From: an uncultured Flavobacteriales bacterium
GTDB lineage: Bacteria > Bacteroidota > Bacteroidia > Flavobacteriales_D > Parvicellaceae
DNA length: 37,225 bases
Reading direction: 5' to 3'
NCBI GenBank assembly: GCA_905480225.1
Contig: CAJQPO010000034.1
Location: 1 to 37,225, forward strand
In this document: positions 1 to 37,225 of the stretch, piece after piece
How the letters are laid out: the number at the start of each line of letters is the position of its first letter
Numbering within the stretch: the first letter of the stretch is position 1
Program-made: the position numbers and the translations under genes
Notes under the pieces: model-generated
What the model was told of the DNA's origin: nothing
Database searches by the model: none
Seen by the model: only the letters and a program-made list of their open reading frames with translations

Positions 1-2
1 GT

Positions 3-164
3 GAAGGTAACAGTCACATTAGAATCTATTCTGTAACCGGTCAGATTGTTCGAGAGTTGAAATTCAACAGTACGAAGATGATCGATATGACAGGTGTTGA
101 TAAGGGTGTTTATATTGTAAGAGATATGGAAACCGGGGATATGATGGAAATCGTATTGATATAA
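3..164 (+). CDS. C-terminal end of a T9SS-targeted secreted protein (type A sorting domain), partial
   Basis: An open frame enters from the left edge and ends at TAA 162-164, giving 53 residues. The tail has the shape of the type A sorting domain of type IX secretion cargo: a strand ending SVTGQIV, a stretch with L and D/N positions, the motif KGVYIV, a polar turn, and a final hydrophobic strand (MEIVLI) at the stop. In this family the tail directs the protein through the outer membrane and is then removed by the sortase-like PorU. The cargo itself lies outside the window, so its function cannot be told. Confidence 0.82.
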   Translation, partial: EGNSHIRIYSVTGQIVRELKFNSTKMIDMTGVDKGVYIVRDMETGDMMEIVLI

Positions 165-319
165 AGAAGTTTTAAAGTAAATCATAATGGACAGGCTGGA
201 TTGCTTCTCTTTACAAAAGAGCAAGTAGTTCAGCCTTTGTGATTTCATAGTTTATTAAAACGGCAAGAATTATTCGTGTTTCCAACCGCATTTAAAGAAA
301 ATCTAAAACAACTATTCAT

Positions 320-327
320 TACATTTG
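320..327 (+). promoter_or_regulatory. Putative -7 box (TAnnTTTG) for the DAHP synthase gene
   Basis: TACATTTG matches the Bacteroidota -7 consensus TAnnTTTG and would start a transcript about 20 bases before the ATG at 353. No TTG is found 19 bases upstream, so the -33 element is missing or degenerate. The call rests on the box and its position only. Confidence 0.4.
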
Positions 328-352
328 TTATGTAAAGAAATGCAGTTTCCTT

Positions 353-1426
353 ATGGATATTGATCCAATCAAAAATTGGCTTCCAAATGCTCGGAAACCG
401 ATTATTATTTCTGGTCCTTGTAGCGCGGAATCCCGCGATCAGGTAATTCAAACTTGCTCAAAACTTTCGGAATCAGGAAAAGTAAGTATTTTGCGAGCTG
501 GCATATGGAAGCCAAGAACACGACCGAACTCCTTCGAAGGCGTTGGCTCTATTGGATTACCATGGATTAAGGAAGCAGCCGAACTCACTGGATTACCTTG
601 CATTGTAGAGGTTGCTAATGCACAACATGTGAAAGCGGCTTTAAATGCCGGTATTGATATGTTTTGGATTGGTGCTAGAACAACAGTAAATCCATTTTCA
701 GTTCAAGAGATTGCTGATTCACTGGTAGGTAAAGACATACCTGTTTTTGTGAAAAACCCTATTAATCCTGATTTGCAACTGTGGATCGGAGCATTAGAAA
801 GACTGAATAATGCGGGTGTAAAAAAGCTTGGCGCCATACACCGTGGTTTTTCAACATTTGAAAAAACACTTTATCGAAACGTTCCTAAATGGGATTTTCC
901 AATTGAACTTAAGCGTCAGTTCCCTAATTTACCAATACTTTCCGACCCAAGTCATATCGGCGGTAAAAAAGAACTGATTTCCATGTTGTCTCAAAAAGCA
1001 TTGGACCTAGACATGGATGGATTAATGATTGAGAGTCACATCGACCCAAGCAAAGCGCTTAGTGATGCAGAGCAACAAATAACTCCAGTTGATTTAGCAG
1101 ACTTGTTCAAGCATTTGATAGTCCGAAGAAAAGAAGTTAACGATGACGCGCTCAGTTCGATGCTTGATAAGTTGCGCAAAGAAATTGACTTAATTGATAC
1201 TGATATTTTAGAGAAATTGGCTGCGCGATTTAAAATCATCGAAGATATTGGTGAAGAAAAAAGATTGAAAGGGGTTACGATATTACAAGTGGATCGGTGG
1301 AATGAAATAATTGCAACAAGAACAGAGCTTGCAAATAAATTGGATTTAAGTGAAGAATTTGTAAGCCGTTTGTTACAAATTATACACAAAGAGTCTATCA
1401 ATCATCAAATTAAAATAATGAATTAA
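353..1426 (+). CDS. aroF: Bifunctional 3-deoxy-7-phosphoheptulonate synthase / chorismate mutase type II
   Basis: A cytosolic enzyme of aromatic amino acid synthesis. The N-terminal domain (about residues 1-262) condenses phosphoenolpyruvate and erythrose 4-phosphate to DAHP; the C-terminal domain (about 266-350) converts chorismate to prephenate. Visible DAHP synthase motifs are ISGPCSAES (19-27), KPRTRPNSFEG (53-63), FWIGART (104-110), HRGFST (163-168) and DPSHIGGKK (198-206). The C-terminal part has the all-helical AroQ pattern, with LRKEIDLID (274-282) and arginines 292 and 315. The 357-residue length fits the fused form common in Bacteroidota, where the mutase domain can give feedback control by aromatic products. 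The start at 353 puts the first motif at the usual distance. Neighbours are unrelated, so it appears to be a single-gene unit. The symbol is used loosely for this fusion. Confidence 0.95.
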   Translation: MDIDPIKNWLPNARKPIIISGPCSAESRDQVIQTCSKLSESGKVSILRAGIWKPRTRPNSFEGVGSIGLPWIKEAAELTGLPCIVEVANAQHVKAALNAGIDMFWIGARTTVNPFSVQEIADSLVGKDIPVFVKNPINPDLQLWIGALERLNNAGVKKLGAIHRGFSTFEKTLYRNVPKWDFPIELKRQFPNLPILSDPSHIGGKKELISMLSQKALDLDMDGLMIESHIDPSKALSDAEQQITPVDLADLFKHLIVRRKEVNDDALSSMLDKLRKEIDLIDTDILEKLAARFKIIEDIGEEKRLKGVTILQVDRWNEIIATRTELANKLDLSEEFVSRLLQIIHKESINHQIKIMN

Positions 1427-1446
1427 TTCATTACATCAGTAATAAT

Positions 1447-2523
1447 TTAAGCCATTAGTTTGGCAATGTTTTGCGTTCTTGAGTTGTGTTCCAAAATAAT
1501 TTTTACCAGTACGGTAATTGGTATAGATAGTATCAATCCTGGAACACCCCAGATGAATCCCCATAGCATCAACATAATCAAAACGGTTACGGTATTTATT
1601 GAGAATGTCTTACCCATCATTATGGGTTCAAGTATTCCGCCAAATAAAACTTGTACCGAAGTAATAATGATGAAGAATAAAGCCAATGTTCCCGTACTTT
1701 CAATTTCTGCTAAAGAAAAAATACCTAGGCACAAGGTCGATATTACGGAACCAACCATCTGAACAAAATTAATAGCAAAGGCAAATAATCCCCAAAATAT
1801 CGGAAAGCTCACATCAAAAGCGACACATGCCAATCCGAATCCAACTCCAGTCAGAGCGCTCAAAATAAACTTAACTTGAATAAATTTGACAATGCTCTTT
1901 TCTATCTTAAGCATCGTTTTAATTGCGGTACTCCTTCTCCGAGCAACTGTAGAATTCATGATGCTTTGTAAGTCTAAAGAGCCAGCTAAAAGTAGCATTA
2001 GAAAGAAAAACAACATTAACAACTGCGTGATAAATTTCTGGAGAAACTGAATAGTGTTGCCAAAATAACTTAATAGGTTCGAGCTGCCATCCTCTCCTTG
2101 TAAAAAATCATGAATGCTGTCATCACCTATTTCAGTACTTATTCCCAAGAATTGTTCTATCGGTCTAATCACATCCAGGAGTTTATCTTCCATTTTAATT
2201 AACAACTCTGAAGTGTTAGAATTCATGATTTCCTGACTTGATAATTGAACCAGTTCACTACTTATTTTGAAAAAACAAAAGATAATAAGCATTACAGACA
2301 ACAACGAAATAATTTTAGGTATCTTCTTTTTCTTCATCCAACGCATAAATGGAGTAAATAAAATGGATAGAAAGAGTGCACTTGCTAAAGGGATAAATAT
2401 GAAAGCCAGTAATTTTAACAGATAGAAAATAAGTGGAATGATCATTAATATGAGGATGTTTTTTATCGTCTTAACATCTCTTACCCGGTTTCTTAGGTTT
2501 TTTTGAATGTGCTCGTTTTCCAT
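1447..2523 (-). CDS. AI-2E family transporter (PerM/TqsA-like permease)
   Basis: A 358-residue integral inner-membrane protein. Two or three hydrophobic helices lie in the first 90 residues (about 22-57 and 68-86), followed by a polar stretch (87-155) and a block of five or so helices from about 157 to the C-terminus. This two-part layout with a central soluble segment, and the glycine- and proline-rich final helices (WGVPGLILSIPI near 325-336), are those of the AI-2E/PerM family, whose members export small molecules or ions; the substrate cannot be read from sequence. The N-terminus is strongly basic, as expected for a cytoplasmic start. It lies 101 bases downstream of the LETM1-motif gene on the same strand and meets the aromatic synthase gene tail to tail at a 20-base gap. 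Confidence 0.88.
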   Translation of the reverse strand: MENEHIQKNLRNRVRDVKTIKNILILMIIPLIFYLLKLLAFIFIPLASALFLSILFTPFMRWMKKKKIPKIISLLSVMLIIFCFFKISSELVQLSSQEIMNSNTSELLIKMEDKLLDVIRPIEQFLGISTEIGDDSIHDFLQGEDGSSNLLSYFGNTIQFLQKFITQLLMLFFFLMLLLAGSLDLQSIMNSTVARRRSTAIKTMLKIEKSIVKFIQVKFILSALTGVGFGLACVAFDVSFPIFWGLFAFAINFVQMVGSVISTLCLGIFSLAEIESTGTLALFFIIITSVQVLFGGILEPIMMGKTFSINTVTVLIMLMLWGFIWGVPGLILSIPITVLVKIILEHNSRTQNIAKLMA

Positions 2524-2624
2524 CGGTAAAAATCTACAGCGAAAAAGGTACGGATTGTTTCAGTTAATAAAGTCAATAGACGGATGAATCTCACTCATTA
2601 ATACTAAAGGATTGAAATTTGAGG

Positions 2625-3056
2625 TTATTCAACCCCCTCATCTAGAGAATTTGATTCATTCGATTCCACCTCATTTTTTTTCTCAGAATCGCTAAATGCA
2701 GTAGGAAGCAGATTAATCCCCTTTTTTTCGGCCATTTTAATTAAAAATGGAAGAAGTAGGGAAGATCCTGGTATCAAGACAAAAGGTACACCTAAACCAA
2801 CCGCTTTAAAAATATCTACAACCTGACTTTTCAGCTCTTTTTCTTCCTCTTTTGAAATGTTCCCTTCTTTCAGGTATTTAACCATTATTTTGGAAGCATC
2901 TTGGGTTTCTCTTGCCTCTTGTCCTATATTTTCAAAAAGTAATTGAATTGCTTTAAGGCTCTTTTCTTTATTAGATTGTAGTTTTCTGACAAATTCTTTG
3001 CTCCCTTTGTTCTCCAGGTGCTTTAATTCTTCTGATAACCACTTTTTCTTTGGCAT
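2625..3056 (-). CDS. Small protein with a LETM1-like motif
   Basis: A 143-residue soluble-looking protein. Residues 1-85 are charged and helical (K/E-rich, possible coiled coil). Residues 86-121 carry the hydrophobic segment GVPFVLIPGSSLLLPFLIKM followed by INLLPTAF, which resembles the conserved core of LETM1 proteins, mitochondrial membrane proteins linked to K+/H+ exchange and ribosome binding, and of the larger LETM1-related proteins of Bacteroidota. The last 20 residues are acidic and Ser/Glu-rich. Only the core is present, so a membrane-associated role is inferred and no activity is assigned. It sits between the SulP gene (63 bases upstream) and the AI-2E permease gene, all on the minus strand, so an ion-transport context is plausible. 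Confidence 0.6.
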   Translation of the reverse strand: MPKKKWLSEELKHLENKGSKEFVRKLQSNKEKSLKAIQLLFENIGQEARETQDASKIMVKYLKEGNISKEEEKELKSQVVDIFKAVGLGVPFVLIPGSSLLLPFLIKMAEKKGINLLPTAFSDSEKKNEVESNESNSLDEGVE

Positions 3057-3119
3057 ATGATTGAAATGTTGATTCTAAAATAACTTATAAATTAATTGAA
3101 AGAAAAAATACATGTTGAT

Positions 3120-4786
3120 TTATTCCATTATGCCAGCTGTGTCTGAAACAACGTGATATCGAGGGTCATCAATGTTGGCTTGAATAATCTCTTCAAATTT
3201 GATGTTTCGTTTAATCAATAATTTCGTGCAATCAGCACTTAAATGTTTTAAAGTGACAGTTTTACCAGCATCTTCGTATTTATTTACAATACCTCGAAGT
3301 GCCTCTATCCCAGAATGGTCAGAAACTTTTGATTCCATAAAATCTATTTCAATACGGTCAGGATCATTTACGACATCAAATTTTTGATTAAAAGCATGAA
3401 TAGAACCGAAGAAAAGAGGACCCCAGATTTCATATATCTTCACTCCTTTTTCATTGATGTGTTTACGCGCTCTAATGCGTTTTGCATTTTCCCATGAAAA
3501 GACCAGTGCAGATACAATAACGCCGGCAATTACCGCAATTGCCAGGTCGAACATTACGGTCAATCCAGAAACTAGGATTAAAACGAAGGCATCTGAAAAT
3601 GGAATTTTATTTAGAATACGGAAGCTGGACCAAGCGAATGTGCCAATCACAACCATGAACATTACTCCTATCAATGCAGCAATTGGAATTTGTTCAATGA
3701 GTTCGCTTCCAAACAGAATAAAGCAGAGTAGTGCAAGGGCCGCTATAATTCCGGAGAGCCTTCCGCGTCCTCCAGCATTTACATTTATAATACTTTGCCC
3801 GATCATCGCGCATCCACCCATTCCTCCAAAAAGCCCATTTGCCATATTAGCTGCTCCTTGTGCGATACATTCCTTGTTTCCACTGCCTCTTGTGTCGGTG
3901 ATTTCATCGATAAGGTTAAGCGTCATCAGGGACTCTATCAATCCAACTGCAGCTAGTAAAACAGCTGTTGGTAAAATGTGTTTCATGGCTTCCCAATTCA
4001 AAGAAGGAAAAACATCAAGTAGTTGAATTTGTAAAGTGGGTAATCCTCCTGCTATTCCGGCATCTGGGTTTTGGGCTCCTTCTCTCACAAATGAGCCAAC
4101 TGTGCTGACGTCCATCCCACTAAAAATGACAATACCTGCAACAACAATAATTGCGGTTAAAGCAGCAGGTATTTTTTTAGTTAGTTTAGGTAATCCATAC
4201 ATAATCCCCATAGTAAGTGCTACTAAACCAGCCATGATTAACAAGGCGTTTCCACTGATGAATTGTTTCATAAATGTGCCGTTTTCCATGAGGATTTTTT
4301 GTCCCACATTATCTAGAGCAAATTCTTTAAACATTCCTAATTGTGATAAAAAGATGACGATGGCTAAACCATTAACAAATCCCATCATTACGGAATGGGG
4401 TATCAGGCGTACAAATTTGCCGACCTTGGCTATGCCCGCAGTGATTTGAATTGCGCCAACAATTAGTAACGTAATAAACAACCATTGCAACCCCAGGTTT
4501 TGAATTGGTTCCGCGAGCCCTTGCCCATACATATTACCGTGCTGAATCAAACCAACCATCACAATGGCCATTGCACCCGTTGCACCACTGATCATTCCGG
4601 GTCTACCCCCAAAAATAGAGGTGATTATTCCCATAATAAAGGCACCATATAAACCAACAAGAGGGTCAACTCCGGCAACGAATGCAAAGGCAACGGCTTC
4701 TGGAACTAAAGCAAGAGAAACAGTTAAACCGGATAGTACATCTTTTTAATGGACTTGGATTGCTTTCGAAATAAATTTACCATCAT
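3120..4786 (-). CDS. SulP family inorganic anion transporter, frameshifted near its 5' end
   Basis: A membrane permease of the SulP (SLC26-like) family, moving sulfate, bicarbonate or similar anions, with about 10 or more helices followed by a C-terminal STAS domain. The STAS part covers about the last 115 residues and shows SDHSGIEALRGI near its regulatory helix. The uninterrupted frame with an ATG runs only from 4634 to 3120 (504 residues). Upstream of that ATG the same frame still reads conserved family sequence (DVLSGLTVSLALVPEAVAFA and on), but a TAA lies two codons before it and there is no start codon. The proper N-terminus (MMVNLFRKQSKSIK) is in another frame from ATG 4786; adding one A to the A5 run at 4743-4747 joins the two into about 555 residues. 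The gene is thus broken by a one-base deletion or a sequencing error. Confidence 0.88.
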
Positions 4787-4922
4787 GGGTTCTTTCAGCC
4801 GGTGAAGGTAACTTTATCAGAGAAAATAATGAAAAAAATGTCTGTTCTTTCGCAAAATATCAGTGTGAACGTCATCATTATGGTCGAATATAGCTTTCAG
4901 CAACAAAGCCCAAGTAGAAATG

Positions 4923-5480
4923 TTATGGTTTGCAACGATAGATGAAGGCTGGAGGCATATTGATGGGTGTAAAATCTAGCGTAACTTTCGAAAATTTCTG
5001 CTTTAATAATTTATGTGCATTAAGGCTATATTGAAATTGGACATAAACACCGTCTTTATTTAAAATTGAGATACATGCATCTAATATGTTGTTTTTAACT
5101 TCACTTGGAAACACGGCATAAGGCAAAGATGAAACGATGGCGTCCGCACATTGGATTCCGTTCGCACTTAATTTTTGGTTGATTAATTCAGCTGATTCAT
5201 TGAAAAAGACGACCCGATCGTCTTTTATATCTTTGGATAATAGTTCAAAAAATAGCTCATTAGTTTCAAATACAAAAAGCTTACAAGAGGACTTCATGCG
5301 CTTGATAATTTCTTTGGTGAATACACCATTTCCGGCTCCTAATTCAACGATGACATCTGCGCTGTGAAAACTAATTGGAGACATCATTCGATTTCTTAAA
5401 AACTTAGAGCTTGGTGCAATGGCCCCAATTTCTTTTTTGTTTCCAAAGTATTGTTTAATAAACTGATTTGACTTTGCCAT
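4923..5480 (-). CDS. Class I SAM-dependent methyltransferase, PmtA/KsgA-like
   Basis: A 185-residue protein with a Rossmann methyltransferase fold. Motif I, VELGAGNGVF, is at 44-53, an acidic residue of the next strand follows in FVFETNE, and the motif IV region reads SSLPYAVFP near 116-124. The N-terminal IGAIAPSSKFLRNRM (18-32) is the pattern seen in bacterial phospholipid N-methyltransferases of the PmtA type and relatives of the rRNA dimethylase KsgA. That family methylates phosphatidylethanolamine at the membrane; here the substrate is inferred only. It reads on the same strand as the SulP gene, 136 bases upstream of it, with nothing recognisable in the gap. Confidence 0.75.
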   Translation of the reverse strand: MAKSNQFIKQYFGNKKEIGAIAPSSKFLRNRMMSPISFHSADVIVELGAGNGVFTKEIIKRMKSSCKLFVFETNELFFELLSKDIKDDRVVFFNESAELINQKLSANGIQCADAIVSSLPYAVFPSEVKNNILDACISILNKDGVYVQFQYSLNAHKLLKQKFSKVTLDFTPINMPPAFIYRCKP

Positions 5481-5614
5481 TAGTGTAAAGATAGCTTTCC
5501 CAATAAAATGAGTTTGAGCCCTTTTCTTAAAATATTAACAATCAAGAATTAATAGGCATTATCTAATCTTACTTTATAATCTGCGCTTTTTATATCAAGT
5601 TATCTGTAATGAGG

Positions 5615-5644
5615 TTATTAAACGTTTTGGATTTTGTAGTTTTG
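5615..5644 (+). promoter_or_regulatory. Putative Bacteroidota promoter for the TPR/PD40 gene
   Basis: TAGTTTTG at 5637-5644 fits the -7 consensus TAnnTTTG exactly. Nineteen bases upstream is TTA (5615-5617), two of three matches to the -33 TTG. A start a few bases beyond 5644 would leave a leader of about 20 bases before the ATG at 5667. Confidence 0.5.
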
Positions 5645-5666
5645 CTCACGCATTTTTATAATTGAC

Positions 5667-7205
5667 ATGAAAAACACATTATTGCTTTTATTTACGTTTC
5701 TAACAACTCTAGGCATAGCCCAAGATAGAAAGGAAGCTTTTTCACTTTTCGAACTGGGAAACTATGAAGCTGCGTTAGAAGAGCTGTTAGAACTTCATGA
5801 TGGAGATTCGGATAATTTTATTTATGCCTATATGATAGGTGTTTGCTATTTAAATACGAACATCGACAAATCGCTAGCGGTAGACTATTTTAAACAAGCA
5901 CTTAAAAACCCCAAAGGTAACGAGAACACAACTTATTTGCTAGGTCGAGCATACCATTTTGCCTATCAATTTGATGAAGCTATTCGGGCATTTCGTAAGT
6001 TTAAGGAAGTAGCGAAGAGTACTAATCCCAATTTGCTAACTATAGACAAGCAAATAGAATATTGTGATAATGCCAAAGAACTTCTCAAGTTTCCTGTTAA
6101 TGTTTCTTTTGAAAATTTAGGAAAAAATATTAATTCTGTTTATTCGGATTACTATCCCTTTATTCCTTCAGATGAGTCGTTTTTAATCTTCAATTCTTGT
6201 CGAGATGAAGAAAGCGCACAAATGCCTAATGGGCGTTACCTCTCGAATATATATATGGCAGGGGTTGAATCAGGAGAGTTTGAAATGGCGAAATTAATTA
6301 ATGCAACGATTAATAGTAAAGAAGACATTGAAGAGGTAGTTGGGTTGAACTCTAGTGGTGACCGAGCCATTATATACAAAGAAGTTTATCCCAAAGGGTC
6401 AGACCTTTATGCGTGCAAAATTATCGAAAAACGAGTGGAGTCATTAATTAAACTCCCCAAAACCATTAATTCAAAATACATTGAAATAGCCGCTTCATTA
6501 AGTTCAGATGGGTCTAGAATGTATTTTGCGAGTGATCGACCAGGAGGATACGGTGGTGTTGATTTGTATATGTGCCAACAACTTCCAAATGGAACTTGGA
6601 GCCAGGCTCAAAACCTTGGACCGACGATCAATACGATTGAAGATGAAGATTTTCCAAATATATCGCCCGACGGTAAGGTTTTGTACTTTTCAAGTAAGGG
6701 GCATACCAGTATGGGTGGTTATGATATTTTTAAAGCAACCTGGAATCATTCGAAAAGAAAATTTGGTGCTGTTAGAAATATCGGTTATCCTATCAACACA
6801 CCCGAAGACAACATGAATTTCCGAGTATCAGCAACAGGCCGATATGGCTACATTTCTGCATTGAGAAAAGAGGGCATGGGCGATTTAGATATTTATCGTG
6901 TTACATTTAGAGAAATTGAGCCAGAGTATACTGTGATTACTGGTAGAATTAGATCGACTGAAAATGGTGCGAAAATTGAAAATGCACTGATATCAGTAAT
7001 TGACGAAGAAACAGGAGACATCTATGGGGATTACATTCCGAATTTAGAAACCATGAGATACGTTATTATTTTGCCTCCTGGCAAATTCGAAATCTTTGTT
7101 GAGTCTGATGGTTACGAAGAAATTTATCAAAACATAGAAGTGCTAGATAAAAGCTCTTTTCAGTCTCATATTGAGCTCGATTTTAGTGTTGAACAATCAA
7201 AGTAG
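5667..7205 (+). CDS. Exported TPR / PD40 beta-propeller / carboxypeptidase-regulatory-like protein (PorE-like without OmpA domain)
   Basis: A 512-residue exported protein. Residues 1-18 form a signal peptide (MKNTLLLLFT, cleavage near IAQ). TPR-like helices occupy about 22-140. PD40 propeller blades follow, clear at YFASDRPGGYGGVDLY (286-301), LYFSSKGHTSMGGYDIF (339-355) and YGYISALRKEGMGDLDIY (393-410). Residues 424-500 look like a carboxypeptidase D regulatory-like beta sandwich (VITGRI, then ENALISVIDEETGD). This order matches PorE, a T9SS component that ends in an OmpA peptidoglycan-binding domain, but here the protein stops after the sandwich. A role in the envelope, possibly as a scaffold, is inferred; it may be a paralog rather than PorE. 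The rhomboid gene follows after 5 bases. Confidence 0.8.
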   Translation: MKNTLLLLFTFLTTLGIAQDRKEAFSLFELGNYEAALEELLELHDGDSDNFIYAYMIGVCYLNTNIDKSLAVDYFKQALKNPKGNENTTYLLGRAYHFAYQFDEAIRAFRKFKEVAKSTNPNLLTIDKQIEYCDNAKELLKFPVNVSFENLGKNINSVYSDYYPFIPSDESFLIFNSCRDEESAQMPNGRYLSNIYMAGVESGEFEMAKLINATINSKEDIEEVVGLNSSGDRAIIYKEVYPKGSDLYACKIIEKRVESLIKLPKTINSKYIEIAASLSSDGSRMYFASDRPGGYGGVDLYMCQQLPNGTWSQAQNLGPTINTIEDEDFPNISPDGKVLYFSSKGHTSMGGYDIFKATWNHSKRKFGAVRNIGYPINTPEDNMNFRVSATGRYGYISALRKEGMGDLDIYRVTFREIEPEYTVITGRIRSTENGAKIENALISVIDEETGDIYGDYIPNLETMRYVIILPPGKFEIFVESDGYEEIYQNIEVLDKSSFQSHIELDFSVEQSK

Positions 7206-7210
7206 TGGTC

Positions 7211-7861
7211 ATGATTCCGCTGACATATGTTATTATTGGAATAACAGTTGCCGTTTCCATTTGGTGTTTCAATAATCGAGAACTCAAATATCGGTTAACC
7301 TTTTCTCCATACAGTGCTAGGCACCAAAATAAATGGTTTAATACGATAACCCATGCTTTCGTTCATGCGGATTACATTCATTTATTTTTTAATATGTTCG
7401 TCTTGTATTCGTTTGGCTATCAAAATAGTTCCTACGGTGCTTTTGGTTTGGAGGCTGACTATGTGAATTTTTTTGGCGGTTTTGGTCAATTATGGTATGG
7501 CTTATTGTATTTTGGAGGTATACTTTTCGCAACAATTCCAGCCTTTTATAAACACGCTGATAATTCCAACTATCTAGCAGTTGGCGCTTCTGGGGCAGTA
7601 TCTGCTGTTTTATTTGCCTCTATTATCTTGAACCCGTTTAACAGTATTCAATTTATATTTTTACCTGGTGTTCCAATCTACTCGATCGTATTTGGTGCTC
7701 TGTACTTGATTTACGAAGTTTACATGAGCAAAAAGGCCAAAGATAACATTGCGCATGATGCACATTTTTCAGGAGCAATTTTTGGTGTTTTATTTACAAT
7801 TGCTATTCGACCAGAAACGTTCACAGAACTAATTACGCAGATTGCACAACAATTTAATTAA
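7211..7861 (+). CDS. Rhomboid family intramembrane serine protease
   Basis: A 216-residue inner-membrane protease with about six helices that cleaves other membrane proteins within the bilayer. The catalytic serine is in GASGAVSA (Ser127), the partner histidine is in HDAHFSGAIFG (His185), and the conserved HADYIHLFFNMF segment lies in helix 2 (near residues 52-63). The ATG at 7211 gives MIPLTYVIIG and is preferred; a GTG at 7205 overlapping the upstream stop would add two residues. It is almost certainly co-transcribed with the TPR/PD40 gene. Substrates are unknown. Confidence 0.92.
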   Translation: MIPLTYVIIGITVAVSIWCFNNRELKYRLTFSPYSARHQNKWFNTITHAFVHADYIHLFFNMFVLYSFGYQNSSYGAFGLEADYVNFFGGFGQLWYGLLYFGGILFATIPAFYKHADNSNYLAVGASGAVSAVLFASIILNPFNSIQFIFLPGVPIYSIVFGALYLIYEVYMSKKAKDNIAHDAHFSGAIFGVLFTIAIRPETFTELITQIAQQFN

Positions 7862-7950
7862 TCCATCGATTTCTTTTATAATTAATGTGAAAGTCAAGTT
7901 GTCTTCATGCTATTTGCTCTATCTTTAATTTATATCAAAATGTTCAATAA

Positions 7951-8844
7951 ATGGCATGTATTTGCTTAAATGGAGAGTTTTTAGATGCGAGTATTCCGTA
8001 CCTGGATTCGACCAATAGATCGTTCAGGTTTGGAGATGGTCTATTCGAGTCCATACGTTTGGTTAATGGAAAGGCTTTTAATCTCGAAAATCATTACAAA
8101 AGAATTGTTGAAGGTCTTAAAGTGCTCAAGATTCAAATGCCCTTGTCTCTTACTTTAGATAAATTAAATGAACTAATTGAAATGCTTGTTGAAAGTAATG
8201 GCATTTCACTAGGAGGGAAAATACGTTTGTCTATATACAGAAGTGGTGCTGGAACCTATATGCCTTCTCTAATGATGGGGCATTATTTAATTGAAGCAGA
8301 AGAAATGGCGTCGAATTATTTTAAGCTAAACGAAACAGGGCTTAATGTAGACATCTACGACGACGTTAAAAAGCCGATTAACGCTTTAGCTCCATACAAA
8401 ACCGCTAATGCCTTGTTTTATATAATGGCGGGTGTAAATGCTCGAGAAAACGGGCTGGATGATGCGTTGATAGTGAATGATAATCATGCAATCATAGAAG
8501 CTACAGCATCAAATATATTTATTGTAAGTAACGGTGTTCTGTACACACCGGCAATTGAAGATGGTTGCGTTGGGGGGACATTTAGAATGCATTTGATTAA
8601 TTTAGCAATATCTCAGAACATCAAAGTATATGAGTGTTCGCTGGCGCCTCAAAATTTATTTGCAGCGGAAGAAATTTTTCTAACGAATGCCATCCAGGGA
8701 ATTCAATGGGTATCGAGTTACAAAACAAAGAGGTACTATTGTGATATTGCTAAAAAATTAGTGGACATGGTAAACGCTAGAATTGATATTGAACGAGAAG
8801 ATCAGGATGAAATTAATTCAATTCAGGATTTTCAGGAAAGTTAG
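7951..8844 (+). CDS. PLP-dependent class IV aminotransferase
   Basis: A 297-residue fold-type IV PLP enzyme. The N-terminal block has the family pattern (RSFRFGDGLFESIR, 23-36), the PLP lysine is Lys150 in APYKTANALFY, and EATASNIFIV (183-192) forms the cofactor-binding region. This family includes branched-chain aminotransferase, D-amino acid aminotransferase and 4-amino-4-deoxychorismate lyase (PabC). A separate, clear branched-chain aminotransferase is at 19545-20612, so a PabC or D-amino acid role is more likely, but the sequence does not settle it. Its last 32 bases overlap the 3' end of the convergent YqgE gene. Confidence 0.88.
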   Translation: MACICLNGEFLDASIPYLDSTNRSFRFGDGLFESIRLVNGKAFNLENHYKRIVEGLKVLKIQMPLSLTLDKLNELIEMLVESNGISLGGKIRLSIYRSGAGTYMPSLMMGHYLIEAEEMASNYFKLNETGLNVDIYDDVKKPINALAPYKTANALFYIMAGVNARENGLDDALIVNDNHAIIEATASNIFIVSNGVLYTPAIEDGCVGGTFRMHLINLAISQNIKVYECSLAPQNLFAAEEIFLTNAIQGIQWVSSYKTKRYYCDIAKKLVDMVNARIDIEREDQDEINSIQDFQES

Positions 8845-9388
8845 AAATCATTCCAAATTTACCCCCCATTTTAGCTAAAACTTCGTTCCAAGATTTTTTT
8901 CGATTGGCATGCATTATCTCTTTTGCCTCCAATTCAGATACGAACCAGGCTCCTTGATTCATTTCTTCGTCCAGTTGATTTGGAGACCATCCCGAATAAC
9001 CCAAAAAGAAACGTATTTGATGATCTGAAATTTGATTTAATAGAATGCGTTGTTTTAAAATTTCAAAATCACCTCCAACCCATAATCCAGGTAAAATTTT
9101 AACACTGCCTGGCAACTCGTTATCAAGTGTGTGCACATAGTAAAGATTACTAGTCTGAACAGGGCCTCCAAGACTCATGTTAAAACCATCTATTTCTACT
9201 CCTTCAATGAGCTCATTTAACTCAATTTTCATCATGTTATTTAAAATGAAGCCAAAAGCACCTTCCTTATTGTGCTCACACAATAAAATAATGGATCTTT
9301 TGAAATATTCATCCTCTAAAAAGGGCTCACTTATTAAAATTCGGCCCTTTTTCGGAGTGAGTTTATTTAGTTTACTAAAATCGAGCAT
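8813..9388 (-). CDS. YqgE/AlgH family protein
   Basis: A cytosolic protein of the YqgE/AlgH family (about 190 residues), whose biochemical role is unclear. Family features are KGRILISEPF, then YFKRSIILLCEHNKEGAFGFILN, LGGPVQ, and in the C-terminal half RFFLGYSGWSPNQLDEEM with a following GAW. The start is taken at ATG 9388 because it overlaps the miaE stop as TAATG, a translational coupling junction, and gives the normal family N-terminus MLDFSKLNK; an ATG at 9409 would add seven residues. It is the second gene of a miaE-yqgE unit. Confidence 0.93.
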   Translation of the reverse strand: MLDFSKLNKLTPKKGRILISEPFLEDEYFKRSIILLCEHNKEGAFGFILNNMMKIELNELIEGVEIDGFNMSLGGPVQTSNLYYVHTLDNELPGSVKILPGLWVGGDFEILKQRILLNQISDHQIRFFLGYSGWSPNQLDEEMNQGAWFVSELEAKEIMHANRKKSWNEVLAKMGGKFGMISNFPENPELN

Positions 9389-9972
9389 TAATGTAATCTT
9401 GGTGTCCATTCCATTTCACTACAAATGGCTGCTTCTATGTTGTTTAATTCATCCAATCTTTTGTACACTTGGTTGTTGTTCCAATAATTTAGTGCAAATT
9501 TTACAAAAATATGACCGTGTTTGGCTTCTGATATCCACAACCTTTTGTAGAAATCTTTTAACTCGGGTTCTGTTAGTTCATTCGCAATTAGTTTAAAACG
9601 CTCTGCACCACGACATTCGACAATACTAGCAACCAACATTCTGTCTAATAGTCTGTCGTCTTTTCCAGATCTGCACTTTTCTATTAATTGCTGTATATAC
9701 TGATCTTTGGGCATTTCACTTCGAAGTTGAATGCCTCGTTTTTGCATGATCGCATAAACTTGTTGAAAATGCTCCAACTCTTCTAATGCGGTCTCAATTA
9801 ATTCTGGAATTATTTCGGTTTTATCGGGACACTTGGCAACAAAACTCAAAGCCATTGAACTGGCTTTTCTTTCACAATCTGCATGGTCTTGCAGAAAATA
9901 AGAAAAATCATTCATAACCTGAGTGGCCCAACTTTGTGGGGTTTGATATGCTAATTCTAAGGATAATTTCAT
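9388..9972 (-). CDS. miaE: tRNA-(2-methylthio-N6-isopentenyl-adenosine-37) hydroxylase MiaE
   Basis: A 194-residue ferritin-like diiron monooxygenase that hydroxylates the prenyl group of ms2i6A37 in tRNA. Iron ligands expected for the fold are visible: Glu34 (DCERKAS), Glu65 with His68 (EELEHF), Glu119 (VECRGAE) and Glu149 with His152 (SEAKHGHIF). Length and spacing agree with the family. It heads a two-gene unit with yqgE through a TAATG overlap, and it is divergent from pdxH with a 75-base gap that must hold both promoters. Confidence 0.94.
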   Translation of the reverse strand: MKLSLELAYQTPQSWATQVMNDFSYFLQDHADCERKASSMALSFVAKCPDKTEIIPELIETALEELEHFQQVYAIMQKRGIQLRSEMPKDQYIQQLIEKCRSGKDDRLLDRMLVASIVECRGAERFKLIANELTEPELKDFYKRLWISEAKHGHIFVKFALNYWNNNQVYKRLDELNNIEAAICSEMEWTPRLH

Positions 9973-10047
9973 GCTTTATTGAATTGAATTGAAAAGTACG
10001 CAATATGATAGAAATATTATAGATATTTGAAGTGATAACTCAAAGTA

Positions 10048-10674
10048 ATGAAAGAGAGGTTTGATTTTGTCAAGGGGCAACTTAAGATGCATGAAACACC
10101 CAAGGATCCAGGTGTAATGTTAGACGCATGGCTGCAAAATGCACAAGCTAATAGCGTAAGCGAATACCAAGCAATGGTTGTAGCGACTGTAGATAATAAG
10201 CATCAAGTCTCGACAAGGGTGGTTTATCTGCGTGATATTATTGCGGATGGGTTAGTATTTTATACCAACTTTAATAGTCGGAAAGGGCTTGATATAAAAA
10301 AAAATAGCGAGGTAGCTATTAATTTCTTTTGGAAAGAACTCGAACAACAAATCAGAATTCAGGGGACAATAAAAATGGTGAATCCTGATGTCTCAGATGC
10401 TTATTTTAGAGAAAGGCCAAGAGAAAGTCAAATAGGTGCTTGGGCTTCCGATCAAAGTAAACAAATCCCGAATCGAGCTTATTTAGAACAACAGTTGATT
10501 CGATACCAAAATGAATTTGACGGTGGACCCGTTCCTAGACCTGAGCATTGGGGTGGCTACAAAGTGATTCCACATTATTTTGAGTTTTGGCAGGGGAGAA
10601 AGAACCGCTTACACGACCGAATATGCTACAGTAAGAAAAATGGTCTTTGGTCAAAAAGTAGATTAGCACCTTGA
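10048..10674 (+). CDS. pdxH: Pyridoxamine 5'-phosphate oxidase
   Basis: A 208-residue FMN enzyme that oxidises pyridoxamine or pyridoxine 5'-phosphate to pyridoxal 5'-phosphate, the last step of vitamin B6 supply and salvage. Signature segments are STRVVYLRDI and YTNFNSRKGLDI (FMN binding), RPRESQIGAWASDQS (near 132-146) and the C-terminal EFWQGRKNRLHDRI with the final RLAP. The enzyme acts as a cytosolic dimer. The product serves the PLP aminotransferases encoded nearby, though that is cofactor supply and not a pathway link. It overlaps the glycosyltransferase gene by three bases. Confidence 0.96.
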   Translation: MKERFDFVKGQLKMHETPKDPGVMLDAWLQNAQANSVSEYQAMVVATVDNKHQVSTRVVYLRDIIADGLVFYTNFNSRKGLDIKKNSEVAINFFWKELEQQIRIQGTIKMVNPDVSDAYFRERPRESQIGAWASDQSKQIPNRAYLEQQLIRYQNEFDGGPVPRPEHWGGYKVIPHYFEFWQGRKNRLHDRICYSKKNGLWSKSRLAP

Positions 10675-11897
10675 ATCACTCTGTTTTCGATGCGTATCTT
10701 AATAAGTTTTCCTTTAGGGAAAAGAATCTTGATAAACCGGTAAGTAAAGAGTTAGGCCTTATCGTTGTTATTCCATGTTACAATGAGGCTAATGTTGTTG
10801 ATGCCTTGTTTTCGTTAAATAATGCAAAAAAACCATCGTGTAGTGTCGAAGTTATTGTTGTAGTTAATCAAGGAGACAATGCAGAGGATATTGTTAGCAA
10901 GCAGAACAGGGATTCTATTGTAAAACTTGGTATGGTCTCTGGTAAGTTTTGGTTTGATTTACACGTAATAGAGGAATTGAATCTACCGAAGAAATATGCC
11001 GGAGTGGGATTAGCGCGTAAGATTGGGTTAGACGAAGGAATTAGACGGTTTTCAACAATCGGCAAGAATGGTATCTTAGCTTGTTTCGATGCGGATTCGT
11101 TGGTCGCTAAAAGCTACTTTGTAGAGATAGAAAAAACATTTAAAAAGGGCACAGTAGGATGTAATATATATTTCGAGCACGACCTGGTTGGTGTTGATCC
11201 AGCAATTAATAAAGCGATAGTAGATTACGAATTGTTTTTGCGTTACTATAATTTAGCTATGAATTACACGGGAGTGCCATATGCTCATTTCACAGTTGGT
11301 TCATCCATGGCATTTTCTTGTAACGCATATATGCGTGTGGGAGGCATGAATAAACGAAAAGCAGGAGAGGACTTCTATTTTTTACATAAGATTATCCAAC
11401 TTGGAAATTTCGAAGAGCTTACTTCAACAACGGTTTTCCCAAGCTCAAGATGTTCTGACAGGGTTCCTTTTGGAACTGGGAAAGCGGTTTCTTCCTACAT
11501 AGAAAATAATTGCGAACAGCTGAAAACGTATCCTTTTTCTAGCTTCATTATCCTGAAGTGTTTTTCAGAAAAGTTGCGTAATTACGATTTGGAAAATTGG
11601 CCGCAAGAAATAGTTGATTTTCTGCCTCCTAACTTTTCAGAATCTTTGAAAAATGTTAGGCGTAATGCGAAGACCCATGAAAACTATGTTTTTTCAGCAT
11701 TTCAATTGTTTAATGCTTTTCAGGCACTTAAATTTCTACATTTCATGCGCGATAAAAAAGGCGCAGTAAATGTACATGATGCGGTACTTGAAATCATGAA
11801 GCAATTTGGACACAATACTCCAGTTGGGATTACAAACGTTACCCTTTTATTAGAACTCAGAAAATGGGATAAAGCCTTACGATACCGTTGTCAATGA
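10671..11897 (+). CDS. Family 2 glycosyltransferase
   Basis: A 408-residue GT-A fold glycosyltransferase. LIVVIPCYNEANVV (30-43) is the nucleotide-sugar-binding N-terminus, Asp140-Ala-Asp142 is the metal-binding DxD motif, and GEDFYF (232-237) carries the acidic residues expected near the catalytic base. There are no obvious transmembrane helices, so it is probably cytosolic or peripheral, unlike membrane-bound GT2 polymerases. The frame opens only at 10662 and the best start is TTG 10671, overlapping the pdxH stop as TTGA, which points to coupled translation. Donor and acceptor cannot be told. Confidence 0.82.
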   Translation: MNHSVFDAYLNKFSFREKNLDKPVSKELGLIVVIPCYNEANVVDALFSLNNAKKPSCSVEVIVVVNQGDNAEDIVSKQNRDSIVKLGMVSGKFWFDLHVIEELNLPKKYAGVGLARKIGLDEGIRRFSTIGKNGILACFDADSLVAKSYFVEIEKTFKKGTVGCNIYFEHDLVGVDPAINKAIVDYELFLRYYNLAMNYTGVPYAHFTVGSSMAFSCNAYMRVGGMNKRKAGEDFYFLHKIIQLGNFEELTSTTVFPSSRCSDRVPFGTGKAVSSYIENNCEQLKTYPFSSFIILKCFSEKLRNYDLENWPQEIVDFLPPNFSESLKNVRRNAKTHENYVFSAFQLFNAFQALKFLHFMRDKKGAVNVHDAVLEIMKQFGHNTPVGITNVTLLLELRKWDKALRYRCQ

Positions 11898-11907
11898 ATT
11901 AAACGGC

Positions 11908-12234
11908 TTAATCACTATCATTTTTATCTTCAGTAGTTTCAGGAACAGCTTCGGACTTTTTACTTGCCTTCTTTTCTGATTTTTTTGGAGAAGATTCGGT
12001 TACTTCCTCTACTTTGGCTTCAACCTTCTTTGGAGTAGCTTCAGTTACTGCAGCTTCTTTATCAGCTGCCGCCTTTTTTGTAGTGCTTTTGGCTTTGGGT
12101 GATGCTTTTTTCTTTGATGGCTTTTTTTTCTTTTTTGTGGTAACAACTGCTACTCGCTTTTTCCTTTTTCGAGTTATACCGTATGATCCTGCCGTTCTTT
12201 TACCCTTTTTGGTCTTTTTATCTCCCTTACCCAT
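11908..12234 (-). CDS. 30S ribosomal protein bTHX with a long lysine-rich histone-like tail
   Basis: The first 30 residues are the small ribosomal protein bTHX of Bacteroidota (MGKGDKKTKKGKRTAGSYG, then a basic RKRKKR stretch), which binds in the 30S head. Family members usually end soon after this. Here 78 further residues follow: first Lys-rich with SPKAK, then alternating Lys/Ala/Glu/Thr with TPKK and SPKK and an acidic end. This tail is low in complexity and resembles bacterial histone H1-like proteins; S/T-P-K-K motifs bind the DNA minor groove in eukaryotic H1. The tail's role is unknown. It lies 62 bases downstream of trmH on the same strand and meets the glycosyltransferase gene tail to tail. 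Confidence 0.8.
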   Translation of the reverse strand: MGKGDKKTKKGKRTAGSYGITRKRKKRVAVVTTKKKKKPSKKKASPKAKSTTKKAAADKEAAVTEATPKKVEAKVEEVTESSPKKSEKKASKKSEAVPETTEDKNDSD

Positions 12235-12296
12235 AAATTTTTTTATTTTATTTCTAATTGCTAATGTATTAAATATTCTTTCCCATGATTCATATA

Positions 12297-12968
12297 TTAA
12301 ATGGGATTTTCATTTAGGTACCTGTTTTTAATTTGATGAGAAGATTTAACGGTCTTCATCGTCCATTCAAATAAAAGTGTTGTTTTTTCTTCGGATGTGA
12401 GCTCGAAGTTAATGTTTTCGGCTCTCAATCTTGCTGATAACTCAGCCAAAACAAGCGCAGCAGAGACAGAAATGTTAAAGCTTTCTGTGAACCCGTACAT
12501 GGGGATATGGACCAAGCCATCAGCATGCTCTAATGCCGTTTTGGACAATCCAGTTAATTCAGTACCAAAAAGCACTGCGATTTTCTTTTCAAGAGGCATT
12601 TTATTGATAGGTATATAGTTTGCTTGCGGTGTCGTTGCATAGATTGTGTATCCTTGGTTTTTTAAATGATTGATGCAATCGATGGTGTTGTTTTCTTTCT
12701 CAGAATATTTATTGACATGCAGCCACTTTGTGCTTCCCATATCGATTTCCTTATTCAACTTATATTCATTCCTATTTTCAATTATATGTACATCTTGTAT
12801 TCCAAAACAATCACAGCTTCTTAATACTGCACTTGCGTTGTGCATTTGGAAAAGGTCTTCTAATACAACGGTAACGTGTTTGGTTCGATTATTCACAACA
12901 GAAGAGAAGCGCTCTTTCCTTTCTTCTGTTAAAAAATCAAACATGTATTCAAAGAGGTCCTTTCTCAT
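12297..12968 (-). CDS. trmH: tRNA (guanosine-18-2'-O)-methyltransferase, SpoU/TrmH family
   Basis: A 223-residue SPOUT (trefoil-knot) RNA methyltransferase. Motif 1 has Asn44 and Arg50 (HNASAVLRS), motif 2 is LFGTELTGLS (133-142) and motif 3 is IPMYGFTESFNISVSAA (155-171), which form the S-adenosylmethionine-binding knot. The length and the C-terminal extension fit TrmH, which methylates G18 in the tRNA D-loop, rather than the longer RlmB; substrate assignment is from family resemblance. It begins just downstream of the HU terminator, so it likely has its own promoter or depends on read-through, and it may be co-transcribed with the bTHX gene. Confidence 0.88.
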   Translation of the reverse strand: MRKDLFEYMFDFLTEERKERFSSVVNNRTKHVTVVLEDLFQMHNASAVLRSCDCFGIQDVHIIENRNEYKLNKEIDMGSTKWLHVNKYSEKENNTIDCINHLKNQGYTIYATTPQANYIPINKMPLEKKIAVLFGTELTGLSKTALEHADGLVHIPMYGFTESFNISVSAALVLAELSARLRAENINFELTSEEKTTLLFEWTMKTVKSSHQIKNRYLNENPI

Positions 12969-12983
12969 TGGAACTTTTAAGGT

Positions 12984-13020
12984 ATAAAAAAAGCCCTAAC
13001 CAAAAAGTCAGGGCTTTTAA
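12984..13020 (-). terminator. Rho-independent terminator of the HU gene
   Basis: Inverted repeat AAGCCCT (12991-12997) and AGGGCTT (13010-13016), extended inward by AC/GT after one mismatch. Read on the minus strand the stem is followed by a run of seven T, the normal terminator layout, 17 bases after the HU stop codon. On the plus strand the stem is followed by only TTTT, so it acts mainly for the minus strand. Confidence 0.85.
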
Positions 13021-13036
13021 AATTCTTAACTGCTAA

Positions 13037-13309
13037 TTAGTTAACTTTCTTTGAAAGGTCAGAGCCAGCTTTGAATCTGATTACATTTTTTGCAGCGATT
13101 GCAATTTCTTTACCAGTTTGTGGGTTTCTTCCTTTTCGTGCAGCTCTTTTAGAGATTGAGAAAGAACCGAATCCAACTAACGAAATTCTATCTCCTTTTT
13201 TAAGCGCTTTTGTAGTAGTCTCACAAAATGCGTCTAATGCTCTTTTCGTGTCTGCTTTTGACAGACCTGAAGTCGTCGCCATTCCTTCAATTAATTCAGC
13301 TTTGTTCAT
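13037..13309 (-). CDS. hup: HU family DNA-binding protein
   Basis: A 90-residue nucleoid protein that bends DNA as a dimer. It begins MNKAELIEGMA and has the HU signature in the middle (ISLVGFGSFSISKRAARKGRNPQTGK, shared positions GFGSF and R-x-GRNP-x-TG) with the arm proline in RNPQ inserting into the minor groove. Length is exactly that of HU/IHF proteins. It has a consensus promoter 50 bases upstream and a strong terminator right after the stop, so it is a highly expressed single-gene unit. Confidence 0.96.
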   Translation of the reverse strand: MNKAELIEGMATTSGLSKADTKRALDAFCETTTKALKKGDRISLVGFGSFSISKRAARKGRNPQTGKEIAIAAKNVIRFKAGSDLSKKVN

Positions 13310-13360
13310 TTTTTGTTTTTTTAATAGTTATTGAAATTAAATTTCTTTAATGTATGTGAG

Positions 13361-13390
13361 CAAATATATATTTTATACTAAGCGAGTCAA
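13361..13390 (-). promoter_or_regulatory. Consensus Bacteroidota promoter of the HU gene
   Basis: On the minus strand TTG (13390-13388) is followed by exactly 19 bases and TATATTTG (13368-13361), a full match to the TTG-N19-TAnnTTTG promoter of the Bacteroidota primary sigma factor. Transcription would start near 13357, giving a leader of about 47 bases before ATG 13309, which is AT-rich, suited to efficient translation. Confidence 0.75.
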
Positions 13391-13490
13391 GGCCTGTAGC
13401 CGTAAATGGACCTTATTTGTTAATAAAAACGAATCATTGTTAATAATGGATTCTCTGAATCCCTTTGTTAGTAAGGGCTTGAAGACTTTC

Positions 13491-13886
13491 TCACTTCTTA
13501 AATATCCGATCTTGACCTTTAAATTCTGGGGATTGAATTGAAATTACTTTAAGTGGAATGTCTGATACTACTTCAACACCGTGCCAAGTATTTCTCGGAA
13601 TAGTTATGAAATCCCCCTTTTTTATGGATTGATTCTTATCTCCTATGGTGAAGTTTCCTGCTCCCTCTAGTACATAAACCTGTTCTGTATGGTTGACGTG
13701 TTTATGCATTTTTACTTTTAACTTAATCCAAATAGCAAAAGTGCTGGATAGGCTGTCTGTTGAGATGCGTTTTACGTGTATGTTGTCGTAATTGGTTGAG
13801 TCGGGTTTTAAATCTGCTATTGAAATAGTTTGGGCGTCCGTGATCAGTCCAAGTAATACTAATGTTATAATTAGGAGTGTTTTCAT
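13491..13886 (-). CDS. Exported cupin-domain protein
   Basis: A protein of 131 residues with an N-terminal signal peptide (MKTLLIITLVLLGLITDAQ) and a single cupin barrel. Cupin motif 1 is KMHKHVNHTEQVYVLEGAG (two His and a Glu as metal ligands) and motif 2 is GDFITIPRNTWHGVEV with the last metal His. The substrate is unknown. The ATG at 13886 is chosen because it overlaps the fmt stop as ATGA; a start at 13898 would add four residues ahead of the signal peptide. It is the third gene of the rlmI-fmt-cupin unit, but an exported protein has no evident link to those enzymes. Confidence 0.82.
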   Translation of the reverse strand: MKTLLIITLVLLGLITDAQTISIADLKPDSTNYDNIHVKRISTDSLSSTFAIWIKLKVKMHKHVNHTEQVYVLEGAGNFTIGDKNQSIKKGDFITIPRNTWHGVEVVSDIPLKVISIQSPEFKGQDRIFKK

Positions 13887-14842
13887 ATTGATTTCCATTC
13901 ATTAGAAATTCTGGAGCCTCGTAAAAAATCACTTACTTTCATTCGCTTTTTACCTTCAAGCTGCAATTCTTTTAGTACAACATAGCCATTCTTACAGGCT
14001 ACTTTAAGTGTTTGATTATTGTCAGTCACTACAGTTCCTGGACGCTTGTTGTGCTCCATGTTCAAGGATGTACAATCGAATATTTTACAAGACAATCGCT
14101 TTTTACTTTCTGTTTCAAAAATGGTCCAAGAACCTGGATAAGGACTTAGCCCTCGAATAAAATTGAAGATGGTTTCGGTATTTTCATTCCAATCAATCCT
14201 ACAATCTTGTTTAAATATTTTTGGTGCTTCAGCGAGATCGAGGTGATTTATATGGTCTTGTGGGATAATATTAGCGGTGTTAGAGGCAATAGCATCACAA
14301 GTTTTTGTAACTAATTTTGATCCAATATTCGCTAAAAGATCATGCAGTGCGCCTGCGTTCATATTAGGCTCAATGGCCACTTTTTCTTGCATAATGATTG
14401 CACCTTTGTCAATTTCATGATTCAAGAAAAATGTAGTTACGCCAGTTTCGATTTCTCCATTTATAATAGCCCAATTTATTGGTGCAGCGCCTCTATATTG
14501 AGGTAACAAAGAAGCATGTAAATTAAAAGTGCCTAATTGAGGCATGTCCCAAACTATTTTGGGCAACATTCTAAATGCGACAACAATTTGTAAATCAGCG
14601 TTTAAAGCAGCAAGTTCATCCAGGAATGACGCTTCCTTTAAGTTGGTCGGCTGCAACGTTTTTATACCCTGCAGATCTGCATATTTTTTAACTGCAGACT
14701 GGCTAATCTTTCGTCCTCTTCCAGCAGCTTTGTCTGGGGCAGTGATTACACCAACAATATTTTCTCCATGCCTTATGAGTTCAGTTAATACCGTAACTGC
14801 AAACTCAGGCGTACCCATATATACGATTCTTGATTTGCCCAT
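13883..14842 (-). CDS. fmt: Methionyl-tRNA formyltransferase
   Basis: A 319-residue enzyme that formylates initiator Met-tRNA using 10-formyltetrahydrofolate. The formyltransferase domain shows MGTPEFAV near the start, the catalytic Asn107 and His109 in FNLHASLLPQYRGAAPINW, and Asp145 in HEIDKGAI. The C-terminal domain (about 210-319) is the tRNA-binding barrel. Its ATG shares a base with the stop of the upstream methyltransferase gene (TAATG), and its stop overlaps the cupin start (ATGA), so all three are translated in concert. Confidence 0.96.
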   Translation of the reverse strand: MGKSRIVYMGTPEFAVTVLTELIRHGENIVGVITAPDKAAGRGRKISQSAVKKYADLQGIKTLQPTNLKEASFLDELAALNADLQIVVAFRMLPKIVWDMPQLGTFNLHASLLPQYRGAAPINWAIINGEIETGVTTFFLNHEIDKGAIIMQEKVAIEPNMNAGALHDLLANIGSKLVTKTCDAIASNTANIIPQDHINHLDLAEAPKIFKQDCRIDWNENTETIFNFIRGLSPYPGSWTIFETESKKRLSCKIFDCTSLNMEHNKRPGTVVTDNNQTLKVACKNGYVVLKELQLEGKKRMKVSDFLRGSRISNEWKSI

Positions 14843-16026
14843 TAATCTACTTGGATTACCAGTCCTTTTAAATATTCACTTTCGGGATGAAATAAATTTA
14901 TTGGATGATCCGCAGGTTGATGTAGTTGGTGAAGAATTCTAATTTTTCTTTTGGCTGAAATTGCAGCAGCAGCAATTGTATTTTTAAACAGTTCTTTGTC
15001 TACGACCTGACTACAAGAAAAAGTAAAAATTATTCCACCTGCTTTTATTTGCTCTATTGCTCTAGCATTAAGTCGTTTATATCCTTGCACTGCTTTGTGT
15101 CTCGCATCTCTATGCTTAGCAAAAGCTGGAGGATCCAATATAATGATGTCGTAATCTGCACTTAAATTTTTAATAAAATCCATTGCATCATCTTTGATTG
15201 AATTGTGCTTTTCACTTAACGCTGGATAATAGGAGATGTTTTCATCAACCAAATCAATTGCCTTTTGTGAGCTATCCAATGAATCTACTTGTATTGCACC
15301 AGCATTTAATGCGAACACCGAAAAACCACCGGAATAGCAAAACGTATTGAGTACTTTTTTCCCTTTGGCGTAATTCGCAATTAAGTTTCTGTTTTCTCGC
15401 TGGTCAATAAAAAAACCAGTTTTTTGTCCCGTTATCCAATTAACGTAAAAATGATTTCCGTATTCAAGCCCTTCCATCACAGCACTTTCTTCCCCATGCA
15501 AGTATTGATTGGAGACGGTTTCTGCATATTCAGAAGGAAGAGATTCGGTGCTTTTATCATAAATTGATTTCACCAGGCCTTCGGTTGTATTGCGCAAAGC
15601 TTCGCAAATAAAATCAATTGCTCTGTGCATCCCAATACTGTGACATTGAACAATAGCTGTACCATTGTAAAAGTCAATGATTAAGCCAGGCAAATGATCT
15701 CCCTCTGCATTTACAAGTCTGAAAATATTTGTTTCAGGATTATTGATCAACCCCATGTTTTTCCGTAACTCGTAGGCTGCAGTAATTCGATTATCCCAAA
15801 ATGATTGGTCAATTTCCACAAAGTCAAAAGCAAGCATTCTTCCGGCAATTGACCCCTTGGTGTAATGTGCCTTTCCTAATATTCGTTCTTTGTTATTTAG
15901 TACGGTAACTACATCACCGTCCTTCAGGCCCGGAGATGTAGTTTTAATGGCGCCAGAAAATATCCAGGGATGAAACCGTTGCAATGATTTTTCCTTTGTG
16001 GCCTTAAGTTTAATGTTTTTGTCCAT
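14842..16026 (-). CDS. PUA-domain class I rRNA methyltransferase (RlmI-like, 23S rRNA m5C)
   Basis: About 394 residues. An N-terminal PUA-like RNA-binding domain (HPWIFSGAI, then DGDVVTVLN) is followed by a Rossmann methyltransferase domain with KVLNTFCYSGGFSVFAL as motif I, DIIILDPPAFAKHR as motif IV and FTFSCSQ containing the cysteine expected for cytosine C5 methylation. RlmI of enterobacteria modifies C1962 of 23S rRNA; the same target is inferred here. The frame extends to ATG 16071, but MDKNIKLKATKEKSL from ATG 16026 matches the usual family N-terminus and leaves room for a promoter in the divergent gap; ATG 16050 is another option. First gene of the unit with fmt and the cupin gene. 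Confidence 0.87.
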   Translation of the reverse strand: MDKNIKLKATKEKSLQRFHPWIFSGAIKTTSPGLKDGDVVTVLNNKERILGKAHYTKGSIAGRMLAFDFVEIDQSFWDNRITAAYELRKNMGLINNPETNIFRLVNAEGDHLPGLIIDFYNGTAIVQCHSIGMHRAIDFICEALRNTTEGLVKSIYDKSTESLPSEYAETVSNQYLHGEESAVMEGLEYGNHFYVNWITGQKTGFFIDQRENRNLIANYAKGKKVLNTFCYSGGFSVFALNAGAIQVDSLDSSQKAIDLVDENISYYPALSEKHNSIKDDAMDFIKNLSADYDIIILDPPAFAKHRDARHKAVQGYKRLNARAIEQIKAGGIIFTFSCSQVVDKELFKNTIAAAAISAKRKIRILHQLHQPADHPINLFHPESEYLKGLVIQVD

Positions 16027-16082
16027 CTGTTCTGCAATATTACTAATCATATTTAGAAAGATGATTTTCAAAAGAATCTTTC

Positions 16083-16090
16083 TATGTTTG
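16083..16090 (+). promoter_or_regulatory. Possible -7 box immediately before a lipoprotein gene
   Basis: TATGTTTG fits TAnnTTTG, with a TG (not a full TTG) at the -33 distance (16062-16063). It ends four bases before the ATG at 16095, so the transcript would have almost no leader. It may be chance in AT-rich DNA. Confidence 0.3.
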
Positions 16091-16094
16091 AGGT

Positions 16095-16649
16095 ATGAAA
16101 AAATTAAAATTTCCGTTGTTGTTAGCGCTTTACTTGTTCAGTGTTGGTTGTAGTTCAATTGAAGAAAAAAATAAAAACAAAGTAGCAATAACTGAGCTCC
16201 TCGCGAATTTTCAAATTTGTAAAGAAGAAAATGATAGCGAGCGCCGATCTTGCAGTCACTATACTTCAGAAGCGATTTGTAAATACAACGGAATAACAGA
16301 TTTTCAAAATCAAGACGGTTCTTATCTGGATTATAAAGAATTATTTACTGCAATAACAGATAGCCCTATGTGGAAGTTTCTGGGTTCTGCAGAAGACCAA
16401 GAGGTGCTGAATGATGCCCAAGACCTTGCTAATCGAGGATTTCCAGTGGTATGTGTTAACGCAGATGATAAACACAAGTTTGCCGTTTTAATAATTGAAG
16501 GAGCATGTGCACAGTCTGGAAAATGGAAATTAAATTGTCCTAATTCTGCTGCTTTTTTCCCATCTAAAAAACCAGAGCCTTATATAAATAAGACATTGAA
16601 TTATGCATTTAAAAAGCCCAAAGGCTTAGAGCTATTTGTTAAGAAATAA
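16095..16649 (+). CDS. Predicted lipoprotein with a possible degenerate cysteine-amidase-like domain
   Basis: A 184-residue protein with a lipoprotein signal peptide: basic start, hydrophobic core, and FSVGC with Cys19 as the lipidated residue. The rest is not firmly recognised. The stretch from about 104 to 136 (NDAQDLANRGFPVVCV, then a strand pair KFAVLIIEG) and the following W, PNSAAFF and C-terminal AFKKPKGLELF look like the layout of small NlpC/P60- or CHAP-like amidases, where a Gly-His would precede the AV strand; here it is Lys-Phe, with a His two residues earlier. Seven cysteines are present including Cys53 and Cys62. Function is left open. It is a single gene, divergent from the rRNA methyltransferase. 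Confidence 0.65.
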   Translation: MKKLKFPLLLALYLFSVGCSSIEEKNKNKVAITELLANFQICKEENDSERRSCSHYTSEAICKYNGITDFQNQDGSYLDYKELFTAITDSPMWKFLGSAEDQEVLNDAQDLANRGFPVVCVNADDKHKFAVLIIEGACAQSGKWKLNCPNSAAFFPSKKPEPYINKTLNYAFKKPKGLELFVKK

Positions 16650-16675
16650 TCAATGGTGTATCCAGAAAAATTACC

Positions 16676-17518
16676 TTATTTCTTGTAAATGTTAATGAGT
16701 TCCTCGTATTTTTTATTTAAATCAACGTCTGTGATGGAAAAGGATTCAAGTTTATCCAATAATTCAATAATTGCTGTGTAGTTCACGGGCTTGGATTCTT
16801 CAATTTTCTCTATTCGTTCTAATAATAATTCTACTGAATTCTCACCTAGACCGTTATTTGTTTGCCGCAGTCTAAGCAAAAGTGCTAAGTCTTCATCGAG
16901 TTTTAATCTATGCCCAAACTGAAGAATAGTGGTTACCACTAAATGCTGACCTCCAATCCAATCTTTTTTATCGATTAATGTAGTTAAAGCCTCCGTATAC
17001 TGGATGGAGTCTGAAATTGACCAGTTAAGGCGAGGTGCCCAATTTGTTATGGTGTCCCAGCGAGCGCTATAATTAGGAACGGAATCTGGCTTTTCAAATT
17101 TGACACGTTGTTTTGAACGGAGCACCATCCATTTAATCTTTAAGGCAGGCCTATCTTTTACAATTTGATTTACCCTGAAACGCACATAATTAAATGCCAA
17201 ACTTGGGGCGCCGGAATAAAACTGTAATGCTATTAAGTGTGCAGAATCTGCAAGGGCAGCGTCTCCATTTTTAATTGCATTCATATCAATACCTTCTGTA
17301 TTAAGATGCAATAAGATGCTGTCAATATGAAAGATTTTAGCCTCAATTTTGTACTTATTCGTTGAATCCTTTTTTGATGCAATAGAATAGTAATATCGTG
17401 CTTGTTCATATTGTAACTGATTGGCATACTTTTCAGCTTGTCCTAATATTTTCAGCACCTCTTGACTAAAAGAGTACGAACTAAAGAAAACAAAAAACAA
17501 TAAATTTAGCTTAAGCAC
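16676..17518 (-). CDS. Exported protein of unknown function with TPR-like N-terminal helices
   Basis: A 280-residue protein with a signal peptide (MLKLNLLFFVFFSSYSFSQ). Residues 20-55 resemble a TPR unit (ILGQAEKYANQLQYEQARYYY), and the rest is mostly helical with alternating charged and aliphatic residues. No catalytic motif or family was recognised. The start overlaps the recQ stop by 13 bases, so it is probably translated from the same message, though an exported protein and a DNA helicase have no clear shared task. Confidence 0.65.
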   Translation of the reverse strand: MLKLNLLFFVFFSSYSFSQEVLKILGQAEKYANQLQYEQARYYYSIASKKDSTNKYKIEAKIFHIDSILLHLNTEGIDMNAIKNGDAALADSAHLIALQFYSGAPSLAFNYVRFRVNQIVKDRPALKIKWMVLRSKQRVKFEKPDSVPNYSARWDTITNWAPRLNWSISDSIQYTEALTTLIDKKDWIGGQHLVVTTILQFGHRLKLDEDLALLLRLRQTNNGLGENSVELLLERIEKIEESKPVNYTAIIELLDKLESFSITDVDLNKKYEELINIYKK

Positions 17519-19416
17519 AGTCGATTGAGTTTATCTAGTTTTATCTCTTGATTATCCAACAACCACTGTACCACTTTTATCAGTTCTTTTTCCTCAGATT
17601 TGTGCATTTTATTTTTCAGCTCTTCTAGTGTGTAGGATCGATGAAATAGAATTTTCTTTACCTGAATTTGAGCTTCATCAAATTTGGAGGATAGCGCAAC
17701 CTTTAACTTCTTCAAACAGATGTCACAATGCCCACAGAAACTCGATTTTTTTTCACCAAAATAATAAAGAAGTGTACTGCTTCTGCAACCATCGTTATTG
17801 GTTACATAATCAATCATTGCATTCATTTTTTCAAAAGCAAGTTTTTTTCTGTTACGATACTGATCCGGGGTAAAGTGCAATGCCTCTTGTCCAAGCCTTG
17901 GAGTGCAAAACGTCACTTCAGTCGCGCTGTTTCCAGGTTCATATTGAATTAAATCAATTTGTTTCAGGTAGGAGAGGCTTTGAATTAATTTTGATTTAGA
18001 GAGGCCTAATTTTTCGGCAATAAAATCTTCATTGATTACAACTAAGGCATCACAGATGTTACTGTAATTTCTAAGAAGCAAATGAAGCAAGGGCTTTTGA
18101 TTGGGCGAACTTTCTATAAATGCTAATAAATTAGCATGTTGCATCGTTATTTGAATTCGAGATGATTGGTACGCATTTTCAGACAGTTTAATGAAGCCAC
18201 TTAATTCTAGCAACTTTAGCGCATGTTGCAAACTTGTCATTTTAACCGATTGAAGATCTGAAAGGGAATTCATGTTTAATTGGAATGTTTCGTTTTCCCC
18301 TGCACCAATGGCCAACTGTAATTGATTGCAAATTCCTTGGTAGGTGCTTTTAACCATTTCTAGACTGGGAAATGAATCCGTTACTCGATCTCGAAGAAGA
18401 GAAACATCCTGATTGTGGAAGATTGTAAGGGCTTCAGCAAATTGACCATCTCGTCCTGCGCGTCCTGCTTCTTGAAAATAGGATTCAATGTTGTTTGGTA
18501 ATCCGTAATGAACTACAAAACGTACATCGGGCTTGTCGATACCCATGCCAAAGGCATTCGTAGCGCAAATAATCGAAACTTTATTGTTTAACCACTGCTC
18601 TTGTCTTTTGCTTCGTTCCTTATTGAGCAGACCAGCATGATAATAAGTAGCGGAAAAACCGTTTTGTGATAGCCAAGAAGCCATTTCTTGTGTTTTTCTG
18701 CGGCTTTGAAGATAAATTATGCCTGACCCTTTTCTTTTTCGAAGATATTTAAGCAACACATTTTCTTTATTCTCGAAACATACAATTTTGTAAGCCAGGT
18801 TTTTTCTGTTAAAGCTCTTTTGAAGCAAGTTCGTTGATCGGAATTGCAGTTGGTTTTGAATGTCAGCAGCTACTTTTGGTGTGGCAGTTGCAGTTAACGC
18901 AATGATTGGAATTTCTTTTCCTACCAAATTTCGCAACTCTTTAATCTGCAGATAGCTCGGCCTGAAGTCGTAACCCCATTGCGAAATACAATGTGCCTCA
19001 TCTACCGCGATTAGACTTACAGACATTTTATTTAATCGGTCCAGAAAAAGTTGCGATTGAAGACGTTCAGGAGAAAGATAAAGAAGTTTTAATTTACCAT
19101 AAACGGCATTGTCTAGTATTCGATCAACTTGGTGGTAGTGCAATCCTGAATAAATTGCTTCTGCGCGGATGCCTCTTTTTTTTAGTCCTTCAACTTGATC
19201 TTGCATGAGTGCAATTAGCGGTGAAATAACCAACGTTATTCCTTCGTTATATAATGCGGTTACTTGAAAACAAATGGATTTGCCTCCACCGGTAGGCAAT
19301 AGTGCAAGTGCATCTTTTTTTTCGATTGATTCTTGAATGACTTCGCGTTGCAAAGATCGAAAGGAATCAAATCCCCAGTATTTATATAAAATTTGCTCTG
19401 GTGTCAAGTGCCCCAA
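17506..19416 (-). CDS. recQ: RecQ family ATP-dependent DNA helicase
   Basis: A 636-residue 3'-5' DNA helicase acting in recombination and replication-fork repair. Helicase motifs in order: LLPTGGGKSICFQ (39-51, Walker A), AVDEAHCISQWGYDFRPSY (137-155, DEAH box and the aromatic-rich loop typical of RecQ), ALTATAT (motif III), GIIYLQSRRKT (motif IV) and FGMGIDKPDVRFVVHYGLP with QEAGRAGRDG (V and VI). A zinc-binding RQC region near 545-568 has four cysteines (CRSSTLLYYFGEK, CGHCDIC). No HRDC domain is visible at the C-terminus, as in many Bacteroidota RecQ paralogs, so it may be one of several copies in the genome. Confidence 0.93.
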   Translation of the reverse strand: MGHLTPEQILYKYWGFDSFRSLQREVIQESIEKKDALALLPTGGGKSICFQVTALYNEGITLVISPLIALMQDQVEGLKKRGIRAEAIYSGLHYHQVDRILDNAVYGKLKLLYLSPERLQSQLFLDRLNKMSVSLIAVDEAHCISQWGYDFRPSYLQIKELRNLVGKEIPIIALTATATPKVAADIQNQLQFRSTNLLQKSFNRKNLAYKIVCFENKENVLLKYLRKRKGSGIIYLQSRRKTQEMASWLSQNGFSATYYHAGLLNKERSKRQEQWLNNKVSIICATNAFGMGIDKPDVRFVVHYGLPNNIESYFQEAGRAGRDGQFAEALTIFHNQDVSLLRDRVTDSFPSLEMVKSTYQGICNQLQLAIGAGENETFQLNMNSLSDLQSVKMTSLQHALKLLELSGFIKLSENAYQSSRIQITMQHANLLAFIESSPNQKPLLHLLLRNYSNICDALVVINEDFIAEKLGLSKSKLIQSLSYLKQIDLIQYEPGNSATEVTFCTPRLGQEALHFTPDQYRNRKKLAFEKMNAMIDYVTNNDGCRSSTLLYYFGEKKSSFCGHCDICLKKLKVALSSKFDEAQIQVKKILFHRSYTLEELKNKMHKSEEKELIKVVQWLLDNQEIKLDKLNRLCLS

Positions 19417-19490
19417 TATCGTAAATCTGCTGTTAGTTTACTCAAAATTGTGTATATTCTTGAAGCTTTATTTTAATAAAAATAATAACG

Positions 19491-19521
19491 TTGTGAGAGT
19501 CTCTTATAATCGTTATCTTCA
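19491..19521 (+). promoter_or_regulatory. Putative promoter of the branched-chain aminotransferase gene
   Basis: TTG (19491-19493), a 20-base spacer and TATCTTCA (19514-19521), which matches the -7 consensus TAnnTTTG at all but its last two bases. A transcript from just after 19521 would have a leader of about 20 bases before ATG 19545. Confidence 0.42.
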
Positions 19522-19544
19522 CGCACCTTAAATTTAGCCATTAA

Positions 19545-20612
19545 ATGATATTAGATACACTAGAAATAGATCTTGAACTTGTTTCTCAAAGCAGATTGGA
19601 TGAAGTCGATTTCGACAATTTACCATTCGGCAGAGTGTTTTCTGATCATATGTTCATAATGGAATACAAAGATGGACGATGGTGCAAAGCTAAAATAGAA
19701 GGCTATAGGGCGCTTTCAATAATGCCTGCAATGTCAGTATTGCATTATGGTCAAGCTATATTTGAAGGGATGAAAGCGTATCGAAACGAACAAGGAGAGG
19801 TTTTGCTTTTTAGACCAGAACAAAATGCTAGAAGATTAAATGAATCTGCTAGAAGAATGTGTATGCCAGATGTTCCCGAATCTATGTTTTTGGACGGACT
19901 CAAAAAATTAATTGATTTGGATCGAGAATGGGTTCCGAAACAGGAGGGATCATCGCTGTATATTCGACCATTTATGGTTGCAACTGATGAGTATGTTGGA
20001 ATTCGCCCCTCTGACAGCTACGCATTTATCATTTTTACTTGTCCGGTTAACTCTTACTATACGGAGCCCCTGCATGTTAAGATTGAAGAAGAGTACACCA
20101 GGGCAGCTCAAGGTGGAACGGGTTATGCCAAAGCCGCTGGAAACTACGCAGCTTCTTTATATCCAGCTAAAATGGCTCAGGAACAAGGTTTTAGACAACT
20201 GATATGGACAGATGCTATCGAGCACAAGTATATTGAAGAATCGGGAACAATGAATGTCTGTTTTGTTATAGGTAACAAGTTCATTACACCAAAATCAAGT
20301 GATACCATCTTAGCGGGTATAACCCGAGATAGCGTTACTAAAATCGCCAGAGATTGGGGGTTCGAAATTGAAGAACGAAAAGTGACGGTTCAAGAAGTAA
20401 TAGATGCACTGAAAAACAATACGTTAATTGAGGCATTTGGTGCTGGGACTGCTGCAACTATTGCACAAATTGAGAGCATAACTTTTCGTGGGCAAAAGTT
20501 TGAATTGCCAACCAAAGAACATAGGAATTTTTCCAACAAGGTATATGCCTACTTAGATGACCTTAAAAATGGACGAGTTGATGATCCTTACGGTTGGACA
20601 ACGCGACTTTAA
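19545..20612 (+). CDS. ilvE: Branched-chain amino acid aminotransferase
   Basis: A 355-residue fold-type IV PLP enzyme that transfers amino groups between leucine, isoleucine or valine and 2-oxoglutarate. Family segments are VLHYGQAIFEGMKAYR (65-80), SLYIRPFM (137-144), the PLP lysine Lys196 in GYAKAAGNYAASL, EESGTMNV (231-238) and GAGTAA near 312. The length and the N-terminal extension fit the longer class II BCAT form. It appears to have its own short-leader promoter and no linked biosynthetic genes. Confidence 0.95.
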   Translation: MILDTLEIDLELVSQSRLDEVDFDNLPFGRVFSDHMFIMEYKDGRWCKAKIEGYRALSIMPAMSVLHYGQAIFEGMKAYRNEQGEVLLFRPEQNARRLNESARRMCMPDVPESMFLDGLKKLIDLDREWVPKQEGSSLYIRPFMVATDEYVGIRPSDSYAFIIFTCPVNSYYTEPLHVKIEEEYTRAAQGGTGYAKAAGNYAASLYPAKMAQEQGFRQLIWTDAIEHKYIEESGTMNVCFVIGNKFITPKSSDTILAGITRDSVTKIARDWGFEIEERKVTVQEVIDALKNNTLIEAFGAGTAATIAQIESITFRGQKFELPTKEHRNFSNKVYAYLDDLKNGRVDDPYGWTTRL

Positions 20613-20668
20613 ATAACCGCATCTGTAATCCTTTCAATTTGAAGAAATTTTGTGGATTTGAATCAATA

Positions 20669-22030
20669 ATGCATCTTAGATTCATGTTTCGTAATTTGAT
20701 CTGGATCATTCCATTTATTCTTCCTTTTCAGCTTTTTAGCCAAACCCATATTATTATAAAAGGCAAGTTAAAGGATGAAGTAGGAGATGTAATTCGGACT
20801 AATGTGCGCATCTCTCAGATTAAATCTCCTCAGTTTTTCACCCATTCCGAAAATTCGGGAACATTTATATTGCCCTATGACTATGCTGGTGACGAAAATG
20901 ATGGAATTTTAATCCATTCTACCTGGTTTCAAGATAAAAGAATAAAAATCACAAAAAGGCAAGTAAAACGTACAATTGAGGACACACTTTATTTAACTAT
21001 ACAATTGCCTTACATTACTTTAGAAGGCCCAGTAATAAAACGCGAGAAAGCGCCAGACATAGTCTTTGGTGATCCCGTTCTGGGTGTTCATGATTTCGAA
21101 TTGCATCAGGATAAGTTAGTGCTACTAACGTTTGAAAAAAGTATGAGGAAGGGAGCTGAAATTGCACTGGCTAACGAAAAAGAGATTATTTCGCGATTAC
21201 CTGTGCCGGGAACAGCTGTAAAACTCTTTAAAGATTATTTAGATCGAATATTCGTCATATGTAAAGAACAAGTATTTGAATGTTCAATTGGGAAGGATAA
21301 CATAGTATTAAACATGGTGGATCGGGAGGTGTTTTATGAACGGATTTGGTTGGTGATTGATACGCTAAGTAATCAGTTTTACTATTCAAATATTAATGAA
21401 CTTTATCCGGCTTTTGAATACTTCACTCAAAAATTTACAGACACCTTAAGTAATCGGTTTCATCATGTTGAAAACGAGTTAATTATGGATTTGTACCGAG
21501 CGGAATACAAGTACGCTTCAGGTCAAGAAAAACTATGGGCCGTACGAAAGGAAATGGCAACGGGAATCGACAAAGAAATATGGATGGGAGCGAAGTACTT
21601 TACCAACAGTATTTACTATAAGGTTCCCTATGCACCCCTTTTTATTCAAAATAATCAAGTGCTTATTTTCGATCATTATCAGGACTATTTATTTAAATAC
21701 GATGTGAATAATCAGGTAATCGATTCGGTTCCTATTTATTACCATAAACTAACCCGACCGGTTAGGTGGGAGCAACCCTTAATAGCTGATGAAATCACAG
21801 AAGAGGTTTACAGCCTATTTATGAAACAAGGTCATTTTCAACTCAAAAAAATAAATACGGAAACAGGATTTACTTCAACAGCATTCCAGGTTTACTATAA
21901 ATTTGTTGAAGCAATAAAGATTGCAAATGGATTTGTCTATTATATTTATAGACCCTATGAATCTGCACAGGAGCGATTTATTTATCGAGAAAGTATAAAA
22001 ACACAAAACGTAGATCCAGTTACAGATTAA
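20669..22030 (+). CDS. Conserved envelope protein of unknown function with N-terminal beta-sandwich and propeller-like body
   Basis: About 453 residues. A signal peptide (FRNLIWIIPFILPFQLFSQ) is followed by a short regulatory-like beta domain (IIKGKLKDEVGDVIRTNVRIS and on), then a body rich in paired strands with aromatic residues (for example DKLVLLTFEK, RIFVICKEQVF, NQVLIFDHYQDYLFKYD) that suggests a beta-propeller. No catalytic residue stands out and no function is assigned. The frame opens 75 bases earlier inside ilvE, but ATG 20669 (or 20684) sits directly before the signal peptide and is preferred. It follows ilvE by 56 bases on the same strand. Confidence 0.72.
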   Translation: MHLRFMFRNLIWIIPFILPFQLFSQTHIIIKGKLKDEVGDVIRTNVRISQIKSPQFFTHSENSGTFILPYDYAGDENDGILIHSTWFQDKRIKITKRQVKRTIEDTLYLTIQLPYITLEGPVIKREKAPDIVFGDPVLGVHDFELHQDKLVLLTFEKSMRKGAEIALANEKEIISRLPVPGTAVKLFKDYLDRIFVICKEQVFECSIGKDNIVLNMVDREVFYERIWLVIDTLSNQFYYSNINELYPAFEYFTQKFTDTLSNRFHHVENELIMDLYRAEYKYASGQEKLWAVRKEMATGIDKEIWMGAKYFTNSIYYKVPYAPLFIQNNQVLIFDHYQDYLFKYDVNNQVIDSVPIYYHKLTRPVRWEQPLIADEITEEVYSLFMKQGHFQLKKINTETGFTSTAFQVYYKFVEAIKIANGFVYYIYRPYESAQERFIYRESIKTQNVDPVTD

Positions 22031-22060
22031 TAGAATCAAAATATAAAGTGTCTTTCGGTT

Positions 22061-22573
22061 ATGGAAATAAGATTAGCGGTTGAATCAGATAAAGATGCCT
22101 TGGTTCCTATGGTGAATGAAGTATACTATTCCTCAGAACAAGATTTTTGGAAAGATGGCTACTATCGATTAACCGAAAACGACTTTGATAACTATTTAAT
22201 GAATGGTTGGCTTTACGTATTGATGGAGTCCAAGAAATTGATTGGATGCGTGTTATTAAAGCAGGTAGAGCCCAAAGTTTCATCATTTTCTATGCTCGTC
22301 TGTCATCCTGAACATCGAAAACAAGGCATTGGTAATCGATTGGTGAAATTTGTAACCGAAACAGCAATTCAAAGAGGCAATACTTCAATGAACTTAGAAA
22401 TATTATCTCCAAAATACTGGGAACACAAGGAAAAAATATTTCTAAAGAGTTGGTATATGAATATGGGATATCAGTTAATTAAGGAAGTTGATTTCAAAGA
22501 TTATTATCCTGATCATATGGCTTTTATGCGGTGTGAATTGGTGTTTTCGTTATACAAAAAGAGTTTAATTTGA
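22061..22573 (+). CDS. GNAT family N-acetyltransferase
   Basis: A 170-residue protein with the GNAT fold. The acetyl-CoA pyrophosphate-binding motif A is VCHPEHRKQGIGNRLVKFV (about 84-102) and a downstream strand ends in a hydrophobic MNLEIL segment. GNAT enzymes acetylate small amines, antibiotics or protein termini; the substrate here is not evident. It lies 30 bases after the preceding envelope-protein gene and 35 bases before the fusion gene, all on the plus strand, so these may form one transcript. Confidence 0.85.
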   Translation: MEIRLAVESDKDALVPMVNEVYYSSEQDFWKDGYYRLTENDFDNYLMNGWLYVLMESKKLIGCVLLKQVEPKVSSFSMLVCHPEHRKQGIGNRLVKFVTETAIQRGNTSMNLEILSPKYWEHKEKIFLKSWYMNMGYQLIKEVDFKDYYPDHMAFMRCELVFSLYKKSLI

Positions 22574-22608
22574 ATGTGCGTGAAAGTTAACTGTATCTTG
22601 CAAGGACA

Positions 22609-24933
22609 ATGATTACTGGAACAATTATCAATGCTGCCGCAATTGTTGTAGGTGGATTAGTAGGCGTCTTAATTAACAAGGGTATTCCAGACAGAGTGTC
22701 TAATATTATATTTCAAGCATTAGGATTGTTTTCAATATTTTTAGGCTTGTCGTTAGCATTCAAAACACAAAATAATTATTTAATTATTGCTTTGTCGCTA
22801 ATAATTGGTGGCGTAGTGGGAGAGCTGTTGCGATTAGAACAGGGAACAGAGAAATTGAGTAATCAATTACGAAACAAACTAAAAAATGCCAATCCGAAAT
22901 TTACAGAGGGACTGGTTATCTCTTCCATGATTTTCAGTATCGGCTCTATGGCTATTATTGGACCGATGAATGAGGCGTTGGATAACGATAGGACACTTAT
23001 TTTAACGAAGTCTATGATGGACGGTGTAACGGCCATTGCCTTGGCTGCGGCATACGGTAGAGGTGTGCTATTCTCTGCTGTGCCTGTTTTTATTATTCAA
23101 GCTGGGATTGGTTTAGGAGCGAAATGGGTAGAACCTTTCTTGTCTGATAATTTGATTAATGAATTAACGGCTGTTGGCGGTGTTTTAATTGTTGGTATAG
23201 GAATTACAGTACTAAACATCAAAAAAATTAAAGTAATCAATTTACTTCCTGCAATGCTATTTATCATTCCACTTTATTTCATTTCATGCGCTTTAGAGGA
23301 GGACGAAACGATAGACAAGGCTTCGAATCTGCCAACAAAAGGAATGGTTGTTTCAGCTCATCCAATTGCATCCGCAATTGGATATGAAATTCTGAAAAGT
23401 GGTGGAAACGCATTTGACGCTGCTGTTGGTGTTCAATTTGCCCTATCCGTTGTTTATCCTAGAGCGGGCAACATTGCAGGAGGTGGATTTGCAGTTTTTA
23501 GAGAAAGTGATGGTAGTTGTGGGGCGTTAGATTTTAGAGAAAAGGCTCCAATTAGTGCCACCAGGAACATGTATCTTGATGATAGCTCAAATGTTGTTGA
23601 AGGGTTATCTTCTTTTGGTCATTTATCAGTGGGTGTGCCAGGGTCTGTAGATGGCATGTGTCGATTGCATAGTAAATTAGGAAAATTGCCTTTTGACGAA
23701 GTCATACAGCCTGCAATAAACGTTGCACAAAATGGTTTTATACTAACGGAAAAAGAGGCAGCAAAATTAAATGCTTACCAACAAGATTTTACCGAAGCTA
23801 ATTCAGGTAAAATCCCTTTCGTTAGAGAGTTTCCATGGATAGCAGGAGACTCTGTTTTCTTGCCCAAATTAGCTGAAACACTAATGGCCATTAGGGATCG
23901 AGGCAGGGAAGGGTTTTATTCCGGTGATGTTGCCCGCAGTATTATTAATCAAATGGAAAGGGGAGCAGGCATAATTACAAAAAAAGATTTATTGGAATAC
24001 GAGTCTGTTTGGAGGAAACCGATTACTGGATTTTATAAGGGACATAAAATAATTACAATGTCACCACCATCCAGTGGAGGAATTGCATTGATGCAATTGC
24101 TTCAAGGAAGTAGTGAATTTGATTTTGAAGAAATGGGCCACAATACTTCAAAGTCGATTCATGTGATGACGGAACTAGAAAGAAGGGTTTATGCCGACAG
24201 GGCTACTTATTTGGGTGACCCAGAATTTGTGTCCGTACCCATGAAGATGTTGATGGACTCTAGCTATATAGCCTACCGAAACAGCTCAATTTCACTCCAA
24301 AATGCAACTTCTTCAGACAGTATTCGAGAAGGGTACGTAGAAAGAATTGAAAGCATGGAAACTACTCATTTTTCAATTGTAGATAAAAACAATAATGCGA
24401 TAGCGATTACGACCACCTTGAATGGAAATTTTGGTTCCAAGGTTTTCGTAGAAAATGCCGGCTTTTTTTTAAATAATGAAATGGATGATTTTAGCGCAAA
24501 GCCCAATGTTCCTAATCAATATGGACTAGTAGGTGCTGAAGCCAATGCCATTGAACCTGGTAAGCGAATGTTAAGTTCTATGACACCAACAATTATTGAA
24601 AAAGGAAACGAGCTATTTATGGTTGTTGGAACTCCTGGAGGAGCAACAATCATTACTTCAGTGTACCAGTCAATTATCAATGTAATTGATCACAAAATGA
24701 GTATTCAAGAAGCAATTAACGCTAAAAAAGTGCACCACCAGTGGCAACCCAATGTAATCACTTATGAGGAAAATGCTATCGATAGCCTTACAATTAACAA
24801 ACTAAGAGCTATGGGGCATACCTTGCAATCAACTCGTGCAATCGGGCGTGTTGATGCTATTTTAGTGGATGAAAACAACAAGTTTCAAGGCGCTGCTGAT
24901 CCACGTGGAGACGATGTTGTTGTAGGTTTTTGA
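22609..24933 (+). CDS. DUF554 membrane protein fused to a gamma-glutamyltransferase
   Basis: One frame of 774 residues joins two normally separate proteins. Residues 1-218 are a DUF554 integral membrane protein with about six helices (FSIGSMAIIGPMNEAL, TKSMMDGVTAIALA) and its usual terminal motif IKKIKVINLLPA (204-215). Residues from about 228 form a complete gamma-glutamyltransferase, which cleaves glutathione and gamma-glutamyl amides in the periplasm after self-cleavage. The nucleophile is Thr585 (ETTHFSIVD), and SPPSSGG (485-491), LSSMTPT (655-661) and GTPGG (674-678) line the active site. The joint (LFIIPLYFISC, Cys227) looks like a lipoprotein signal peptide merged with the last DUF554 helix, so the enzyme would be tethered, or freed if the lipobox is cleaved. 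No stop or frameshift mark is visible at the joint. Confidence 0.88.
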   Translation: MITGTIINAAAIVVGGLVGVLINKGIPDRVSNIIFQALGLFSIFLGLSLAFKTQNNYLIIALSLIIGGVVGELLRLEQGTEKLSNQLRNKLKNANPKFTEGLVISSMIFSIGSMAIIGPMNEALDNDRTLILTKSMMDGVTAIALAAAYGRGVLFSAVPVFIIQAGIGLGAKWVEPFLSDNLINELTAVGGVLIVGIGITVLNIKKIKVINLLPAMLFIIPLYFISCALEEDETIDKASNLPTKGMVVSAHPIASAIGYEILKSGGNAFDAAVGVQFALSVVYPRAGNIAGGGFAVFRESDGSCGALDFREKAPISATRNMYLDDSSNVVEGLSSFGHLSVGVPGSVDGMCRLHSKLGKLPFDEVIQPAINVAQNGFILTEKEAAKLNAYQQDFTEANSGKIPFVREFPWIAGDSVFLPKLAETLMAIRDRGREGFYSGDVARSIINQMERGAGIITKKDLLEYESVWRKPITGFYKGHKIITMSPPSSGGIALMQLLQGSSEFDFEEMGHNTSKSIHVMTELERRVYADRATYLGDPEFVSVPMKMLMDSSYIAYRNSSISLQNATSSDSIREGYVERIESMETTHFSIVDKNNNAIAITTTLNGNFGSKVFVENAGFFLNNEMDDFSAKPNVPNQYGLVGAEANAIEPGKRMLSSMTPTIIEKGNELFMVVGTPGGATIITSVYQSIINVIDHKMSIQEAINAKKVHHQWQPNVITYEENAIDSLTINKLRAMGHTLQSTRAIGRVDAILVDENNKFQGAADPRGDDVVVGF

Positions 24934-25079
24934 AACTTACTAAGCTTTATTAGGATGACGAAGTACTTGAATTTCAGATACCATTTCCAAAAAGAAATTA
25001 CCCTACCTGTTTTTGATCCTTATCCGAAACAAAATGATTAAACACCCTTTCAGCCTATACCGACAAAAGCAACGATTTG

Positions 25080-26366
25080 TTATCGCTTTGATAAAGGCAC
25101 ATAGTCTCTCTTAACAGCACCGGTATAGATTTGTCTAGGTCGGCCAATAGGATCTCCGTTATCTAGCATTTCTTTCAATTGTGCAATCCATCCTGGCAAT
25201 CTTCCTAATGAAAACATAACGGTAAACATTTCAGGTGGAATACCTAGTGCTCTGTATATAATGCCAGAATAAAAATCAACATTAGGATAAAGCCCTCTTT
25301 CAACAAAATACGAGTCTTCTAAAGCTATTTTTTCCAACTTCTTAGCAATATCCAAGACTGGATCCTTAACACCTAGCGCCTCTAATACTTCGTCACAAGA
25401 TTTTTTAATTATCGTTGCACGAGGGTCAAAATTCTTATAGACTCTATGGCCAAATCCCATTAATCTAAATGGATCTTCTTTGTCTTTCGCTTTGTTAATC
25501 CACTTATCTGTGTCGCCACCATCGTTCTTGATTGCTTCTAACATTTCAATCACAGCCTGATTAGCCCCACCGTGTAGTGGCCCCCATAATGCGCAAACAC
25601 CAGCGGAAATAGACGCATATAAATTGGCTTGAGATGACCCAACTATTCGAACGGTAGACGCGGAACAGTTTTGTTCATGATCTGCATGAAGAATCAATAA
25701 TTTATTCAGTGCTTTGGTAACGATAGGGTCTGGGAAGTATTCGTCCGTGGGCATCGAATACATCATGTTCAAAAAATTCTCACAGTAATTAAACTTGTTT
25801 TGAGGATAAATGAGCGGGTGTCGTTGGCTGTGCTTGAATGCCCAAGCAGCCATCGTTGGCATTTTTGCAATGAGTCTAATTATTGTTAAATCAAATGCTT
25901 CTTGAGATCGATTGGGATCCTGTGATTCCGGATAGAAAGTTGATAAAGAGCAGACCATTGCAGCTAACACTCCCATGGGATGGGCATTTACTGGATACGC
26001 TTGAAGAAATCCTTTCATTTCTTCGTGCACCAAAGTATGTTGCGTAATGTCGTTTTCAAATTTAGCAAGCTCCTCGCTTGAAGGAAGGTCTCCGTATATC
26101 AGTAAGAATGAAACTTCCAAAAAAGTGGCTTCCTCAGCCAATTGCTCAATTGGATATCCTCGATAACGTAAAACACCATTTTCTCCATCAAGAAACGTAA
26201 TAGCGCTATAACATGCACCCGTATTTTTAAAACCACGATCAATTGTAATGTGTTTTGATGCACCTCGCAGTTTCGAAATGTCTAATCCGTTTTCATTCTC
26301 AGATCCAGTTACAACTGGAATTTCGTGCGTCTCATTGCCTAAGATTAATTTGGCTGTTTTACTCAT
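25080..26366 (-). CDS. gltA: Citrate synthase
   Basis: A 428-residue type II (hexameric) citrate synthase that condenses oxaloacetate and acetyl-CoA at the entry of the TCA cycle. Active-site residues line up with the E. coli enzyme: His230 (HADHEQNCSAST), His265 (GPLHGGANQ), His307 (GFGHRVYKNFDPRA) and Asp364 (NVDFYSG). The N-terminal beta domain typical of Gram-negative enzymes is present. It is a single gene, with about 145 bases to the convergent fusion gene in which no clear terminator was found. Confidence 0.97.
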   Translation of the reverse strand: MSKTAKLILGNETHEIPVVTGSENENGLDISKLRGASKHITIDRGFKNTGACYSAITFLDGENGVLRYRGYPIEQLAEEATFLEVSFLLIYGDLPSSEELAKFENDITQHTLVHEEMKGFLQAYPVNAHPMGVLAAMVCSLSTFYPESQDPNRSQEAFDLTIIRLIAKMPTMAAWAFKHSQRHPLIYPQNKFNYCENFLNMMYSMPTDEYFPDPIVTKALNKLLILHADHEQNCSASTVRIVGSSQANLYASISAGVCALWGPLHGGANQAVIEMLEAIKNDGGDTDKWINKAKDKEDPFRLMGFGHRVYKNFDPRATIIKKSCDEVLEALGVKDPVLDIAKKLEKIALEDSYFVERGLYPNVDFYSGIIYRALGIPPEMFTVMFSLGRLPGWIAQLKEMLDNGDPIGRPRQIYTGAVKRDYVPLSKR

Positions 26367-26460
26367 GTTATGCTGACTAATTAAATTAATTTTTCTAAAG
26401 GCAATAAATATAATAAAGTAAATGGTAAAAAGGGACTAAAGAAATCTAATAAAAATAACT

Positions 26461-28131
26461 TTATCGCAGAATTTTCCTAACAAATGCTACTGTGAAATAT
26501 GACATTAGAAAAAGTCCCACAAATCCTTCAATACTAGAAACCATCCGAATGGACCCCCACGGTGAGTAATCACCGTACCCAATTGTGAGAAAAGTAATCG
26601 CTGAATGATAAAAAGAAATGGCCATCTCGGAAAGCTCTTCTGGTGGGCTAAAACCAGGCTTTAAATCACCTATTCCCCAATGAATCATGCACAAATATGT
26701 AATACTAAATAATACGTAAGTAAAAAGCATACTAATTAAAACCCTTAAAGGATTGGTCGCATAAAGTCCCATCCAATCGAATATTAATTTTTTACCAAAG
26801 CTTGTCGGATATACCCAAAGTCTATTGAAACCGTTGGAATTAACCTTACTGCTGTTATAGGCTTTTAATTCGTACCTCTTGAATGCAACGTAGGCTTTAT
26901 CTTCATCGTTGTATTTGCCAGAAGAATGAAAATCTTCTTTTAAAAGTCTAAATTGATTTGATTTATCTAAATCGGATGAATTTTGGCTTTCAATTAAATT
27001 TCTAACATTATTTTCTTTCCAATCAAGAAATATCTTTCCAAGATTTCTTACACCGGTTAGAATCAAGGTGTCTAAATCTAACTCAGTCTTTCCTTTTTTC
27101 AAATCGACAATATCTCTAATAATTGTGTCTGAAAGGTCAATGCATTCGCACCGGCTTACTCGTAAATCGATATAGGTCTTAAGCTGGCAAGATTTGAAAG
27201 TGATGGATTTAGAAATGGTTCTTAGCATGGACAAACTGCCACTGCCAAATTCTGCGGCTTCGAAGGAAACTTCTTCATTGCCAAAATCTGCCATGTCAAA
27301 AGAGATATTTCCCGAACCAAATGTGGCCCTTTTAAAATAGGTCCTGCCTTTTTTGTGTTCAATTTCTTCGAAGGATACTAAAGCGTTTCCAAATATTGTT
27401 TTTCTGAAATCCAATTTGCCTTCACCGAATTCAACCTTTCTAAAATCGACATATTTCCCGTTAAATTCAGATTTGTCAAAAGAAATGTCGCCAATACCAA
27501 ATTTTGCAAAATGAAAGTCTACATTGCCTAAACCAAAGTTGAAATTCTTGAAGTTGACATTGCCGTCCCCGAAATTGGCATTAATAAATGTAGTGTTCCC
27601 GTTATAGTTTGCTCCATTTTCGAAAATAACATCTCCAGTACCAAAGTCGGCAAATTGGAAATTGATGCTTCCTTCACCAAAGTCTACGTTGGAAAAGTCA
27701 ACCGTTACTTCTTTGAAGTCAGTTTTGTAAAAGCTAACGTTTCCACTGCCAAAAGTGGTATTTAAAAAGTCACAATTATTAACGAATTCAGCATACGAAA
27801 AGTCAGTAGTTGTATCTGCCTCAAAAAATGTATGGATGGCACTAAACTGATTCAGTTGTAATTTTTCGTCTTTACTTAATGCGTGTTTTTCTCTACATTC
27901 TGCAAGGGAGAAATTTTTGATGTAACAATTGGAAATATTAAGTACCTCCCCAGCTACAATCTTCTCGTAAACTTCATCGACATCCAAAACTCCATACCGT
28001 TCTTTTTTAACCACATTTCGATTTCCATCACGGAAAATTATGACCGCCGTTCTTGGCAGTGAGAAAAGACCATTATCAAAAGGGTCATCACTGATTTTAA
28101 TTGAATACGATTGGTGTTGTTTTTGACTCAC
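26461..28131 (-). CDS. Two-helix potassium-channel-like protein with a cytosolic 12-residue-repeat beta-solenoid
   Basis: A 556-residue protein in two parts. Residues 127-306 are fifteen exact 12-residue repeats of the form FGxG-x-V/I-x-F-x-x-A/T-x, preceded by looser copies from about 96; this reads as a pentapeptide-repeat-like solenoid with a 7+5 step. After a helical linker (370-440) come TM1 (about 463-484), a pore helix and the selectivity filter TIGYGD (516-521), and TM2 (533-551), the layout of a two-TM K+ channel. The solenoid has no signal peptide and would lie in the cytosol as a sensor or tether, which is inferred. The start is GTG 28131, overlapping the stop of a 47-residue membrane protein as GTGA. 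Pentapeptide-repeat ion channels are known, but the regular 12-residue period is unusual. Confidence 0.85.
   Translation of the reverse strand: MSQKQHQSYSIKISDDPFDNGLFSLPRTAVIIFRDGNRNVVKKERYGVLDVDEVYEKIVAGEVLNISNCYIKNFSLAECREKHALSKDEKLQLNQFSAIHTFFEADTTTDFSYAEFVNNCDFLNTTFGSGNVSFYKTDFKEVTVDFSNVDFGEGSINFQFADFGTGDVIFENGANYNGNTTFINANFGDGNVNFKNFNFGLGNVDFHFAKFGIGDISFDKSEFNGKYVDFRKVEFGEGKLDFRKTIFGNALVSFEEIEHKKGRTYFKRATFGSGNISFDMADFGNEEVSFEAAEFGSGSLSMLRTISKSITFKSCQLKTYIDLRVSRCECIDLSDTIIRDIVDLKKGKTELDLDTLILTGVRNLGKIFLDWKENNVRNLIESQNSSDLDKSNQFRLLKEDFHSSGKYNDEDKAYVAFKRYELKAYNSSKVNSNGFNRLWVYPTSFGKKLIFDWMGLYATNPLRVLISMLFTYVLFSITYLCMIHWGIGDLKPGFSPPEELSEMAISFYHSAITFLTIGYGDYSPWGSIRMVSSIEGFVGLFLMSYFTVAFVRKILR
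27214..27753 (-). repeat. Fifteen tandem 36-base coding units (12-residue solenoid repeats)
   Basis: This stretch codes residues 127-306 of the channel-like protein. Each unit is exactly 12 residues with no insertion or deletion across 15 copies. Position 1 is Phe in 13 of 15, position 2 mostly Gly, position 6 aliphatic, position 8 Phe in 14 of 15. The DNA units differ a good deal from each other, so the array is old and kept by protein selection rather than a recent expansion. Confidence 0.9.
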
Positions 28132-28271
28132 TCAATAGGCTTTTGAACATACATCGAACCAATATACAGAATAGTTAAAAGAATGATGAATACCATTAAA
28201 TAAAAGATGGCTTTATTATTTGCAAATGGGCTGTTTTTGTCATAGCCTTTTTTGTAATTGAAAAAACCCAT
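28128..28271 (-). CDS. 47-residue single-pass membrane protein
   Basis: A short gene from ATG 28271 to TGA 28128. Residues 1-20 are polar and basic (MGFFNYKKGYDKN), residues 21-42 form one transmembrane helix (AIFYLMVFIILLTILYIGSM), and the tail is short. The ATG is 3 bases after the stop of the thioredoxin-fold gene and the TGA overlaps the GTG of the channel gene as GTGA, so it fills the gap between the two exactly, strong support for a real gene. It may be an accessory subunit of the channel; that is inferred. Confidence 0.72.
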   Translation of the reverse strand: MGFFNYKKGYDKNSPFANNKAIFYLMVFIILLTILYIGSMYVQKPIE

Positions 28272-28274
28272 TAT

Positions 28275-28835
28275 TTATTTGCCTTCGCTTATTTGCTTAT
28301 TCCACTGACCATAAAGATAATTATGATAATATTTATATTGGTCAGTCTCAAAAAACAAGAGGATACCCATTATTTGATCTGCTGGTTTTGCGCCTTGGTA
28401 AGTCACGAGTCGTGCTTGATTTTCATCCAGAATAGCATAGGATGGATAAGATAGCTTTCCATCTAATATGCCATATGCCATTTGATGAACTTTACCTCTA
28501 CTATTAGGCGTCTGCTTTTTGAAATTTGGATCAGAATTAATAAAGGTAGAGCCATTAAATAAAATAGTATCTACTGTTTCTGCATCAAACTTTACCGCGT
28601 AGAAATTAGCATTCATGTATCCGACCACATTCGGATCTTTAAATGTAGTAGCATCCATTCTTTTACACCAACCACACCAGCCCGTGTAGAAATCAATGAA
28701 CATCTTTTTTGGAATACTGTCGATTTTGCTCTTAGTGATTGCCTGATCCCATGTTAGCCAATTAATGGACGCTGTTTGTGAATGGGAGCCGAACGCTAAA
28801 ATTACTAGTAAAATAACAAAAAATAGATTCTTCAT
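28275..28835 (-). CDS. Exported thioredoxin-fold protein with a CGWC active site
   Basis: A 186-residue periplasmic protein. A signal peptide (MKNLFFVILLVILAFGSHSQ) leads into a thioredoxin domain with FIDFYTGWCGWCKRM, where Cys54 and Cys57 form the CxxC pair, and a cis-proline in YPSYAI. It belongs to the thioredoxin-like group often annotated as thioredoxin_7/DUF255-related. It likely acts as a disulfide reductase or isomerase in the periplasm; its partner is unknown. Its ATG abuts the stop of the dipeptidyl peptidase gene (TAAATG), and the 47-residue membrane gene follows after 3 bases. Confidence 0.86.
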   Translation of the reverse strand: MKNLFFVILLVILAFGSHSQTASINWLTWDQAITKSKIDSIPKKMFIDFYTGWCGWCKRMDATTFKDPNVVGYMNANFYAVKFDAETVDTILFNGSTFINSDPNFKKQTPNSRGKVHQMAYGILDGKLSYPSYAILDENQARLVTYQGAKPADQIMGILLFFETDQYKYYHNYLYGQWNKQISEGK

Positions 28836-31058
28836 TTACAAATTGTCTAGTATGAAATTAGTCATCTTATTGTACAGGTGTAGACGCGTATTCCCTCCGT
28901 ATATTCCATGATTTTTGTTGGGATAAATAAAAAGATCAAATTGTTTATTGGCATTAACCAAGGCGTTAATCATTTCCATCGTGTTTTGATAATGTACATT
29001 GTCGTCAGCTGAGCCATGAACGAGCAAGTAGCTTCCTTGTAATTCAGAGATGTAATTTATGGGCGAATTAACATCATAGTTTTCACCATTTTCTTGCGGA
29101 GTCCTCATGAATCTTTCCGTGTAAATATTATCGTAATATCTCCAATTAGTAACGGGAGCAACTGCAATGGCAGATTTGAATACTCCAACCCCTTTTGTTA
29201 TACACAATGATGACATGTATCCTCCATAGCTCCAACCAAATATGCCGATTCTATTCTTGTCGACGTATGGAAGATCTCCTAACCATTTTGCAGCCGCAAT
29301 TTGGTCTTTGGTTTCATATTTCCCCAGCTGTAAGTAGGTGCAGTGCTTAAAGTCTCGGCCACGGAATCCAGTCCCTCTGGCGTCTACAGAAACTACGATA
29401 TATCCTTTTTGAGTTAGGAGCTGAAACCATGCAAAATTTTGCCCTCCCCAAGCATCGTGAACCGTATTAATTCCAGGCCCACCATACACATGCATAAATA
29501 CCGGGTGTTGGTGCGTTTCCTTAAATTCTTTAGGTTTTATCATGTAAGCATTTAACTCAATACCTTCTTCCGTTTTTATTTTAATAAATTCTTTTTGGGC
29601 AAAGCCATAGGTATTCATGGCATCCTTCACGCGTTGATTGTCTTTGAGGGTTTTTAACTCTTCGCCACTAGCGTTATTTAAAGTGATGAAGTAAGGCGAA
29701 TTGGCATCACTGTGATAGTTGATGTAGTATTTAAACCCTTTACTAAACGCTACTTCGTTTTGTCCTTTGCGTGTAGAAATTTTCTTTTTAGAGGTGCCAT
29801 TTAATTTTATGGTATATAAGGCGCGCTCCATCGGTGAATCTTCTGCTGATAAATAATAGATAAGCTTATTCTCTTCATCAACGCCCACAAGTTCAGTTAC
29901 ATCCCATTTGCCATTGGTTATTTGAGAAGAACTACCGTCTTTTAAAGTGATTCGATACAAATGATTGTAACCATCTTTCTCACTTGACCATAAAAATGTT
30001 TTATTGTCGCTAAGGAAAGTAAGATTGTCGGTAATGTCAATATAGGTTTTGGATTCTTCTGAATAAATCACTTTGGTTTTTACACCGGTATTGTTCGGCC
30101 GTGTTTCATCAAAATCACCAACCATTAATTCTAGCTTGTTTTGTAACCGATTCATCCTGGTAACCATGAGTACATCTGGATCATTCGTCCACTTTATTCT
30201 TGGAATGTATATGTCTGTATTAATGCCTGTATCAAAAGCACTTGTTCTTTTTGATAATAATTCGTAGACAAAAACTTGTACCACCGAATTATCTTCTCCT
30301 GCTTTTGGGTATTTATATTCATATTGACTAGGGTAAAGACCGTCATACATCGCTAATTGAAACTGCTTGACTTTGCTTTCATCAAAATAGTAGTACGCAA
30401 TTTTTCTACCATCCGGAGACCAATACAATCCGTTGTCAAAACTGAATTCCTCTTCATAAACCCAGTCGGTAGCACCAAAAATCATTTCGTTCATTTTGCC
30501 TCCAGTAGTAACTTGAATTTCTTGACGTTGATCTAAATCGGTAATGTATATGTTGTTTTCTCGAACAAAGGCAACTTTATTTCCTACAGGTGCAAATTGG
30601 GCCAAGCGTTGCTTTCCTTTTGAACTTTCCGAGAGTTCTGTCATTTTTTTTGTTGTTATGTCATATACGTAGTAATAGGCTCTTGTAGAATGTCGATAGA
30701 TGCTTTCTTGTTCAGTGGCTAGTAGAATTTTTGTTTCATCTGCGTTAAATTGATAATCATTTATTTTAATTCTTTTTTTTCCTTCAGATCCAACAAATGT
30801 TAAAGCACTAAGGTCAATGATAGATTCTGGCTGAGATTCGCTATTGTAGGGGAATTTCTTAATGGTGGTCATGCCAGACTTCGGGTCTGAAATAAGTGAG
30901 GTATAATTTTCGCCATCGTTCATAGATCTGACTCCAGATACGGATTCATTATAAAATGCATACTCTTTCCAAATGATTTCGTTAGTAAGGTCTTTCGATT
31001 GAGCTGAGACATTTAGTGATAAAATGAAAAGCAATGTTATTGTAAGCAATTTCTTCAT
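28836..31058 (-). CDS. Dipeptidyl peptidase IV, S9 family
   Basis: A 740-residue exported serine peptidase that removes Xaa-Pro or Xaa-Ala dipeptides from peptide N-termini. The signal peptide is MKKLLTITLLFILSLNVSAQ. An eight-bladed propeller (about 50-480) is followed by an alpha/beta-hydrolase domain. The catalytic triad is Ser610 (GWSYGGY), Asp685 (HGSADDNVH) and His717 (KNHGIYGG), and the Glu202-Glu203 pair (DWVYEEEF) binds the substrate amino end, a mark of true DPP IV. The frame opens at 31148, but ATG 31058 begins the signal peptide and removes a false overlap with the divergent oxidase. First gene of a four-gene unit. Such enzymes supply dipeptides to POT transporters, one of which is at 32599-34689. 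Confidence 0.95.
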   Translation of the reverse strand: MKKLLTITLLFILSLNVSAQSKDLTNEIIWKEYAFYNESVSGVRSMNDGENYTSLISDPKSGMTTIKKFPYNSESQPESIIDLSALTFVGSEGKKRIKINDYQFNADETKILLATEQESIYRHSTRAYYYVYDITTKKMTELSESSKGKQRLAQFAPVGNKVAFVRENNIYITDLDQRQEIQVTTGGKMNEMIFGATDWVYEEEFSFDNGLYWSPDGRKIAYYYFDESKVKQFQLAMYDGLYPSQYEYKYPKAGEDNSVVQVFVYELLSKRTSAFDTGINTDIYIPRIKWTNDPDVLMVTRMNRLQNKLELMVGDFDETRPNNTGVKTKVIYSEESKTYIDITDNLTFLSDNKTFLWSSEKDGYNHLYRITLKDGSSSQITNGKWDVTELVGVDEENKLIYYLSAEDSPMERALYTIKLNGTSKKKISTRKGQNEVAFSKGFKYYINYHSDANSPYFITLNNASGEELKTLKDNQRVKDAMNTYGFAQKEFIKIKTEEGIELNAYMIKPKEFKETHQHPVFMHVYGGPGINTVHDAWGGQNFAWFQLLTQKGYIVVSVDARGTGFRGRDFKHCTYLQLGKYETKDQIAAAKWLGDLPYVDKNRIGIFGWSYGGYMSSLCITKGVGVFKSAIAVAPVTNWRYYDNIYTERFMRTPQENGENYDVNSPINYISELQGSYLLVHGSADDNVHYQNTMEMINALVNANKQFDLFIYPNKNHGIYGGNTRLHLYNKMTNFILDNL

Positions 31059-31124
31059 TAGAATTGTATTAATTTTAAACGGATTCGAAGTTACAAAAGA
31101 ACCTGTTCCTAAACAACTGGATGA

Positions 31125-32537
31125 ATGAACTTGCAAAATGAATACCAAAGATTAAATCAAAGCAATATCGAATGGTTTGTATTGTTGGTTGGTTCTGATA
31201 ATTGTGTTTTAGATGAGGAGACTAGAATACATTATGGGCATGATGAAACAGAAGATTTAAGTTTTCCGCCAGAAATAGTTGTTAAGCCGTCTTCAACCCA
31301 AGAAGTATCGAAAATCATGGGTTATTGTTATGAGCATACGATTCCAGTTACTCCACTAGGAGCCAGAACGGGTTTAAGTGGTGGTGCATTAAGCATCCAT
31401 GGTGGGGTTGGGCTTTCTTTGGAAAAAATGAATAAGATTGTGTGTATAGATGAGAACAATCTTCAAGTAATCACACAGCCTGGCGTAATTACGCAAGTTT
31501 TGCAAGAGGAAGTGGCTAAATTGGGCTTGTTTTATGCTCCGGACCCATCCAGTAAAGGCAGCTGTTTTATTGGTGGAAATATTGCTGAAAATGCAGGTGG
31601 CCCTAGAGCAGTTAAGTACGGGGTAACGAAAGATTTCGTATTGAACCTGGAAGTTGTTCTTCCCAATGGTGAGGTAATATGGACCGGTGCGAATACCCTA
31701 AAGAACGCTACTGGATATAATCTAACTCAATTAATGGTAGGGAGTGAGGGGACTCTTGGCGTTGTTACCCAAGCGGTATTGAAATTATTGCCACTTCCGA
31801 AACACAATTTATTGATGCTTGCTCCTTTTTCTTCATCAATAAAAGCATGTGAGGCTGTAAGTGCCGTTTTTAAAGTAGGAATAACACCGTCTGCTCTTGA
31901 ATTTATGGAAAGAGAGGCGATTGATTGGACCATGAAATACGAGGAGGTCAATCTGGTTGTAGGAGATGATGTAGAGGCACACTTACTCATTGAAGTGGAC
32001 GGAAACAATCAGGATGTATTGTTTCAAGATTGCGAAAAAATTAGTGAGGTTTTACAGGAATATGAGTGCGGAGAAATCATGTTTGCAGATAATGAATCCC
32101 AAAAAGAGCAGCTCTGGAAGTTAAGGCGAAGAGTAGGAGAAGCAGTGAAAGCAAATTCCATTTATAAAGAGGAGGATACTGTGGTGCCCCGGTTTGAATT
32201 ACCCAAACTTCTTGCAGCAGTTAAAGAAATTGGTCAGAAATATGGATTTAAATCGATTTGCTATGGTCATGCTGGCGATGGGAATTTGCATATCAACATT
32301 ATAAAAGGAGACTTGCCAGAGAGTAGGTGGATGAATGATTTGCCTCAGGCGATTAGAGAATTGTTTGAGTTTACAGTGTCGCTAGGAGGCACATTGTCTG
32401 GTGAACATGGAATTGGTTATGTACAGAAAGCGTACATGCCCATTGCTTTTTCTGAGGTTCACATGACCTTATTAAGAGGCGTTAAAGCGCTTTTTGATCC
32501 AAAAGGAGTTATGAATCCAGGGAAAATATTCCCGTAA
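31125..32537 (+). CDS. FAD-linked oxidase, GlcD/D-lactate dehydrogenase-like
   Basis: A 470-residue flavoprotein of the vanillyl-alcohol oxidase superfamily. The FAD-binding domain has TPLGARTGLSGGALSIHGG (76-94) and FIGGNIAENAGGPRAVKYG (148-166). The C-terminal domain carries GHAGDGNLH near residue 380 and SGEHGIG near 426, typical of glycolate oxidase subunit GlcD and D-2-hydroxyacid dehydrogenases. It probably oxidises a D-2-hydroxy acid such as D-lactate or glycolate and passes electrons to a quinone or partner protein; the exact substrate is open. No GlcE or GlcF gene is next to it. It is divergent from the dipeptidyl peptidase gene across 66 bases. Confidence 0.92.
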   Translation: MNLQNEYQRLNQSNIEWFVLLVGSDNCVLDEETRIHYGHDETEDLSFPPEIVVKPSSTQEVSKIMGYCYEHTIPVTPLGARTGLSGGALSIHGGVGLSLEKMNKIVCIDENNLQVITQPGVITQVLQEEVAKLGLFYAPDPSSKGSCFIGGNIAENAGGPRAVKYGVTKDFVLNLEVVLPNGEVIWTGANTLKNATGYNLTQLMVGSEGTLGVVTQAVLKLLPLPKHNLLMLAPFSSSIKACEAVSAVFKVGITPSALEFMEREAIDWTMKYEEVNLVVGDDVEAHLLIEVDGNNQDVLFQDCEKISEVLQEYECGEIMFADNESQKEQLWKLRRRVGEAVKANSIYKEEDTVVPRFELPKLLAAVKEIGQKYGFKSICYGHAGDGNLHINIIKGDLPESRWMNDLPQAIRELFEFTVSLGGTLSGEHGIGYVQKAYMPIAFSEVHMTLLRGVKALFDPKGVMNPGKIFP

Positions 32538-32543
32538 ATCTGA

Positions 32544-32580
32544 ATAAAAAAAAAGCCTCTTCAAAGAAAAGGCTTTTAAA
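32544..32580 (+). terminator. Rho-independent terminator between two convergent genes
   Basis: Inverted repeat AAAAGCCT (32551-32558) and AGGCTTTT (32570-32577) with an 11-base loop, flanked by A-rich and T-rich runs, 13 bases after the oxidase stop. The long A run upstream becomes a T run on the minus strand, so it can also end the transcript of the POT gene, which stops at 32599. Confidence 0.8.
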
Positions 32581-32598
32581 TTGTTTTTTGAAGATGGA

Positions 32599-34689
32599 TT
32601 ATTCTACACCATGCATTAACTTGGTTAGTGGCTTACTAATAAAACAAAGGAGTAATCCAATACAGATGGTAATTAAGCCCATCATCATGTAAACACTCGA
32701 ATAGATGTCCCAATACATGTGCGAAGCAATTGTTGAGTAATTCTTGTCGAAGTTAGTCATGGCTGATTTCGATTCTTTAAACAAGTAATTTTCGTTACTT
32801 GAGTCAAAGTTTTCGTTTCCAATATTTTTTCTGTCCATGATACTGATTACTTTACCATGCATAGCATTCAAGCCATCTCCAGTTCCAACGATTCCTGAAC
32901 TAAAATCACCTTCGACTTGGGCGTATTTAGTTCCGTTATTCATGCTTTCAGTTGAAGATATTACAGTACTAATGGATTTTACAAGACCTTCAATCGCATT
33001 TGCATAATTGGCAGTAAGCTGACTCCACAATAATTTTTTACCACTGTAAGATGCAGTATCTTGAATTAGCGGAAAGATATCTTGATGAATCGCATTAAAC
33101 GTGGGATAGATATCTGCAGTCATTGCTGACATCTCTTTTGGTAAATTAGCAACCGTGGAATCTTCGCCAACAAATCCTTCTGCGCTTTCAAAAGCTTTAG
33201 TTGTTGTCGATAAAACTTGGCAAACGGAATCGATTTTCATTGCATTTGATTCAATTTGAGCAATGTACTCAGTTCTAGTAGGCTCTTTGTCGGTGCTTCC
33301 ACCACCTCCATGACCTTCAGAACCGGTTGCCATGGCAATCACTGCTGCCGCATAATTCGCAAATGCAAATGACAGAAACCAACCTCCCATGGCCGTTCCA
33401 GTCATTTTCTTAGGAGCCAACTTGGTTACCATTGAAAGACCAATGGGAGATAAGAATAACTCGCCAGTAGTATGCAATAAATACAAGATTGCTAATGTCC
33501 AAAGTGGCACTAAATAGGCCTCACTCAAGAACATTCCTCCTAAAAGAACAACGAGATAACCCAATCCTAGTTGAATAATTCCCAATCCAAATTTCATAGC
33601 AATACTCGGATTAATTTTCCTTTGTTGAAGCTTAATCCACATGATTGAAAAGATAGAACCAAATAGTATGATATAGAGTGGATTAAAAAACTGTGTAGTA
33701 GCATCACTCATTTCCCATCCTCCAATTAATCTATCCACATTTCGTCGTGCGAAAAGGGTTAGTGATGTGCCGGCTTGCTCGAAACAAGCCCAAAATGCAA
33801 TGTTGAAAATAAAGATGATGATCATTGCTGTCATTCGGTTTAACCAAACCTGCTTTCCTTCAACAGCCTGTTCTCCTGATTTATCTTCTTTGTAGGCTGC
33901 ACTTAATAAATTATAAATGACATAAGCGCCCACAATCGCCAATAGGTAAGGCATTATTTGATTGAACTGAATCAACATATACAACACGGGGATTAAAGCC
34001 AGAGATAAAATATAAATGACACTCTTTTGACTCAATGGCCCAAGTACCTTGCTTTTTAATTTTTCCGGATTTGGAGCTGCTGCAACATCCTGATATAGGT
34101 TCTTGCCAAAAACAAAAATAAGGGTTCCAATAATCATACCGATACCAGCTAAAGCAAACCCGTATTCGTATCCTAATTTTCTTCCAATCTCAACACATAC
34201 GGTAGTTGCCAAGAGTGCACCAATGTTGATTCCAATATAAAATATGGTAAATCCGGAATCTCTTCTGGCATCTCCGTCTTTGTACAATTTTCCAACTATA
34301 CTTGAAATATTTGCTTTAAAATAGCCGTTACCAACGATAATGCCGGCCATCCCTAAGTAAAGCCAAAAATCAGTTTGACCTAATAGCATGAATTCACCTA
34401 TGGCCATTAAAATACCACCTAAGACGACGGAGTTTTTATATCCCAAAAATTTATCGGCTATTTTCCCACCTAAAACAGGTGCCATATAGACTAAGGCAGT
34501 GTATGTTCCATAGATAGCAAAAGCTTCTGTATCTCCTTTTAAGAAAACATCAATCAAGAATACGGTTAATAAACCACGCATCCCATAATAGCAGAACCGT
34601 TCCCACATTTCTGCAAAAAACAGCACGAATAATCCCTTAGGATGGCCTAAAAATTGTTTTTGACTTCCGGCTAATTCAGTTGAACTCAT
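32599..34689 (-). CDS. POT family proton-coupled oligopeptide transporter with an extra C-terminal-proximal domain
   Basis: A 696-residue inner-membrane di/tripeptide:H+ symporter. The family motif EMWERFCYYGMR is at 27-38 in TM1, and the second motif region (FFNPLYIILFGSIFS) is in the middle. Usual bacterial POTs have 450-500 residues; the excess here is a polar, helical segment from about 456 to 658, between the helix ending at residue 454 and the last one (662-684). It begins with a Gly/His/Ser linker (GSEGHGGGGSTDK) and is rich in Ser, Thr and Met. No known domain was recognised in it. The gene is close to dipeptidyl peptidase and aminopeptidase genes, fitting peptide use. Confidence 0.93.
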   Translation of the reverse strand: MSSTELAGSQKQFLGHPKGLFVLFFAEMWERFCYYGMRGLLTVFLIDVFLKGDTEAFAIYGTYTALVYMAPVLGGKIADKFLGYKNSVVLGGILMAIGEFMLLGQTDFWLYLGMAGIIVGNGYFKANISSIVGKLYKDGDARRDSGFTIFYIGINIGALLATTVCVEIGRKLGYEYGFALAGIGMIIGTLIFVFGKNLYQDVAAAPNPEKLKSKVLGPLSQKSVIYILSLALIPVLYMLIQFNQIMPYLLAIVGAYVIYNLLSAAYKEDKSGEQAVEGKQVWLNRMTAMIIIFIFNIAFWACFEQAGTSLTLFARRNVDRLIGGWEMSDATTQFFNPLYIILFGSIFSIMWIKLQQRKINPSIAMKFGLGIIQLGLGYLVVLLGGMFLSEAYLVPLWTLAILYLLHTTGELFLSPIGLSMVTKLAPKKMTGTAMGGWFLSFAFANYAAAVIAMATGSEGHGGGGSTDKEPTRTEYIAQIESNAMKIDSVCQVLSTTTKAFESAEGFVGEDSTVANLPKEMSAMTADIYPTFNAIHQDIFPLIQDTASYSGKKLLWSQLTANYANAIEGLVKSISTVISSTESMNNGTKYAQVEGDFSSGIVGTGDGLNAMHGKVISIMDRKNIGNENFDSSNENYLFKESKSAMTNFDKNYSTIASHMYWDIYSSVYMMMGLITICIGLLLCFISKPLTKLMHGVE

Positions 34690-34867
34690 AGAATTTAATT
34701 TGACGATTTTATGGGTTCGAATGTACTATATTTTTTTTGAATGCCTCTTAAAATAAAAATCACTTCTCGTCAAGAAATGTCATTTTATCTTCAGATTATT
34801 GAAGTCTATATAAAATATCGGAATTGACAATTAAATAATATAAATTTAGCGTCGTTTTTAAAATACT

Positions 34868-36755
34868 ATGAAACAGATTTATACGCTATTGGTTATTTCT
34901 TTGGGGATTTTAACTTGTTCTTGTTCAGAATCAAGTGAAACAAAGTCCGATACCGAAGAATGGGTTACGGATTCTGCTAATATTGTAAAAGAAGCATTGG
35001 TTATTGACGAACATACGTTATCGAATTACAAAGATGTTGTTGTAAGCCATTGTCATCTCAGTTTGGATGTGGATTTCGAAAATGAGGTATTGAAAGGTTC
35101 TGTAGTCCATTCCTTAAAAAATGTTTCTGGAGTAGAACAGGTGATTTTTGACACTAAAAACCTAAACATTAAATCTGTTTTAGTAGATGGTGCAGCTGCT
35201 ATTTTTGAGTTAGGAGATTATGATGAGTTATTGGGAGCTCCCTTACAAATTGCCATTACAAAGGATGTCAATACAATCGAAATTTTTTATGAGACAACGA
35301 ATGGTGCGGAAGCACTGGATTGGGTTAATCCACAATTAACAGCGGGCAAAAAAAATCCGTATGTATTTACCCAAGGACAATCCATATTTACAAGAACTTG
35401 GGTTCCGATAATGGATACACCAGGTTTGAGAATTACGTATTCTGCAGACATTACTGTTCCTCCCAACCTACTTGCAGTTATGAGTGCTGATAATCCTACA
35501 GAAAAAAATGAACAGGGCAAATATCATTTTGAAATGTCACAGCCTGTTCCTTGTTACTTGATGGCACTGGCTGTTGGTAATTTAGAATTTGTACCAGTAG
35601 ATGAGCGCACAGGCGTATACACAGAACCCGAGATGATTGATGCATGTGCTTTTGAATTTGCTGATATGGGAGAGATGGTGAAAAAAGCGGAAGGGCTTTA
35701 TGGTCCGTATCTTTGGGGACGTTGACATTATCGTATTGCCACCAAGCTTTCCTTTTGGAGGAATGGAAAATCCTCGATTAACTTTTGCTACACCAACAAT
35801 TATTGCCGGAGACAGATCCTTAGTCTCGCTTGTCGCGCATGAATTAGCGCACAGCTGGAGTGGGAATTTAGTTACGAATTCTACTTGGAATGATTTCTGG
35901 TTGAATGAAGGATTCACGGTATATTTTGAACGGCGAATCATGGAAGACATGTATGGTAAGGATTACGCAGACATGTTGGCTATATTAGGATATCAAGATT
36001 TGATTCGGTCAATTGACGAAGAGTCAAAGGCCGATCAGGCATTGAAACTAAAGTTAAAACGAAGACATCCCGATGTTGGTATGACCGATATTGCCTATGA
36101 AAAAGGTTGTTTTTTTCTAAAAATGATTGAGGAAGCTTCAGGCAGAGAATTATTTGATTCGTTTTTAAAAAATTATTTCTTGGAACACAAATTTCAAACC
36201 ATTAACACGGAAGAGTTTGTCAATTACCTGAATGAAAAATTGCTAATACCAAATCAGATAGCCGTGAATGTAGAGGAGTGGATATATGAATCTGGAATTC
36301 CATCAAATTGTCCTGTTGTAGAAAGTAAAAACTTTACGAGCGTTGAAGAGCAATTAGCTGCCTTCGGATCAGAAAACAATCTCGATGAGATTAATCCATT
36401 GGATTGGTCTACACACGAATGGCTTCACTTCATTCGAAGCATGCCAGAGGATTTTAGTAATAAACAATTGGAAATTATTGATAGCCGTTTCCAATTAACA
36501 CAATCTGGTAATTGCGAAATTGCCTGTGCGTGGTTTGAGAAATCAATTCGTTGCAATTACGAAGCAATTGATCAAAATTTAGAGAAATTTTTAGTTAGAG
36601 TAGGGCGCAGAAAATTTTTAACGCCGTTGTATAGGGCTCTTAAGGAAAGTGACCATCTAAATAGAGCGATTGAAATTTATGAGAAAGCCAGGCCTAACTA
36701 TCATCATGTCTCTTCTCATACTATTGATGAACTTTTGGGTTATTCAAAATCCTGA
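34868..36755 (+). pseudogene. M1 family aminopeptidase (leukotriene A4 hydrolase-like), frameshifted
   Basis: Two overlapping frames make up one protein. The first (34868-35725) has a lipoprotein-type signal (ILTCSC) and the N-terminal beta domain, and stops after YGPYLWGR. The second continues in another frame from codon 35724 (DIIVLPPSFPFGGMENPRL) to 36755. Family members read WGRYD here, so the tyrosine codon lacks two bases around 35723. Restored, the protein has about 629 residues with GGMENP (298-303), the zinc motif HELAH (325-329) with Glu348, and a helical C-terminal domain as in leukotriene A4 hydrolase. It would trim N-terminal residues from peptides outside the cytoplasm. As written it is inactive, since the zinc site is in the second frame. 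Deletion or sequencing error cannot be told apart. Confidence 0.88.
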
Positions 36756-37225
36756 CGATAATTATGTACAAATTGAGCGCCAAGGTCTAAGCCTAAGCGA
36801 TAGTCACTTATTATTTTATGTTTAGTCGTCGAATAACTGCTGGTCGCAAGTAGTTTTTCTGGAGCGATTTGAATAATATTCACTTTATCGGGATTATTCT
36901 TGATGTAATCTATCGAATCGTTATAATACTTATGGTCATTCGAAAATCGACGACTCAAGCCAGGATTGTCTTTGTACCACATGCCACCAAACCAGCCAAA
37001 ATAACTCCATTCCAATTTTAAATCTGCCGGCATTGTTCGGATAATTACAATGTTTTTGGCTCCATTTTTAACGGCTCTTTCTGCGGGAATGGGGTCACTC
37101 CATCCACCATCCATTAGTTTCTTATCGCCGAATTGGCAATAACCTTTTGTTAAAAATGGTAAAGTAGAAGAGGCCCTTAGTGCCTTAAGCCAAGTTCTTG
37201 CGGTTGGTGAGATGTAAACAGCTTC
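36740..37225 (-). CDS. Patatin-like phospholipase, C-terminal part
   Basis: The frame is open from the right edge (37225) to TAA 36740, giving 161 residues; the N-terminal part with the GxSxG serine is outside the window. Visible are LRASSTLPFL, a segment typical of the family after the nucleophile domain, and DGGWSDPIPAERA with the Asp of the Ser-Asp dyad (DGG motif), followed by NIVIIRT. Patatin-like proteins hydrolyse acyl esters of membrane lipids; this one resembles the bacterial YjjU group. Its 3' end overlaps that of the convergent aminopeptidase by 16 bases. Confidence 0.85.
   Translation of the reverse strand, partial: EAVYISPTARTWLKALRASSTLPFLTKGYCQFGDKKLMDGGWSDPIPAERAVKNGAKNIVIIRTMPADLKLEWSYFGWFGGMWYKDNPGLSRRFSNDHKYYNDSIDYIKNNPDKVNIIQIAPEKLLATSSYSTTKHKIISDYRLGLDLGAQFVHNYRQDFE

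Follow-up and report, generated by a model that had tools for sequence, protein, structure and literature searches.

Proteins of the pentapeptide superfamily carry at least eight contiguous five-residue repeats, with four repeats per coil, and a precise function is clear for only a handful of them (PMC8145042, accessible sections). Under the amended repeat rule, position i-2 holds an uncharged or small hydrophobic residue and position i holds Leu, Phe, or another hydrophobic residue (PMC7337050, accessible sections). The accessible part of the open-access literature searched (PMC9009326 and PMC11237479 included) yielded no pentapeptide-channel fusion, and the main text of PMC8145042 contains no word starting with "channel." Papers on KCTD9 were set aside as an overlap of name only.

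We analyzed a window (i.e., the whole stretch of DNA, 37,225 nucleotides) containing a gene for a protein in which a repeat solenoid precedes a two-transmembrane (2TM) pore. In channels of the MthK type, the regulatory RCK domain is C-terminal. These RCK-gated channels and the window protein have a 2TM pore with GYGD in common (a weak phmmer match; E of 0.04), but the window protein stops after the second transmembrane helix (TM2), and no Pfam match to an RCK domain was found in it at E<1. The haloarchaeal protein WP_276282428.1 (Halorussus), which is annotated only as pentapeptide repeat-containing and was retrieved when the linker and pore served as the query, resembles the channel in having an N-terminal repeat solenoid, an intervening segment, and a 2TM pore with TLGYGD. 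A protein from the window's own phylum (L051) likewise combines pentapeptides with a pore. In both proteins, as in the channel, the C terminus follows soon after TM2, whereas their best repeat model is the canonical PF00805 and they deviate from the channel in details of the linker motif and the filter. Because these two proteins join pentapeptides to a pore, the solenoid-linker-pore architecture is not new and occurs elsewhere. HetL (3du1) is a right-handed beta-helix with which our model of the solenoid aligns, but it has four five-residue repeats per coil (PMC8145042, accessible sections), compared with about 24 residues per coil proposed for the channel, and it has no pore.

The channel family to which the window protein belongs is real and well conserved, and its solenoid is unusually regular and fixed in length; we place the family as a variant within the pentapeptide-type channels. 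With a helix of the pentapeptide type fused to a measurable pore, the function of a solenoid becomes testable electrically.

The channel gene and its family

The sequence-only reading gave no strand for 26461-28131; the open frame is on the minus strand, starting with a GTG at 28131 and ending with a stop at 26461, and the plus strand of this segment is stop-rich (Table 1). Frames of 556 aa were likewise present in both same-genus relatives.

Table 1. Coordinates of the channel gene, its predicted parts, and the adjoining small ORF in the window
Feature	Positions	Strand	Basis or remark
556-aa solenoid K+ channel gene	26461..28131	-	GTG start, stop included; open frame, same-genus relatives
N-terminal segment, residues 1-61	27949..28131	-	Without Pfam match
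N-terminal cap and first rungs (NISNCYI..., F103, DF111, F116, F122), residues 62-126	27754..27948	-	Alignment, model
Fifteen 12-residue units, residues 127-306, read as 7.5 coils of 24	27214..27753	-	Covariation, model, counts
Helix continuation in 5-6 residue steps (ITF..CQL..IDL..IDL..VDL), residues 307-352	27076..27213	-	Sequence, model
Linker, residues 353-460	26752..27075	-	Conserved motifs QFRxLKExFxxxGxYxDEDxAYxxFKRxEL and FDxxGLYATxPxRVL
Outer transmembrane helix TM1, residues 461-487	26671..26751	-	Hydropathy, Pfam
Selectivity filter TIGYGD, residues 516-521	26569..26586	-	Sequence
Inner transmembrane helix TM2, residues 530-555	26467..26544	-	Hydropathy, Pfam; protein stops just after (FVRKILR)
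47-aa single-TM-like ORF	28128..28271	-	4-base overlap with channel start; also in L002, L058

Of 399 genomes from the order, 35 had a match to a 22-member profile, counting the genome of the window itself; in one of the 35 (G030), the match covered the pore end only. A second family within the order had the channel in 9 of 240 genomes, and 2 of these 9 also carried a more degenerate paralog. Among 395 genomes drawn from across the phylum, the own genome gave a full match and four others matched over the pore end only (profile position 429 onward); the solenoid profile found only the own genome at E<=1e-5 in these 395 genomes, a draw that is poor in the window's order. No channel relative was present in the viral contigs searched. 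Named relatives were a Crocinitomicaceae MAG (97%) and an uncultured Flavobacteriales MAG (81%), by which the window is assigned to Flavobacteriales. The set of 36 aligned proteins consisted of the window protein and others from 37 matches, from which G030 was dropped (pore end only, frame broken); L023, with unresolved bases, was kept among the 36 and left out of one alignment (A2).

The repeat unit and its coil

Residues 127-306 comprise 15 units, each of exactly 12 residues, with Phe at unit positions 1 (13 of 15 units) and 8 (14 of 15), Gly at positions 2 and 4 (11 of 15 each), and Val, Ile, or Leu at position 6 (13 of 15). The pattern F-x6-F-x4-F was seen 10 times, well above chance expectation (mean, 0.85; maximum, 6; 20,000 shuffles of residues 100-310 alone). 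An initial description of the array as fifteen perfect 12-residue repeats holds for unit length (15 x 12) and fails for sequence, the mean unit-to-unit identity being 32%. Phe rungs can also be read from the sequence upstream of the array (F111, F116, and F122), and canonical 5-6 residue steps, which are confined to the C-terminal flank, follow it (approximately residues 307-344). The ladder of inward residues continues on either side of the array.

Across residues 98-350, 35 of the 36 proteins contained only single-residue indels, with no unit gained or lost. These lay mostly in the 7-residue sides (119, 130, 142, 145, 166, 259, 284, and 296) and, at 174, in a 5-residue side. Many relatives have an extra residue at 119, by which the preceding step becomes 7 residues long and the array effectively one unit longer. 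A conserved repeat number, named in the sequence-only reading as a point to survey in homologs, was therefore borne out by these 35 proteins, and the fixed unit number is a distinctive feature of the channel family. The exception, L044 (G184), is an interrupted copy; what is missing from its open part is exactly one unit of 12 residues (279-290). In comparisons with nine relatives, between 3 and 11 of the 15 window units found their best match in the same-numbered unit of the relative, with the smallest count in the paralog, and many array units thus keep an individual identity. The paralogs L056 (G317) and L057 (G308), of 541-543 aa, accompany a regular copy in their own genomes and have the same register but a small number of Phe rungs, with two F-x6-F-x4-F matches each.

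We compared the unit with the pentapeptide inward rule in 33 proteins (the 36 less L044, L056, and L057). At i-2, the rule was obeyed in 454 of 495 cells (position 6) and 477 of 494 cells (position 11), and at i in 495 of 495 cells (position 8) and 461 of 493 cells (position 1). Since the position pairs 6+8 and 11+1 both obey the rule, the 12-mer reads, as judged from sequence, as a pair of pentapeptide repeats, every second repeat being longer by two residues. The additional residues are at unit positions 4-5, often Gly followed by Asn or Lys. Eight contiguous five-residue repeats are not found in the array, as every second step has 7 residues, and we therefore describe the protein as a long-step relative and not as a canonical pentapeptide repeat protein.

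The window protein gave no match to the Pfam pentapeptide models at E<1, remaining below the Pentapeptide_3 (PF13576) cut-off of 27 bits. This model nonetheless matched 5 of 22 family members at E<=1 (best, 1.2e-14). Among seven relatives scanned singly, L005 (54.6 bits), L045 (43.9), and L046 (47.4) passed the cut-off, and L004, L006, L009, and L010 had no match. A tblastn search of plasmids with the window protein returned 67 records, 60 of them from Streptomyces; the first listed had an E of 2e-20 over residues 121-299. Three of the 67 records were examined, and all carried the 7+5 unit (Pentapeptide_3 E of 1.2e-16 to 7e-36); composition may have raised the significance of matches between repeats so rich in Phe and Gly, although the 7+5 spacing is identical. 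In three actinobacterial proteins, the unit copies were 54-69% identical and differed in number (16, 17, and 23). The Streptomyces plasmid proteins WP_135567495.1 and WP_153182134.1 share with the channel an F-x-x-G-x-V-x-F-x-x-A-x unit with 7+5 Phe spacing, in runs of 23 and 16 units, respectively (F/L/V/I at position 1, F/L at position 8). They match Pentapeptide_3 (E of 7e-36 and 1e-31), which the channel protein does not at E<1, their units are 62-69% identical compared with 32% in the channel, and, unlike the channel, they have no Pfam pore at E<=0.01. The unit is therefore not new, as actinobacterial Pentapeptide_3 proteins share its 7+5 spacing, and, of the two outcomes that the sequence-only reading set against each other, grouping with the Pentapeptide_3 families or standing apart, the second does not hold. 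In the own genome, Pentapeptide_3 matches were also observed in frames of 3034 and 432 aa (L085 on contig C9 and L086 on contig C29).

To estimate coil length, covariation was calculated as corrected mutual information (MI) between equal positions of different units, averaged over the array (the same 33 proteins; Neff, 18; columns with entropy >0.3 only). Among separations of 6-60, the maximum was at 24. At a unit offset of 2, the mean corrected MI was 0.051, compared with a null of 0.006 (sd, 0.011), and 0 of 5000 unit-order shuffles reached the observed mean. Offset 1 was at the null level (2198 of 5000), offset 3 was low (4853 of 5000), and offset 4 was slightly raised (582 of 5000). With a reduced alphabet, separation 26 ranked first and 24 second, and of the 60 highest-ranked single pairs, three were 24 apart and another three 80 apart; the signal at 24 thus resides in the average and not in strong single contacts. 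Self-similarity of the units by offset did not discriminate between 12 and 24.

A regular solenoid was also obtained by structure prediction, as the sequence-only reading had anticipated. AlphaFold2 run on residues 50-356 with two relatives gave a best model with a pLDDT of 91.1 and a pTM of 0.88 (the other four of five models, 71.6-82.5 pLDDT); its strands extended to model residue 297, and pLDDT fell to 60-65 in the last blocks. In VIA-align, the top solved chains were right-handed beta-helices (Z of about 20). Tailspikes, lyases, and other beta-helices dominated this list, and we took them to indicate a common fold only, with no bearing on function. HetL, matched by VIA-align only, ranked below many unrelated beta-helices (Z, 17.4; rmsd, 3.1; 228 of its 237 residues aligned). 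The 283 model residues spanned the 237 HetL residues, a ratio that agrees only roughly with 24 versus 20 residues per coil because of caps and loops in both structures. At E<=0.001, Foldseek retrieved nothing for the solenoid model from PDB or from viral models, with pentapeptide proteins weakly present.

A covariation spacing of 24 residues corresponds to four Phe rungs, and the model aligns with right-handed beta-helices. The 12-residue unit is thus most likely half a coil, the array reading as a four-rung 7+5+7+5 helix, presumably with four sides. Regular 12-residue arrays, which Pfam pentapeptide models can miss, are thereby indicated as half-coils of a wider helix. Since covariation gives 24 residues per coil, the early figure of about 15 coils is corrected to about 7.5; of the two shapes offered with it, a three-sided or a modified four-sided beta-helix, the latter agrees better with the covariation, the model, and the HetL alignment. 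Beta-helices rise 4.8 angstrom per coil, from which we estimate an array length of about 36 angstrom. The exact 12-residue period would also suit a narrow two- or three-sided beta-helix in which each unit is one whole coil (about 15 coils), but covariation appears at 24 and is absent at 12, the model aligns with wide right-handed beta-helices and HetL, and each unit has two inward Phe in the pentapeptide i-2/i pattern; we regard this arrangement as extremely improbable. Insect antifreeze helices have 12-residue coils, and a coil of that type was rejected for the array on the same three observations.

Pore, linker, and proposed mechanism

Pfam Ion_trans_2 (PF07885) matched the window protein with 40.1 bits (cut-off, 22.5; E of 3.3e-10) and 22 of 22 family members at E<=1; NCBIfam gave a single pore match, below its cut-off. 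Residues 461-555 constitute a two-helix pore in which TIGYGD lies between two hydrophobic stretches (Table 1), and no 19-residue Kyte-Doolittle window starting at residues 1-430 exceeded 0.93. The sequence-only reading was right on both the two-helix pore following the solenoid and the attachment of a regular solenoid to a K+-channel pore. The protein has the features of a 2TM K+ channel (a score above the Pfam cut-off, two TM helices, and a T-x-GYG filter), and it presumably conducts K+ as a tetramer.

TIGYGD, TVGYGD, or TIGYGE was present in 35 of the 36 proteins; in the exception, L055, a stop close to where the locus ends closes the frame ahead of the filter. GYGE replaces GYGD in 8 of the 36 (L006, L007, L009, L010, L011, L013, L014, and L015), a naturally occurring Asp-to-Glu change at the end of the filter. 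This replacement might be expected of a pore that is not K+-selective in function and has been co-opted, e.g., as a nonselective or stress-release pathway, a reading that we consider very unlikely given T-[IV]-GYG in 35 of 36 proteins and a sole exception whose frame ends before the filter. Action as a defense effector was rejected; PADLOC gave no match at E<=0.1 (three proteins).

The linker is among the most conserved parts of the protein, strongly so in the first of its two motifs (Table 1). It was helical in the full-length single-sequence AlphaFold2 model, a low-confidence model (mean pLDDT, 43.8) that was discarded. Compared with a profile of the linker and pore, four other channels, WP_276282428.1 and L051 among them, gave an hhalign probability of 99.7%, with the alignment beginning at the linker motif and the score driven by the pore. 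The linker and pore search also found the same kind of pore in an unannotated Aeromonas frame. In phmmer and profile searches of solved structures, the channel had pore matches only.

Outward-facing positions of the solenoid were most conserved, by unit mean, in unit 10, followed by units 5 and 9. The outstanding residues were G236, G238, K239, D241, and R243 (unit 10) and E256 (unit 11), joined on odd units by N184 (unit 5) and by the near-invariant Q159 and F208. Outward conservation is thus spread and not limited to units 9-11. We read the conserved outward residues as a candidate binding or inter-subunit surface.

The protein is probably a two-transmembrane K+ channel of the tetrameric type, in which a solenoid at the N terminus, on the cytosolic side, would control or anchor the pore via the conserved linker and TM1. 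The orientation of known 2TM channels places their N-terminal part in the cytosol, and by analogy the solenoid would be on that side. The whole regulatory part would be N-terminal, consisting of a right-handed four-sided beta-helix (an estimated ten or so coils, flanks included) and the linker, followed by the pore, with nothing past the inner helix. With the regulatory part ahead of TM1 and no further domain beyond TM2, control would enter via the linker and the outer helix. The tower would most likely be a stiff arm, constant in length, to which a partner, a ligand, or a neighboring subunit binds via a conserved patch on units 9-11, and binding would be relayed through the linker to the outer helix, by which the pore would be opened, closed, or positioned. 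Both the gating through TM1 and the partner binding are conjectural at this stage. More specifically and only tentatively, the oblong, length-fixed helix with 24-residue coils, wider than a 4x5 coil, may work on TM1 like a stiff lever for gating or like a ruler, operating from the N terminus without a C-terminal ligand domain.

The solenoid could instead be a nongating tether or scaffold that anchors an open or otherwise gated K+ channel, its fixed length setting a distance. The pentapeptide proteins of known role described in PMC8145042 (accessible sections) bind other proteins, and such a role would be consistent with the conserved outward residues and with the constancy of the unit number in 35 of the 36 aligned proteins. 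However, the high conservation of the solenoid-pore linker fits coupling better than a passive tether, and no partner gene was consistently adjacent in the 16 regions compared; we therefore hold a purely anchoring role to be rather unlikely.

Gene neighborhood

Downstream of the channel, on the same strand, is a gene for what we take to be a citrate synthase; upstream are the 47-aa ORF and genes for a presumed thioredoxin-like protein and a presumed DPP IV-like peptidase. Within the bacterium's own family, the citrate synthase gene adjoins the channel in 7 of the 8 regions compared, and DPP IV and thioredoxin-like matches were present in 6 of these 8. Among 8 regions from other families, three of which are cut at or near the contig start upstream, none had this citrate synthase/DPP IV gene order. 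The gene order is local synteny and not evidence of an envelope operon; the proposed operon with envelope proteins is not supported. DPP IV and citrate synthase were likewise rejected as operon partners.

The position of the 47-aa ORF beside the channel recurs in both relatives of the same genus (L002 and L058). Its tblastn search gave no match in 15 other regions, and the upstream frames of 12 regions were read by eye. It is possibly a small partner, or its position is due to chance. In L070, the frame just upstream of the channel reads, by eye, like a separate canonical pentapeptide repeat protein.

Elsewhere in the window, a single 774-aa frame (22609-24933, plus strand) combines what appear to be a DUF554-like membrane protein and a gamma-glutamyltransferase-like enzyme, names that we presume from its sequence. 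L058 had a single tblastn match to this frame, over 570 aligned positions; the frame represents either a gene fusion or an assembly slip.
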